Part shown: piece after piece, positions 1 through 56,793 of the stretch | How the letters are laid out: every line of letters begins with the position of its first letter | Position numbering within the stretch: position 1 is the first letter of the stretch | Source: Myxococcales bacterium | GTDB taxonomy: Bacteria > Myxococcota_A > Polyangia > Polyangiales > Polyangiaceae | DNA length: 56,793 nucleotides | Assembly (NCBI GenBank): GCA_947473045.1 | Contig: CANJCO010000032.1 | Span: 1 to 56,793 of the forward strand | Reading direction: 5' to 3' | The notes under the pieces: generated by a model | What the model saw: the letters and a program-made list of their open reading frames with translations, nothing else | The model's database searches: none | Told to the model about the DNA's origin: nothing | Position numbers and translations under genes: made by a program

Positions 1-24
1 AAAAACGAAGCCAGTTTCCCCGAG

Positions 25-42
25 CACCCTGCTAGCAGGGTG
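25..42. repeat. 18-bp perfect palindrome at edge of repeat copy A
   Basis: CACCCTGCTAGCAGGGTG is a perfect palindrome centred on CTAG. Its right half is the start of repeat copy A. Its left half (CACCCTG) resembles what the end of an inverted neighbouring copy would look like. Copies B and C have no such extension, so this may mark an adjoining copy or a junction at the contig edge. Confidence 0.6.
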
Positions 43-180
43 TTGAAAAACACCCTGATAGTAATTGGCGAAGCCCATTGCGTGGGGTGGGGACCCCGAA
101 AAACCGCGTTTTTCGGGGCGGGGAGGTGCATACCTCCCCGAGATGAAAGGCTAGCAGGCCGTTCTTCAACGGCCTGCTAG
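32..180 (+). repeat. Multi-hairpin dispersed repeat, copy A
   Basis: This is a ~149-bp element made of five consecutive hairpins. HP1 at 36-57 has a 9-bp stem and a GAAA tetraloop. HP2 at 63-79 is 7 bp with one mismatch at 76. HP3 at 94-118 is a perfect 11-bp stem with a CGC loop. HP4 at 119-140 is a 9-bp stem with a GCAT loop. HP5 at 150-181 is a 14-bp stem with a CTTC loop. Over 147 bp it differs from copy C at only two positions (76 and one near the 3' end). The two terminal hairpins share a CTAGCAGG-GTT / AAC-CCTG-TAG framework. Family membership was established only by comparing copies inside this window. A non-autonomous mobile element is the favoured reading; a structured RNA is the alternative. 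Confidence 0.9.
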
Positions 181-181
181 C

Positions 182-528
182 ACGCACCCCGAAGCGCAGT
201 CACCGCTTCGCTGCCAGTCTCGCCCGCCACACACGCATCAGACCCAACCCCTGCCACGTTCGACGCCTGGACCGGGCGATGGCATGCGCCGAAGCGAAAG
301 ACCACAGCGCCCCCGCCCGCGCTGCCGGGCGGCACTACGCAGCAGGAGACCGCGAGGACTGCCCCGCGCGCTTGACGACCGCGTGGCGCCTCCGTAGCGG
401 CTTCCTCAGCGACTGCGTGCTTCCACGCGGGCGACGCTCGAGGCCAGCGGCCATCCCGCACGTGTTCAACACAACGGATCGTACCGAGGCCGTGGTCGGG
501 TGCGCGAGTGGACCGCTCTTCGTTCGCG
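182..528. other. Intergenic stretch without a supported gene
   Basis: About 350 bp lie between repeat copy A and the 3' end of the SRPBCC gene. Open frames exist on both strands, but their translations are Arg/Ser/Ala-rich and low in complexity, as expected from GC-rich noncoding DNA. No RBS-supported start, RNA gene or clear inverted repeat was seen. Confidence 0.5.
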
Positions 529-978
529 TCACGCCTCGGCGACGGCCTTGAGCTTCGCGAGCCCACTGTCGAAGTCCTTGCCGACGACGCCGTCGAAATG
601 GAGCTTCCCGAGGATCGCGAAGACCACGTTGCGCGTGCCCGACATCGTCCACGTGACGCGCGTTGCGCTGCCTTCGGCGTCGAACCGAAAGACGATCTTG
701 TTGCTCGCCTTGAACGGCTTGGCGAATTCAAGGTCTACCTCGACGCAGTCGGGCGTCGATTTCGTGATGACCATCGAGCCCTCGCCGGCCTTCTTTCCGG
801 CCCACGCGTAGCGGGCGCCGACCCCTTCGCGTGGTCCGGCATAAGTCCGCTCAAGGATCGCGTCGAGGTCCTCCCAGGGTGACCATTTCGTCCATGCATG
901 AAAGTCGTCGACGAAGGCGCGCACGGCTCCAGGCGCCGCCGCGACGACGATGGACCGCTTCTGCTCGAAGGTGGGCAT
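529..978 (-). CDS. SRPBCC (polyketide cyclase/START-like) family protein
   Basis: The product is 149 aa, typical for a single-domain SRPBCC protein. It begins with a beta strand (residues 7-13, RSIVVAA), followed by AAPGAVRAFVDDFHAWTKWSPW, the usual 'W..WSPWE' segment of polyketide-cyclase/dehydrase family proteins. It ends in the long C-terminal helix (KDFDSGLAKLKAVAEA) that closes the hydrophobic cavity. Such proteins bind small hydrophobic ligands in the cytoplasm. No signal peptide is visible. The gene stands alone, and the ligand and reaction cannot be read from the sequence. Confidence 0.88.
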   Translation of the reverse strand: MPTFEQKRSIVVAAAPGAVRAFVDDFHAWTKWSPWEDLDAILERTYAGPREGVGARYAWAGKKAGEGSMVITKSTPDCVEVDLEFAKPFKASNKIVFRFDAEGSATRVTWTMSGTRNVVFAILGKLHFDGVVGKDFDSGLAKLKAVAEA

Positions 979-1160
979 GCCGGCAGTTTACCCTATCGCG
1001 CCGTCTCGAGGCACGACCGATCGCGTGCTCAGCAACGGCTGCGACGCACGCGTTACGGTGCGCGCCGCGCGGAGCCACGTGAGGCTGCCTGCGCCGCGAT
1101 CGCTCCTGCTGGCTTGTGACGCCCTCAATCGCGCGGACTGGAGACTCCCCGGCGCCGTGG

Positions 1161-1174
1161 TCCAGCCGACTGGA
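1161..1174. repeat. Degenerate copy of the TCCAGTCGACTGGA palindrome
   Basis: TCCAGCCGACTGGA differs from the perfect palindromes at 3777-3790 and 3798-3811 by one base. The sequence just before it (GGCGCCGTGG) also resembles that before the later pair (GGCGCCATCG), so the shared unit is longer than the palindrome. Confidence 0.5.
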
Positions 1175-1333
1175 CGATTCGCGTGCCGCAGTCGCCGACC
1201 GTCCACCTCATCGCGATCGCACCGGCGGCGTCCTGCCTCTGGGACCACTCGTCTCCGCGACGGCGCTCCTACGCTTTGATGCCGGCGCCAGCTTGCCGTT
1301 GGCGAACCGGCGTAGACCAGGGCCACGTCTGGT

Positions 1334-1391
1334 GGCTGATTCCAGCGCGATCGCGAATCGGGAGGGTGTCCGGGCCAGCGCCGGGCGGTCC
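1334..1391 (+). repeat. Imperfect direct repeat, left member
   Basis: A 58-bp segment starting GGCTGATT and containing TCGGGAGGGTG and CCGGGCCAGCGC. It matches 2423-2480 at roughly 50 of 58 positions in the same orientation. The two members bracket the Rpn-family gene, as terminal repeats of a small mobile unit would, but no short target-site duplication was identified. Confidence 0.55.
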
Positions 1392-1442
1392 CCCGGGCCA
1401 ATTCGCGGCGACTGCGCGTGAGCCTTGCCGAAGCGTCCCGCT

Positions 1443-2381
1443 TCAGTCCGCGAGTACGTCGTCGACCGAGGCCGCGGTGACCGCGCGCGCCACCCACTCG
1501 CGCAGCACCGTCACGTCGTTGCACACGGCGATGCGCGCTTCGTGATCGGCAGTCGCTGCGAGGCCGCGTGTGCGAAAAATCACCCGCAGCGCGTCGCGCT
1601 CGCCTTCGCCGCGGCCGGCTTCAAGCCCTTCTTCGCGGCCCTTTTCGATTCCCTGCGCGATTCCCTGCGCGATTCCCTTTTCGATTCCTTCTTCGATTCC
1701 CTGCGCGATGCCTTTTTCGAGGGCCCGATAGTAAAACGGGTTGGTCGGAACGTAGTTTGCGAAGTTCACTTCAGCCTCCAGAGCAAGACGCGCCGCCGCG
1801 TCGAGGGCGGACCAGATTACATCCAAATATACCACGTCGCGGTCATCCGGCAGCGTGGGCAACACTTGCAGCGCAGCGCGCGCGATCGCGAGGCTGTCCG
1901 GGCCCTTCGCGTGCATCCGCGCGGACAAAACCGCCAGATGCGGTCGGGCCTGAGCCTCGGCCACATCTGTCACCCGAGGCACCTGCGGCGGCCCGATCAC
2001 GAGCGGCCGCCAGGCGTTGTACGGGTCGAGCTGCACGGGCTTGCGCGCCCACGCTGCTACGACCTCGTCTATGGCAATCACCACCACGAGCGCGGGGCAC
2101 CGGTAGCGGCTTCGCGCCGATATCGCGTAAAACGGCATCGAGTAGAGCTTATCCGCATCTTTTCGGAGCTGAATCTCGGCGATTAGCACTACGTCGGGCG
2201 ACTGCTGATTGCCAAAGGCGACTACGAGATCGGCGCGTAGCTCCGGCAACGTAAGCGCGGTGTCGCATACTTCCGCTTCTCCTCGAGCAATCTCGACGCC
2301 GAGCGACTCGAGGAGCGTGCGAAGCAGAGACGGATCGCTGCGGATCAGCTCGATGAGCGCTTCGTGTTCGAGAGTCGGCAT
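1443..2381 (-). CDS. Rpn-family PD-(D/E)XK nuclease-like protein
   Basis: The product is 312 aa. I chose the ATG at 2381 (start MPTLEHEALIEL); the frame stays open to 2507, but that extension is Pro/Arg-rich and lies across the direct repeat. The core (about residues 50-105) reads PDVVLIAEIQL then KLYSMPFYAISARSRY, the D...ExQ...Y layout of recombination-promoting (Rpn) PD-(D/E)XK nucleases. The C-terminal half carries a run of GIEK/GIAQ tetrads, then EKGREEGLEAGRGEG, a tail seen in many Rpn-like proteins. The family is linked to recombination and phage defence, and members are often multicopy. The flanking direct repeats fit a mobile or repeatedly copied gene. The nuclease assignment is by motif only. 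Confidence 0.72.
   Translation of the reverse strand: MPTLEHEALIELIRSDPSLLRTLLESLGVEIARGEAEVCDTALTLPELRADLVVAFGNQQSPDVVLIAEIQLRKDADKLYSMPFYAISARSRYRCPALVVVIAIDEVVAAWARKPVQLDPYNAWRPLVIGPPQVPRVTDVAEAQARPHLAVLSARMHAKGPDSLAIARAALQVLPTLPDDRDVVYLDVIWSALDAAARLALEAEVNFANYVPTNPFYYRALEKGIAQGIEEGIEKGIAQGIAQGIEKGREEGLEAGRGEGERDALRVIFRTRGLAATADHEARIAVCNDVTVLREWVARAVTAASVDDVLAD
1641..1712 (-). repeat. Six 12-bp tandem repeats inside the Rpn-family gene
   Basis: Six consecutive 12-bp units (coding-strand forms GGAATCGCGCAG and GGAATCGAAAAG) encode GIAQ-GIEE-GIEK-GIAQ-GIAQ-GIEK. Unit length is a multiple of three, so slippage would change the tail length without shifting the frame. Confidence 0.85.
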
Positions 2382-2422
2382 CGCGCTCCGAGACTGAGCA
2401 GGGCGTGTGCCACGTGCGATCG

Positions 2423-2480
2423 GGCTGATTTCAGGGAGATCGCGATTCGGGAGGGTGGCCGGGCCAGCGCGGGGCCGTCC
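2423..2480 (+). repeat. Imperfect direct repeat, right member
   Basis: Partner of 1334-1391. It lies immediately upstream of the Rpn-family start codon, so it may also carry that gene's promoter region. The stretch 2382-2659 holds no other supported gene. Confidence 0.55.
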
Positions 2481-2659
2481 CGGGGACACGCCTGGCACCT
2501 GACTCACGGCTATGCGCCTCCCGTTGCGCCGAGCGCATCGGGCCTGCCGACCCCACCGCGCCTGTTGTCGATGAGGCCGCGATGCGCCAGGTCTTCACCT
2601 TCCACGCCAGCCTCACCATTCGACTGAATGGCGCTCACGACCGACAGCGCCCGCCTGCC

Positions 2660-2938
2660 TCACTCGCAGACGTTCGCCGTCCGCTCGACCTGGCAAGCGC
2701 ATACAGGGTCCGGGCAGCCGCTTGCCTTCGCCTTTGAGACGCACGTGCTCACATTCGCGGCCGCGATGGTGTTCGGGTCCTGCCCGTCGATGTCGCAGAC
2801 GGAAAGGGCGATTGCCTCCGAGTTGCCCGTGGACGTGCACTTCGCGGCGCACGCGAGGTTGTAGGTGACCTTGGTGTTGGCGGAGCTGCACGCGCCGAGC
2901 GCGACCGTGAGCAAGCCTGCGAAAATCAAGTTCTTCAT
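2660..2938 (-). CDS. Small Cys-rich lipoprotein
   Basis: The product is 92 aa. It has a short signal peptide (MKNLIFAGLLTVALGAC) with lipobox LGAC, so Cys17 should be acylated. The mature part holds eight further cysteines in a spaced pattern (LAC, AKC, SVC, STC, SGC, PVCAC, NVC), implying a disulfide-braced exported domain. No family was recognised. The gene is divergent from the XRE regulator at 3045, and the ~105-bp region between them contains the inverted repeat at 3017-3039. The regulator may therefore control both genes, which is inference. Confidence 0.75.
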   Translation of the reverse strand: MKNLIFAGLLTVALGACSSANTKVTYNLACAAKCTSTGNSEAIALSVCDIDGQDPNTIAAANVSTCVSKAKASGCPDPVCACQVERTANVCE

Positions 2939-3016
2939 GAGAGTTTACCTGCCTGAGTGTGTGTCTTTGTAAATGCTGCCCTATCAGTGCCTGTGATGTC
3001 AACCGGACGGGGCATA

Positions 3017-3039
3017 CCACTCAGGACTGCCCTGAGTGG
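3017..3039. promoter_or_regulatory. Operator-like perfect inverted repeat upstream of the XRE gene
   Basis: CCACTCAGG-ACTGC-CCTGAGTGG has perfect 9-bp arms and a 5-nt spacer. It ends 5 nt before the ATG at 3045 and overlaps the position where its ribosome-binding site should lie. XRE repressors often bind such dyads to autoregulate. As RNA it would also form a hairpin able to mask the start. Confidence 0.6.
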
Positions 3040-3044
3040 GCGGC

Positions 3045-3407
3045 ATGGACCGACACCTCGCGCACATCATCGGCGCCGCCGCGCGCGCGGCGCGCACCCG
3101 CCTCGGCTTGAGTCAGGCCGACGCAGCGGAGCGCTGCGGGATTTCAACGGAGTTCTACGCTCGCATCGAGCGGGGAGGGACGTTTCCGAGCGTCCCTACG
3201 CTGCTGTCCATCGCCAACGCCCTTGATGTTTCCGCGGACGTGCTCCTTGGGCGCGCGCAGCCTCGTCGGAAGCCTGCGTCGGCGCAGCCAGAGCCGCGTG
3301 ACGCGGACTTGCGACGGCTCCTGCGGCGGGCGCGTGGAGCGGACCCGGCGTCGGTGCGCCTGCTCAGCCTCGTCGCCGCCGCCCTCGTAGCTCGTTCTCC
3401 CCGCTGA
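3045..3407 (+). CDS. XRE-family HTH transcriptional regulator
   Basis: The product is 120 aa. I chose the ATG at 3045 over the GTG at 3036 because the GTG lies inside the inverted repeat. Residues ~7-65 form a Cro/C1-type HTH: ARTRLGLSQADAAERCGIS, then TEFYARIERGGTFPSVPTLLSIANALDV, the full five-helix pattern including the IERG...PSVPTLL segment. The C-terminal ~45 residues are Arg/Ala-rich with no recognised effector domain. The dyad overlapping its translation start suggests autoregulation. Its target besides itself is unknown; the divergent Cys-rich lipoprotein gene is the obvious candidate. Confidence 0.88.
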   Translation: MDRHLAHIIGAAARAARTRLGLSQADAAERCGISTEFYARIERGGTFPSVPTLLSIANALDVSADVLLGRAQPRRKPASAQPEPRDADLRRLLRRARGADPASVRLLSLVAAALVARSPR

Positions 3408-3938
3408 GGGCGGGGCATCGTCGGACCCGCCGCTGCCCTCGACCAGTTCTCCCACGGGGCGTTTGCGCCCGAACTGGACGACGCGGGAGGCAGCCCGATC
3501 GACTCTGTGGATCATGCGGACGCCAGCCCGAAGGACAACATTCGCCTCCCCGACGTTCTCGGCGACCGCCGTTGCGAAGGGGGCTTACGCGTTCTTCGTT
3601 CACAACCTCGGAACGAATGGTCAACCCGAACTTCTCCTGCTCTTGGCCACCGGGGTCTGGCCGCGCGAACCCAACGGAGCGGCGCGTCCCATCGCGCTTG
3701 TCGCGCCGTCGCCGCACGGCGAGCCCCGCGTGCGACGCGCGCACGCGCGTGGGGCTTGGGACGCCGGGCGCCATCGTCCAGTCGACTGGACAAAAAATCC
3801 AGTCGACTGGACTACCCATCGGGCGAGGCGTCGCCGGTCGCGCGCGCAGCCGCTCACGACCGCCCGCATGAGGCGCGGAGCGCAATCGGCTGTCGCGATC
3901 CATCGACGGACGCGGCATGCTGCGCCGACGACCCTCGC
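3408..3938. other. Intergenic stretch upstream of mutS2 with palindromic repeats
   Basis: About 530 bp without a convincing gene. The mutS2 frame is open through most of it, but that translation is Arg-rich and does not resemble MutS2 before the ATG at 3939. The only structured feature seen is the doubled palindrome at 3777-3811. A promoter for mutS2 must lie here but was not identified. Confidence 0.5.
3777..3811. repeat. Two perfect 14-bp palindromes in tandem
   Basis: TCCAGTCGACTGGA occurs at 3777-3790 and again at 3798-3811, separated by CAAAAAA. Each unit is a perfect palindrome, so the array is both a direct and an inverted repeat. A one-mismatch relative lies at 1161-1174. The position, ~130 bp upstream of mutS2, allows a tandem operator, a replication or segregation site, or a remnant of an intergenic repeat family. 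Confidence 0.75.
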
Positions 3939-6329
3939 ATGACGACGCTCCCCACCAAGACCCTCCACGATCTCGACTGGCAACGGGTGCTCGCGGCGGT
4001 CGCCGATCGCTGCGTCGGCTACCTCGGCGCGCGCGCGGCGCTGACGCTAGCGCTCGCGGAGACTGCGGACGAAGCGCGGCTCGCGCAGACCGAGCTGCGG
4101 GAGGCCATTCGCGTAGCCGATGACGGCACGCCTCTGCCAGTGCCGGCGAGCGTCGACGTCGCCGAGGCGCTCGATCGGGTGCGCATTGGCGGCGTGCTCA
4201 ACGGCGCCGAGCTCGTCGTGCTGGGCCGGATGCTTCAGGGGGCGCGGTCGCTGCGGCGCTTTCTCGTCGCCAACCGCGCGAAGTGCCCGGCGCTCTTCGA
4301 CGCGTGCGCGACGGATCCGACGCTCGACGCCGTGGCCGACGAGGTGCTCGGCTCGTTCGACCCCGACGGCTCGCTGGCCGACCACGCGAGCCCGCGGCTC
4401 AAGGAGCTGCGCGGCGAGTACCGCACCTCGCGCGAGCGCATGATGCGCCGGCTCGACGAGCTCATGTCGCGCTACGCAGACGTCGTCCAGGACGCGTTCG
4501 TCACCGAGCGCGAGGGCCGCTACGTGCTGCCGATCCGCGCCGACGCGCACCACCGCTTTCCCGGGATCGTGCTCGCCACGAGCGGTTCGGGCGGCACCAT
4601 CTTCGTTGAGCCGCGCGCCGTGGTCGGGATGGGCAACCGCCTCAAAATGCTCGAAGCCGACGTCGCGCGCGAGGAGCTCGCGGTGCTCGGGCGCCTGACC
4701 GGCCTGTTCGCCGAGGCGCTCGGCAGTCTCGCCGGCTTGACGCAGGCGGTGGCCCGGGCCGACCTGCGCGCGGCGAGCGCGAAGCTGGCGCAGGAATTCG
4801 GGCTGCGCCTGCCCGACCTCGACGACGCGCCCACCATGAACCTGCTCGGCGCGCGGCATCTGTTGCTGCTGCTCGACGCGCCGAAGGGCGAAGTCGTGGG
4901 CAGCGATCTCTTCATCCGGTCCGGCCACGCCATGATCGTCAGCGGCCCCAACGCGGGTGGCAAGACCGTCGCGCTCAAGGCCATGGGGCTCGCCGCGATG
5001 CTGGTGCGCGCGGGCCTGCCGGTGCCGTGCCGCGATGGAAGCCGCGTCGGCTTCTTTGACGTGGTGCTGACCGACGTTGGCGATGATCAGAACTTGTCGA
5101 AGAGCCTCTCGACGTTCAGCGCGCACATTCAGAATCTCACGCGCGTGCTCGACGCAACGCACCCGGGCGCGCTCGTGCTGCTCGACGAGATCGCGACGGG
5201 CACCGATCCGCGCGAGGGAGAGGCGCTCGCGGCCGGCGTGCTCGATTCGCTCTGTGCGCGCGGGGGCGCGGTCGTTGCGACGACGCACTACGAAGGGCTC
5301 AAGGCGCTCGCGCTCAGCGACGATCGCTTCGTCAACGCGTCGGTTGGGTTCGACCTGGCGACGATGACGCCGACGTTTGCGCTCACCACGGGCATTCCCG
5401 GGCGGTCGAGCGCGCTGGCGGTCGCGCGCCGCTTCGGGATGCCTTCGACGGTGCTCGAACGCGCTCAAAAGTTCCTTTCAAACGAAGACAGAACCTTCGA
5501 AGAAGTCGTGGCGCGCGCCAACGACGAGCGGGCGGCCCTTGAGCTCGCGCGGGCCTCTGCTGAAGAGCGACTACGCGAAGTCGAAGGCCTCCGCGAGGCG
5601 CTCACCTCGGAGCTTGCCCGGGCGCGCTCGCGAGAAGAAAAAATCGTTTCAAAAGAGGCTGAGGCCCTGCTCGCTTCGGTGCGCCGCGCGCGCGAAGATC
5701 TTCGGGCGGCGCAGGCGAAGCTGCGCGGGGGCGTGGTGGGCGAAGCTGCGATCCGCGAGGCGTCGCGGGCGCTCGACCGCGTGGCTTCCAGCGTCGCGAT
5801 CGGCGGCGAGCTCGAGTCGGTGCTCGCGCCGGCCGAAGTGGTGCGCGCGCATGTCGATGCTGCGACCTTGAAGCGCGGCAGCCGCGTGTACGTCCCGAAG
5901 CTCCGCGCCGAGTGCGAGGTGCTCGAGCGCAATGGCGACGAGCTGCGGGTGGCGGCCGGTGCGCTCAAGCTGACCGTGCGCGTGTCGGAAGTGCGTCGGG
6001 CGGGCGAGGCCGATGTCGCCCCGGTGCGCGCGCGCCGCGCCCCCGCCGCAGAGGCGCCGCGAGACGTGGAAGTGCCCATTCAAACGAGCGAAAACAGCTG
6101 CGATTTGCGCGGGATGCGGGCTGACGACGGCGTGTCGATGATGACGAGTTTTTTCGATCGCTGCGTCGGATCGGGCGTGCGTCTCGTGTTCGTGATTCAC
6201 GGCCACGGAACTGGCGCGCTGCGTGACGCGGTTCGCAAAGAAGTGGCGTCGAGCACCTACGTGGCGCGCGCGCGACCCGGCGAGACAGGGGAGGGAGGCG
6301 ACGGCGTCACCCTCGTATGGCTGCGATGA
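3939..6329 (+). CDS. mutS2: MutS2 family ATPase/endonuclease
   Basis: The product is 796 aa, the usual MutS2 length. The start is the ATG giving MTTLPTKTLHDLDWQRVL, which matches family N-termini. Walker A GPNAGGKT is at 336-343 and Walker B LLDE ends at E417, followed by ATGTDPREGEAL, the MutS dimer ATPase signature. A long Arg/Glu-rich coiled coil follows (about 510-600). A C-terminal Smr domain runs from ~720 (CDLRGMRADDG) to the end, with HGHGTGALRDAVR from residue 754. MutS2 binds branched or stalled structures; Smr domains nick DNA or RNA. Known roles are suppression of homologous recombination and rescue of collided ribosomes. It stands alone ahead of an SDR gene 34 bp downstream. Confidence 0.96.
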   Translation: MTTLPTKTLHDLDWQRVLAAVADRCVGYLGARAALTLALAETADEARLAQTELREAIRVADDGTPLPVPASVDVAEALDRVRIGGVLNGAELVVLGRMLQGARSLRRFLVANRAKCPALFDACATDPTLDAVADEVLGSFDPDGSLADHASPRLKELRGEYRTSRERMMRRLDELMSRYADVVQDAFVTEREGRYVLPIRADAHHRFPGIVLATSGSGGTIFVEPRAVVGMGNRLKMLEADVAREELAVLGRLTGLFAEALGSLAGLTQAVARADLRAASAKLAQEFGLRLPDLDDAPTMNLLGARHLLLLLDAPKGEVVGSDLFIRSGHAMIVSGPNAGGKTVALKAMGLAAMLVRAGLPVPCRDGSRVGFFDVVLTDVGDDQNLSKSLSTFSAHIQNLTRVLDATHPGALVLLDEIATGTDPREGEALAAGVLDSLCARGGAVVATTHYEGLKALALSDDRFVNASVGFDLATMTPTFALTTGIPGRSSALAVARRFGMPSTVLERAQKFLSNEDRTFEEVVARANDERAALELARASAEERLREVEGLREALTSELARARSREEKIVSKEAEALLASVRRAREDLRAAQAKLRGGVVGEAAIREASRALDRVASSVAIGGELESVLAPAEVVRAHVDAATLKRGSRVYVPKLRAECEVLERNGDELRVAAGALKLTVRVSEVRRAGEADVAPVRARRAPAAEAPRDVEVPIQTSENSCDLRGMRADDGVSMMTSFFDRCVGSGVRLVFVIHGHGTGALRDAVRKEVASSTYVARARPGETGEGGDGVTLVWLR

Positions 6330-6363
6330 CGCGCGACGCAACCGTGGTACAGGGCGCCCCATC

Positions 6364-7212
6364 ATGAGCTGGTCCATTTCGGGAAAAACCGTCGTCATCA
6401 CCGGCTCGAGCCGCGGCATCGGCCGCGTGGCCGCGCTGTCACTCGCTGGGCAGGGCGCAGCGGTGTCGCTGGTCGTGCGCAACCGCGAGCTGGGCGAGAA
6501 AGTAGCCGCCGAAATCGCCGCTGCCGGCGCGCCGACCGCGAGAGTGTTCGTGGCTGATTTGTCGTCGATTCGTGAAGTGCGCCGCGTCGGCGCCGAGCTG
6601 TGCGCCGCGCACGAAAAAATCGATGTACTCATCAACAACGCGGGCGCGATTTATATGAAGCGCGAGGAGACCGTCGAGGGCCTCGAGCGCACCTTCGCCA
6701 CCAACCACATGGCGTATTTCGTGCTCACCAACGCGCTGCTCGAGCCGCTCAAGCGCGGCGCGCCTTCGCGCATCGTGAACGTGTCTTCCGAGGCGCACCG
6801 CGTGGCGATGAACTGGGACGATCTGCTGAGCGAAAAGTCATACGGGGGCATGCAGACCTACGGCCGAAGCAAGCTCGCAAACATCCTGTTTACGCGCGCG
6901 ATCGCCAGGCGCCTCGAGGCTGCGGGCGTGACGGCCAACTCGCTGCATCCGGGCGTCATCGGCAGCAATTTCGGCCACAACGACAACGGCTTTTTCTCGT
7001 TTCTCGCGAAGCTCGGTCGGCCGTTTCTCGCCACCGAGGCCGACGGCGCCAAGACGACGATTTACCTCGCGAGCTCCCCCGAAGTCGCTGGCGTCACGGG
7101 CAAGTACTTCAGCAAATCGCGGGTCGCGAAGCCCAGGCATCACGCCGAAGACGACGCGGGCGCCGAGCGCCTGTGGGACTACAGCGAAGCGCTCGCGTCG
7201 AAATTCGTCTGA
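6364..7212 (+). CDS. Short-chain dehydrogenase/reductase (retinol dehydrogenase-like)
   Basis: The product is 282 aa from the ATG at 6364; the upstream frame overlaps mutS2 and was discarded. Classical SDR motifs are present: TGSSRGIG (13-20) for the dinucleotide, NNAG (91-94), a catalytic Ser in VNVSSEAHR, and YGRSK with Y166 and K170. The segments SSEAHR, YGRSKLANILFTR and NSLHPGVIGSNFG are those of the retinol-dehydrogenase/WWOX-like subgroup. It is probably an NAD(P)H-dependent oxidoreductase acting on a lipophilic carbonyl or alcohol; the substrate is unknown. It ends 3 bp before the convergent sctT-like gene. Confidence 0.92.
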   Translation: MSWSISGKTVVITGSSRGIGRVAALSLAGQGAAVSLVVRNRELGEKVAAEIAAAGAPTARVFVADLSSIREVRRVGAELCAAHEKIDVLINNAGAIYMKREETVEGLERTFATNHMAYFVLTNALLEPLKRGAPSRIVNVSSEAHRVAMNWDDLLSEKSYGGMQTYGRSKLANILFTRAIARRLEAAGVTANSLHPGVIGSNFGHNDNGFFSFLAKLGRPFLATEADGAKTTIYLASSPEVAGVTGKYFSKSRVAKPRHHAEDDAGAERLWDYSEALASKFV

Positions 7213-7215
7213 CGT

Positions 7216-7950
7216 TTATGGCGCGGCGCGTATGCCGAGCGCCATCGCGCCCGCCATGCGTTCGAGCACGAGCGCCATCACAGTGAGCAGCGCCAGCGCC
7301 CGTAGGGGCGCGAGGGCCGTGCTTAGCTGCGCGGGCGTCGCGGCGCGGGCGATGAGGGCGCCTGCCACTTCGACAGCGATCGCAGCCGCGAGCAGCGGGC
7401 CGCCGATCGAGACGGCGACGTTCACGCCGCCTGCGAGATCCCGCGCCGCCGCCGCGATCGGATGCGCGCCGAGCGGACGCGATGTGAGCGCCGCCGCGAT
7501 GCGCGCGGGGCCGCCCGTTCCGAGAAAGATGCAGGATGCAAGGATCGAAAGCGGCGCCCCCAGCACCGACGCCCGTCCCTCGACGACCGTCACTTCGCGA
7601 TCCGCTTGTGCGCCCCGCAGGGCGTCGACCATGCCGCCGGCCATCGTGGCGGCCCACAGGGGCACCGCCGCAGCGATCGCGATCGGGAGCCCCGCGAGCG
7701 CCTCGCCGACGAGCAGCAGCGGCCAGGGGACGCTCGTGGATGCGTTCGCCGCGGGCGCAAGCGCGGGCGCGATCGCCAAGGCCAGCGCGAGCGCGATCAC
7801 TGCGCGGGCCGACTGCGGCAGAGCCTTGAGCCCGAACGCGGGCACGAGCGCGACCGTCGGCGTCGCTCGCGCCCACGCGAGGCCGAGCGCCGCGACATCG
7901 ACGCCGGCGCCGTGCAGAGCGCGCGCAAACTCTGTGATGACGGATGGCAT
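7216..7950 (-). CDS. Orphan FliR/SctT-like type III export apparatus protein
   Basis: The product is 244 aa, almost entirely hydrophobic, with about six membrane segments. It matches the FliR/SctT/YscT layout: an N-terminal segment ending RATPTVALVPAFG, the QSARAVIALALALAIAP helix, GEALAGLPIAIAAAVPLWA, then the conserved GGMVDALRGAQ loop and ILASCIFLGTGG. In flagellar and injectisome systems this protein sits in the core export gate with SctR and SctS. No other T3SS or flagellar gene is in the window, so it is an orphan here. It is flanked by convergent SDR and co-directional acnA. Partners may be encoded elsewhere, or the gene may have been displaced. Confidence 0.78.
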   Translation of the reverse strand: MPSVITEFARALHGAGVDVAALGLAWARATPTVALVPAFGLKALPQSARAVIALALALAIAPALAPAANASTSVPWPLLLVGEALAGLPIAIAAAVPLWAATMAGGMVDALRGAQADREVTVVEGRASVLGAPLSILASCIFLGTGGPARIAAALTSRPLGAHPIAAAARDLAGGVNVAVSIGGPLLAAAIAVEVAGALIARAATPAQLSTALAPLRALALLTVMALVLERMAGAMALGIRAAP

Positions 7951-7980
7951 CGCTTCGTTCGCGCGGCCCGTCGGGGCGAG

Positions 7981-10650
<2,670 letters not shown>

Positions 10651-10819
10651 CGTGGGTCGAAGCCTCGCTTTTGCCGGTGAGCATGTAGCGGCAAGAGGCC
10701 CGAATTACCAGAGGCGCGTCACCGATGTTGCGGCGCACAAAACGCGCGAGGCGCAGCGCCCGAAAGCGCCGCGCCCCTGACAGCCGGTGACCGTTTGCGG
10801 TCGCCGCACGGCGCGTGAA

Positions 10820-12448
10820 TCAGCGCGCGGAAACCGTGATGGGCGTGGTGGTCGCCTTGTAGGTGTTGTCGAGCTCACCGTCGACGACGCGCAGGGCGTC
10901 GTTGCCCCACGAGTAAGCCGAGTAGTCGAACTGCGCCGCCTTCAGCACCGCGCCGTAGTTGTTCATCTTGCCGTCGATCAGCGAGCCGACCAGCCTGCCC
11001 ATCGCGGGGCCGCTGCCGTTGACCCAGCTCTCGAGGCCGTTGGTGATGGTGTCGAGCTTCTTGGTGCCGCCGTTCTTCAGCTGGAAGTAGTGGTCGTAGT
11101 AGTTGAACGACACGCAGCCGTTGACGACCATGATCTGGTAGCTCGCGGGGAAGTCACTCGCCGAGAAGTTCGACGGATCGAGCGGGCCATAGCCGATGTA
11201 CGAGTGGCCGTTGTAGACGAAGATGTCGCTCGTCTTGATGCCGCGCTTGTGCGGAGTCGCGTCGGTTTCTGCGCCGAAGTAGCTGTTGAGCTCGATGGTG
11301 AAGCTCATCGCGGCGGCCTGGCCGACCTTGACGGTGACGGGCGCTTCGAAGGTGACCCAGTGCTTGGCGAGCTTGTTCGCGGCGGCGACGCGCAGGGCGC
11401 GCTTCGAAGTCGCGTCGGTATAGCCGACAGGGAAGCCGGTGCCGTCGAGCTCCCACTTCATCACGTCTGCAAAGCCTCCGGGAACCTTGACGGTCTTCCC
11501 AGCGACGGTGAAGGTCGTGAGGTCTTCGGCGGGCTCGATCTTGGCGAATTTGAGGCCCGGTCGCGCGGCCTGGACCTCGCGGATGCCGTCAAACCACATG
11601 TCGTAGCCGGAATCGTCGACCGTCTCGTGCTTCTCGCCGGCGGCCCAGTCGGCCATCATTCCGCTGACCATGCCCACCACGAGCCGGCCGGGCTTTACGC
11701 CGCCGGACCAGAGTTTGTCGTACTCGGGGTACGTCTTGCCGTCGCCCGTGGCCTGCGACGTGAGCCCGGCGGTCACGGGGATGTAGAGGCGGCTGACTTC
11801 AGAGGCGGGGATGCTCGTTCCGTCCTTCAGCTTGGCCCGATCGGCGTCGATCTTCTTCTGCTCGGCGGTCATCGCCGTTTTGCACTGCGGCAGGCTGGGC
11901 TCAAACACGTACCAAATCGACGACACGAACTCGTTGGCCTCTTTGTCGTTCGCCGTGCACTCTTTGAGAATGCGGCTCGACTGCGAGGAATACGAGCCGT
12001 TCAGCAGGCCCATCGAGAGGCTCGAACGCGTGGACATGGTCGTCGGGACGACGGCGGTGTCGGTGTACGTGTAGCCGACCTTGAGCATCGTGCGGCCGAG
12101 GTCGCCGATCTTCGCGGGGTCGATGACCTTGACCTTGCTCTTCACGTAGGTCGTCGGGTCGACGTCCTTGAGCTCGCGGCTGTTGACGCCGATCTTCGCC
12201 GTGCGAATCGCACCGAACGCCGACTGCGTCTGGCGGCGGACGGCCTGCGTGATGACTGCGTCGGAGGCGGTTTCGTCGACGTAGACGTACCCGGTGAACT
12301 TCAACGTGCGCGTACGCGCCGTAAGGCTCGTGAGCTCGTCCTCGGACTGGTCGATTGCATCAGAAGGGGCCGCCGAGCAGGCGAAACCCGCGGCGGACAA
12401 CAAGAGCAGGGGCAGCAACTTGAGGGGGCGAAGGGTCATGCGGACCAC
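10820..12448 (-). CDS. Large exported protein with candidate His/Cys dyad
   Basis: The product is 542 aa (ATGs at 12448 or 12439). It has a signal peptide, LKLLPLLLLSAAGFACSAAP; Cys24 could be a non-canonical lipobox Cys. No family was recognised with certainty. The C-terminal third contains a hydrophobic strand ending in NGHS (IFVYNGHSYIGYGP, His415) and, 30 residues later, a second strand ending in NGC (YQIMVVNGCVSFNYYD, Cys445). This two-strand His/Cys layout is what clan CD cysteine peptidases (caspase/gingipain fold) show, with a spacing close to that of gingipains. The peptidase idea is inference. The N-terminal ~250 residues have a TVxxT/S-rich, beta-like composition. The gene is alone between acnA and a divergent gene. 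Confidence 0.7.
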   Translation of the reverse strand: MVRMTLRPLKLLPLLLLSAAGFACSAAPSDAIDQSEDELTSLTARTRTLKFTGYVYVDETASDAVITQAVRRQTQSAFGAIRTAKIGVNSRELKDVDPTTYVKSKVKVIDPAKIGDLGRTMLKVGYTYTDTAVVPTTMSTRSSLSMGLLNGSYSSQSSRILKECTANDKEANEFVSSIWYVFEPSLPQCKTAMTAEQKKIDADRAKLKDGTSIPASEVSRLYIPVTAGLTSQATGDGKTYPEYDKLWSGGVKPGRLVVGMVSGMMADWAAGEKHETVDDSGYDMWFDGIREVQAARPGLKFAKIEPAEDLTTFTVAGKTVKVPGGFADVMKWELDGTGFPVGYTDATSKRALRVAAANKLAKHWVTFEAPVTVKVGQAAAMSFTIELNSYFGAETDATPHKRGIKTSDIFVYNGHSYIGYGPLDPSNFSASDFPASYQIMVVNGCVSFNYYDHYFQLKNGGTKKLDTITNGLESWVNGSGPAMGRLVGSLIDGKMNNYGAVLKAAQFDYSAYSWGNDALRVVDGELDNTYKATTTPITVSAR

Positions 12449-12717
12449 TTATGCATGAAGGAGTCCATCCTACATCGGCCCCGCGGCAAGATGTCTCGCG
12501 CGGCGTTTCGCCCTGATTCGCGGCATATTGTCGCTCGTGGATGGACGAACGTTGATCCACGTGTGGTGGAAGCTTGTCCCACCCATGCCTACTAAAGCCG
12601 ACCATAACCGACCTCGCGCCCGAACCATCGCGGCCGCTCGCCCGCCGGCGCAAAGTCGCTTGCATCATTGCCGGTTTGGTTCACACTGCGCGCGATTTCA
12701 GTCGCCGGAGGTTCTCC

Positions 12718-13515
12718 ATGACGAAGCAAGCAGGGGAAGATTCCCGCTCGGGCGACGACGCCGTATTCGATAACGCGCCCACCATCGAGCGCCGGACCAT
12801 GTCTGCCGAAGAGGCCGCGGCGCTCGTCGGCGAGGCCGATCGTCGCTCCAGCGCTCGCATGGCCGTGGCCAAGCGCGCTCCGGCGGTCGTTCGCACCAAC
12901 GAGGCGCAGCCGATCCCGCTCGTGCGTCCGGCAGCCGACGTGGTCGACGACCTCGCGACGACCGATGAAATTCTGAGCGCGTCCGCGGCCACTGCTGCGC
13001 GCCACTCGCATGCGCCGCGGGCTCTGGCTCCCGCGACCGAGCGCCACTCGTCCGCGCTTCCGCTCGTGTCGGTCGATGCCACGCAGGAAATCGCCCTCGA
13101 CGACGTTCTGGAGGCCCGCGACGCTCCGGTCGTCGACGACGAGGTCGACGCCTTCGTGGTCGCGCCGGCCCGCGTCTCCCGCCGCGCCTTCGACACCCAG
13201 GAGCTGCGCAAGCTCGACCGCGATCACCTGTCGATGCTCACCACCGGCGAGATCGTGCTTCGAAAGAAGCGCGCGAGCTTGCTCGTGGGCCTCGTCGTCG
13301 GCGTCTCTCTGGCGATTCTGGGTATGGTGGCGGTCGCGGCCATGCTCGCGCTCGACGACTCGGGCGGTCACCGGGTCACCGGCGGAGAGGCCCACCGCTT
13401 TGTCGCATCGACGCTGTCGCTCGAGCGAACCCCGCGAGCCGTCCGAGCGAGCAGCGTAGGGCCTCAACGTGCGAGCGTGTCGATCGACGCCCTTCCACAT
13501 TCAGGCGCGCACTGA
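12718..13515 (+). CDS. Single-pass membrane protein of unknown function
   Basis: The product is 265 aa from the ATG at 12718, which has a good RBS (GGAGG at 12707-12711, 6-nt spacing); the frame is open further upstream without support. The first ~180 residues are soluble, charged and disordered-looking (Ala/Asp/Glu/Arg-rich). A single transmembrane helix at about 187-211 (LLVGLVVGVSLAILGMVAV) follows KKR, and then comes a ~50-residue exported tail. This N-in topology suits a cytoplasmic regulatory region tied to the envelope. No family was recognised. The lipoprotein gene 13571 follows after 55 bp. Confidence 0.7.
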   Translation: MTKQAGEDSRSGDDAVFDNAPTIERRTMSAEEAAALVGEADRRSSARMAVAKRAPAVVRTNEAQPIPLVRPAADVVDDLATTDEILSASAATAARHSHAPRALAPATERHSSALPLVSVDATQEIALDDVLEARDAPVVDDEVDAFVVAPARVSRRAFDTQELRKLDRDHLSMLTTGEIVLRKKRASLLVGLVVGVSLAILGMVAVAAMLALDDSGGHRVTGGEAHRFVASTLSLERTPRAVRASSVGPQRASVSIDALPHSGAH

Positions 13516-13570
13516 GCGCTGCCGTCGGTGCTTCCCTCGCGCGCCGCTTGTGGCTAGCCTGTGCCGCAAA

Positions 13571-14932
13571 ATGCGCCGCCAAATCCTCGTCTGCGCTCTC
13601 GGTCTCGTAGCCGCGTGCTCCAACACCAAAACCGCCACCAAGACCGACGCGCCGATGCTCTCGCCGTCGGCCGCCGCGAGCGCCGATTTGCCAGCGCCCG
13701 CGATCGATGCGCAGGCGGCGGTTGAGGCGCCCGACGCGTCTCAGGCCGCGGCAGAAGCGCGGCCGGATGCGTCCGTGCCGCCGCTTGTTGGCGCGAATCT
13801 GATCGCTCCCGCCGGCGCGCTGTTTCGCGTGGCGGCGTGCGGAGGGGCGGCCTCCACGTCGGGGCTCGAGGCAACTCCGACGGCCGTGCCCGCGGGCTTC
13901 GATGCGCCGATGATCGACGCGCACTGCAAGGCGCTCGCGCAGATGTATGTAGACTACAAGAAAAACTGGATGACCGTCGCGATGCCGTTCATCGCGCGGC
14001 TTGTGCCGAAAGACTCACCGAAGACGGTCGTGTATCCCTTCGGCGGCGGTGACGCGATGGGCGCGCTCGCGACCTACCCGGATGCCACCGAATACACCAC
14101 GATCTCCCTCGAAATTGCGGCGGACGTGCGAAAGGCCACCGGGGCTCCGAGGCCGCAGCTCCGCGCCGAACTCGCGCGCTACCGCGCTGTGCTCGGAAAG
14201 TATTTCGACAAGGCGCACTCGCGCACCGACAACCTCGATTTGGGCACCAAGAGCGTGCTCCCCGGCGAGGTGGTGTTCGATCTCGTGGCGCTCGTGCTGC
14301 ATGGCTACGAGCCGTTGTCGGTGCGCTACTTCCGCTTCGCCGATGACGGGTCGCTTGTCTACGTTACCGATGACGAGCTCAGCGCTGCCGACGCGGCCGT
14401 GAAGGCCAAGCGGCGCAAGCGCGAGGACGTCGACGGCGAGCTGCTGCGCAACCTCGAGATCGTCTTCCGCAAGAAAGGCGACGCCTCAGCGGAGCCGAAA
14501 ACGCTGCGTCACATCGCGATGAACCTCGACGACGTGCATTTGCGCGCAGATCCTCGCGTGCTCAAGCACCTCGAGGCCAAGGGGCCGAAGGTCGCGACGA
14601 TGACGAAAGCCGCGAGTCACCTGCTGTGGAGCGACAGCTTCTCGGTGATTCGCGACTACCTCGCCACGCACTCCGACTGGATGATCAGCGACTCGACTGG
14701 CTTTACGCCCGCGTTCGCAAAAAAAGCCGGTTTTGTGCAGGACACCTACGGCACCTTCACGTGGCCCGAGCCCTTCGGTCTCGTCGATCAGAAAAACGCG
14801 GAGGCCATGCGCAAGCTCTTCCTCGCGAACCCGCACGTCGACGTTTCGTTCCGTTACGGCTACCCCGACAAGGACGCGCACGGTCACATTCTGGTGTCCC
14901 GTAAGCCGAGCGTCCCCGCCGCGCAGCCCTGA
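13571..14932 (+). CDS. Lipoprotein of unknown function
   Basis: The product is 453 aa. The start at 13571 gives a clean lipoprotein signal, MRRQILVCALGLVAACSN, with lipobox VAAC and Cys16. An Ala/Asp/Pro-rich linker to about residue 85 is typical of myxobacterial lipoproteins. The remainder is folded-looking, with KTVVYPFGGGDAMGALATYPDATEYTTISLE, VVFDLVALVLHGYEPLSVRYF and a C-terminal SDWMISDSTGFTPAFA region. No known family was identified. The phrase 'P...TVVYPFGGGDA' recalls a substrate-loop or Rossmann-like start but is not diagnostic. It lies 9 bp ahead of thyA and may share a transcript. Confidence 0.72.
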   Translation: MRRQILVCALGLVAACSNTKTATKTDAPMLSPSAAASADLPAPAIDAQAAVEAPDASQAAAEARPDASVPPLVGANLIAPAGALFRVAACGGAASTSGLEATPTAVPAGFDAPMIDAHCKALAQMYVDYKKNWMTVAMPFIARLVPKDSPKTVVYPFGGGDAMGALATYPDATEYTTISLEIAADVRKATGAPRPQLRAELARYRAVLGKYFDKAHSRTDNLDLGTKSVLPGEVVFDLVALVLHGYEPLSVRYFRFADDGSLVYVTDDELSAADAAVKAKRRKREDVDGELLRNLEIVFRKKGDASAEPKTLRHIAMNLDDVHLRADPRVLKHLEAKGPKVATMTKAASHLLWSDSFSVIRDYLATHSDWMISDSTGFTPAFAKKAGFVQDTYGTFTWPEPFGLVDQKNAEAMRKLFLANPHVDVSFRYGYPDKDAHGHILVSRKPSVPAAQP

Positions 14933-14941
14933 GCGCCGGCG

Positions 14942-15805
14942 ATGAAGGCCTATCACGACCTGCTCCGCGCCATCCTCGAGCGCGGGCGCGACCGACCCGA
15001 CCGCACCGGCACGGGCACGCGCAGTCTCTTCGGCTGGCAGATGCGCTTCGACCTGGCCGAGGGTTTTCCGCTGGTCACCACGAAGAAGGTGCACCTGAAG
15101 AGCGTGGCGCACGAGCTGCTGTGGTTCATTCGTGGCGAGACGCGCGTCCACGCGCTGCAACAGGCCGGCGTGCGAATCTGGAACGAGTGGGCGACCGCCG
15201 AGCAGACGGCTCGTTTCGGCCGCACCGAGGGCGATCTCGGTCCGGTCTACGGGCATCAGTGGCGCAACTTCGGAGCGACGCCGAACGATGACGGGACCTA
15301 CGCCCGCGACGGGGTCGACCAGCTCGCGCGCATCATGCGAGATCTCGCCGAGCGCCCCTACAGCCGCCGCCACATCGTGACGGGATGGAATCCGCGTGAG
15401 GCCGACCAGGTGGCGCTGCCGCCGTGCCATACGCTCTTTCAGTTCTACGTTGCGCCTCCGGTCGAAGACGGCGAGCCGCCCGAGCTGTCGTGCCAGCTCT
15501 ACCAGCGAAGCGCCGATGTGTTTCTCGGCGTGCCCTTCAACATCGCGAGCTACGCGCTGCTCACGCTCATGGTCGCGCAGGTGGCAGGCATGAAGCCCGG
15601 CGCGTTCGTGCACACCTTCGGCGACGCGCACCTCTACCAAAACCACTTGGAGCAGGCCCGGCTGCAGCTGAGCCGTGAGCCGAGGCCGCTTCCCCGTTTG
15701 GTGCTCGACCCGGCCGTTCGCGATCTGTTCGATTTTCGCTTCGAGCACATTGCGCTCGAAGGCTACGATCCGCATCCCCACATCGCCGCCGAGGTCTCGG
15801 TTTGA
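14942..15805 (+). CDS. thyA: Thymidylate synthase
   Basis: The product is 287 aa, close to the usual 264-aa bacterial ThyA plus a small insertion (VEDGEPPE). It methylates dUMP to dTMP with methylenetetrahydrofolate. Visible landmarks are [18 protein letters not shown], the folate/Arg loop, [23 protein letters not shown], and the nucleophile Cys162 in [35 protein letters not shown] binds dUMP. The dihydrofolate it releases is recycled by the overlapping folA gene. Confidence 0.97.
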
Positions 15806-16284
15806 AGCCGCTCGCGCTGGTCGTGGCGATCGCGGAGGGCGGCGTGATTGGCTTCGAAGGCGCGCTGCCGTGGCACATTCCGGAGGATCTCGCGCACTTC
15901 AAAGCAGTGACGCTGGGGCACGCGATCATCATGGGCCGCCGCACGCACGCCTCGATCGGCAGGCCGCTGCCCGGCCGTCGTAACATCGTCGTGTCGCGCA
16001 GCGTCACCGAGCTCGCCGGGTGCGACGTCGCCGCGTCGCTCGAGCAGGCCATCGCGATGGCGCGCGAGACCGATCCGGAGCCCCGCATCATCGGCGGCGC
16101 GGAAATCTATGAGGCGGCGTTGCCGTCGGTGACGCGGATCTTCCTCACCGAGGTGCGGCAGCCTGCGCGCGGCGATGCGTGGCTTGTTCTGGATCGCTCC
16201 CCGTTTCGAGAGGCCAGCCGCCGCCCGGGCGAACGCTCCGCCGTCACCTTCGTAGAGCTCGAGCGCCGAGAATTTCAGGATTAG
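15802..16284 (+). CDS. folA: Dihydrofolate reductase
   Basis: The product is 160 aa, typical for bacterial DHFR. Translation starts at a TTG that overlaps the thyA stop (TTGA), so the two are probably translationally coupled. The sequence [22 protein letters not shown] holds the Met20-loop region and the catalytic acid (Asp of PEDL). [26 protein letters not shown] and [13 protein letters not shown] bind NADPH. The normally conserved Asn before LPW is replaced (GALPW), a minor variation. It restores tetrahydrofolate after the ThyA reaction. Confidence 0.95.
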
Positions 16285-16321
16285 CTTCGAAATGCCGTAG
16301 CCTTGGTTCTTAGAGTGCCAA

Positions 16322-17263
16322 GTGGATACCCTGTTCGAGCGGCTCGACGCCTGTAAGACCCTGCCGACGATGCCTGGCATCGCGCTCGAACTGCTGCGCC
16401 TTTGCCGCAACGAGGACGCCGACGCACGCGTGATCGCCGAGACGCTGTCGCGCGATCCGGCGCTCGCTGCGAAGGTGCTCAAGACCGCGAACAGCAGCAT
16501 TTATCGCCGCCGCGCCGAAGTGAAGACGGTGCAGCAGGCCGTGAGCATGCTCGGCGCCTCCACGATCGCGACGCTCGCGCTGTCGTTTTCGCTGGTCGTC
16601 AATCGCGGGGCGGCGGGCTTCGATCACTCCGCGTTCTGGGCGCAATCGCTCTTTTCCGCGGTCGCCGCGCGGAGCCTCGCCCGGCGCGTCAAGCTCGACC
16701 CGGACCAGCTCTTTCTCGCCGGCCTCATTCAGGACATCGGCGTGCTCGGCCTCGCGACCGTGCTCCCCGAGTATGCGCCGCTCGTCGTGGCCGCGAACGG
16801 CGACCATCAGGCGCTGGCCGCAGCGGAGCGCGGCATGCTCGGGATCGATCACGGCGAAGTGACGGCGTGGCTGGCGCGCCGCTGGAACCTGCCCGAGTAC
16901 ATCGCAGACGCCGCCCACGCGAGCCACGCGCATAGCCAGGGCGCCGGAGCGACGCTTGCGTCGCGCTGCGTGGCGACCAGCGGCTGGATCGCCTCGATCT
17001 GGACGGGCGAGAGCGCTGCGCTCGCGACGCGCGACGCCGCGCTGCGCGCTTCGGCGTGGCTCGAGATGGATCGCGCCATGTTCCACGACGTGCTGGCGGA
17101 CATCGTGAAAGAGGTGCCCGAGCTTGGCCGCCTGCTCGACATCGGCATCGAAGACTCCGAAGAGCTCGAGCAAATCGCCAACCACGCGCGCACGGCGATG
17201 GCCGCCATCAGCTTCAAGTCGCACGACGCTGGCCGCCTCCCGACGGACGAAGGCTCCTCCTGA
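16322..17263 (+). CDS. HDOD domain protein
   Basis: The product is 313 aa from a GTG start at 16322. Residues ~10-205 match HDOD domains: LPTMPGIALELLRLCRNEDAD, the DPALAAKVLKTANSSIYRR block, AVSMLGASTIATLALSFSL, and LFLAGLIQDIGVLGLATV, in which the HD motif is replaced by QD as is common in HDOD. HDOD proteins are catalytically dead HD-superfamily members that act in signalling and cell-cycle control. There is no second domain such as GGDEF or CheY. It sits 37 bp after folA and 31 bp before the metallophosphoesterase gene. Confidence 0.9.
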   Translation: MDTLFERLDACKTLPTMPGIALELLRLCRNEDADARVIAETLSRDPALAAKVLKTANSSIYRRRAEVKTVQQAVSMLGASTIATLALSFSLVVNRGAAGFDHSAFWAQSLFSAVAARSLARRVKLDPDQLFLAGLIQDIGVLGLATVLPEYAPLVVAANGDHQALAAAERGMLGIDHGEVTAWLARRWNLPEYIADAAHASHAHSQGAGATLASRCVATSGWIASIWTGESAALATRDAALRASAWLEMDRAMFHDVLADIVKEVPELGRLLDIGIEDSEELEQIANHARTAMAAISFKSHDAGRLPTDEGSS

Positions 17264-17294
17264 GCGCTCGCGGCGTGGTACTGCCGCGGCTGTG

Positions 17295-18461
17295 ATGCGC
17301 ACGCTCGTTCTGGGGGATCTGCACCTGTCGGCCCACACCCCGCCGGGCGTGGCGAGTGACCTCGTCGAGCTGGTTCGTCAAAGCCCGGGAGCGAGGCTCA
17401 TCTTCGCGGGGGACTTCTTCGACCTCTCGGCAGAGGCGCCGCGGGTCGCCAGCGCGCGCGCGATCGAAGTAGGATTCGGCAGAAATCCCGAGGTGGCGCG
17501 AGCGTTTTCGGAGCACCTCGACGGCGGAGGGGCGCTCGTATTTCTGGGAGGCAATCACGACCCCGAGCTCGGAGCAGAAACGGCGCCCACCGAGATCGCC
17601 CGGGTGCTTGGCGTGCCCGCTGCTTCCCGCGCGCGCATCTCCAGCTCTCCATGGTTTTTTCGGCAGGGCGCGCTGCATGTCGAGCACGGCAACATCTTCG
17701 ATCCGGACAACGCCCCCGAGCACCCGCTCATCCCGCCGAGCGCGAGCCTGGGCGTGCACTTCGTGGAGGAGTTCATCGCGCCGACGGGAGCGTACGCCTA
17801 CCTCAACGCAAACGACGGGACGCCGCTCAACCTTTTTTTGTCGGCCTTTCGCTGGTACGGGATTCGAGCTCCATATGTAGTATGCACGTACTTTGCCGCG
17901 GCCGCGAAGGCGCTCGCCCGCAGCGGACCGCTTCATCCAGGCAAGGGAGAGCGGGCGCTCGGTGAGGCGTCGATCGAAGCGTTTGCGTCGCGCGCGGTGG
18001 TGCCGGTCGAGCTGTGCCGGCAGATGGCCGGGCTGTGCGCGCCGCAGACGATGACGAGCCTGCGCGATACCGTGGCGAGGCTCTACCTCGATCGCGTCGT
18101 GTCGACGCTCGCCGTTTTGGGAGGTCTGGGAGCCCTTGCTTTGGGAGGCTCTGCTGGCGGCGGCGCGATGATCGGCGCAGGCGCGCTCGGTCTGGCCACG
18201 AGCTGGCTGCGCGGCCACGATCGCTACGGCGGGTCTGTGGCGCAGCGGCTTGAGGACGGGGCGATGGGGATCGCGGACGCAACGGGCGCGAAGGTCGTGA
18301 TCCTCGGGCACGCCCACCGGGCGACTGAGCGCGGTCCGTACGCCAACACCGGCAGCTTCGCGTTTCCGCGCGGGCTCGCGGGTCGCCCTTTGCTGTCGGT
18401 GAGCGGCGAAGCGCGCAGCCCCGTCGCCGAGCGCGTGCTCTTCACTCCGCGCGGCGCTTGA
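17295..18461 (+). CDS. Metallophosphoesterase with C-terminal hydrophobic hairpin
   Basis: The product is 388 aa (ATG at 17295; a GTG lies one codon upstream). All five calcineurin-like motifs are visible: GDLHLS (Asp8, His10), GDFFD, GGNHD, HVEHGN and GHAH. Between the fourth and fifth motifs is a glycine/alanine-rich hydrophobic region (STLAVLGGLGALALGGSAGGGAMIGAGALG) that could form a membrane hairpin. This suggests a membrane-associated phosphodiesterase or phosphatase. The active site would sit on the same side as both termini, and no signal peptide is seen. The substrate is unknown (LpxH/UDP-2,3-diacylglucosamine-like enzymes share the layout). Confidence 0.88.
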   Translation: MRTLVLGDLHLSAHTPPGVASDLVELVRQSPGARLIFAGDFFDLSAEAPRVASARAIEVGFGRNPEVARAFSEHLDGGGALVFLGGNHDPELGAETAPTEIARVLGVPAASRARISSSPWFFRQGALHVEHGNIFDPDNAPEHPLIPPSASLGVHFVEEFIAPTGAYAYLNANDGTPLNLFLSAFRWYGIRAPYVVCTYFAAAAKALARSGPLHPGKGERALGEASIEAFASRAVVPVELCRQMAGLCAPQTMTSLRDTVARLYLDRVVSTLAVLGGLGALALGGSAGGGAMIGAGALGLATSWLRGHDRYGGSVAQRLEDGAMGIADATGAKVVILGHAHRATERGPYANTGSFAFPRGLAGRPLLSVSGEARSPVAERVLFTPRGA

Positions 18462-18494
18462 CGGTTGCGTGGGGGCAGGGCGATCCTTTCGCCC

Positions 18495-19760
18495 ATGAAC
18501 GAACCTGACGCCATTATCGTGGGCGGAGGCCCCGCCGGGTCGGTGTGCGCCTCGAAGCTGCGCATGCTCGGTAGAAGCGTGATGGTGCTCGAGCGCGACT
18601 ACTTCCCGCGCTTTCACCTCGGGGAGTCGCTGCTGCCGCAGTCGCTCTACGTGCTCGACGACATCGGCGTGCTCGCAGACGTGCGCGAGCGTTTCATCGA
18701 AAAGCACGGCGCCCGCTTTCACGACGATCGCGACGGACGCAAAGCGCGCTTCGTGTTCGAAAATGCCTTCGACGAGACCTATCAGCACTCGTTTCAAGTC
18801 GAGCGTGCGGCCTTCGACGAGCTGCTCCTGCGCCACGCCGGCAAGCTCGGCGCCGACGTTCGCGAGGGCTGGCAAGTGCGCCGCGTGCTGATGGAAGGCG
18901 GGCGGTCCGTCGGCGTTTTGGCGCGCGATCCGGGTGGCGCCGAGCACGAGCTTCGCGCCCCGATGGTCATCGATGCGACGGGTCGGGGCGCGCTTCAGGC
19001 GCACGCCGCGCGCTGCACCGAGAAGATTCCGCGCCTCGACAAGAGCGCGTTCTACGCCCACTACGAAGGCATTCCGCGCGCAGCCGGCAAGGAGGCGGGC
19101 GACATCGACATCGTGATCTTCGAGACGCGGCCGCGCGAGAGCGACGGCGCCTGGTCGGGTGGCTGGTTCTGGTTCATTCCCTTCAAGGACGGCCGCACGA
19201 GCGTCGGCGCCGTGGTGTCGAGCGAGTGGGTGAAGGAGCACCGGCATTTGGGAGGTGCCGACGCCATGCTGCAGGCAGCGATCGATGCCTCTCCCACCGC
19301 GACGGCGTTCACACAAAATGCGACGAGGCTCTGGCCCGCGCGCGTTGAGGCTGACTACAGCTACCGCGTTGGCAAAATGGCAGGCGACGGGTGGGTGGCG
19401 ATCGGCGACGCGGCGGGTTTCATCGACCCGCTGTTTTCGACCGGCGCTCACATCGCGATGCGGAGCGGTTGGAAGGTCGCGTCAGTGATCGACGAGGCCC
19501 TGCGCGACGGCGACACCCGCGAAGAGCGGTTCGCTCAATGGGTGCAGGATACACGTACGGGCGCCGAGACCTTCATCAGCGCCGTCGGAGCCTTCTACCG
19601 CGGGCCGCTTTTGCAGTACCTGTTCGCGGAAAATCCGCGCACGGTGCTGCGCCGCTCGATCACGTCGATTCTCGCTGGCGACGTGTTCACGAGCGAATCG
19701 ATCTGGATCCGCGATCTGCGTCTGCGGCTCGCCGCCCTCAACGAAGGCGCCGCGACTTAA
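18495..19760 (+). CDS. Flavin-dependent halogenase-like FAD enzyme
   Basis: The product is 421 aa (ATG at 18495). GGGPAG (10-15) binds FAD and GDAAGF (304-309) is the second flavin motif. Both signatures of flavin-dependent halogenases are present: WFWFIP (224-229, pattern WxWxIP) and FIDPLFSTG (309-317, pattern FxxPxxSxG). A Lys70 in FIEKHGARF stands where halogenases carry the lysine that handles HOCl. This resembles the pyrrole/phenol halogenase branch more than tryptophan halogenases. No NRPS, PKS or flavin reductase is adjacent; the nearest FMN reductase is at 23283. Some monooxygenases share these motifs, so halogenation is likely but unproven. Confidence 0.82.
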   Translation: MNEPDAIIVGGGPAGSVCASKLRMLGRSVMVLERDYFPRFHLGESLLPQSLYVLDDIGVLADVRERFIEKHGARFHDDRDGRKARFVFENAFDETYQHSFQVERAAFDELLLRHAGKLGADVREGWQVRRVLMEGGRSVGVLARDPGGAEHELRAPMVIDATGRGALQAHAARCTEKIPRLDKSAFYAHYEGIPRAAGKEAGDIDIVIFETRPRESDGAWSGGWFWFIPFKDGRTSVGAVVSSEWVKEHRHLGGADAMLQAAIDASPTATAFTQNATRLWPARVEADYSYRVGKMAGDGWVAIGDAAGFIDPLFSTGAHIAMRSGWKVASVIDEALRDGDTREERFAQWVQDTRTGAETFISAVGAFYRGPLLQYLFAENPRTVLRRSITSILAGDVFTSESIWIRDLRLRLAALNEGAAT

Positions 19761-19775
19761 GCAGCGGGTCAGGGA

Positions 19776-21086
19776 TCAGTCTTCAGGCACCGCGGCGCCG
19801 GCGGCGACCGGATCGATCAAGCTTCCCAGATTGGCGACGTTGGTGTCGCGCGTGCCGAGCTGTCCGGTCTGACCGAGGAAGTTCCACTCGAGAAACTTCA
19901 CGATGCTCGAGTGCTCCATCGTCACGTGGGAGATGTGGTTTTTGCGCGCGAACGGCCCGGCGGCGATCATGGGAACGCGCGTGCCGTAGGGCTTGTTGTC
20001 GATGGGGTTCGTGGCGGGAGGCTTCACGTGGTCCCAGAGGCCGCCGCCCTCGTCGTAGGTCACGAGAAACAGCGTGTTGTCGCGATAGCGCGAGTGCATG
20101 ACGGCGTCGTAGAGGTCTTTTACGAACGTGGCTCCGTCCGTGATCGTGGTGCGAATGCCCCCGTGCTCGGTATGAAACCCGAGCCCCTTGATGAACGACA
20201 CGGCAGGCAGGCCGCCTGCTTCGAGCGCGCCCGTGAAGTCGCCGAGGTCTTTCATGGTGTCGGCGTTGTCGCGCCAGCGCGGGTAGTACTGGAAGGGCAC
20301 GTCGCTCGGATCGAAGATGCACGGGTAGAAATTGATGTTGCCCGGGCACAGCGGATCACGCGCGGCGCAGTGGCCGGCCGCGAGCGCGTCGCGCATGGTG
20401 CCGTAGCCCTCGGCGTAAAACGACCACGGCATCGCCTTGTCGGCGAGCAGATCGCCGATGGTCTTGTCGGCGTATTCGGCCTGCGCCGAGCTACCGAATC
20501 CGCAAGTGACGCCGCGCGCGTCTTTCGGGCCGAACGCGTTGTCGTCGAACACGTGCGTCGCGCGCGCGAAGTACATGTCGTTGGCGGAGCTCTGACCGAT
20601 TTCGGGCTGAAAATAGCGATCGGCGATGGCTCCCGACTTCGCGAAGTCCCAAAAAGTCTGCATGGTTTTGGCGTCGCCCACGGCCACGTTTTGAGGGCTG
20701 CCGCACGACTCGGTCGCGTAGCGATCCATCGCGCCGCCGTTCATCTCCTTCGTCTCACACGCCGCCGTGTGATCCGGATCGTGAAGCGCCTGCGCGTCGT
20801 CGTCGAGCGTGATCGGGGTGTGCCCTGCAGCGTCGGTGGCGGGCGCCGCTTCGCAGCACGATGGCCCCTCGCTACACGAAGGCAGCTGGCCGGCAGGGGC
20901 GGTGCAGTAGCGACCGAAGTGGTCGTCGAACGTGTGGTTTTCTTGAATGATGACCACGACGTGCTTGATTTTCGACTGGGGGCACGTGCCCGCGCACGAG
21001 TCGTCGATGGGGGGAAGCGGAGCGGCGTTTTCGACCGACGAACTGCAACCGACTGCGAGCAGGGCGCAGGAGATAAGAAGGCGCAT
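19776..21086 (-). CDS. Phospholipase C/acid-phosphatase family phosphoesterase, lipoprotein
   Basis: The product is 436 aa, starting MRLLISCALLAVGCSSS (lipobox AVGC). The family opens with KHVVVIIQENHTFDDHFGRY, the metal-binding ENxxFDxxFG block of the phosphoesterase superfamily (PLC, AcpA). Later blocks are the TYDEGGGLWDHVKPP metal site and YGTRVPMIAAGPFA. The catalytic region also has an unusual Cys-rich insertion (SCSEGPSCCEA, plus CGSP, CGFG and HCAARDPLCP). It is expected on the outer surface, releasing phosphate from phosphoesters or phospholipids. It converges on the halogenase-like gene with a 15-bp gap. Confidence 0.92.
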   Translation of the reverse strand: MRLLISCALLAVGCSSSVENAAPLPPIDDSCAGTCPQSKIKHVVVIIQENHTFDDHFGRYCTAPAGQLPSCSEGPSCCEAAPATDAAGHTPITLDDDAQALHDPDHTAACETKEMNGGAMDRYATESCGSPQNVAVGDAKTMQTFWDFAKSGAIADRYFQPEIGQSSANDMYFARATHVFDDNAFGPKDARGVTCGFGSSAQAEYADKTIGDLLADKAMPWSFYAEGYGTMRDALAAGHCAARDPLCPGNINFYPCIFDPSDVPFQYYPRWRDNADTMKDLGDFTGALEAGGLPAVSFIKGLGFHTEHGGIRTTITDGATFVKDLYDAVMHSRYRDNTLFLVTYDEGGGLWDHVKPPATNPIDNKPYGTRVPMIAAGPFARKNHISHVTMEHSSIVKFLEWNFLGQTGQLGTRDTNVANLGSLIDPVAAGAAVPED

Positions 21087-21155
21087 GACACTACGGTAGC
21101 AAACCTGCGTCATCTGTATGGCGAATTGGTGACAAGCCTGCGCGCCGGCGCCTGG

Positions 21156-21329
21156 TCATCCCCGATTCAGCTCAAGCGTGCCGTCGGGGCGCGAAAGCAG
21201 CGCGAAGTGCTCGCTGTCCTCGTCGGGGCGGGCCTCGCACACAAGCAAGAGAATCGCGACGCCGTACGCGCGGACCTCGAACGTCGCGAGATCGCGCTTC
21301 GCCTCGTGACTGGCCGAGCGCCTCGCCAT
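21156..21329 (-). CDS. Possible small protein, unknown
   Basis: A 57-aa frame on the minus strand within the 388-bp gap 21087-21474. The second half (TFEVRAYGVAILLLVCEARP, then EDSEHFALLSRPDGTLEL) has the amino-acid balance of a real protein rather than GC noise, and looks like a beta-rich fragment. The RBS is weak and no homologue was recognised. It could be a remnant of a larger gene. Nothing else was seen in the gap. Confidence 0.35.
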   Translation of the reverse strand: MARRSASHEAKRDLATFEVRAYGVAILLLVCEARPDEDSEHFALLSRPDGTLELNRG

Positions 21330-21474
21330 GCTCAGCGCTGGCTCGCTCGCGCGTCGGCAACAGGGGAGTCGGCGGTGCATCGCTCGCGCGGGACACCGAA
21401 CGAGCCTGCCTGACGCGAGGCCGATGGCACTTTCGGGCGAGGCGCGGCGGCGGGCGCTACGGGGCGTCAGTGGC

Positions 21475-22251
21475 TTACCCGAACAGAAATCGCAGCGCCT
21501 TCGGGAGGCGCCTCCGCCACGCCGCCTCGTTGTGTGAGCCCTTCTTGTCGGGTCGCCACATGACCCTGCGCTCGCCGCTCGCGCGCATCGAGTAGCCGCG
21601 CGAGGCGTAGTGCAGGGCGAGGGCCTCGACGAGCGGCAGCATGCGGCCCCGGCCTTCGCGCCCTCCGCAATCGAAGTACACCCGCGCGCGCGCCGGCGTC
21701 GGGCGGCTCATCACGTAGTCGAAGAGCGCCTCGCGTCCGAACCACACAGAAGGCGACATGCACATCGCCGCGTGAAAGGTGTCAGGGTGGCGCGCGTGCG
21801 CGTAGAGGGCGGCGAGACCTCCCATCGAAGAGCCCCCGATCACCCGGTAGTGAGGATACACTTCGAACCGCGACGCGACGGCTGGCAAAATTTGGGAAGT
21901 CACCACATCGAGCAGCGCGTCGGCGCGTCCGCCCTTTCCGCGCATTTCGAACGGCGAGAGCTCATCGATGCGGGCCCCGTGACCGTGATCGATGGCGACG
22001 ATGATGGGCGCGACCGGCCGCTGAGCCACGAGCCGATCGACGGCCTCGTGGGCGTGCCATCCCCCCGAAAACGACCCGTCGTCGCCGAAGACGTTCTGCC
22101 CGTCGAACAGCACGAGCGTGGGACGCTGCATCCCGGCGGGAGGGTTCGCGGGGAGATACACGCGCACCCGCCGCGCTCCGCCCAGAGCCTCGGAGCCGAA
22201 GCTCCCCAGGTCGGCGAAGGTGCCCGGTGTGGTCTTGCGAACGCGCGGCAT
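21475..22251 (-). CDS. Alpha/beta-hydrolase esterase (esterase D/enterochelin-esterase-like)
   Basis: The product is 258 aa. It has RVRVYLPANPPAG and LVLFDGQNVFGDDGS near the N-terminus, the pattern of putative-esterase (Fes/esterase D) proteins. The nucleophile elbow is GSSMG with Ser142 (GGSSMGGLAALYA). PSVWFG follows and a late SHNEAAW supplies the catalytic His. No signal peptide is visible, so it is probably cytoplasmic. The substrate is an unknown ester. It is the last gene of a three-gene minus-strand group (FMN reductase, unknown, esterase), 9 bp after its neighbour. Confidence 0.88.
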   Translation of the reverse strand: MPRVRKTTPGTFADLGSFGSEALGGARRVRVYLPANPPAGMQRPTLVLFDGQNVFGDDGSFSGGWHAHEAVDRLVAQRPVAPIIVAIDHGHGARIDELSPFEMRGKGGRADALLDVVTSQILPAVASRFEVYPHYRVIGGSSMGGLAALYAHARHPDTFHAAMCMSPSVWFGREALFDYVMSRPTPARARVYFDCGGREGRGRMLPLVEALALHYASRGYSMRASGERRVMWRPDKKGSHNEAAWRRRLPKALRFLFG

Positions 22252-22260
22252 GGGCGGCTC

Positions 22261-23286
22261 CTAGCCGGCTCCGGCAGCGGCCTGCGTATCCCAAAATTCG
22301 CCGAGCAGGCGATCGGCCCACTGTCGCACGTGGTCGCTGCGCAGCACCGTCTCGAGCAGCGGCCAGGTCGCCTCCGCGAGCGCTCCGGCGTCGATCTCGG
22401 GCTCGGCGCCGAAGTGCGCGAGCACCTCGCGAAGCGTCTTGTCGGCGTGCGCGTCGAAGAACGCGGCGATCGCGGCCCGCCGCTCGGCTCGTGCACCGGC
22501 GAGCTGGGCGACATGTTCGGAGATGGTCATCGCGGCCTCGTGGGCGAGCCCCGCGCCGGTGTCGTCGACGCCCCCTAGCAGTTGCCGTATCTCCTGCTCG
22601 TACAACCAGGACGCTACGGCTTTTCTCAGAGTGATAAACTTGGGAGAGTCGCTGTTTTTGGTGAGCAGATCTCCAGTGCGCGTGAGCGCCTTTCGCGAGA
22701 ACGTCTGCAGGAATTTACGCATCTCGGGCTCGAGGCGGCGGTCGAACTCCGCGCGGACCCCCTCGATCGATTTTCCGAGCGGGCCAAACCCGAACGGCCC
22801 GAGCTTCTTCATGATGCCCGGAAGTCCCCAGTCGGCCACGAACGGGTTGACGCGCTCGTTGAACTCCTTGAGCGCGTCGAAGAGCACGTCGCGCATGGTC
22901 TCTTCCATCGCCTCCTGCTCGAGAATGCGGCGAAGCAGTGGCTCGTTCATCAGGCCCGGACGCCCGAGAAGTTCGTCGATGGTGGCGCGCGCGCCCGCCG
23001 GAACGTAGTCGCCCACGCGGGCGTCGCGGGTGCGCCCTTGATGCAGCAGCTCGGCGTGAACCGCCTTGGAAATGGGGCGCACCATGCGCTTGAAGTGCTC
23101 GGTCGTCGTCGCGGCGTCGAGCGCGCGGTTGATGGCCGCCGGCGTGGTGACCGAGCTCAACTTGGCTTCGAGCAGCGCCGAAAGGCCCGCGCGGAGGTGC
23201 GCCTCCCATTCCGATTTCGCCGCGTCGGACACGATGCGCTCCAAAAAGAACGCGAGCTGCCGCTGCCGCAACGTCGCGACGTTCAT
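22261..23286 (-). CDS. Conserved-looking cytoplasmic protein of unknown function
   Basis: The product is 341 aa from the ATG at 23286, whose ATGA overlaps the stop of the FMN reductase gene. It is strongly alpha-helical and charged, without membrane segments. Recognisable stretches include EWEAHLRAGLSALLEAKL, GRPGLMNEPLLRRILEQEAM, a Gly-rich loop LGPFGFGPLGKS, and AAIAAFFDAHADKTLREVL. No known domain was identified. Overlap with the reductase gene indicates co-translation, and the esterase gene follows by 9 bp, so the three products may act together. Confidence 0.75.
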   Translation of the reverse strand: MNVATLRQRQLAFFLERIVSDAAKSEWEAHLRAGLSALLEAKLSSVTTPAAINRALDAATTTEHFKRMVRPISKAVHAELLHQGRTRDARVGDYVPAGARATIDELLGRPGLMNEPLLRRILEQEAMEETMRDVLFDALKEFNERVNPFVADWGLPGIMKKLGPFGFGPLGKSIEGVRAEFDRRLEPEMRKFLQTFSRKALTRTGDLLTKNSDSPKFITLRKAVASWLYEQEIRQLLGGVDDTGAGLAHEAAMTISEHVAQLAGARAERRAAIAAFFDAHADKTLREVLAHFGAEPEIDAGALAEATWPLLETVLRSDHVRQWADRLLGEFWDTQAAAGAG

Positions 23287-23846
23287 CCGTGACTCCGAAG
23301 CTGAAGCGTCCACGCGGCGAGCGAGACGAGCAGGCCCGCGATGAGCGTGCGCGTCGGCTCGTCGGTCAGGGCAAGGCTCGCGTCGAAGCGCTCCTGCACC
23401 CGTGAAATGGCGACCTCGGGGCGGTTTACGGCGAGCGAGCCCGTTCCGACGAGCACTTGCCGCAGGTGCACTTGCGCGCGAATGCCGCCGAGATTTCCGA
23501 GCGTGGCGCTCATGATGGCGGCGGGCTTGCCGGCGAGCGGCGCGTCGGGGGCGCGCGAGGCCCAGTCGAGCGCATTTTTGAGCACCGCAGGCAGCGAGTA
23601 GTTGTACTCGGGCGTGCCGATGAGCAGCGCGTCGGCCGCGGCGATCGCCGATCGCAGCTGCGCGACGGGCTCGGGCCAGCCGCCGGTGCGCAGGTCGTCG
23701 TCGTACATCGGGATCGGCCGAAGGTCGAAGAGCTCAACGGTGACGCCCGCGGGGGCAAGCTGCTGCGCGGCCCGGAGGAGGGCTGAGTTGTAGCTGCTCT
23801 TGCGGAGGCTTCCGGAGAGCGCGAGCACGCGGAGGGGCGACGTCAT
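23283..23846 (-). CDS. NADPH-dependent FMN reductase family protein
   Basis: The product is 187 aa with a flavodoxin-like fold. GSLRKSSYNSALLR binds the FMN phosphate, and TPEYNYSLPAVLKNALDWASR is the conserved family block. LGNLGGIRAQVHLRQVL contacts the second subunit. It reduces FMN, quinones or azo compounds with NAD(P)H in the cytoplasm. It is first in a minus-strand operon with overlapping downstream gene 22261. It could supply reduced flavin to the halogenase-like enzyme 3.5 kb away, but nothing links them except proximity. Confidence 0.93.
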   Translation of the reverse strand: MTSPLRVLALSGSLRKSSYNSALLRAAQQLAPAGVTVELFDLRPIPMYDDDLRTGGWPEPVAQLRSAIAAADALLIGTPEYNYSLPAVLKNALDWASRAPDAPLAGKPAAIMSATLGNLGGIRAQVHLRQVLVGTGSLAVNRPEVAISRVQERFDASLALTDEPTRTLIAGLLVSLAAWTLQLRSHG

Positions 23847-23924
23847 GGCGGACCCTTACCGCATTAGCAGGCGCAGTCGCCAGCGGTGCGGGCAACGCGG
23901 CGAAAGTTGCGCTATGCACGTGAC

Positions 23925-24233
23925 ATGGCAGACGAGCAGGATGTCGTCGTCGTTGCAGGACCGACGCCCGACGAAAAGGGCGCGCGCGTGGTGCGCTTCA
24001 AAGGCGACACCGTGTCGTTCGGCGAGGTGCGTGCGCTCGAGGAAGGCAAGCCGATCGCGGGCGAGGTCGTCAAGCTGTCGCCGCGCGACGGTGCGCCGCA
24101 AGTGTGCGACGTCGAAGTCGTGCACGCCGCGGCTGCGCACAAGGGGCCGGCGCGCGTTTCGAGCCGCAGCTATCGCACCAACTGGGAGCAGGTCTTCGGC
24201 GCGGCCCCGGGCCCGGACCGCTCGGCCAACTAA
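23925..24233 (+). CDS. Small protein of unknown function
   Basis: The product is 102 aa from the ATG at 23925 (MADEQDVVVVAGPTPD). The sequence is beta-rich (GARVVRFKGDTVSFGEVRALEEGKPIAGEVVKLSPRDGAP), then a short tail, RSYRTNWEQVFG. It has no signal peptide and no recognised domain. The gene is divergent from the FMN reductase operon and convergent with the HEAT-repeat gene (11-bp gap). It has normal codon use and a protein-like composition, so it is probably real. Confidence 0.72.
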   Translation: MADEQDVVVVAGPTPDEKGARVVRFKGDTVSFGEVRALEEGKPIAGEVVKLSPRDGAPQVCDVEVVHAAAAHKGPARVSSRSYRTNWEQVFGAAPGPDRSAN

Positions 24234-24244
24234 GGCGGCGCAGG

Positions 24245-26449
24245 TCAGCCCTTGACGAGGTCGTAGCGACCGTCGTCTTCGTCGCCTTCGTCGCTCGGCT
24301 CGTCGGCGGCGGGGGCGTCCTTGAGCTGGTCGATGAGCGCGGCGTTATCGCGCGCGGTGGCTCCGCCCATCTGGTCGAGCGCGGCCGCTGCCGACTGCTT
24401 GACCTCGGCCGCGGAGCTGCGGTCTGTCATCACTTCGAGCAACGCGCGCTCGGCCTCGGGCCCGCCGACGAAGGTCAGGTGAGTGATGGCCAGGCTCGCG
24501 ACCGACGCGTCGGCGTCGCGCACTGCGGTGGTCAGGATTCGGCGGGCAGTGTCGGCGGGCAGCGCGGAGGTCATTTGCACAGCGGCGCGTCGCAATCCGA
24601 TTTGGCTCGACTGAACGGCGCGGTCGGACGCAGCGATGGCCCGGTCGGGCGCCGAGTTGGCGAGCGCTCGAAGCGCGGCGCTGGCTAGCCTCGGGTCCTG
24701 GTCGTGCGCGAACCGCTCGAGCTGGGAGGCTGCGGCAGCAGTGTGGACGCCCCCGAGCGAGCGAACTGCCAGCATGCGCATCGAAGCGTCGTCGGGGCGA
24801 TTGCTCGCTTCGAGCAGCGCGCGTTCGGCCTCGGCTCCCCCTAACGAGGCGAGGCCCGACAGCGCGGCTCGGCGCACGCGGGCGTCTTTGTCGCGGAGGG
24901 CGGCGGTGAACACAGGCGATTGCCGCGGGTCCGCCGATGCGGCAAGGGCATCGAGGGCTTCGGCTTGCTGCGCTGGAGTTCGCGCTCGGGAGGCGAGGTC
25001 GGCCACCGCCGCGCTCGACGCGCTGTCGCCGCGCACCAGGAGCGCTGAGACTGCTTGGCGGGACAGCTCGCCGCCGCGCTTCGCGACCGCGATGAGACCG
25101 TCGCGGGCCTCAGCAGAGCCGTCTGTCGCGAGCGCCGACACGCCCGCCGAAGCGCCGTCGCCGCTTTTGCTTTTGACGAGCTCGAGCGCGAGATTGCGTG
25201 CCACAGCATCGCCGCCCGGCATTGTTTGGAGCGCCCGAAGCGCTCCTGCTTGCGCGTAGCCTGAGCGCGAAGCGAGCGCGGCGAGGTTGTCGCGCGCCTG
25301 AGCGCCGCCGATCGCCGCGATGGCGTTGACGGCGCCGGGGACCTGGTCGGCAGTGCCTTTGCCCGCGACGTCGCTCAGCGCGCCGAGCGCGGCTACGTCG
25401 CGGTGCTCGGCGAAATAGTTCGCGGCGGTGTTGGCGGCTGCGCCGTCGAAAGAACCCAGCGAAGCGATCATCACCTGTCGCACGTCGTCGCCTTCGAGCT
25501 CGCCGAGCGCGGCCAGCGACGCTGACGAAACGCCGCGTGAATCGCTGCGGGCACCCTCGAGTAGCGCAGCCCGCGAGCCTGCATCCCCGATGCGCGCGAG
25601 CGACCGGGCCGCCGCCGCGCTCTCTTCGGCGGAGCCTCGCGCCAGCGCTGCGGTGAGCGTTGGGGTGGCCGCCGCCCCTCCGGCGTAGCCGAGCGCGTCG
25701 AGCGCAGCTGCTCGCGTTTCGCTCGGGCCGTCGGTCGACAGCGCGAGGAGCGCCGGCGTTGCGTCGGGGTCGCGGGCGTTGCCGAGCGCATGGATGAGGC
25801 AGGCCTGCGTCGCGCCGTCTTCGCCAGCTATCGCTTGTACAATGAGCGCGCCCGCTCCGGTGAGGTGAGCGTCTCCGGCGGCGAGCAGCGCCGCGATGCG
25901 CGTGTCATGGTCGTCTGCGTGCGCCGCGGCCATCACCGCTTGATTCGCTGCAGAGTCGTCTTTTTTTGCGAGCGCGGAGAGCGCCAGATCGCGAATCTTC
26001 GGCTCGCGGTCGCCTGTGAGGTCGATGAGCGCGCTGGTGGCGTGCGGGCTGCGCAGGACGCCGAGCGCGCGCACGGCGCACGCGCGCACAGCGACGGTAT
26101 TTTTCGCGTCGGCGGCGTCTGCGACTGCGGAGACAGCCTCGTCGTCGCCATCGGCGGTCCCGCCGAGCGCAGCGAGCGCCTCGCACTTTTGACCGCGGCT
26201 CCTTGCGCTCCGCAGCGCTTCGAGCTGTTTGCCGATGTGCGGCGCCGTCGCGGACGCGCCTACGTCGCTCGGACCTCCCATCCAGCCAAAAAGGCCTCCG
26301 CCAACGGCTGCGGCGCCGGTCGCGGCGGCCGTGGCGTCGTGCGAATTTGCGGTCGCAGCAGCGCTGCCGCGTACCGGGTGCACAGCAAAAAACGCAGCGG
26401 CCGTGAGCGCCGCCATCGTCGAGATCTTCCAGCCGGTGGCGCTTGTCAT
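24245..26449 (-). CDS. Exported or membrane-anchored HEAT-repeat protein
   Basis: The product is 734 aa. A hydrophobic N-terminal segment (MAALTAAAFFAVHPVRGSAAA) acts as signal or anchor, followed by an Ala/Gly linker. From about residue 75 to 690 it is a continuous array of ~30-residue helical repeats (pattern AVRACAVRALGVLRSPHATSALID, VRRAALSGLASLGGAEAERALLEA), typical of HEAT/PBS-lyase-like scaffolds. The C-terminus is acidic (DEPSDEGDEDDG). Such proteins usually mediate protein contacts. It is divergent from the parvulin lipoprotein gene 132 bp away, so both may be envelope components, which is inference. Confidence 0.85.
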   Translation of the reverse strand: MTSATGWKISTMAALTAAAFFAVHPVRGSAAATANSHDATAAATGAAAVGGGLFGWMGGPSDVGASATAPHIGKQLEALRSARSRGQKCEALAALGGTADGDDEAVSAVADAADAKNTVAVRACAVRALGVLRSPHATSALIDLTGDREPKIRDLALSALAKKDDSAANQAVMAAAHADDHDTRIAALLAAGDAHLTGAGALIVQAIAGEDGATQACLIHALGNARDPDATPALLALSTDGPSETRAAALDALGYAGGAAATPTLTAALARGSAEESAAAARSLARIGDAGSRAALLEGARSDSRGVSSASLAALGELEGDDVRQVMIASLGSFDGAAANTAANYFAEHRDVAALGALSDVAGKGTADQVPGAVNAIAAIGGAQARDNLAALASRSGYAQAGALRALQTMPGGDAVARNLALELVKSKSGDGASAGVSALATDGSAEARDGLIAVAKRGGELSRQAVSALLVRGDSASSAAVADLASRARTPAQQAEALDALAASADPRQSPVFTAALRDKDARVRRAALSGLASLGGAEAERALLEASNRPDDASMRMLAVRSLGGVHTAAAASQLERFAHDQDPRLASAALRALANSAPDRAIAASDRAVQSSQIGLRRAAVQMTSALPADTARRILTTAVRDADASVASLAITHLTFVGGPEAERALLEVMTDRSSAAEVKQSAAAALDQMGGATARDNAALIDQLKDAPAADEPSDEGDEDDGRYDLVKG

Positions 26450-26581
26450 GGTGGTCTCTCTTTCATACGCACGCAGCGGTCGCGCGCTTCCCTCGCGCTA
26501 CGACAACGCCGGCGCGCGCGTGTTCCCTCGTCTGATGCGCCGGGCGCGTGCGGCTTGGCTCGAACGGCGCGGGATGCGACC

Positions 26582-27088
26582 ATGGCCGTCGTGAAACTTA
26601 CGCACTGCCTGTTTTCAGCCCTCGCTCTCGTCTCGGCTTGCGACGACCATGTCGCGGCGCCCATGCCCGACTCCGCGCCCGCTCCGCTCGCCTCGATCGC
26701 GAGCCCGGTGGCCGTGACGCCGCCCGCGGCAGCGCCCTCCGCGAAGCCGCCTGCGGCGCCTCCGGAGACTGTCGCCTGCCAACACGTGCTGGTGGCCTAC
26801 AAGGGCGCAAAGAACGCTCCCGCCGGCGTGCTGCGGTCGAAAGCCGACGCTAAGGCGCGCGCCGAAGAAGTGCACGCCAAGGCCGTCGCCGGAGCTGACA
26901 TGGCGGCGCTCGCGCAAGCATTCTCCGACGATCAGGGATCGCGTGAGCGCCTCGGATCGGTGGGGAAATTCAAGCGCGACGGCATGGTGCCGCCGTTTTC
27001 GGATGCGGCCTTCGCGCTCGCCACGGGCGGCGTGAGCGCCGTCGTCGAGACGCCGTTCGGCTTTCACGTCATCAAACGAAACCAGTAG
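26582..27088 (+). CDS. Parvulin-type peptidyl-prolyl isomerase lipoprotein
   Basis: The product is 168 aa from the ATG at 26582. A signal peptide with lipobox VSAC (LFSALALVSACDDH) is followed by a Pro/Ala linker. The rotamase domain spans about 64-168: ACQHVLVAYKGAK (the CxHILV start), ARAEEVHAKAVAGADMAALAQAFSDD, LGSVGKFKRDGMVPPFSDAAFAL, and FGFHVIKRNQ at the very end. It would isomerise prolyl bonds of envelope proteins. It has only one PPIase domain and no SurA chaperone module. Confidence 0.9.
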   Translation: MAVVKLTHCLFSALALVSACDDHVAAPMPDSAPAPLASIASPVAVTPPAAAPSAKPPAAPPETVACQHVLVAYKGAKNAPAGVLRSKADAKARAEEVHAKAVAGADMAALAQAFSDDQGSRERLGSVGKFKRDGMVPPFSDAAFALATGGVSAVVETPFGFHVIKRNQ

Positions 27089-27111
27089 GCGCCGTGCTAA
27101 GAGCGGGCGCG

Positions 27112-27381
27112 ATGGCCAACAACAAGAAGAACAAGCCCAGCGCCCTTGCCTCTGCAGCGAGCCGAAAGCTCGCCGGCATCGGCGGTCCGCGCATGACCCC
27201 CGAGAACATGGCACACCAGCTCTTTCATGCGGAAGAGCGCGGCGAGGTGTCGCGCGTGACGCTCGAGGACGGCACCTGGGCGTGGTCGGTGCAGGGGCCG
27301 AACGGCCCGCAGATGCTCAAGCCGACGCCCGAGATGCTCGCGGCTCTCGCGCGCATCGAAGCGGGCGATCACAACCACTGA
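27112..27381 (+). CDS. Small protein of unknown function
   Basis: The product is 89 aa from the ATG at 27112 (MANNKKNKPSALASAASRKL). A basic N-terminal tail leads to GEVSRVTLEDGTWAWSVQGPNGPQML and a short helix TPEMLAALARIEAGDHNH. No domain was recognised. It follows the parvulin gene by 23 bp, so they may be co-transcribed. It is convergent with the next gene, with only 3 bp between stop codons. Confidence 0.72.
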   Translation: MANNKKNKPSALASAASRKLAGIGGPRMTPENMAHQLFHAEERGEVSRVTLEDGTWAWSVQGPNGPQMLKPTPEMLAALARIEAGDHNH

Positions 27382-27384
27382 CCG

Positions 27385-27711
27385 TCACGTCTGCTGGGCG
27401 AGCACGGCGCCGCGCGTTCGGGCTTCATCCGGATCGCCTTCGCGCTCGCCTGCGACGATCGCCCAGCGGACGGCGTTTCGAAGCGCCCGCGCAGCGAAGA
27501 TCGCCGTGTCAAAGTCGGGAAACACCCACGCCATCGTGCCGGGCTCGACGCTTTGCCAGCCATAGACAATGAGCGTGACGCTGCTGGCCACGACCTGCGG
27601 CGATGGCCCGCTCGTGAGCGCAGCCTCCGCGTGCAGGTAGCGTTCGGCTGCGATGGCGGATGGTGTGGTGAGCATGGCCTGCGAACGCAGCACTTCGTTT
27701 GTATGGTTCAT
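27385..27711 (-). CDS. Small protein of unknown function
   Basis: The product is 108 aa from the ATG at 27711, with AGGA just upstream; longer readings of this frame run into Arg-rich noise. The central part (SSVTLIVYGWQSVEPGTMAWVFPDFDTAIFAARALRNAVRWAIVAG) is folded-looking. The phrase 'AWVFPDFDTAIFAARALRNAVRWAIV' describes a beta strand followed by an amphipathic helix. No family was recognised. It is divergent from the histidine kinase pair (250 bp between starts). Confidence 0.65.
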   Translation of the reverse strand: MNHTNEVLRSQAMLTTPSAIAAERYLHAEAALTSGPSPQVVASSVTLIVYGWQSVEPGTMAWVFPDFDTAIFAARALRNAVRWAIVAGEREGDPDEARTRGAVLAQQT

Positions 27712-27961
27712 TCCTGTGTTCCCCCCGGAGCGAAGTTGGTCCTCGCGCCCGCCGCGCGCGGGTCGGGCGCGTAGGAGCTTCGCAAATAGCGCGCCGCCGC
27801 CCGGCGATTCGCGCGCGTCACCGACGCCGCTTCGTGATCTGCTGTTTTGAGGGCTTTTGTCGGCTTGCAAGGCGGCGCGTCGACGTTTCCGGGCGGTCGC
27901 GCGCGAGGTCTGCCTGCGCGGCTGATGCCGGCTGTGTGCAAGCGGCGCGCGACGACCTATC

Positions 27962-29413
27962 ATGGACGCGTCCATGGTCTCGCGCGGCACAGATCGACGC
28001 GGCGCCTGGCCGCTGGTCGTTATCGCGCCGCTCTTCGTGGCCCTCGTCGGCATCGCGGTGGCGGTGGCGATCGGCGCGCTCGGCGTCGCGCAGCTCGCCG
28101 ACGAGGCGATCGATCACGCGAGCGTTCGTGCCGCGTGGACGTCCGCTCTGCTCGGCGAACGTTTGTCGGTGCTCGCTCCGGCGCTTCGGCTCGAGGCCGT
28201 TCAGCTGGCAGCACGGCGCACGGGCGCCGAAATTCTGGTCGCGGGCGAACCCGGCGATGTTGTCCTCGATGCGACCCTCGGCGCTCCGGACACAGCCCAC
28301 CTTCGCGAGCTCATCGCAGCGCGGGATGGCGAGGTCTCGACGCTCATGGGCCGCACACGCTTTGCCGCCCGCGCGTTGCCGGGCGATCCGCACGCGTTCG
28401 TCGTCTCGTTCGTTCGCGTGCCTCGTGCCCCCGAAGGCGCGCCCGCGCTGATTCAGGCGCTCTTTGCGCTGACGACGCTGCTCGTCGGTGTCGCGACCGT
28501 CGTCGCGTACGCGGTCGCGCGCGATGCGCAGATGGACATTTCGTACGTTACCCGCCGCGTCTCCGACATGGCCGTTGTTCGCAGCGAGCCGTCGGGAGAG
28601 CCCGTGCCGGTTCGAACGATCGACGAGGTCGGCGTGCTTACGAGCGCGCTCAACGAGCTCGTCGGACGCTTCGCAGAGGCGGAGCTCGGCTATCGTCGGG
28701 ACCTCGAGCGCGCCCGCGCCGCCGACCGCGACCGCGCCGAATTTCTCGCGGCCGTCAGCCACGAGCTTCGAACGCCGCTCAACGCGGTACTCGGTTTTTC
28801 CGACGTGCTGCTGAGCGAAGTGGACGGTCCGCTGTCGCCCGACGCGCGCGAGGAGATCGAACAGATCCGCCAGAGCGGGGCGCATCTGTCCGATCTCGTC
28901 AGCGACATTCTCGACTTCTCGGCGCTCGAAGGAGGGCGCCTCGTGCTCCACCGGGCGCCCGTAGATCTCGTCGCCGTCGCCCGCGAGCTCGTGCGCGAGT
29001 CTGCGGTGCTGGCGCGGGGCAAAGACGTTGCGGTGCGGCTCGTAGGCGACGCGACGCTCGTGGTCGGGGTCGACCCGAAACGAGCGCGCCAGATCATCGG
29101 CAATCTCCTGGGTAACGCGATCAAGTTCACCGTCAAGGGCGAGGTGGTCGTGGCGCTATCTCACGATGATGCATGCGCGATGATCGACGTCTCCGACACC
29201 GGCCCGGGCATTCACCCGAGCGAGCGAACGAGCATTTTCGAGGAGTACGGACAGACCCCGGCAGAGCGCGGAAAGCGGCGCGGCACCGGCCTCGGACTCA
29301 CGATTGCGCGCCGCCTCACCGCGATGCACGGAGGACGCATCGAGCTCGCGAGCGAGGTCGGTCGCGGCTCTCGATTTCGCGTCGTGCTGCCGCTCAAGCC
29401 GGGCGGACCATGA
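27962..29413 (+). CDS. Membrane sensor histidine kinase
   Basis: The product is 483 aa. Two membrane helices (about 17-43 and 163-186) flank a ~120-residue periplasmic sensor region. A HAMP-like linker follows (187-240, with DEVGVLTSALNELVGRF). The HisKA phosphoacceptor is His267 in AAVSHELRTPLNAVLGFSDV. The HATPase domain is canonical: N-box NLLGNAIKF (Asn385), G1 DTGPGI (412-417) and G2 GTGLGL (441-446). No response regulator is adjacent. It overlaps the next kinase gene by ATGA, so the two are probably made together and may form a mixed complex. Confidence 0.95.
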   Translation: MDASMVSRGTDRRGAWPLVVIAPLFVALVGIAVAVAIGALGVAQLADEAIDHASVRAAWTSALLGERLSVLAPALRLEAVQLAARRTGAEILVAGEPGDVVLDATLGAPDTAHLRELIAARDGEVSTLMGRTRFAARALPGDPHAFVVSFVRVPRAPEGAPALIQALFALTTLLVGVATVVAYAVARDAQMDISYVTRRVSDMAVVRSEPSGEPVPVRTIDEVGVLTSALNELVGRFAEAELGYRRDLERARAADRDRAEFLAAVSHELRTPLNAVLGFSDVLLSEVDGPLSPDAREEIEQIRQSGAHLSDLVSDILDFSALEGGRLVLHRAPVDLVAVARELVRESAVLARGKDVAVRLVGDATLVVGVDPKRARQIIGNLLGNAIKFTVKGEVVVALSHDDACAMIDVSDTGPGIHPSERTSIFEEYGQTPAERGKRRGTGLGLTIARRLTAMHGGRIELASEVGRGSRFRVVLPLKPGGP

Positions 29414-31257
29414 AAATCGCGGCTCGCCTGCTCGGTCGCCTTGCCCTCGCGCTGGTAGCCGTGTCGGCGGCGACCGACGCCGTTTTGTGGTTGTTCGCGC
29501 GTCGCTGGCTGCTCCTCGACGACGACACCGCTGCCGGCGTCTCGCCGCTGGCGCTTGCGTGCATGGGCTTCGCGCTCGTTTTGGACATCTCTGCGCTGCT
29601 CGCCTTGTTTCTTCCGCTTCGGAGGTTGCTCCGTGCGCTCGGCGGCGGCGCGGAGCAGGTTGTCGAGGCGACCGACTTGCTCAAGCTGTACTCGCTGCCG
29701 TCGCGTCTTGCTGTCGCGCATGCGTGCCTGGCGGTCGCCGTGGCGCTACTCGCTCAACTCGACGCCTTGCGCCCCGCGGAGGTTGATCCGACGACGCTCG
29801 CCGCGCTCGCGATCCTGTCGCTCACGCTTGCGAGCACGGCGTCGTTGCCGCTCTACGTCACCGCGCGTTCGAGCGTGGCGGCGGCGCTCGAGCGGGCGCC
29901 TTCGCCGGTGGCGCGCGATGCGGTGTCGATGGTCGCGGGCGGCGGGCGACAGGTGGCGCGCGTTCGTCTGCGCTTCCTCGCGGCTGTTGCAGCGCCGGTG
30001 TCGCTCGTGGCCATCGGGGCCTCTCTCCTCGTGTTTGCGCACGCGCGATCGTTCGAGACCCGCGCGCGTTGTGACGATGCGCGCGCAGTCGCGGCGGGCA
30101 CGCTCGACATGGTCTCGGGCAGCGCCGCCGGCCGCGTCGACGCGCTGATTCGCGCGATGTCGATGGGACTGCACGTCGAGTTCGAGGCCGAAGGTCAGCG
30201 CGCAGCCGCTTCGTTCGACCCTGGCGGAACCGTGGCTGCGCCTCTCGAAGACGGTCGCGCGGTGGTGCAGATCGCGCCGGCCTCGCCGGGCGCAGCGACC
30301 GCTACGGGCGCCGCAGTTTCTCTCGCGGCCGTGGTGCTTGCCGCGCTGATCGGCCGGCGCATCGGCGGAGGCCTGTCGCGCGACGTAGCGGCCGCGTCGG
30401 CTGAAATCGAGGCGATGGGGGCGCTGGACGTGCTCCGGGGATCGCCCGTGATCGCCGGCGCGCGCTTCGATGCGGTGCAGGCGCTGGCCCGCGCGATCGA
30501 TCGGCTGAGCGGCGTGTTTCGCGAGTTCGCTGCGGCACAGGAGAGGGCGATCGTGGCGCGCTCGCAAATGGAGCGAACGCGCTCGATGTTCCTCGCGTCG
30601 ATGAGCCACGACCTTCGAAGCCCGCTCAACGCCATCCTCGGCTTCGCAGCGCTCGCCGCGCAAAATCCGCAACTGTCGCCGGCGCAGCTCGAAAGCCTTA
30701 CGATCATAGAGCAGCGCGGGCGGGAGCTGCTGGTGCTCATTCAGACCGTGCTCGATTCGGCGCGCGCCGAGGCCGGCCAGCTGCGGCTCGTGCGCGAGCT
30801 CGCGGAGCCCGAAGCGATCGTCGCGCAGGCTGTGCGCGAGGCGCGCGACAACCTCGCCGGAATGGCCGTGGAGATCCTCGGTGAGGCTCAGGATGACGCG
30901 GCGCCCGTGCTCGTCGACGGTCGTCGACTCATCCAGGCCATCGTCGCGATCACGACGAGCGCTGCGCGCGCCTGCGAACGGGGGATCATTCGTGTGCGCG
31001 TGACGACGACCCGCGAGGCGCTGCGCGTCGAGGTGAGCGTCGAAGGAGCCGCTCCGTTGGGCGCCGCGAAAATGGCAGAAGCGCTCGACTCGCCGGAGCG
31101 CGCTCGGCGGCTCGGCAGCCTTGGCCTGGGGGTCATGCTCGCGCGCGCCATCGTGGGCCTGCACTCGGGTGTTGTCTCGTTCGACGCAACCGTGCCCGCG
31201 ATCGCCGTCACGCTTCCGCTCCGCCGCGAGGGTGGCGCTGGAGCGTTTAGCGTGTGA
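29410..31257 (+). CDS. Second membrane histidine kinase, degenerate ATPase
   Basis: The product is 615 aa, starting at an ATG overlapping the previous stop. About six membrane helices (9-30, 47-71, 100-118, 128-150, 190-210, 300-316) precede a HAMP-like region. HisKA is intact, with His400 in [21 protein letters not shown]. In the HATPase domain the N-box Asn pair is missing ([15 protein letters not shown]), and no DxGxG G1 box is seen ([13 protein letters not shown]). A G2-like [19 protein letters not shown] remains. It may bind ATP poorly or not at all and be phosphorylated in trans by the first kinase, which is inference. It overlaps the convergent kal-kce gene by 11 bp. Confidence 0.9.
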
Positions 31258-32470
31258 GGCCGAGCAGCTCCCGCGCGCGCGAAGGCTCTGCAACCGTGCG
31301 CCCCAGCTCTCGCGCATACGCGGCCGCGCGAGCGACGAGCGGCGCGCTGCCTTCGGACAGAACGCCCTTTTCGAGAAAGATGTTGTCCTCGAGGCCGACG
31401 CGCGCGTGGCCGCCGGTGCGAATCGCGAGCTCGGTCATCGGGCGCTGGTGCCGCCCAACCGCGGCGACTGCCCACGTTGCGCCTTCAGGGAGCAGGGTGC
31501 GCATGTGAGCCACGTGCGCGTCGCGCGCGCCGATTCCGCCCGGAACGCCGAGGACGAACTGGAAGTGCAGCGGCGCTGCGATCACTCCGGCGGCGGCGAG
31601 CCCCAGGGCCTCCTCGACGTGGCCGACTTCGTAGCACTCGAGCTCGGCCAGGCTGCCCGCTGCGCGGATCCGCGCCGCGAGATCGCGAATTTCGGAGCGC
31701 TTGTTGACGAAGACGTCGTCGCCGAAGTTGAGCGATCCGCAGTTTAGCGTCGCCATCTCGGGCTTGCACGAAAGCGGCTGCGCGCGCTCGTCGATCGACA
31801 TGCCGACGGCGCCGCCGGTCGAGACTTGAATGACGCAATCGGTCGCGGCCCGAATCGCCTCGATCGTGGCGGCGAAGCGATCGGCGGACTGCGTGGGCGT
31901 GCCGTCGTCGTTTCGGACGTGAAGGTGAATCACCGAGGCGCCCGCCTCGCGGCAGCGCGCGGCCTCGTCGGCAATCTCAGCCGGCGAGATGGGCAGCCAG
32001 GGCGTCTGCGCGCGCGTGATCTCGGCGCCGACGATGGCGGCGGTGAGCACCAAATCGGGCAAAACGATGCCGGCGCGCCGCTGCATCGACCTGGGCGTGA
32101 CGCACGTTCCGACGGCCCTGCAGACCACCACGGGCTCGGGGTAGACATCGGCCGCGCTGGCGGCCACGTCCGCCTGACCGCGCACGTTCGAGATCACCTT
32201 GCGAGCCTCGAACACCATCTTGCGGCTCGACGCGCCAATCTTTACGAGCTCGCCCGTGGCCTCGATGTAGTCGCCGGCCATCACGGGCGCGAGAAACTCG
32301 ACCGACTCGTAGGCGCGAAACAGGCCCTCGTCGCCGTCGAGGCGAATGAGCAGCTCTGTGGCGAGATCTCCGAACAGAGCGAGCATGCGTGCGCCGTCGA
32401 CCAGCTCACCCGCATAGTGCGCGTCGTGAGACGACATGCGCAGCCGAACCATGACCTTCATTCCGACCAT
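31247..32470 (-). CDS. Fused 3-aminobutyryl-CoA ammonia-lyase / 3-keto-5-aminohexanoate cleavage enzyme
   Basis: The product is 407 aa (ATG at 32470 or 32461). Residues 1-~125 are a hotdog domain matching Kal: [39 protein letters not shown] and [17 protein letters not shown]. Residues ~135-407 are a DUF849/BKACE domain matching Kce: HLHVR (metal ligands His182, His184), STGG (217-220), [12 protein letters not shown], and GLEDN (359-363). These enzymes act in lysine catabolism, where Kce splits 3-keto-5-aminohexanoate with acetyl-CoA and Kal deaminates the 3-aminobutyryl-CoA formed. They are usually separate genes. No other kam/kdd/kal genes are nearby. Confidence 0.9.
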
Positions 32471-32512
32471 GGGCCGAGTATGTAGCAGAGCGGCCGCCAG
32501 CTTTCGCGTGCT

Positions 32513-32839
32513 TCAGCCGCGGTCGTCGTCCCGATCGTCCCCGCCCGAAATCGGCAGGTGCCGGCTCCCGTTGACGACGTCTTTCAGGTCCTTGCCGACT
32601 TTGAAGAAGGGCAGCCGCTTGGCCGCCACGGGCACCGCACCGCCGGTTCGAGGGTTTCTCCCCGAGTACGGCTTGTAGGGGCGAACTGTGAAGCTCCCAA
32701 ATCCGCGGATCTCGATGCCCTCGCCGCGCTCGAGCGCCTCGGTCATCGCGTCGAAAATGCAGTTGACCACCTGCTCGGCTCGCCCTTTGGTGAGCTGCGT
32801 GCGCTCGGCCATCGCGTCGATGAGTTCGCTCTTGGTCAT
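32513..32839 (-). CDS. HU/IHF-family DNA-bending protein
   Basis: The product is 108 aa from the ATG at 32839 (MTKSELIDAMAERTQLTK); the frame extends 11 codons upstream without support. The HU fold is clear: KGRAEQVVNCIFDAMTEALERGEGIEIRGFGSFTVRPYKPYSGRNPRTG. The RNPRTG arm tip inserts into the minor groove. The N-terminus is most like the IHF-beta (HimD) type. An extra acidic tail (SGGDDRDDDRG) is not in canonical IHF. It acts as a nucleoid architectural protein. Its 42-bp spacing to kal-kce probably does not reflect a functional link. Confidence 0.95.
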   Translation of the reverse strand: MTKSELIDAMAERTQLTKGRAEQVVNCIFDAMTEALERGEGIEIRGFGSFTVRPYKPYSGRNPRTGGAVPVAAKRLPFFKVGKDLKDVVNGSRHLPISGGDDRDDDRG

Positions 32840-32894
32840 CTGCTGGGTCCCTGCGTGGTGCGAACTCCACAATAACGCTCAAAAACGGTGATGG

Positions 32895-34988
32895 TCAACG
32901 GGGGTCACCCGGTCGCAAGTAGAGGCGGTCGACCGCGATTGGGCCGCCTTCGGCCCGAATGGTGACAAGTGCCTCACCGGCAGCCAGCTCGAACGCTCCG
33001 AGCGTGAGCGATTCGCAGGCGTCCGCTGCAGCCCCGGTGACGGTCCACCGCGCGCTCGCGCTCGCCGTTTTCTGGCGGACGCTGATCTCCCCGGCGGCAG
33101 GACTACCCACACGGACGACAGTGCCGCCGACTTCCCAATTTCCCGACTCGGGAACCGGCAGCGCGATGACTACTTCGCCCGCGGCGGCGGTCGGGCGCAC
33201 CTCGAGCACCCGGTGCATCGACGCGCACGCGTGCGACGTCCACGCTGGCGCGGCCCACGCGCCGCTTTGCGCGAGCGGCGGCCACTCGGCCTCCGCCTCG
33301 AAGCTCCACCCGGGGGCGGCAGCGGCGGCGCGCTGCGCCAAAGGCGTCACCGTGACGTGGCCGTCCAGGCCGTAGTGGTGCACGAACGCAGCGGGATCGC
33401 CGAGGCGCTTTCGGAGCGCGGCGTCGTGGTCGTCACCGCGGAGTCGCGCGATGACGACTTCGCGATCGGGCGCGCGCGCTTCCGGCTCGAACGCGAGGCC
33501 AAACGCGTGATCGGTGTCGACGAACACGAGCCCGCGCGTGACGCCGGCGCGCGACAGGTCCGCGGCCAGAAACATCGGACGGCCTCCCTCGCGCCCGCGC
33601 AGCAGCAGGTGGTCGAAGGAGGCGTGGAGGGAAAAGCCCAGCAGCATCGCGGCGAGCGCGAGACCGGCGCGCCGCACGAGCGGCATCGCAGGCGCCATCC
33701 CCGAAAGCGCCATCGCCGCCAGCGCGTGCTCGGTAGGGATGACATCCGCAAAGAGCCGGGCTCCGCCGCCCGGGTAATTGCCGTCGAAGTAAAATGGCGC
33801 GTAGGCAGCGATTTGACAGGCGACCAGCGCGAGCAGCCAGCGCGAGGCCCGGAAGGCGCGCGCGGTGCGCGGAAGCGTCGCCGCGAACGCCAGTCCGAGG
33901 GGCCACGCGTTGAAGGCGTCGGACAGGTGCAGGTGCAGGCGCCGCAGCGTCGTGCCCGCTGATGCGACCACGCCGTAGCCGCCGTCGAGCCTGGCGCGGA
34001 CGAAATCGCCGTGCTCATAAAGGCAGCCAATTCCAGCGCCGAAGCCGTATCGAAAGCAGCCTGCGGGACCGTCACTCGTCGCGTAGTAGGCGAGCTGGGT
34101 CGAGCCGAGCGGAGAGCCGGTCGCGATCGTTTGGGATGTGACCAGCAGCGCCGCGCCGGGGACGAGACCTCCCAGAAGCGCGCCGGCCGCTGACTTGCTG
34201 GTGCGCAGGGCCATGAACAGCGCGATGCCTCCGATCGCGACCGCCGACACAGGTCTCGTCGCGAGCGCCATTCCGATCGCAACTCCGGCCAAAGCGAACA
34301 GCCCGGCGCGAGAGGTGCGGCGGCCGGCGAGCGCGAGCGCGAGCGCGGAGGTGAGCCACAGCGCGGTGGCGCCGTGCGACATCGTGTCGGCCGTGTGATA
34401 ACGAAGCGCTGCGCTGGCGACCGAGAGAAGGGCGGCGGTTCGGGCCACGGGAACGGCGAGCTCGGGCCGCTCGCGGCAGGCCTCGAACGCGAGCGCGTAC
34501 GTCGCGATCACGAGCGCGGCCGCCAGCGCGGGGCCGACCAGCATCGGCGCGCCGAGCTTGAATCCAGCCGCGAGCAGCAGCGGATATCCCGGGGGAAAAA
34601 TCCCCGCGATCTGGCCGTCGTGAAACAGCAAAAAGCGCCCGCGCACGCTCGCGGAGGGGTCGCTGGCCGGCCAGGCGAAGTGCCCTTCGGCGAGCGCTCT
34701 TGCCTGCAGGTAATAGCTGGTCGCGTCGATGATGCGCGGGCCTCCCGCGAGGTAGTGGGCGACGTAGCCGAGCGACAGCCCCGCCGCGCCGAGCGCGCAG
34801 AGCGTCAGGAACATTCGATGAGATATGTGTATGATGCACTTATTTCGTCCGCGCCAAAGGCACGCCGCGGCGATCGCGATTGACAGGGCGAGGGCTACTT
34901 TCGCGGGCCCATCAGGCGGCGCACCCCAGGCTCCCAGAACGGACGCGACGCGCGCGCTCCACACGCCCATGCCTACTGGGTGATCCAT
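32895..34988 (-). CDS. GT-C-fold membrane glycosyltransferase-like protein
   Basis: The product is ~697 aa. The start is ambiguous: the ATG at 34988 overlaps the upstream gene by 16 bp, and an ATG at 34970 lies 2 bp after its stop. About ten membrane helices occupy residues ~20-480. The first periplasmic loop reads IIDATSYYLQARALAEGHFAWP, where GT-C enzymes carry a catalytic Asp followed by Y..QAR...EG. A FPPGYPLLLAAGF motif follows. The C-terminal ~200 residues form a soluble, beta-rich exported domain. A lipid-linked sugar donor is expected. It is probably co-translated with 34973..37219 and works in the same glycan pathway. Confidence 0.8.
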   Translation of the reverse strand: MDHPVGMGVWSARVASVLGAWGAPPDGPAKVALALSIAIAAACLWRGRNKCIIHISHRMFLTLCALGAAGLSLGYVAHYLAGGPRIIDATSYYLQARALAEGHFAWPASDPSASVRGRFLLFHDGQIAGIFPPGYPLLLAAGFKLGAPMLVGPALAAALVIATYALAFEACRERPELAVPVARTAALLSVASAALRYHTADTMSHGATALWLTSALALALAGRRTSRAGLFALAGVAIGMALATRPVSAVAIGGIALFMALRTSKSAAGALLGGLVPGAALLVTSQTIATGSPLGSTQLAYYATSDGPAGCFRYGFGAGIGCLYEHGDFVRARLDGGYGVVASAGTTLRRLHLHLSDAFNAWPLGLAFAATLPRTARAFRASRWLLALVACQIAAYAPFYFDGNYPGGGARLFADVIPTEHALAAMALSGMAPAMPLVRRAGLALAAMLLGFSLHASFDHLLLRGREGGRPMFLAADLSRAGVTRGLVFVDTDHAFGLAFEPEARAPDREVVIARLRGDDHDAALRKRLGDPAAFVHHYGLDGHVTVTPLAQRAAAAAPGWSFEAEAEWPPLAQSGAWAAPAWTSHACASMHRVLEVRPTAAAGEVVIALPVPESGNWEVGGTVVRVGSPAAGEISVRQKTASASARWTVTGAAADACESLTLGAFELAAGEALVTIRAEGGPIAVDRLYLRPGDPR

Positions 34989-37219
34989 ACATGGTAGTTC
35001 ACAAAATCGCCGGGCCCGATGACGTCGAACGCGACGTCGATCGCGCTGTCGACGGCGTCCGCCGGCAAATCGATCACACGCTCGTCCCATGCGTCGCGCG
35101 GCTCGAAGGCGAGCACGCCGATGACGCGGCTGCCGACGCTCACGCTGACCGCTGTCTTCGCGTCCGGCGCCGATCGCACCACGAGCCGCGCGGCCGCCCG
35201 AGGGGCCAGATCCGACAGGCGCATCGACTCGCGTCGCCCGGCCCCCGTTCGCCGGCCCGCGTCGAACAGGTCGGCGTAGCTGTCGGCGGGATCGGGTAGC
35301 ACCTTCATGTCCGTCCATCCGCCTGCGGGGTGCGGAAACACGTATTGATGGGCCTTTTCGCTCACGAGATCGGCCACATCGACGCTGTCGCGAACGTGCG
35401 AGGGCGCGACGGCGCGGGGCGCCTCTCCGGTGCCCAGCAGGTGCCAGTCGGCCAGAAAGATCACGTCTTCATAGCCGCCGCAGATCACGTTGCCGGGGGC
35501 GGGAAACCGGGCGACCTCGCCGCGCGAAAACCACACCGGCAGCGTGCCCCACCACGACGGGTAGATCGCAAACACGTCCGGTCGATCGCGAGGCATGACG
35601 CGCTCGATGAGCTCGAGCGTCGCGGGCAGCCCGTGCACGCCCGCGCGCGCGAACGGAAGGCCCGCGAATCCGCCGAGGCCGATGATGTCCAGCCCCGGCC
35701 GGTTTGACGCATACAGCAGGGCGCCGGCGTCTCCGACGAGGATGCGCGCAGCCCGCTGCGCCCCCAGCCACCGTCCCGCGGTCACGTGCTGATCACGGAT
35801 ATTTCGGCTGGCGCGGCCGAAGAACCAGATTTGATCCCGCATTTTGGCGTCCTGATGCCACGCGGCGAGCCCGAGCCCTGCCATCACCAGCGCAGCCCGC
35901 GCCGGCCAGTAGCGCACCACGAAGGCGGCGACCGCGCCGGCCCCGGCCGCGGCCGTCCACGCGAGCGCAACCTGGGGCATCACGCCGGCAGGGCGCAGGC
36001 TCAGGGCGAGCGCCTGCGCGCCGAGTGCGCCCGCGATGGCGCTGGCGACGAGCGCGGGGCGCCCCGAGCGCCGCAGCATGGCGACCGCTCCGAGCGTCGC
36101 GAGCATCAGCAGCCACGCCACCGCGGGCATCGTGTAGCGCTCGTTCTGCCAGCGCACCTGCCCGTTGAGCGCGACCATGGCGAGCCACGCGACAATCTGC
36201 AGCCACAGCAGCACGGCGAAGCGGCGGGTCTCGGGCAGCGCGAGGGCAAATAGCGCAAGAAGCAGCGGGATGTAGCCGTAACCGGCCGCGTCGCTGAAGT
36301 GGTACTCGAGGTTGCGGAGCGCCGCGTACTTCAAGTTGAATATGTAATCTGCAAGCTTTTCGTCGGCCGTTAGAAACGGGCTGTTGATCGCGAGCTTGAC
36401 GATCGCGCCGTTCGCGCTCGTCTCTCCTGTCAGCACCCGGTTGGCGACCGACTGCAGCGTGAGCACGGCGAACGCCGGCAGGCCGACGCGGAGCAAGACC
36501 CCGATGCGCTCGCGGGACGTGGTCTTCCGGGCGCGCCACAGCGCGGCGATGAGGCCGAAGGCGGCGACGCTCATGGCGGCCTCGGGGCGCGTGGCGACGA
36601 GCAGGCCGCCCCACGCTCCAAGGGCCCACGCCGAGCGCGGCAACCCGCGGGCGCTGGCGTCGTCGATGCCAAAAAATGCGCGCAGCGCACCGGCCCAAAT
36701 GCCGAGAAAAAAGGCCACTTCCATGCCGCTCCACAGCGACCAGTCGAGGGCGCCGACACTGAGAACCACCGCAGGAAGCAGGTACGATCCCGCGCGCATC
36801 GAGTCGCTGCGCGGGGCGGACCGCAGCAGAAGGCCGCGCGCCGCGAGCAGCAGCGCGAACGTCGAAGTCGTCGCGATGAGCGCTGCCCAGACCATGAGGT
36901 TCGTGTCGCGCAGGCCCGCGAGCCAGCCGGGCGCGAGCGCGAACGGGTAGGTCAGGCTCGTGTTGCCGCTCGAATAGCCGTTGCCCGGCGTCCACTCGAA
37001 CGGATAGCCCTGCGCGATCGAGCGCGCGTAGTCGAAGTGAATGAAGACGTCGTCGAGCGGCGCGGACCACTCGCCCTGCGTCTGGCGGAGCATGTAGCCG
37101 TAAAACGCGCAGGCCGACGTGAGCGTGCAGGTTGCGGCCCAGAGCGCGTAGATCGCCCCGTCTGCGCGCCGCCACCACGACAGCGCCGAACGCAGGGGCA
37201 GGGGCGCGCGAATCACCAC
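34973..37219 (-). CDS. GT-C-fold membrane glycosyltransferase-like protein
   Basis: The product is 748 aa with about twelve membrane helices. After the first helix comes SAPLDDVFIHFDYARSIAQG, then PGNGYSSGNTSLTYPFALAPG. The DDxFIxxxYAR...G...NPG..xxG.TS layout is that of GT-C enzymes such as the AftB-like arabinosyltransferases, with Asp-Asp as the catalytic pair. After the membrane part is a ~220-residue exported C-terminal domain (RILVGDAGALLYASNRPGLDIIGLGGFAG, YPSWWGTLPVWFSRGEVARFPAPGN). The donor and acceptor are unknown; a polyprenyl-phosphate sugar is expected. It is first of a two-gene overlapping unit. Confidence 0.83.
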   Translation of the reverse strand: MVIRAPLPLRSALSWWRRADGAIYALWAATCTLTSACAFYGYMLRQTQGEWSAPLDDVFIHFDYARSIAQGYPFEWTPGNGYSSGNTSLTYPFALAPGWLAGLRDTNLMVWAALIATTSTFALLLAARGLLLRSAPRSDSMRAGSYLLPAVVLSVGALDWSLWSGMEVAFFLGIWAGALRAFFGIDDASARGLPRSAWALGAWGGLLVATRPEAAMSVAAFGLIAALWRARKTTSRERIGVLLRVGLPAFAVLTLQSVANRVLTGETSANGAIVKLAINSPFLTADEKLADYIFNLKYAALRNLEYHFSDAAGYGYIPLLLALFALALPETRRFAVLLWLQIVAWLAMVALNGQVRWQNERYTMPAVAWLLMLATLGAVAMLRRSGRPALVASAIAGALGAQALALSLRPAGVMPQVALAWTAAAGAGAVAAFVVRYWPARAALVMAGLGLAAWHQDAKMRDQIWFFGRASRNIRDQHVTAGRWLGAQRAARILVGDAGALLYASNRPGLDIIGLGGFAGLPFARAGVHGLPATLELIERVMPRDRPDVFAIYPSWWGTLPVWFSRGEVARFPAPGNVICGGYEDVIFLADWHLLGTGEAPRAVAPSHVRDSVDVADLVSEKAHQYVFPHPAGGWTDMKVLPDPADSYADLFDAGRRTGAGRRESMRLSDLAPRAAARLVVRSAPDAKTAVSVSVGSRVIGVLAFEPRDAWDERVIDLPADAVDSAIDVAFDVIGPGDFVNYHVWITQ

Positions 37220-37277
37220 GGCCCGGCGTATAGCAGCGTCTTTGCGCGCAGCGAAGCCGTGCTATTGCGGCGCCATC

Positions 37278-38195
37278 TTGACGAGCCAGCAACGGGACGC
37301 CGCCACGCGCGGGCGGATGGTCGCGCTCAGCCTCGCGACCGTGTACGTGGTCTGGAGCACGACCTACCTCGCGGTGCGTTACGCGGTCGGCTCACGCAGC
37401 GCCGCCGGACTGCCGCCGATGTCGGTCGGCGGGCTCAGGTACCTCTCCGCAGGCCTTGTTTTGGCGGCCTTTGCCCGACTGCGCGGGGCGCCGCTGCCGA
37501 GCCGGGCGCAGTGGATGCGCACGCTGCCGCTCTCGGTGCTCTTCTTCGTGATGGGCAACGGCTTCGTCGCGCTCGCGGAGCGTGATCTCGACTCTGGAGT
37601 GGCCGCGCTGGTGTGCGGCACGATGCCACTTTGGGGCGCCGTGCTCGGGCTCGCGTTCGGCGACGCGGTGCGCGTGCGCGAGTGGGTCGGTCTGGCGGTG
37701 GGCTTCGCCGGCATGGTGGCGCTCGGCTCCGGAGCCGATCTTCGCGCGTCGCCCGCGTCGTGGGCGCTGCTCGGCGTCGCTCCGATCGCGTGGGCGATGG
37801 GGTCGGTGCTCGCGCGCAGGCTCGCGCTACCGGCTGGATTGATGGCGCCTGCCGCACAGATGATCGCTGGCGGCGCGCTGATGCTCGCTCTCGGCGCAGC
37901 GACTGGCGAGCGCTGGCCCGCGCACGCGCCCGCGTCGGCGTGGTGGGCGGTAGGCTACCTCGCGCTGATGGGCTCCCTCGCGGCGTTCAGTGCTTACGTG
38001 TATCTTCTCCGTAATGCCAGGGCGCCGGTCGCGATGAGCTACGCGTACGTCAATCCTGCCGCCGCCGTGCTGCTGGCCGCGGCGATGGGCGACGCGCAAC
38101 TTCGCGTCAGAACTCTGGCCGCTACCGTGCTCGTCGTGGTGGGCGTTGTCGTGATGGTCACGCGAAAACCTACGCCAGCGAAGTCGACAGCCTGA
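37278..38195 (+). CDS. EamA/DMT-family transporter
   Basis: The product is ~305 aa. The start is uncertain: TTG at 37278 (used here) gives a short N-terminal tail, and the ATG at 37317 would begin just before the first helix. Ten hydrophobic helices in two EamA repeats are visible, beginning LATVYVVWSTTYLAVRYAV, with the second repeat at SWALLGVAPIAWAMGSVLARR. GSLAAFSAYVYLLRNARAPVAMSYAYVNPAAAVLLAA is a typical family block, closest to YedA-like drug/metabolite exporters. The substrate is unknown. chrA follows 26 bp downstream, so the two transporters may be co-transcribed. Confidence 0.9.
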   Translation: MTSQQRDAATRGRMVALSLATVYVVWSTTYLAVRYAVGSRSAAGLPPMSVGGLRYLSAGLVLAAFARLRGAPLPSRAQWMRTLPLSVLFFVMGNGFVALAERDLDSGVAALVCGTMPLWGAVLGLAFGDAVRVREWVGLAVGFAGMVALGSGADLRASPASWALLGVAPIAWAMGSVLARRLALPAGLMAPAAQMIAGGALMLALGAATGERWPAHAPASAWWAVGYLALMGSLAAFSAYVYLLRNARAPVAMSYAYVNPAAAVLLAAAMGDAQLRVRTLAATVLVVVGVVVMVTRKPTPAKSTA

Positions 38196-38221
38196 CGCTT
38201 GCCCAGTAGCTTGCCGCGCCG

Positions 38222-39376
38222 ATGACCGTCGTCGCGACCAAGCCCGAGCCTCCGAGCTTTACGCGCTTCGTCACGGTGGCGGCGACGATGGGCCTCCTCG
38301 GCTTTGGGGGAGGGTGGGTCGTGCTCGGGTGGATACGCCGCGCCTTCGTCGACGAGCGCCGATGGATCTCCGAGTCCGAGTTCATCGAGTACGCGTCCGT
38401 CGCCTCCGTGCTTCCGGGCACCACCGCGCCGAACCTGCTCACGCTCCTCGGCCATCGCCTCGGCGGGCCGCGGTGGGCCGCGGTCGCGCCTGCTGTCTTC
38501 GTGCTGCCCAGCGCAGTGCTCGTCGCCGCGATCGCTGCGTTTTACGATCAGCTGCGTGGCATGGACTTCGTGATGCGTCTGTTTGACGGCATGGGGGCGG
38601 CCGTCGCGGGCGTGATCGTGGCCGTCGCGATCTCGATGCGCCGGCGAGCCGTAACCACCCTGTTTTCAGGTGCGATCGCGCTCGTCGCGTTCGCGCTCGT
38701 GCTCGCGCGCATGGCGGGTCTGCTCGAAGTGTTCGTCGCTGCGGGCGTGCTCGGGGCGGCGACGATGCGCCCAAAAGGTGGGCCTCCGACCGGCGATGCG
38801 ACGGCCCTGTTCGCGCTGGCTCCCGCCGTCGCCGTGGTCGTGCCCGCGGCGACTGTGCTTGGCATCTTCTGGCTGTTCGCGCGCATCGGCTCGGCGACGT
38901 TCGGTGGCGGTTACTCGATGATCGCGGCCATGCACGATGACCTCGTCGGTCGAGGCTGGGTCGACGACAAGACCTTCAGCGATGCCATCGCCGTCGGACA
39001 GATCACCCCTGGCCCCGTCGCCCTCGCCGGGACGTTCATCGGCTACCGCGTTGGCGGGCTCGCTGGCGCGGTCGCGGCCACCGCGGGCATGTTTCTGCCG
39101 CCGCTCGCCATTACGCTCGCGGTCGCGCGCTCGCTCGCGAGCTTCCGCAGCAGCGCCGCGGTGAAAGGGGCGCTCGCAGGCGTCGGCGCCGCGGTCGTCG
39201 GCGTCATCGCGGCCTCTGCATGGTCGGTTGGGCAGGCGAGCGTGCACGACATGCCGGCGCTGGTCGTGGCGCTACTGGCCTGCGCGCTCATGGTGGCGCG
39301 TCCCAAACTAAGCCCGCTCTGGCCGTTGTTCGGCGGCGCGCTCGCGCTGTACGCCTACCGCAAACTCGCTCGGTGA
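38222..39376 (+). CDS. chrA: Chromate ion transporter family protein
   Basis: The product is 384 aa with two CHR domains, the long (bidomain) form. Repeat 1 has LLGFGGGWVVLGWIRRAFVDERRWISESEFIEYASVASVLPGTTAPNL. Repeat 2 has FGGGYSMIAAMHDDLVGRGWVDDKTFSDAIAVGQITPGPVA. The canonical FGGP of chromate-resistance ChrA is FGGG in both halves, and repeat 1 has LPGT rather than the usual LPGP. The physiological ion may therefore not be chromate. It ends 3 bp before repeat copy B. Confidence 0.88.
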   Translation: MTVVATKPEPPSFTRFVTVAATMGLLGFGGGWVVLGWIRRAFVDERRWISESEFIEYASVASVLPGTTAPNLLTLLGHRLGGPRWAAVAPAVFVLPSAVLVAAIAAFYDQLRGMDFVMRLFDGMGAAVAGVIVAVAISMRRRAVTTLFSGAIALVAFALVLARMAGLLEVFVAAGVLGAATMRPKGGPPTGDATALFALAPAVAVVVPAATVLGIFWLFARIGSATFGGGYSMIAAMHDDLVGRGWVDDKTFSDAIAVGQITPGPVALAGTFIGYRVGGLAGAVAATAGMFLPPLAITLAVARSLASFRSSAAVKGALAGVGAAVVGVIAASAWSVGQASVHDMPALVVALLACALMVARPKLSPLWPLFGGALALYAYRKLAR

Positions 39377-39379
39377 AGA

Positions 39380-39531
39380 CTAACAGGGCGCGCGAAGAAC
39401 ACCCTGCCAGGAATTGGCGAAGCCAATTGCGTGGGGTGGGGACCGGCGAGAAACCGCGTTTTTCGGGGCGGGGAGGTGCATCTCTCCCCGAGATGAAAGG
39501 CTGGCAGGCTGCTGCTTCAACGGCCTGCTAG
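39380..39531 (+). repeat. Multi-hairpin dispersed repeat, copy B (degenerate)
   Basis: A ~152-bp relative of copies A and C in the same orientation. The 3' arms of HP1 (AACACCCTG), HP3 (GTTTTTCGGGG) and HP5 (AACGGCCTGCTAG) are unchanged. The matching 5' arms carry substitutions and one-base insertions that break the stems, and HP4 has changes in its 3' arm (CTCTCCCC). HP2 is perfect. No compensatory changes were seen. It fills exactly the space between two convergent genes, starting 3 bp after the chrA stop and donating the TAG stop of the minus-strand metalloprotease-like gene. Confidence 0.88.
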
Positions 39532-40406
39532 CGCGCGAGCCCCGAAATCGGCGCACTTGCTCCGGCCGACAGCCGGGCGCAGCACTGGCCGTAGGGGCTC
39601 GTGCCTCCGCAGATGCATGCATCATGCATAAATGTCTTGCGAGGCGCCATGCGGCCGAAATCGCCTGCTGGCGGCCTCTTTTCGGTCCGTCCTTCGCGCC
39701 CGGCGGCCTCGCGCTCGCGAAGCGTCGCGACGACCGATGCGAGCGATCCCGGCTCGGCGAACCACGCGAGGGCTTGCTGCTCGATGGCTCGCGCGCGGGC
39801 GTAGTAGCGCTCGGTGTGGTGCTGGCGATCGAGGTGCGCGACAGGGCGAAACCCGCGCGGAACTGCGACCATAGCGTTGCCGCCTGTGAAGCCGTAGGTG
39901 CCGACGTCGCGCGCGGTCCGCAGGTTCCATTCGATGCCGAACAGGGCCTTCCCGACCAGCCACACGCCCGAAAAGGCCCGCGCCTCGGACTCGTTGAAGC
40001 GCGCCAGAAACGCGGCTTCGTCGGCGGGCGCGACGGCGTCCGGAACCCCGTAGGGAAGGCCCCAGGGAACGCCATAGTTTGGCGCGTCCTGCTCACCGAA
40101 GAAGGCATGCAGCAGCTCGTGCAGCAGGCTGCCAAGGAGCCGTTTGTACATGCACTCGCCGAAACGCACCGCGACCGTGCGGCAAGCTGGATCGCAGCGC
40201 TGCTGCGCGGCGCGAAACAGCGCGTCGCCTGAGCGCTCGTAGTTGGCTTCGTAGCCGAAGCCCCGCAGCGCGTCGTCACACGCGTACAGCGCGTGCACGC
40301 CGCGCGTCCGCTCTTCGGCGGACAGGAGCGCATGACAGCCGCACGCGCACGCTCGCTGCGCGCTCAGTGCCTCGACGAGCGTCTTCACAAGGGGTGAGTT
40401 TGACAC
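39528..40406 (-). CDS. HExxH metalloprotease-like protein with C-terminal SEC-C-like motif
   Basis: The product is 292 aa. LLGSLLHELLHAFFGEQD contains an HExxH zinc motif near residue ~97. The N-terminus has a Cys cluster (ACACGCHALL). The C-terminus has CICGGTSPYGQCC, matching the SEC-C zinc knuckle pattern CxCGSGxxYxxCC. No signal peptide was seen. The pair of zinc sites suggests a cytosolic zinc enzyme; a peptidase role is inference from HExxH alone. The stop codon TAG lies inside repeat copy B, so the original C-terminus may have been altered by the insertion. Confidence 0.75.
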   Translation of the reverse strand: MSNSPLVKTLVEALSAQRACACGCHALLSAEERTRGVHALYACDDALRGFGYEANYERSGDALFRAAQQRCDPACRTVAVRFGECMYKRLLGSLLHELLHAFFGEQDAPNYGVPWGLPYGVPDAVAPADEAAFLARFNESEARAFSGVWLVGKALFGIEWNLRTARDVGTYGFTGGNAMVAVPRGFRPVAHLDRQHHTERYYARARAIEQQALAWFAEPGSLASVVATLREREAAGREGRTEKRPPAGDFGRMAPRKTFMHDACICGGTSPYGQCCARLSAGASAPISGLAR

Positions 40407-40437
40407 GACTGCGCGGCCGCGCGTAAGGGCAAGCGTG

Positions 40438-41649
40438 ATGGCCCGACTGCGACGCGCCGAGAGGCATCCGCTCCGCGCGGCGTTCGGCCATCCCGCCGCG
40501 GGCGGCGTCGCGCTGATGGTTGCGGCCGCCTGCGCGCTCGTATGGGCGAACTCGCCGTGGCGGGCGGGCTATCACGAGCTGCTTCGCGCCCCGGTCGCCG
40601 TGGGCGCCGGATGGGCGCGCGTGTCGTGGCCGCTGGTCGACTGGGTCAACGACGCGCTGATGACGCTCTTTTTTCTGTTGGCGGGTCTCGAGATCAAGCG
40701 CGAGCTCGTGGTCGGCGAGCTGCGAACCGCGCGCCGCGCCGCGCTGCCGCTGGTGGCGGCTGCGGGAGGCATGGTCGTCCCCGCGCTCGTCTATCTCGCC
40801 GTCAACCCACGCGGACCCGGCAGGGCGGGCTGGGGCATTCCCATGGCGACCGACATCGCGTTTGCGCTCGGATGCCTCGGGCTCATCCGCGCCCGCGTCC
40901 CGCGCTCGCTCTTCGTCTTCCTCACGGCGCTCGCCATCTTCGACGACCTCGGCGCCATCGTCGTCATCGCGCTTTTCTATGGACGCGGCGTTCACTGGCC
41001 TGCGCTCGGCGTGGCGGCGACTTTTACGGTCGCGCTCGTCGCCGCCGGCAGGGCGCGCGCTGGCAACGTGTCCGTGTTCGCGCTGCTCGGCGCGCTGCTG
41101 TGGGCGGCGCTGCTTCACTCCGGAGTGCACGCGGCGCTGGCGGGCGTGATCGTTGGGCTGTCGCTCACGACCCATGAGGGCGACCGACGACCCTCACCGC
41201 TCGCGCGGGTGGAACGCGCCCTCGGCGGCGTCGTCGCCTTCTTCGTGCTCCCGGCGTTTGCGCTGGCGAACGCTGGCGTGGAGCTCGCGGGCGGTGCGTC
41301 GCCGGAGGCAGTGCGGGTGACCGCTGGAGTGTCTGTCGGGCTCGCCCTGGGCAAAATGGCCGGCGTCTTTGGCGCTACCACGCTCGCGGTGAAATGGGGG
41401 CTCGCACCACGCCCGACGGGCGCTACGTGGCTTCAGGTCTTTGGGGTGGCCATCATGGCCGGCGTCGGCTTCACCATGTCGATCTTCGTGAGCGCGCTCG
41501 CGTTCAGTGGACCGTCAGCGCCGCTCGATCTCGCGGCGAAGAAAGGCATCGCCTTCGCGTCTGCGGGGTGCGCCTCCCTCGCGATCGCGCTCCTCTATTT
41601 CGCCGGGCGTCCGATCGCCTCGGGCCGCCCTTCGCACAGCGATCGTTGA
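40438..41649 (+). CDS. nhaA: Na+/H+ antiporter NhaA
   Basis: The product is ~403 aa (ATG at 40438, one codon after a GTG). It matches NhaA with about twelve helices. WVNDALMTLFFLLAGLEIKRELVVGEL is the conserved N-terminal block. PMATDIAFALGCLGLI and AIFDDLGAIVVIALFY follow, the latter carrying the paired aspartates that bind Na+/H+. GVGFTMSIFVSALAF is near the end. It exports Na+ in exchange for protons at alkaline pH across the inner membrane. It is divergent from the metalloprotease-like gene. Confidence 0.97.
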   Translation: MARLRRAERHPLRAAFGHPAAGGVALMVAAACALVWANSPWRAGYHELLRAPVAVGAGWARVSWPLVDWVNDALMTLFFLLAGLEIKRELVVGELRTARRAALPLVAAAGGMVVPALVYLAVNPRGPGRAGWGIPMATDIAFALGCLGLIRARVPRSLFVFLTALAIFDDLGAIVVIALFYGRGVHWPALGVAATFTVALVAAGRARAGNVSVFALLGALLWAALLHSGVHAALAGVIVGLSLTTHEGDRRPSPLARVERALGGVVAFFVLPAFALANAGVELAGGASPEAVRVTAGVSVGLALGKMAGVFGATTLAVKWGLAPRPTGATWLQVFGVAIMAGVGFTMSIFVSALAFSGPSAPLDLAAKKGIAFASAGCASLAIALLYFAGRPIASGRPSHSDR

Positions 41650-41819
41650 TGCGGCCGGAGATCCCGGCATCATGACGACACAGGCCGCCCCGCACCCGCG
41701 AAAAAACCGTGAGGCACTGCCATCGCGTTCGTAGACCAACCCCGGCGCTCTATGATCTCAGCACGCCAAGAAAACGAACGCCACCTGCCCAACCCGCGAA
41801 CGTGCTGTCCGACAGACGC

Positions 41820-42704
41820 TCACGGCTTTCGAGCGGTCGCTCCGGGGGGCGCCGCCGCCTGCGTGCTCGCTCGGGTTGTGGTGCTGGCGCTCGGCGTTGG
41901 CGCTGGGCTGGCTGTTGGACGCATCGAGAAGGGGAGGGTGGTGCTCTGCGATTCGAACCCTTTGCGCGACTTGAACTCGCATTCGCCCTTGATCGCGTCG
42001 AAGGCCCCGCCCAGTGAGCCTTGGCACGACACCGCGAGCAGCGCGCCTCCGCCGGGCGCCTCCGGGGTTCGGAACGAGAACTTCCCGGTACGCGTCACAT
42101 GAACGAACCCCTCGGCGGTCGTTTCGCCGTGCGTCAGCACGCCCGCGAGCTTCGCCCCTTCATGACGCGTGTCGAGCGACAGGGGCTTGCCGCCTTCGAG
42201 TTTGCCCTCCCAGCGAACTTCGAGGAGGCGGCTCGTCGCACGCGCGACGTCGATCGTAGGCAGCTTCGTCACGGATGTGCCCGGTTTGAACTCCACATGT
42301 ACCGGGTAGTCTTTCGTCGTCGCCGTGTGCACGTAGCCCGCGAGCGCTCCGTTCGCGACGATACCGAGATCGATGATGTGGGGGTCGGATGCACCGTCAC
42401 CGACCAGACTCTTCACCGACGTTCCGTGCAGCTCGAATCGCGAGCCACCGCTCATGTGACCTTCGAGCGACTCTTCGGCCGTCGGCTCTTCGAACTCCAG
42501 AAACACGAGCGTGGCCTTGACGGCGCTCGGGGAAGAGGGCGCGAACGTGAGCTCCGCGTTTGCCGTGCCGACCGTGCCGATCCAGGTGACCTGCGCGACC
42601 TTCGCGAGGGCATCCTTGCCGGGCTCGACCTTCTTCTCGCAGCCGACGAGACTAAGGATGGTCGCCAATGCGGCGCCAACGGTGAGTCGGGAGGTTGCTC
42701 TCAT
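41820..42704 (-). CDS. Lipoprotein paired with the upstream kinase
   Basis: The product is 294 aa with signal peptide and lipobox LVGC (LATILSLVGCEKK). Its ATG overlaps the kinase stop by ATGA, so it is translationally coupled to 42701..44233. The C-terminal half (VRWEGKLEGGKPLSLDTRHEGAKL ... LLAVSCQGSLGG...IKGECEF) resembles the exported domain of that kinase (KRWSGELAGTRLSLVVSDRGEKL ... HLSCSGELAIGG..IRGTC). An earlier VTWIGTVGTANAELTF suggests another copy of the domain. It ends in a Pro/Ser/Thr/Ala-rich tail. It may be the kinase's binding partner or ligand carrier, which is inference. Confidence 0.78.
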   Translation of the reverse strand: MRATSRLTVGAALATILSLVGCEKKVEPGKDALAKVAQVTWIGTVGTANAELTFAPSSPSAVKATLVFLEFEEPTAEESLEGHMSGGSRFELHGTSVKSLVGDGASDPHIIDLGIVANGALAGYVHTATTKDYPVHVEFKPGTSVTKLPTIDVARATSRLLEVRWEGKLEGGKPLSLDTRHEGAKLAGVLTHGETTAEGFVHVTRTGKFSFRTPEAPGGGALLAVSCQGSLGGAFDAIKGECEFKSRKGFESQSTTLPFSMRPTASPAPTPSASTTTRASTQAAAPPGATARKP

Positions 42705-44233
42705 CGGGGGATCTCCTGGGTCGCGGAAAGTGTGAACTGCGACGATTCCTCCGCCCTGCTCCCCTTGCGGAGCAAACTGTCGGCGCAGGTGCCGCGAATC
42801 GATGCACCGCCAATGGCCAGCTCACCCGAGCAGCTGAGGTGATGCGAGACGTCGAGGACGTCGAAGTCTCCTGTGATGATCACGACGCCGGTGGCGTTGA
42901 TTCTGGCGCTCATCGTCGGGCGAGTCGTCCCGTCGCGTTCGGCCGCGGTCGCCTCGAGCTTCTCGCCTCTATCGCTTACGACGAGTGACAGCCGGGTGCC
43001 CGCGAGCTCGCCGCTCCAGCGTTTGCCGACGAGCGCCACGCGAACCTTGTTCGGGTCCTCTTCGGCAGCAAAGGTGTTAGACGCGGGCGCTTCGGTTGCA
43101 GCGGGCTGCGGCGTCGGCAGACTCTCCGTGTCACCCCTCAGGTAGCCGAACCGGTAGGCGATGAGCGCCGCCACCATAAACACCCCAATAACAAGGGCGA
43201 GCCCGAGTCCGGTTCGCGCTGTGTCTGCGCGTACTTCTGCTTGTGCCTTGGCCACGAAGTCGCGGCGCTCCGACTCGCTCTCCGCCGGAGAGTCGCCCCG
43301 TCGCACGCGCCGAGGCTTGCTCGTCGACGGCTTCGCCTCGAGGCTTCTGAGCACGGCGTCCGCTGTCTGGAATCGACGCGCGACCTCCGGCTCGAGCATC
43401 CCGCGGAGGAGTTTCTCGAAGTCTTTGGAGACGTGGACGTGACGCTCGAAGTCGACGCGGTGCTCACCCCTCTCACGCAGTGCGCTCGGATCCTTGCGCG
43501 ACAGCAGCGTCACGAGCGTCATGCCGAGCGCATAAAGGTCGGTGGCGGGAACGGCTTCGCCCATCAGTTGCTCGATGGGCGCGTAACCCGGCGTGCCGAC
43601 GCCGATCGTCGAGCCGCCGTCCGGCTTGCCGTCGTCGCGCACCAGATCGAAGTCGATGAGGACGAGCCCTCCGCCTCTTCGCCGCATCAGGTTCGACTGC
43701 TTGATATCGCGGTGAATCACGGGCGGAGAGAGGCCATGGAGGTACTGGAGGATACCGAGGACTTCGCGCAGTACCTGGCGCGCTTTCGTTTCGTCGTAAC
43801 GCTCGCCGCGGTCGAGTCCAGCCTTCAACGTCTCGCCGTCGATCTGCTCGTGCACGAGGCAAAAGAGCAGGATCGCGTTCGCCTCCACTCGGAACGAAGC
43901 GATGAACGCCGGCACGCCAGGGTGATCGAGGTTCGCGAGGACCTTGGCGGACCGCTCGAAGAGCTCGACGTTCTTCCAGTCGCGCGCCCGGTCGAGTGAC
44001 ATCACCTTGACCGCTGCCCGCGCGCCATCGCGGAGCGACCGGGCTGCATAAACGCGACTCTGACCGCCTTCGCCGAGCTTGGTTTCGAGCACCCAGTGGC
44101 CGTCGAGCACGAGCGGCGTTCCGCAGCGCAAGCAGGTCGACGCTGCATGGCGCGTCTCGCAGGCCCCGCAAAGGGACCCTTCGCCTTCCGCCTGCTCCGC
44201 GGCCTCGGCCGCGTGCGGCTGCTTGCGCGCCAT
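42701..44233 (-). CDS. Membrane Ser/Thr protein kinase with zinc ribbon and exported domain
   Basis: The product is 510 aa (ATG at 44233; another ATG lies two codons earlier). A zinc ribbon uses Cys22, Cys25, Cys34 and Cys37. The Hanks-type kinase domain has GEGGQS (54-59), Lys76 in AAVKVM, and HRDIKQSNLM, with LIDFDLVRD in place of DFG, and PGYAPIE. A transmembrane helix (LGLALVIGVFMVAALIAYRFGY) leads to a ~130-residue exported domain resembling the adjacent lipoprotein. The DFD variant may alter Mg2+ handling but does not by itself prove inactivity. The pair looks like a sensor kinase and its envelope partner. Confidence 0.92.
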   Translation of the reverse strand: MARKQPHAAEAAEQAEGEGSLCGACETRHAASTCLRCGTPLVLDGHWVLETKLGEGGQSRVYAARSLRDGARAAVKVMSLDRARDWKNVELFERSAKVLANLDHPGVPAFIASFRVEANAILLFCLVHEQIDGETLKAGLDRGERYDETKARQVLREVLGILQYLHGLSPPVIHRDIKQSNLMRRRGGGLVLIDFDLVRDDGKPDGGSTIGVGTPGYAPIEQLMGEAVPATDLYALGMTLVTLLSRKDPSALRERGEHRVDFERHVHVSKDFEKLLRGMLEPEVARRFQTADAVLRSLEAKPSTSKPRRVRRGDSPAESESERRDFVAKAQAEVRADTARTGLGLALVIGVFMVAALIAYRFGYLRGDTESLPTPQPAATEAPASNTFAAEEDPNKVRVALVGKRWSGELAGTRLSLVVSDRGEKLEATAAERDGTTRPTMSARINATGVVIITGDFDVLDVSHHLSCSGELAIGGASIRGTCADSLLRKGSRAEESSQFTLSATQEIPR

Positions 44234-44468
44234 CACCATGAAGCGGCAACCTACCACGCTGGGAGGCCGTGCGGCTCGGGGGCGCGTTCTTAGAACTTGT
44301 GCCGACAGTCAATTACGGTCGTGTGCGCGCAGCTTGGCCCACGTATCGGCCGATACTTCAGAAAATGGAGTCGAAATGCGACCGCAGAGGTGGGTTTGAG
44401 CAGGGACCGATCGCGCAATGACCGTTTGGTCCCTTGTGTGAGATAGGCCCCGAGCCCCCCTCGTCCGC

Positions 44469-46772
44469 TCAGTTCGGGCCGGGCTTCGAACAGTAGCCAT
44501 TGATGCAGCGCACTCCCTGGCTCGCCCCGCAGCAATCGGCGTCGGTCGCGCACTTCTCGAGCTCCTGCGCGCAACCCATGGGCGGCTTGTCGGTGCACTG
44601 AAGCCCGCCCCCGTCGGGATCCTGCCGGCAGAAGCCGCCGCAGCACTCTTCTCCGGTCTCGCACGCGTTGCCGCTGGGTTTGCACGGGTCAATGACCCAG
44701 AAGCCGCGCATGTTGCCGGCGTTGAGCTCCTGCCCCGGCAAGTAGAAGGCGGGGTGCGACGCGTCGATCGCAGGCTTTCCGTTGGCGTCGACCGCAGCCA
44801 CCCAGAGCTTCTTGGGAATCGGGTATTTCCCATTTCCGTTGTCGTATCCGTCGCCCGCGGCGACGTTTCCGTACATGCGTCTCGAAGTGAAAACGACCCA
44901 GAAATAGCCGCCGGACGCGACCGGGTTTACTGTGGGCTCGTAGTTCACGACCGTGTCCGCGGGGTGGGATCCGTTGCTGGGCAGGTAGGGAACGCCGTTG
45001 CTGTCACGCCCGTTGGCGAGGTTCATCCGAACCGGCGCTGGAGCGAGGCCGGTGTCGGTCGACCACAGCTCGGCCTGTGCGCCTCCCCAGGTCGACAGCT
45101 CAGCGTCTCCCGCAACATTCGAGACTTGAACCGTGTTGTGAAATACCACGCCGCTGCCGTCGGGATAAAACGCGGGCCAGCCCGGGAAATGGGCGTTGTC
45201 ACGGTAGAGCTCGCGCAAATTCGAGAACGCAAACGGAGGCGACCCGCACGCCTTACCCCCATCGGCCTGCCCACAGTCGAAGTCCATGATGGCGAGCGAG
45301 TGACCCCCGCCCGCCGTGACCCCCGCTGCGCCGGGACCCTCCCAGAAATTGAAGGTGACGTGCCTGCCGTCGGGCGAGAACGCGGGCGTCACCGCGGCCT
45401 TCACCGCGCTCGTGAAGCCGGTTGAAGCGATCGCCGATCCGTTCGACCGCGCAAAGAGGTTCGAGTCGATCGACGTGTGCTCGCGCGCGTGCCGGGAGTT
45501 CGACAGCCCGAAGCTTCCGTCGGGATACAAGCCTCCCCACAGAAATTTCCGATTGTTCGAAGTGTTGTCGGGGGCAGCGCCCGAATACGTAGACAGGACT
45601 GCGCCTTTTTGGGTCAGGTCATACGAGGCACCGTTGCTGTAGGTCTCGTCCTGCGTGATGAGCGTCGAGCCGTCGCTCGAGACTTCGTGGCAGACATGGC
45701 ACGAAGCCTCCGTGCCCGGCAGTGCGATCGAGGGTGCGTACGCGCCTGGCTGAATGGCCAGCACGGCGCCCTTTGAGCCGGAAACGAGGCTCGAATTATA
45801 GGAGTTGTAATAAACAGTGCCCTTCAAGATCCCAGGAGAGACCGTCCACGTCTCCTCGATTGGGCCCCATACGGTGCTGCCGTCCGACAGGTACAAGGCA
45901 GCCTTGAGGGGATCACCCGTATTGCCGAGAAGCGCCTTCCGCCAGGCGGCCTGATCGACCGGATGATTGATGAAATTGGGCGCGGCGTAATATCCATCGA
46001 ACGAAAAGAGCTTCTGTTCGAGGTGTATGCGCACGTACTTCGTCGCCGGCGCGTGCGTGGTCTGCCACTGAAGCAGCGGAGCCAAAATGCCACGCGGCCA
46101 CACGGTTCGGTCGTAGGGATAGAGCCAGCCGAGCTCCGCGGCGTTCGCCGGCGCGACTGCGGCGCCGCTCAGGATGGCGACCGTCTGCGGTGACACAGGT
46201 CCTCCGTAGTCGTTGCCTCCGACGCCGTTGTTGCCGCCCGTCCCGCCGCCCGCGTCGGGAGCGCCGCCGTCGGGAGCGGGCTTGCCGCTCTGCGTGATCT
46301 TGATTCTGACCGAGAGCGGAGTGGTCGCGGTGAGATTGCCGAACGTCGCGGTCACGCTTCCCGTGCCGCTCACGTTGCCGCTCGCCGTGAAGATTCCTGT
46401 CGACGCCACGAGCTTGCCGAGCTCGCCGCGGTCGATGGCGAAGTTGGCCGCGACGGGGGCGTTTTGGTTGCTCACGGCCGTGAGCGTGAGCGGCGCGGTG
46501 GTGATGACCCCGTTGTCGATCGTGACGTCGACGATGGGCGAGGCCGGAATGATGCTGATCGACGTTACGGGACCGCCGCCGTCGGCGCCGACAAACACGG
46601 TCTCATCGCCGGGCATGCCGTCGGGCGCGCTGTTTCCGCTATCGCCCCCGTCGCTGTCAGTCGGAGCCTGCTGCGCGTCTGCGCCGCAGCCAGCCTGGGC
46701 CGCCGCCCAAACGATCGCTGATACGAGACCGACCGTGGCCGCTGCGCGGTGCCAACCCGACTTCGCCATCAC
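44469..46772 (-). CDS. Large exported TolB-like protein with a CxxCH motif and Cys-rich tail
   Basis: The product is 767 aa. A signal peptide (GLVSAIVWAAAQAGCGADAQ) has a possible lipobox Cys, followed by an Asp/Ser/Gly linker. Residues ~70-160 form an Ig-like, beta-sandwich segment (TLTAVSNQNAPVAANF). The main part has SPDGRHVTFNFWEG and FYPDGSGVVFHNT repeats, as in WD40-like/TolB propellers. A single CHVCH at 358-362 fits a c-type heme attachment motif or a metal site. The last ~65 residues hold many cysteines (ECCGGFC, DCCGASQ), as in myxobacterial surface proteins. The function is unknown, perhaps an outer-surface protein. Confidence 0.82.
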   Translation of the reverse strand: MMAKSGWHRAAATVGLVSAIVWAAAQAGCGADAQQAPTDSDGGDSGNSAPDGMPGDETVFVGADGGGPVTSISIIPASPIVDVTIDNGVITTAPLTLTAVSNQNAPVAANFAIDRGELGKLVASTGIFTASGNVSGTGSVTATFGNLTATTPLSVRIKITQSGKPAPDGGAPDAGGGTGGNNGVGGNDYGGPVSPQTVAILSGAAVAPANAAELGWLYPYDRTVWPRGILAPLLQWQTTHAPATKYVRIHLEQKLFSFDGYYAAPNFINHPVDQAAWRKALLGNTGDPLKAALYLSDGSTVWGPIEETWTVSPGILKGTVYYNSYNSSLVSGSKGAVLAIQPGAYAPSIALPGTEASCHVCHEVSSDGSTLITQDETYSNGASYDLTQKGAVLSTYSGAAPDNTSNNRKFLWGGLYPDGSFGLSNSRHAREHTSIDSNLFARSNGSAIASTGFTSAVKAAVTPAFSPDGRHVTFNFWEGPGAAGVTAGGGHSLAIMDFDCGQADGGKACGSPPFAFSNLRELYRDNAHFPGWPAFYPDGSGVVFHNTVQVSNVAGDAELSTWGGAQAELWSTDTGLAPAPVRMNLANGRDSNGVPYLPSNGSHPADTVVNYEPTVNPVASGGYFWVVFTSRRMYGNVAAGDGYDNGNGKYPIPKKLWVAAVDANGKPAIDASHPAFYLPGQELNAGNMRGFWVIDPCKPSGNACETGEECCGGFCRQDPDGGGLQCTDKPPMGCAQELEKCATDADCCGASQGVRCINGYCSKPGPN

Positions 46773-46953
46773 TGCTCTTCTCCTCGAAATCAGGTCTCGA
46801 TGTTTCGCTTAGAGGCTATCATCGCAGGGCCGGGTCACGTCAGCGAAACCAAACGCGCGGCCGTCGCGTATCCGGTACCACCGACTCACCTGGCCTTATC
46901 GTTGGTGGCGGGGGTTGTTCGTGGCGGGCGTTCGATGTGAAAGGATTTTGCGC

Positions 46954-47742
46954 ATGAACTTTGTCTCTGTTCGAACCGCGTGCCCTGTCGCCCTCGTTCT
47001 CGCCGCTGCCTGCAGCAAGCAGGAGAGCGCCCCTTCCGCGCCGCTGGCCAGCGCCGTGACGGCCGCCCCGGCGCCCGCGGCCTCCATGCTGACCGACTAC
47101 GCGATCGACGTCGCGAGCAAGGCCGCGATCGATCTGGAGGCGCCAAAAGAGCACATCAAGGCCGACGCGACGTCGGCGGCCGGCTCGCTTCGGGTCGATC
47201 TCGCGAAGCTCACGAACTCGCGCGGAGAGGTGAAGTTCGACCTGACCCAGCTGAAATTTCGCACGTTCGATGACGAGGGCAAAAATGCCTCGCAGACTGA
47301 GCACGCGCGCAACTGGCTTGAGGTCGGCGCGCTCGTCGACGCTCCGACGCGCGCCGGAAACCAGTTCGTGGTCTTCGCGATCCAGTCCATCGAAGCGGTG
47401 AGCGAGCCCGACGTCAGCAAAATCGCCCCGGTGCGCGTAGGTGACGAGGACGTGCGCAGCGCGACGCTGACGGCCCGCGGCGACTTCCTGCTCCACGGCC
47501 GCAAGGTCTCCAAGGACGTCGCGCTGCAGGTCGCGTTTCACTACGCCAAGGGCGCTGACGCGGTCGCGCGGCCGCTGTTCATTTCGGTCAAGACTGCCAC
47601 TCCGATGCACGTCACCCTCGCCGAGCACGACGTGAAACCGCTCGACGGCTTTGGTAAAGTGGCGCAGTGGACGGCGAACCTCGTCTCGAAGGTGGCCACC
47701 AACGCCGATGTCACGCTCGACCTTCGCGCCTCGCCTCGCTGA
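46954..47742 (+). CDS. YceI-like lipoprotein
   Basis: The product is 262 aa from the ATG at 46954 (frame open to 46915). The signal peptide ends LVLAAACSKQ, so it is a probable lipoprotein. The mature part follows the YceI lipocalin-like beta-barrel pattern: AAGSLRVDLAKLTNSRGEVKFDL, a charged TEHARNWLEVG segment, and ATLTARGDFLLHGRKVSKDVALQV. YceI proteins bind isoprenoid-type lipids in the periplasm. It lies 63 bp ahead of the MNIO-type RiPP precursor, in the same direction, and may belong to the same unit or be an independent envelope gene. Confidence 0.78.
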   Translation: MNFVSVRTACPVALVLAAACSKQESAPSAPLASAVTAAPAPAASMLTDYAIDVASKAAIDLEAPKEHIKADATSAAGSLRVDLAKLTNSRGEVKFDLTQLKFRTFDDEGKNASQTEHARNWLEVGALVDAPTRAGNQFVVFAIQSIEAVSEPDVSKIAPVRVGDEDVRSATLTARGDFLLHGRKVSKDVALQVAFHYAKGADAVARPLFISVKTATPMHVTLAEHDVKPLDGFGKVAQWTANLVSKVATNADVTLDLRASPR

Positions 47743-47792
47743 CCCTACAACCACGATTCAGATCGTACTTTTTCCTCCCGTTTTCGTCTTTC

Positions 47793-47798
47793 AAGGAG
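47793..47798 (+). promoter_or_regulatory. Strong Shine-Dalgarno site of the precursor gene
   Basis: AAGGAG, 7 nt before the ATG at 47806, is among the clearest ribosome-binding sites in the window. It suits a highly expressed precursor whose maturase is translated by re-initiation at the overlapping GTG. Confidence 0.75.
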
Positions 47799-47805
47799 TC
47801 CCATC

Positions 47806-48261
47806 ATGCGCGCCAATTTGAGCTTTGAACACATCGCCTCCACCCTCGCGGTACTCGGCACGGGCGCAGCGCTCGTGGCTGCGTGTGGCGGCTCGCCCGC
47901 GGCGCCTCCCGCGTCGGCCGCAGAGGTCGCGGCTCCTGTGGCGGCTGCGGGGCAGGCGCACGCGTCGTGCTCCGCGAATGGCTGCGGCGCTGCGAAGGGC
48001 GGCGGGCAGACTTCGTGCGGCGCAAAGACCGCCGATGCGCCGAAGTCGCCCGAGCCCGTGGTCGCCGCGCCTCCCGCGGCAGCGCCGCCTTCCACTGCGT
48101 CCGCTGGCGCGTCCGCTGGCGCAGCCGCCGACGTCGGAGCGGCTCCGCAGAAGGCCGCTGCTCCGCCTCCTGCGCCCGCGAAAAAGGCGCCCGCGGCGAA
48201 GCCGACCGGGCAGGCGAGCTGCGGCGCCGGCACCTGCGCGGTCGACCCCAAGAAGAAGTGA
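47806..48261 (+). CDS. Cys-motif RiPP precursor (bufferin/HvfA-like)
   Basis: The product is 151 aa. An N-terminal signal (LAVLGTGAALVAAC) with lipobox VAAC at Cys27 is followed by an Ala/Pro-rich body. Five further cysteines lie in three clusters: SCSANGC (55, 60), SCGAK (71) and SCGAGTC (139, 144), then VDPKKK. Exported HvfA/bufferin precursors carry repeated Cys-Gly motifs that MNIO enzymes oxidise to oxazolone/thioamide groups for copper binding. The overlap with the MNIO gene (GTGA) makes this the obvious substrate. The ~65-residue Ala/Pro spacer between Cys clusters and the potential acylation are unusual. The modification is inferred, not shown. Confidence 0.82.
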   Translation: MRANLSFEHIASTLAVLGTGAALVAACGGSPAAPPASAAEVAAPVAAAGQAHASCSANGCGAAKGGGQTSCGAKTADAPKSPEPVVAAPPAAAPPSTASAGASAGAAADVGAAPQKAAAPPPAPAKKAPAAKPTGQASCGAGTCAVDPKKK

Positions 48262-49142
48262 CCGGGCGACCGTCGGGCGTCGGTCTCGGGCTGCGCTGGG
48301 AGTTCATCGACGCCCTGCTCGAACGCTTGCCGGGCGAGATCGATTTTCTCGAGGTCTCGCCTGAAAACTACCTTCGCCGCGGGGGGTATTTCCCCGCGGC
48401 GCTCGAGCGCCTTCGCGGCCGCTATCCTGTCATTACCCACGGCCTGACGATGTCGCTCGGCGGCGTCGCCCCGCTCGGCGCAGGCTACTTGCGCGAGCTT
48501 GGGGCCTTTGTGCGCGAGGTGGGCAGCCCGTGGCACTCCGATCACTTGTGCTTCGGCTCGGTTTCCGGCGCGGTGATGCACGAGCTGCTCCCCATCGCGT
48601 TCGACGAGGCTACCGTCGCGCGGGTGGTCGACCGCGTGCGCGCCGCCCAGGATGCGCTCGGCGTGCCGATGGCGGTCGAGAACATCAGCTTTTACCTGCA
48701 CCCAGGCGCCCGCGGGATGAGCGAGCCGGAGTTTCTCTCGCGCGTCTGCGAGGGAGCCGATTGCGGCCTGCTCCTCGACGTGAACAACGCCTACGTCAAC
48801 GCGCAAAACTTCGCCTTCGACGTGACCGAGTGGATGCGGGCCGCCCCGCTCGGCCGCGTCGTGCAACTTCACGTCGCCGGTCACGAATGGTTCGATGAGG
48901 CCGATTTTGTCGACGGCGCGAAGGGGCGCATCATCCTCGACACGCACGGCGCCGACGTGATCGACCCGGTGCTCGCGCTGCTGGCCGACGTGCTGCGCGT
49001 GACGGGCCCGGTGCCCGTGCTGCTCGAGCGCGACCAGAATTTCAGCGATCTCGATGCGTTGCTCGCCGAGGTGGCGCGCGTTCGCGCGGTGGTGTCAGCA
49101 GCCACCGAGGAGCACGCCGCGCTCGCCGAGATCAGCCAGTAG
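48258..49142 (+). CDS. MNIO (DUF692) RiPP maturase, BufB/HvfB-like
   Basis: The product is 294 aa from a GTG at 48258 overlapping the precursor stop. DUF692 landmarks are EVSPENYL, ITHGLTMSLGG, PWHSDHLCFGS, VENISFYL, LLLDVNNAYVNAQNF, HVAGHEW and DTHGADVIDPV. The His/Asp/Glu/Asn residues of these blocks bind the two or three irons of MNIO enzymes. It would oxidise Cys residues of the precursor. A DUF2063 partner (49095..49904) is encoded on the other strand, and the two genes overlap tail to tail by 48 bp; in known loci the partner follows co-directionally. Confidence 0.95.
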   Translation: MTGRPSGVGLGLRWEFIDALLERLPGEIDFLEVSPENYLRRGGYFPAALERLRGRYPVITHGLTMSLGGVAPLGAGYLRELGAFVREVGSPWHSDHLCFGSVSGAVMHELLPIAFDEATVARVVDRVRAAQDALGVPMAVENISFYLHPGARGMSEPEFLSRVCEGADCGLLLDVNNAYVNAQNFAFDVTEWMRAAPLGRVVQLHVAGHEWFDEADFVDGAKGRIILDTHGADVIDPVLALLADVLRVTGPVPVLLERDQNFSDLDALLAEVARVRAVVSAATEEHAALAEISQ

Positions 49143-49904
49143 CGCCGCGAGCTGCCCCACGACTTCGCTCGTAAGGCCCACCCCGGTGCGTACGCTCGCG
49201 CCCTCGATCGCGGCGCCCAGCAGCGCTCCGGCCATCATCGCTTCGAGCGCATCAAACGCGAGCGAGCCCAACTCCAGCACGCGCACGACGTGCTCTGCGT
49301 CGCGATACATCAGCAGCCGCTGGTCACCGATCGCTGGGGGTTGCGAATCGTCCGGATCGTCGCTCAGGTGTTGCACGGCCGCGCCGAGCCGGACGAGCCT
49401 CGCGATCGAAGAAAACGCCACCGGCCGGTCGAGCGACAGCTCAGACAGCAGGCTCGGCTCGGCCATGTTCGGCATCGACGACAGCTCGAAGTGGAGCAGC
49501 TCGTAGCGCCCCAGGTCGACCAGATACGGCGGCACGCTGGCGCGCGACGGCCACCGGCGCAGCGCCCACGCGAAGAACTCGCCGGGTACGTCCTTGAGAA
49601 AATGCGTCGACGGCGGCGCGTCTTCGAGGAAGCGTGCGAACTCGGCATCGAAAGCCCCGTCGCAGGCGGCGTTGAGGCGCGCCCGCGTGCGCGGCAGCAG
49701 GCGAAAGGCGACGCCCTCGAGGTTGCTCCGCACGAGGCGCCGGTAGAGCGCGAGCCTGCCGGTCTGCGATCGCATCGCTTCGCGCTCGCGTTCGCTCAGC
49801 GTCGAAGCGGCGAGATACGCGCCCTCGTCCTGCGCGAGCTCTGAGCCCGCGCGCTCCCGCAGGCACGCGTCCGCGATCGTGTCCTGCATCGATTGGCTCG
49901 CCAT
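49095..49904 (-). CDS. DUF2063 (BufC/HvfC-like) RiPP recognition partner
   Basis: The product is 269 aa from the ATG at 49904; upstream readings of the frame overlap another gene. The DUF2063 N-terminal region (GRLALYRRLVRSNLEGVAFRLLPRTRARL) and FFAWALRRWPSRASVPPYLVDLGRYELLHFEL are typical, as is DQRLLMYRDAEHVVRV. In MNIO systems this protein binds the precursor leader and presents it to the maturase. It is divergent from the precursor direction and must have its own promoter or read from the FGE-like gene upstream (35 bp away). It overlaps the maturase gene by 48 bp antisense. Confidence 0.88.
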   Translation of the reverse strand: MASQSMQDTIADACLRERAGSELAQDEGAYLAASTLSEREREAMRSQTGRLALYRRLVRSNLEGVAFRLLPRTRARLNAACDGAFDAEFARFLEDAPPSTHFLKDVPGEFFAWALRRWPSRASVPPYLVDLGRYELLHFELSSMPNMAEPSLLSELSLDRPVAFSSIARLVRLGAAVQHLSDDPDDSQPPAIGDQRLLMYRDAEHVVRVLELGSLAFDALEAMMAGALLGAAIEGASVRTGVGLTSEVVGQLAALLADLGERGVLLGGC

Positions 49905-49939
49905 CGCGCACGCATCATACGCCCGGGGAGCCGCCTCTG

Positions 49940-51064
49940 TCAGGGCTCGGGCGCCACGGTCTTGCAGCAGCGGAAGCCGAGATGGTAGTTCACATGCCAC
50001 GCGTTTTCGATCGGCTCGACGTGCCAGCGCGGGTCGAAGTTGCACGTGTCGGGATAAGTCTCGCGGTCCGCGGGGGGCTTCGGCAGGGGAGCCTTCGCGG
50101 CGATCGCGCTCGCGAACTCGGCGTCCGACGGGCGCATGACCTCGGAGTAGAAAAACGCGCTGCCCTTGAGCTGCGTAACGGTGTGCGTCGCGTCTTCTTT
50201 CCGCGTCATGATCTCGGCCACGTTTCCGTGCTGATCGTAGACGCCGAAGCGCGAACGACACGCCGGAAACGCCCCGGAAGGCTCGGTGTCGGTGCCGCAG
50301 GTTTGGTAGGCGCGCTGTGCGGTGTGGGGATCGCAGCTTCCGACGCGCTTTTTATGTGTATTGCACACAGAAAGGTCGAGCGCGTCGCCGTAGGCATAGC
50401 GGCGATCGGGCCCGCCGGAGGGATCGCCGCGGCAGGCGAGCTGCCACTCGCCCTGCGTGCAAAGTCGCTTGCCCTGCAACGCGCACAGCGTAGCGGCGTG
50501 CGTCGGCGGAGACCACACGATCGGCAGCTCGCACGCCTGGTTCGGAAACTCGAAAATATCGACGCAGGTGGTGGCGGATTTTTCGGCCCCGCCTTTGTAG
50601 ATCGGCACCATGTTGGGCGAGCCGCAGCGGCTCCGCTGAGCTTCGGTCTGCAGCGTCACGCCGCTCAGCCCCTCGAGGCACGCGCGCTTGCCGATGCTGT
50701 GGTGCGCGATCGCCTTGTTGCCCTGACTCATGCGCGAAGGCGTTGGGCCGAAGTTGTTGTTCAGAAACAGGTCGGGCCTGAGCCGCGCGCTTCGTTCGGG
50801 CGCATATTCCTGAACCGAAAACAGCGCGAGCAGCGCTTCGCGCGACTCGTGGTGGAGCGCCATCGGATCGTCGAATTCGGCCTGCGCATCCGCCCCCTGC
50901 GATGCGCCCGCTTCCGGGGCGCTCGCGTCTCGCTCCGGCGCCGCCTCGCGCGCGGCGTCTCGCGCGGCTTCGCGCTGCGGCTCCTCGAGTGACTGCTGCA
51001 CGGCCTTGGTGCAGCCGATGGCAAACGCGAGCAGGGCGACGGTTCGCGAGGCGCGCAGCGTCAC
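49940..51064 (-). CDS. FGE/SUMF1-domain lipoprotein
   Basis: The product is 374 aa from a GTG overlapping the kinase stop (GTGA). The signal is RTVALLAFAIGCTKAV (lipobox AIGC), followed by a charged Ala/Glu/Arg linker. The second half is a formylglycine-generating-enzyme-like (SUMF1) fold: WSPPTHAATLCALQGKRLCTQGEWQLACRG, FGVYDQHGNVAEIM, LKGSAFFYSEV and a final HLGFRCCKTV. Many family members in myxobacteria are non-catalytic binding domains. Translational coupling to the PEGA kinase suggests they signal together. Confidence 0.88.
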   Translation of the reverse strand: MTLRASRTVALLAFAIGCTKAVQQSLEEPQREAARDAAREAAPERDASAPEAGASQGADAQAEFDDPMALHHESREALLALFSVQEYAPERSARLRPDLFLNNNFGPTPSRMSQGNKAIAHHSIGKRACLEGLSGVTLQTEAQRSRCGSPNMVPIYKGGAEKSATTCVDIFEFPNQACELPIVWSPPTHAATLCALQGKRLCTQGEWQLACRGDPSGGPDRRYAYGDALDLSVCNTHKKRVGSCDPHTAQRAYQTCGTDTEPSGAFPACRSRFGVYDQHGNVAEIMTRKEDATHTVTQLKGSAFFYSEVMRPSDAEFASAIAAKAPLPKPPADRETYPDTCNFDPRWHVEPIENAWHVNYHLGFRCCKTVAPEP

Positions 51065-52554
51065 GGCGCGAGCTGAAACTTCTGCTTCGTCGTGGCGCCC
51101 GCGGTGATCGTGATCGTCACTCCGTCGGTCTTGCCCGCCTTCATGCAGCGCACCGCGTGAGGCCCCGCGGACAGCTCGACGTCGGTGATCGGCGTGGGGC
51201 CGAAGTCTTTGCCGTCGATCGTGATGTTGCACCAGTCGGGGGCCGCCGACACCCAGAGCTTGCCGCTACCCTTGGGCTGCGCGGGCTTTCCCGCCGGCAG
51301 CGCGTCGACGCTGACCGACGGCGGATCGGCGGGGGCCAGCTGCGAGGGCGCGATCGCGGAAGGCGGCGCACTGGCTACGAGCGCAGCGGGGCTGCTCCCT
51401 TGCGGCAGCTGCGTCGACCGCGCCACCCACACCAGCGCGAGCACCACTGCCGCCATCGTGGCGAGCACGATGCCGCCGCCGATGAACAACATCGCCGGCT
51501 GGCTGCTGTTACGGCGCTGCATCTGCGGAGTCGCGCTGAACGCGGGCGGTGGCATCGACGTGCGCAGCTCTTCGTAGTACGCAGGCGGTCGGTCGCTCGG
51601 CCGAACAATGGCCGGCATCGCGTTGGTCGCGTCGGGATCGGAGAGCGTCGCAGACGAGCTGACGCAGGGCGCGAGCCGAAGCGGAAGTTGCTCGAGCTCG
51701 GGGAGCTGGGCCGCGAGTCGCTCGATGACGGCTTCCATCGTTTGGAGGCGCTGGTTGCGGTCGGTCACGAGGCAGTCGCGCACCACCGCGCGCAGCCCCT
51801 CGATCAGGTCGGGCACGTAGTCGTTGACGCTCTTCGGCTGCTGGGTCGCGATCGTCACCAGCAGCGCGTTGAAGTTCGGCGCGTCGTAGCAGCGAAAGCC
51901 GCACAGGCCTTCGAAGAGAATCGCGCCGAACGCGAAGATGTCGCTGCGGTGGTCGACGTCGGTCGCGCCCATCGCCTGCTCGGGGCTCATGTACAGCGGC
52001 GAGCCCAGCACGGTGCCGGCGATCGTGAGCGCGTTGTCGCGGTCGTCTTCGAGCAGGAACTTGCTCACGCCGAAGTCGAGCACCTTCGGAACGGCGATCC
52101 CCTCGCGGTCCTTGTGCAGGTAAATGTTCGACGGCTTGAGGTCGCGGTGAACGACGCCGCCGCGGTGTGCTGCGAGGAGCGCGCGCGCGACATCGAGCAT
52201 GATGCCCACGAACTCGTAGACCGTCATCGGTGGGTGCTGCCTGCGAATGGCCACCTCGAGCGAAACGCCCGACAGCAGCTCCATCACAAGAAACAGCATG
52301 CCGTCTTCGGTCTGCCCGATGTCCATCACCTCGATGACGTTGGGGTGCTGCACGCGGCCGCTGATCTTGCCCTCCATCAGGAAGCGGCGCGCCGCCTCGG
52401 GCGACTTGGCGATGCCTTCGAGGAGGAATTTGATCGCGAACTCGCGCTCCGTGAAGATGTTCGTCGCAGACCAGACCGTAGCCATTCCGCCCATGCCGAG
52501 CAGCTGGTTGAGGCGGTACTTGCCCGCGATCATCTGGCCTTGTTGAAGCGACAT
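51061..52554 (-). CDS. Membrane Ser/Thr protein kinase with PEGA-like domain
   Basis: The product is 497 aa. Kinase domain ~13-275: GMGGMATVWSA, Lys42 in FAIKFLLE, HRDLKPSNIYLHKD, VLDFGVSK and SPLYMSPEQ, a complete, apparently active Hanks-type kinase. A transmembrane helix at about 348-372 (MLFIGGGIVLATMAAVVLALVWVA) follows a disordered linker. The exported C-terminus has KLWVSAAPDWCNITIDGKDFGPTPITDVELSAGPHAVRC, a PEGA surface-binding domain. It overlaps the FGE-like lipoprotein gene by GTGA, matching the kinase-lipoprotein layout at 41.8-44.2 kb. Confidence 0.95.
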   Translation of the reverse strand: MSLQQGQMIAGKYRLNQLLGMGGMATVWSATNIFTEREFAIKFLLEGIAKSPEAARRFLMEGKISGRVQHPNVIEVMDIGQTEDGMLFLVMELLSGVSLEVAIRRQHPPMTVYEFVGIMLDVARALLAAHRGGVVHRDLKPSNIYLHKDREGIAVPKVLDFGVSKFLLEDDRDNALTIAGTVLGSPLYMSPEQAMGATDVDHRSDIFAFGAILFEGLCGFRCYDAPNFNALLVTIATQQPKSVNDYVPDLIEGLRAVVRDCLVTDRNQRLQTMEAVIERLAAQLPELEQLPLRLAPCVSSSATLSDPDATNAMPAIVRPSDRPPAYYEELRTSMPPPAFSATPQMQRRNSSQPAMLFIGGGIVLATMAAVVLALVWVARSTQLPQGSSPAALVASAPPSAIAPSQLAPADPPSVSVDALPAGKPAQPKGSGKLWVSAAPDWCNITIDGKDFGPTPITDVELSAGPHAVRCMKAGKTDGVTITITAGATTKQKFQLAP

Positions 52555-52665
52555 CGAAACGGCTACCGAACCTGAAAAACGAAGTGGGCTGCGAGACGTG
52601 AGTCAGACCAGCATAAGGAAAAATCGCCCCTCGCGGGGGAGTCTCGTCGCAATCGTGCCGAGCCC

Positions 52666-53442
52666 TTAAACAAGGGTCTGCGTGAGGCCGCCGTCGACCA
52701 CCATGGTGTGGCCGGTCATGTAGCTCGACGCGTCGCTGGCCAGATAGACCGCGGCGCCCGCCATTTCTTCGGGCTGCGCGTGCCGGTGCAGGCCCGTGCG
52801 TTCGTTGATTTTTGCAACCAGCTCCTCGCTCTGCATGATCGCCGCGGCGAGGCGCGTGTCGACGAAGCCAGGAGCGATGGCGTTGACGCGGATGCCGCTC
52901 GCCCCGAGCTCGTAAGCGAGCGTCTTCGTGAGCGAAATGACAGCGGCTTTCGTCGCGGCGTAAACACCCTGAAGGGGCGTGCTGCGCAGGCCGGCGACGC
53001 TCGCGAGGTTGATGAGCGAACCCGGGGCGCCCCGGCCGCGCAGGTGCAGCGCGACCTCTCGCATCATCCAAAAATAACCCTTGAGGTTGACCTCGAAGGT
53101 TTTGTCCCACGCGCCCATGTCGATGTCGAGCGTTGGGCCGAAGTGCGGATTCGTGGCGGCGTTGTTGACGAGAATGTCGACTTTTCCGAAATGCGCCACC
53201 GCGCTCGCCACGAGGCGCTTGCAGTCTTCTTCTTTGCCGGTGTGGGCCACAACCGCGCGCGCGCTGCCGGGTCGATCGGCCTCAAGCTCGGCGGCGGCTG
53301 CGTTCACGCCATCGGCTTTGCGCGCGGCGATGACGACCCTGGCGCCTGCGTCGACGAACCCCCGTGCGATCGCAAGGCCGATGCCTCGGCTGCCGCCGGT
53401 GACAATGGCGACCTTGCCTTCGAGTGGGAGTTGCGGCGACAT
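52666..53442 (-). CDS. Classical short-chain dehydrogenase (FabG-like)
   Basis: The product is 258 aa. TGGSRGIG (15-22), NNAATNPH from 93, Ser148 in INLASVAG, and Tyr161/Lys165 in VYAATKAAV are all present. The C-terminus (SYMTGHTMVVDGGLTQ) is the family ending. RVNAIAPGFVDTRLA follows the active site. It is an NAD(P)H oxidoreductase, probably acting on a 3-oxoacyl thioester or a related alcohol. The gene stands alone. Confidence 0.94.
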   Translation of the reverse strand: MSPQLPLEGKVAIVTGGSRGIGLAIARGFVDAGARVVIAARKADGVNAAAAELEADRPGSARAVVAHTGKEEDCKRLVASAVAHFGKVDILVNNAATNPHFGPTLDIDMGAWDKTFEVNLKGYFWMMREVALHLRGRGAPGSLINLASVAGLRSTPLQGVYAATKAAVISLTKTLAYELGASGIRVNAIAPGFVDTRLAAAIMQSEELVAKINERTGLHRHAQPEEMAGAAVYLASDASSYMTGHTMVVDGGLTQTLV

Positions 53443-53505
53443 GGGGTGAGGGGCGGTATCACGAATTGCCCGGGGTCGAAAGTGTGACGTTCCTGCAACG
53501 ACGGA

Positions 53506-54069
53506 TTAATCTCGTGGGGGCACGCTCGCGGCGTCGACGCCTTCGGTTTCGAGCGTCGCGATCACCGCGTCGAACCAGCGCCCGACGGTGGCAGGAAACG
53601 GCCACATCCAGCCGTAATCCGGCCCTGTAAAGCGCCCGACGATGTGCGGCCTGAGCGCGCGAGCGTGTTCGATTCCCAGAAGCTCGGCCGTCGCGCGCAG
53701 GGTCTCCGCGTAGGCTTCCCACTCGATACGCGCCCTGCCGTAGGCCAGAAATAGAGGAAAAAACGGCAGCAAGTAGACGACGGCCATGCGCGCGTCGCCC
53801 ATCCGCGCGCGCTGGCGAAGGTGAATGCGCTCGTGGCGGAGCAGAATCACGCGGTCGAGGTCGCCCATCGCGTCCCAGGCGTCGGGCACCCAGAGCTTGC
53901 CGAAGAGCACAGTGTGGTAGCGCGTCGCGTACGTGCGCATGCCGCCGACCGTAAGGACCATGAGCGCCACGTGGATGGCCCTCTGCAGGGCGTCGCCGCG
54001 CTTGTAGCGAATCTCGAAGGTCGGAAACTCGGCTTTGATCTCGGCTGCGAAGGCGTGTGCGCGCGTCAT
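53506..54069 (-). CDS. Putative HExxH membrane-associated protein of unknown function
   Basis: The product is 187 aa from the ATG at 54069 (MTRAHAFAAEIKAEFP). A short hydrophobic stretch at residues ~30-45 (AIHVALMVLTVGGMRTY) is followed by DLDRVILLRHERIHLRQRARMG, with an HExxH motif. A second hydrophobic stretch is VVYLLPFFPLFLAYG, and WEAYAETLRATAELLG supplies a possible third metal ligand (Glu). This layout (HExxH, membrane hairpin, downstream Glu) is seen in small membrane zinc proteases, but no family was assigned. The ~230 bp to the divergent HAD gene hold nothing recognised. Confidence 0.75.
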   Translation of the reverse strand: MTRAHAFAAEIKAEFPTFEIRYKRGDALQRAIHVALMVLTVGGMRTYATRYHTVLFGKLWVPDAWDAMGDLDRVILLRHERIHLRQRARMGDARMAVVYLLPFFPLFLAYGRARIEWEAYAETLRATAELLGIEHARALRPHIVGRFTGPDYGWMWPFPATVGRWFDAVIATLETEGVDAASVPPRD

Positions 54070-54301
54070 CTGTCGGGGCTCCTTGATTGCGGTGCGCACC
54101 GGGCCGCGGCCCGCCGCGTGGCTCGCCTGCGACGTGCCGACCATGCTCGCCGCCTTCACGGTGCGCCAAGGCTTCGCGTCTCATGAAACCACGTATCGGC
54201 CCGTCGCTGAAGGCGCGCGTGAGCGCTGCGTCCCGGCGCGCGTACTGCTGGCGTGTGCCCGGCCGATTGGCTCCGGGATCAAAGGGCGCTAGAGAGCGCG
54301 C

Positions 54302-54955
54302 GTGCAGAGAGCCGCGCTGTTCGACATGGACCGCACCCTCGTGCGGCGCGAGACCGCGTCGCTTTATGTGCGCTATCAGCGCGAAATCGGCGAAGCGTCG
54401 CTCCTCGACCTGGCGCGGGTGACGTACTGGGTCGCGCAGTACACGCTCGGCGTGATCGACGTCGAGTCGGTGGCGAGGCGATCGCTCGCGGCGCTCGCAG
54501 GTACGCCCGAGCAGCGCCTCATCGATCGCTGCGACGACTGGTTCGGACGCTACGTGCTCCCGCACGTGACCGACGCGGGACGCCACGCGGTGGCCTACCA
54601 CCGGGCGCGCGGCGACGTCGTGGCGATCGTAACCGGCGCGACGTCGTACGCAGCCAGACCGCTCGCGCGCCTGCTGGGCATCGAACACGTGGTGGCGAGC
54701 GAGCTCGAACGGGACGAAGATCGCAATTTCACGGGCAGACCCGAGCAGCCGCTCTGCTTTGGCGCGGGCAAAATTACGCGCGCCGGAGCGCTCGCGAAGC
54801 AGCTCGGCTTCGATCTCGAAAAGGCTGTATTTTACAGCGATTCCTACACTGATCTGCCCCTGCTCGCGCACGTCGCCGAGCCTGTCGTCGTCAATCCCGA
54901 CGCCCGCCTGCGCCGACACGCGCTGCGCGAGGGTTGGCGCATCGAGCGTTGGTAG
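54302..54955 (+). CDS. HAD-IB family phosphatase
   Basis: The product is 217 aa from a GTG at 54302. HAD motifs: I, FDMDRTL (Asp8, Asp10, Thr12); II, AIVTGATS; III, Lys in GAGKITRAGAL; and IV, FYSDSYTDLPLLAHV. The helical cap between motifs I and II is of the IB (SerB/CicA-like) type. The substrate is unknown; phosphoserine- or phosphatidylglycerophosphate-like enzymes share this layout. It precedes nadC by 45 bp in the same direction. Confidence 0.92.
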   Translation: MQRAALFDMDRTLVRRETASLYVRYQREIGEASLLDLARVTYWVAQYTLGVIDVESVARRSLAALAGTPEQRLIDRCDDWFGRYVLPHVTDAGRHAVAYHRARGDVVAIVTGATSYAARPLARLLGIEHVVASELERDEDRNFTGRPEQPLCFGAGKITRAGALAKQLGFDLEKAVFYSDSYTDLPLLAHVAEPVVVNPDARLRRHALREGWRIERW

Positions 54956-55000
54956 CGCCCCGCTGACGAGCGCGCGCGGCGGTGATAAGAGCCTGCGTCG

Positions 55001-55840
55001 ATGCTCGACTCCGTCATCGACTCCATCGTTGCAATCGCGCTCGCCGAAGACCTCTCCGCGGGCGACGTCACCACCGAGAGCTGCATCCCCGAGGGTGCGA
55101 TTTCAGTGGCACACGCCGTCGCGCGCAGGCCCATGGTGGCGTGCGGAGCGCGCGTCTTCGCCCGTGTATTTGCGCACATCGACGCGCAGCTTCGCGTGGA
55201 GCTTCGCGTCGCCGACGGCGCTCGCGTCGAAGCCGGCCAGCCGCTGTGGAGCGTGTCCGGATCGTCGCGCGCGATTCTCATGGGCGAGCGCACAGCCCTC
55301 AACTTGACGCAGCGGATGAGCGGCGTCGCCACGCTGACGCGCTCGTATCTCGACGCGGTTCCGCAAGGCTGCGCGACGCGCATCACCGACACGCGCAAGA
55401 CGACGCCGGGCCTGCGCGCGCTGGAGCGCTACGCCGTGAGAACGGGCGGCGGTCACAACCACCGGGACAACCTCGGCAGCGCGGTGCTCATCAAAGACAA
55501 CCACATCGTGGCCGCCGGCGGCATTCGCGAGGCGATCCGCGCGGCGCGGGCGTTCGCCCCGCACACCTGCCGCATCGAGTGCGAAGTCGACTCGCTCGCT
55601 CAGCTCACCGTCGCCCTTGATGCCGGCGCGGACATCGTGCTGCTCGACAACATGAGCACCGAGATGGTCCAGCAGGCAGTCGCGCTCACCCGCGGACGCG
55701 CCCTGCTCGAAGCGTCGGGCGGAATCACGCACGCGCGCATCGCCGAGCTCGCCCGCGCCGGCGTCGACGTGATCTCTTCGGGCGCGCTCACGCACTCCGC
55801 GCCCGCAGCGGACATAGGCCTCGATTTCGACGCCGCGTGA
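55001..55840 (+). CDS. nadC: Nicotinate-nucleotide pyrophosphorylase (quinolinate phosphoribosyltransferase)
   Basis: The product is 279 aa, the standard NadC length. It converts quinolinate and PRPP to nicotinate mononucleotide in de novo NAD synthesis. Diagnostic blocks are GDVTTESCIPEG, GERTALNLTQRMSGVAT, ITDTRKTTPGLRALERYAVRTGGGHNHRDNL, IKDNHI, IECEVDSLAQL, and DIVLLDNMS. The substrate-binding Arg/Lys residues are all visible. It overlaps birA by one or four bases, depending on the birA start, so the two are coupled. Confidence 0.97.
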   Translation: MLDSVIDSIVAIALAEDLSAGDVTTESCIPEGAISVAHAVARRPMVACGARVFARVFAHIDAQLRVELRVADGARVEAGQPLWSVSGSSRAILMGERTALNLTQRMSGVATLTRSYLDAVPQGCATRITDTRKTTPGLRALERYAVRTGGGHNHRDNLGSAVLIKDNHIVAAGGIREAIRAARAFAPHTCRIECEVDSLAQLTVALDAGADIVLLDNMSTEMVQQAVALTRGRALLEASGGITHARIAELARAGVDVISSGALTHSAPAADIGLDFDAA

Positions 55841-56649
55841 TGAACCGGATCGGTGACGATCTCAGGGGCGCGGCCGCCGCGATCGCGCGCACGGGCAGCG
55901 CGCTCGGGGCGCCGCTCGAGCTGCTTGCCGAGACGGCATCGACGAGCGATCTCGCCAAGCACGCCGCCAGGCTCGGCGCGCCACACGGCAGCACCTGGGT
56001 CGCCGAAGAGCAACACCATGGGCGGGGCAGGCAGGGGCGAACATGGTCGGCGGTGCGTGGCGAAAGTCTCCTCGTTAGCGTGATCGTGCGCGTGGTTTGC
56101 CCTGTCGCGCGGTTGCCCGAGCTCGCGCTCGCCGCTGGACTCGCCGTGGCGAGCGCGGTGCGCCTCCAGGCGCCCGAGGCCTCCGCGCGCGTGAAATGGC
56201 CAAACGACGTAGTCGCGGGGGGCAAGAAGATGGGCGGTATACTGGTCGAGTCGGTCGGCGTGACCGCGAACGCCGCGGCGCTGGTCGTCGGTGTCGGCTT
56301 GAACGTAAACACCCGCGTGTTTCCGCCCGACCTTGCGGATCGCGCAACTTCGGTCGCGCTGCTGTCGGGTCGGCCGTGCGATCGCGGGCAGCTCCTCGCG
56401 CTCATCCTCGCGGAGCTCGATCGCGATCTGTCCCTCGTCGCGGCGCGCGGTCTCTCCGCAATCGCCGCGCGCCTTTCGGCCGTCGACGCCCTTCGCGGAG
56501 CGCAGGTTTGCACCGACGACGGCACCGTCGGCATCGCTCGCGGCATTGACGCATCGGGGCGGCTTCGCGTCGAGCGGCCCGACGGCACCGTCGCCACCCT
56601 GGTCGCGGGCGAGGTGCACCTCGTGCCGCCGCCGCCGACGCCGCATTAG
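55840..56649 (+). CDS. birA: Biotin-[acetyl-CoA-carboxylase] ligase
   Basis: The product is 269 aa from the ATG at 55840 (a GTG one codon earlier overlaps more of nadC). It lacks the N-terminal DNA-binding HTH of E. coli BirA, so it is the monofunctional type. Motifs: STSDLAK, EEQHHGRGRQGRTW (biotinoyl-AMP loop), KWPNDVV, the catalytic-Lys region GGKKMGGILVE, and GVGLNVN. It attaches biotin to carboxyl-carrier proteins. The last residues are PPPPTPH, and the TAG stop belongs to repeat copy C, so the native C-terminus may have been cut or replaced by the repeat. Confidence 0.96.
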   Translation: MNRIGDDLRGAAAAIARTGSALGAPLELLAETASTSDLAKHAARLGAPHGSTWVAEEQHHGRGRQGRTWSAVRGESLLVSVIVRVVCPVARLPELALAAGLAVASAVRLQAPEASARVKWPNDVVAGGKKMGGILVESVGVTANAAALVVGVGLNVNTRVFPPDLADRATSVALLSGRPCDRGQLLALILAELDRDLSLVAARGLSAIAARLSAVDALRGAQVCTDDGTVGIARGIDASGRLRVERPDGTVATLVAGEVHLVPPPPTPH

Positions 56650-56793
56650 CAGGGTGTTGAAAAACACCCTGATAGTAATTGGCGAAGCCAATTGCGTGGG
56701 GTGGGGACCCCGAAAAACCGCGTTTTTCGGGGCGGGGAGGTGCATACCTCCCCGAGATGAAAGGCTAGCAGGCCGTTCTTCAACGGCCTGTTA
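56646..56793 (+). repeat. Multi-hairpin dispersed repeat, copy C (reaches the window end)
   Basis: All five hairpins are present: HP1 with its GAAA loop, HP2 perfect, HP3 perfect, HP4 perfect, and HP5 with one G-U where copy A has G-C. It differs from copy A at two of 147 aligned positions and is in the same orientation. Its first bases form the birA stop codon. The window ends within HP5, as expected for an assembly break in a multicopy repeat. Confidence 0.9.

Follow-up and report, generated by a model that had tools for sequence, protein, structure and literature searches.

Several kinds of short, high-copy mobile DNA have been described in bacteria. Bacterial MITEs, such as MITEAba12, the Correia-like elements and TIMEs, are short and non-coding, have ends that match those of a resident transposon, are flanked by a target duplication and are present in many copies. 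REPINs consist of an inverted pair of palindromes, measure about 100-200 bp and reach high copy number, with single palindromes occurring alongside them (Bertels and Rainey 2011, PMC3116915). Among insertion sequences, the IS5 family duplicates the target YTAR (PMC10359306), and its IS5_4 type (NF033581) carries CAGG..TTGAA inverted ends. All of these traits recur in the repeat analysed here, and an intact IS5_4-type element resides in the same genome. The window, that is, the whole stretch of DNA studied, comprises all 56,793 bp of contig C32 from a 5.15-Mb genome assembly in 138 contigs.

Results

Sequence reading and alignment confirmed the three copies of about 148 bp with five ordered hairpins announced in the preliminary description, the first spanning 32-181 in the alignment (Table 1). 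Its claim that both ends of the element are self-palindromic also holds, in the form of HP1 and HP5. The inverted ends read CAGG(G/C)(T/C)GTTGAA(A/G)AAC and are variants of one another (CAGGGTGTTGAAAAACAC and CAGGCCGTTGAAGAACGG), each extended into a palindrome and flanked by YTAG. Copies align in register, typically starting at YTA(G/A/T)-CAGG and finishing at CCTG-YTAG, and the flanks beyond are unrelated. The fold of the repeat is far better than that of shuffled sequences (z = -8.6 as RNA and -11.4 as DNA; 0/200 shuffles as good); in copy A, HP2 carries one-base damage and is absent from the predicted fold. Elsewhere in the window, a 12-bp unit (CCCTGCGCGATT) and its variants form an in-register array of about 8 units at 1627-1722.

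Table 1 Features of the repeat in the window, and of elements sharing its core in related genomes
Feature	Position or genomes	Strand	Remarks
Copy A (putative MITE)	32..180	+	body 36-176 (141 bp); CTAG flanks 32-35 and 177-180 form a matching 4-bp target duplication
HP1, copy A	36..57	+	left terminal palindrome, GAAA loop
HP2, copy A	63..79	+	variable hairpin, start of conserved core; 74% of cells paired; two-sided changes in 5/6 pairs
HP3, conserved core, copy A	94..118	+	94.5% paired; two-sided changes in 5/8 pairs
HP4, conserved core, copy A	119..140	+	99% paired; two-sided changes in 5/9 pairs
HP5, copy A	151..180	+	right terminal palindrome
Copy B (putative MITE)	39380..39531	+	older subfamily; flanks CTAA/CTAG
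Copy C (putative MITE)	56646..56793	+	cut by contig end; left flank TTAG, right flank TTA(end)
Core end type CAGG	own genome, G001, G005, G089, G107		
Core end type CTRAAT/CATTYAG	G095, G282		
Core end type CTAG-AGCACCGA	G280		
Core end type CTAG-AGCGACAA	G061, G023		
Core end type TGAAGG(T/G)CTGTC	G022, G055, G075		
Core end type TGAAGAGGTGACC	G037		
TGA-starting core elements	G022 L161, L162, L364-L380; G055 L381-L383; G037 L073, L156, L157, L340		exact start at the upstream gene's in-frame TGA stop in nearly all copies

Allowing ≤3 mismatches, the 5.15-Mb assembly contains the 33-nt HP4 region 152 times (reversed control, 0), so the repeat is not confined to the window, a point on which the preliminary description had called for a genome-wide count. 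A 156-bp query yielded about 190 candidates, and all 40 of the 40 scored were genuine copies. With its 141-bp body, its lack of coding capacity and these 152 occurrences, the repeat has the size and abundance of a MITE. Most contigs break at a repeat copy and both ends of the window stop inside one, indicating that the repeat is what broke the assembly. Because an assembly-breaking copy can show up at two contig ends, the real copy number is probably somewhat below 152, near 100 or more. The core is identical in 48 of the 64 sampled copies that contain it whole, which points to a recent burst; the older subfamily, of which copy B is an example, diverges by about 10%.

Single end palindromes and tandem copies are also present in the genome. 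Tandem or nested copies with extra single end palindromes, observed at L100:9972-10206, L063:1-282 and L098:7384-7553, suggest that the repeat's own YTAG ends are used as insertion targets. A 98% identical copy lies at L091 (G006:C52):1-119, in another genus that lacks the transposase described below, and reflects either a recent transfer or a misbinned contig.

To place the ends of the repeat, we ran the end query YTAGCAGGCTGYTGAAAAAC against 85k genomes and obtained at least 118 stretches; those among the matches listed came from Pseudomonas, Acidobacteria, Nitrospira, Desulfobacterota, Chloroflexi, Planctomycetes and others. Each stretch was paired with its inverted partner to delimit elements, which, among the matches listed, fell into two size classes of 68-272 bp (n = 56) and 1,283-1,352 bp (n = 5). 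Flanking 4-mers were identical in 30 of these 61 listed elements, against 20.1 by permutation (p = 0.00025). Four of the long elements encode a DDE transposase of about 350-380 aa, and two of these transposases belong to the IS5 family (NF033581 transpos_IS5_4, 251 and 243 bits, cut-off 140), the classified IS5 transposases containing DUF772 and DDE_Tnp_1 domains.

A profile of the four long-element transposases had exactly one match in the genome of the repeat, an intact gene of 366 aa (L312, contig C83), for which the NF033581 family call was made on two homologues. The surrounding IS is 1,339 bp long and reads CTAA-CAGGACGTTGAGAAAC ... TTTCAACACCCTG-CTAA, with a perfect CTAA/CTAA duplication. 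The terminal inverted repeats of this autonomous IS5 and of the repeat are shared: the resident ends CAGGGTGTTGAAA and CAGGACGTTGAGAAAC match the left and right ends of the repeat, respectively, CAGGGTGTTGAAA being the first 13 nt of HP1, and the reverse complement of HP5, CAGGCCGTTGAAGAAC, resembling CAGGACGTTGAGAAAC. Both also carry variants peculiar to this host, GGGTG at the left end and (C/A)CG at the right, in contrast to the GGCTG of ISs in other genomes, such as those in G087 and G094, where the flanks are CTAG/CTAG. Similarity between the repeat and the resident IS stops after about 13-16 bp. The transposase or a relative of it occurs in only 10 of the 98 genomes of the family, and most relatives with CAGG-ended elements now lack it. 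In other genera (G007 and G063; L074-L089), many CAGG end palindromes enclose different interiors (CTCCAGAAGAAAC or CCAATCAACAACCACCG) and probably represent distinct MITE families linked to this type of transposase.

Given a resident IS with the same end variants, and YTAR as the known IS5 target (PMC10359306), the repeat is very probably an IS5-family MITE (NCBIfam IS5_4 type), targeting YTAR and presumably mobilised in trans by the single resident IS5 transposase. The 4-bp YTAR duplication is clear across phyla and for the IS itself, and moderate for the genome's own copies: the first flank base agrees in 18 of 21 (12.9 expected, p = 0.011) and the whole 4-mer in 7 of 21 (3.7 expected, p = 0.04), so that flank identity is just moderately above chance, and older copies often differ. 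Some left flanks (CTAT) pair with an inner ATAG, and part of the flanking 4-mer may therefore be element sequence.

We then considered where copies sit relative to genes, using a codon-model gene caller for the genome's own stop counts. Of 93 scorable ends, 28 (about 30%) are precisely the stop of a gene that reads into the element, with the TAG or TAA of YTAR serving as that stop; as background, stops account for 22 of 111 CTAG/TTAG/CTAA sites in non-coding DNA, counting both strands. In the window, the gene that ends at 39376 has its stop 3 bp before copy B, whose right CTAG is the stop of the minus-strand gene 39528-40388, while the left TAG of copy C (56647-56649) is the stop codon of the gene 55837-56649. 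As the stop is in the flank, it must be the gene's native one. Truncation of genes by the element was rejected: at the fused stop, AHCY still ends in ...KPDHYRY, and PreA and GlgC have their whole C-termini. Convergent gaps hold 11 of 25 elements (44%), compared to 15% of intergenic bases. Among the matches listed from other phyla, with coding judged by open length alone, 36 of 113 ends of CAGGCTG-ended MITEs are exact stops, and one gene end only falls within 1-20 bp. A YTAR target combined with the loss of harmful insertions explains stop siting in this genome and in the CAGGCTG-ended MITEs without any special machinery.

Relatives of the repeat have HP2-HP4 in common, and not the ends (Table 1). 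Across 23 sequences from 11 genomes, 15 of the 23 core pairs show two-sided changes and 91% of cells pair, scores for pairing and covariation that none of 500 shuffles matched. A covariance model found the core in 23 of the 241 class genomes, including several other families, some of the weak hits being unverified. Loci from most of these 23 genomes were inspected, with weak hits in G240, G133 and G166 falling outside that set. By eye, the core loci of G283, G280, G102 and G107 look like true relatives and that of G241 is doubtful; a hit in G071 (L363) looks tRNA-like, is probably false and was excluded as a real element. A G-quadruplex reading of GGGGTGGGG..GGGGCGGGG was set aside, as compensatory changes support HP3 and HP4 and break the G-runs. 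Neither the element nor its core matched Rfam 15 (gathering score) or plasmid, phage and viral-contig sequences.

In G022, the core is enclosed by ends (TGAAGG(T/G)CTGTC...GACAGCTCTTGAG) unrelated to the CAGG ends. Here the in-frame TGA stop of the gene upstream marks the exact start of 18 of 19 copies, all oriented alike; of the non-coding CTGA sites in the flanks, just 2 of 11 are stops (nominal probability about 1e-12, with a small background and selection ignored). In G037, all four of the four copies, with TGAAGAGGTGACC ends, also start exactly at the upstream gene's TGA. The YTAR rule of IS5 does not explain the TGA siting in G022. Since the core is kept while the ends are exchanged, evolution appears to conserve a cargo structure rather than the ends that a transposase would recognise. 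We tentatively raise the possibility that HP2-HP4 is the conserved centre of a superfamily of miniature elements spanning the class, repeatedly refitted with different transposon ends and specialising in stop codons. If so, these elements would form a mobile family that seeks out stop codons, and the core would serve as a portable terminator or have a part in targeting.

These observations bear on whether the repeat might be primarily a host structure, such as a 3' UTR RNA or a bidirectional terminator, that is kept for its function, with mobility being secondary. Covariation of the core (two-sided changes at 15 pairs, unmatched in 500 shuffles), the location of copies at stop codons and in convergent gaps, and the retention of the core while ends change would all suit such a role. 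We nevertheless regard it as unlikely: 48 of 64 identical cores in unrelated flanks speak for a recent burst, the distribution is patchy (23/241 class genomes), and core-less MITEs with the same ends lie at stops equally often (36/113, among the matches listed). The structured-RNA alternative of the preliminary description, which had also proposed a covariance check, stands in part: the internal hairpins do covary and their structure is conserved, whether or not it acts as RNA.

The same description had favoured a non-autonomous mobile element recognised by an HUH (Y1/RAYT) transposase. Its first part agrees with the genome-wide copies in unrelated flanks, and its second part does not, there being no Y1 match in the genome and the ends being those of an IS5 DDE transposon. 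In its REPIN form, where a RAYT (Y1 HUH) moves a pair of inverted REP palindromes as single-stranded DNA, this alternative is very unlikely, even though the anatomy resembles it: HP1 and HP5 form an inverted palindrome doublet with a TAG-containing tetranucleotide outside each, and isolated single palindromes occur too. PF01797 (Y1/RAYT) has no match in this genome (E. coli was among the positive controls), nor in seven of nine core-bearing relatives, and a tblastn search of this genome with a Polyangia RAYT was empty; contigs under about 3 kb are missing from the assembly, and a RAYT enclosed by copies might be absent along with them. No RAYT/Y1 gene carrying the repeat's end hairpins was found in the genome or its relatives, whose RAYT-like genes are not flanked by the repeat's palindromes. 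Instead of a GTAG-type tetranucleotide without target duplication, the flanks are YTAG in direct repeat, and DDE insertion sequences with target duplications are bordered by the same ends as the repeat. In G007 and G022, chromosomal genes for RAYT-like proteins of about 280-303 aa (L133, L142) have no matching REP-like palindromes beside them, and the proteins are possibly domesticated.

Mobilisation by an IS701-type element, which also targets CTAG, can practically be discarded. The genome's one such element (DDE_5; L164:144-1536, ends CACTACTTTGACA) sits in the CTAG that closes a repeat copy and has a CTAG/CTAG duplication of its own. Its kind shares the target but has the wrong ends: nearly all of the examined IS701-type elements with resolvable ends start (C/T)ACTAC and none CAGG, the resident one reading CACTAC.

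Discussion

As a MITE of an already described transposon family, the repeat does not constitute a new class of mobile element. In the mechanism that we propose for this IS5-type MITE, the single intact 1.34-kb IS5 element, whose gene is intact and presumably expressed, would make the DDE transposase, which, judging by end identity, would recognise the CAGG(G/C)(T/C)GTTGAA ends of the MITE in trans. It would then excise or copy the MITE, insert it into YTAR and duplicate four bases, in keeping with the flank statistics. In a GC-rich, gene-dense genome, a YTAR outside coding sequence would often be a TAG or TAA stop codon and, since YTAR gives a stop on either strand, an insertion at such a site would harm neither of two convergent genes, so that surviving copies would lie at stop codons and in convergent gaps. 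These positions are what we see; the purging of other insertions would be their cause. The HP2-HP4 core may benefit the element, most likely, we conjecture, as a strong hairpin transcription terminator or insulator, which would make insertions after genes tolerable.

Overall, this analysis places a young MITE burst and its probable single parent transposase in one genome. It also illustrates how a preference for YTAR targets may turn into landing at stop codons, through which mobile DNA can multiply among densely packed genes while doing little harm. The core hairpins could in addition supply natural terminators for GC-rich bacteria.

Compared to an IS5_4 element, the repeat lacks a transposase gene, each of its ends continues into a perfect hairpin, and the sequence between them bears no relation to the IS. 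It differs from REPINs in that no RAYT was found, in its 4-bp target duplication and in the presence of matching ends on a DDE insertion sequence. Two features are unusual, namely a covarying core across different ends and, in one relative, exact stop siting beyond the IS5 rule. Relative to MITEAba12, the Correia-like elements and TIMEs, the repeat is set apart by its covarying hairpin core under several unrelated ends and by its frequent position exactly at stop codons.
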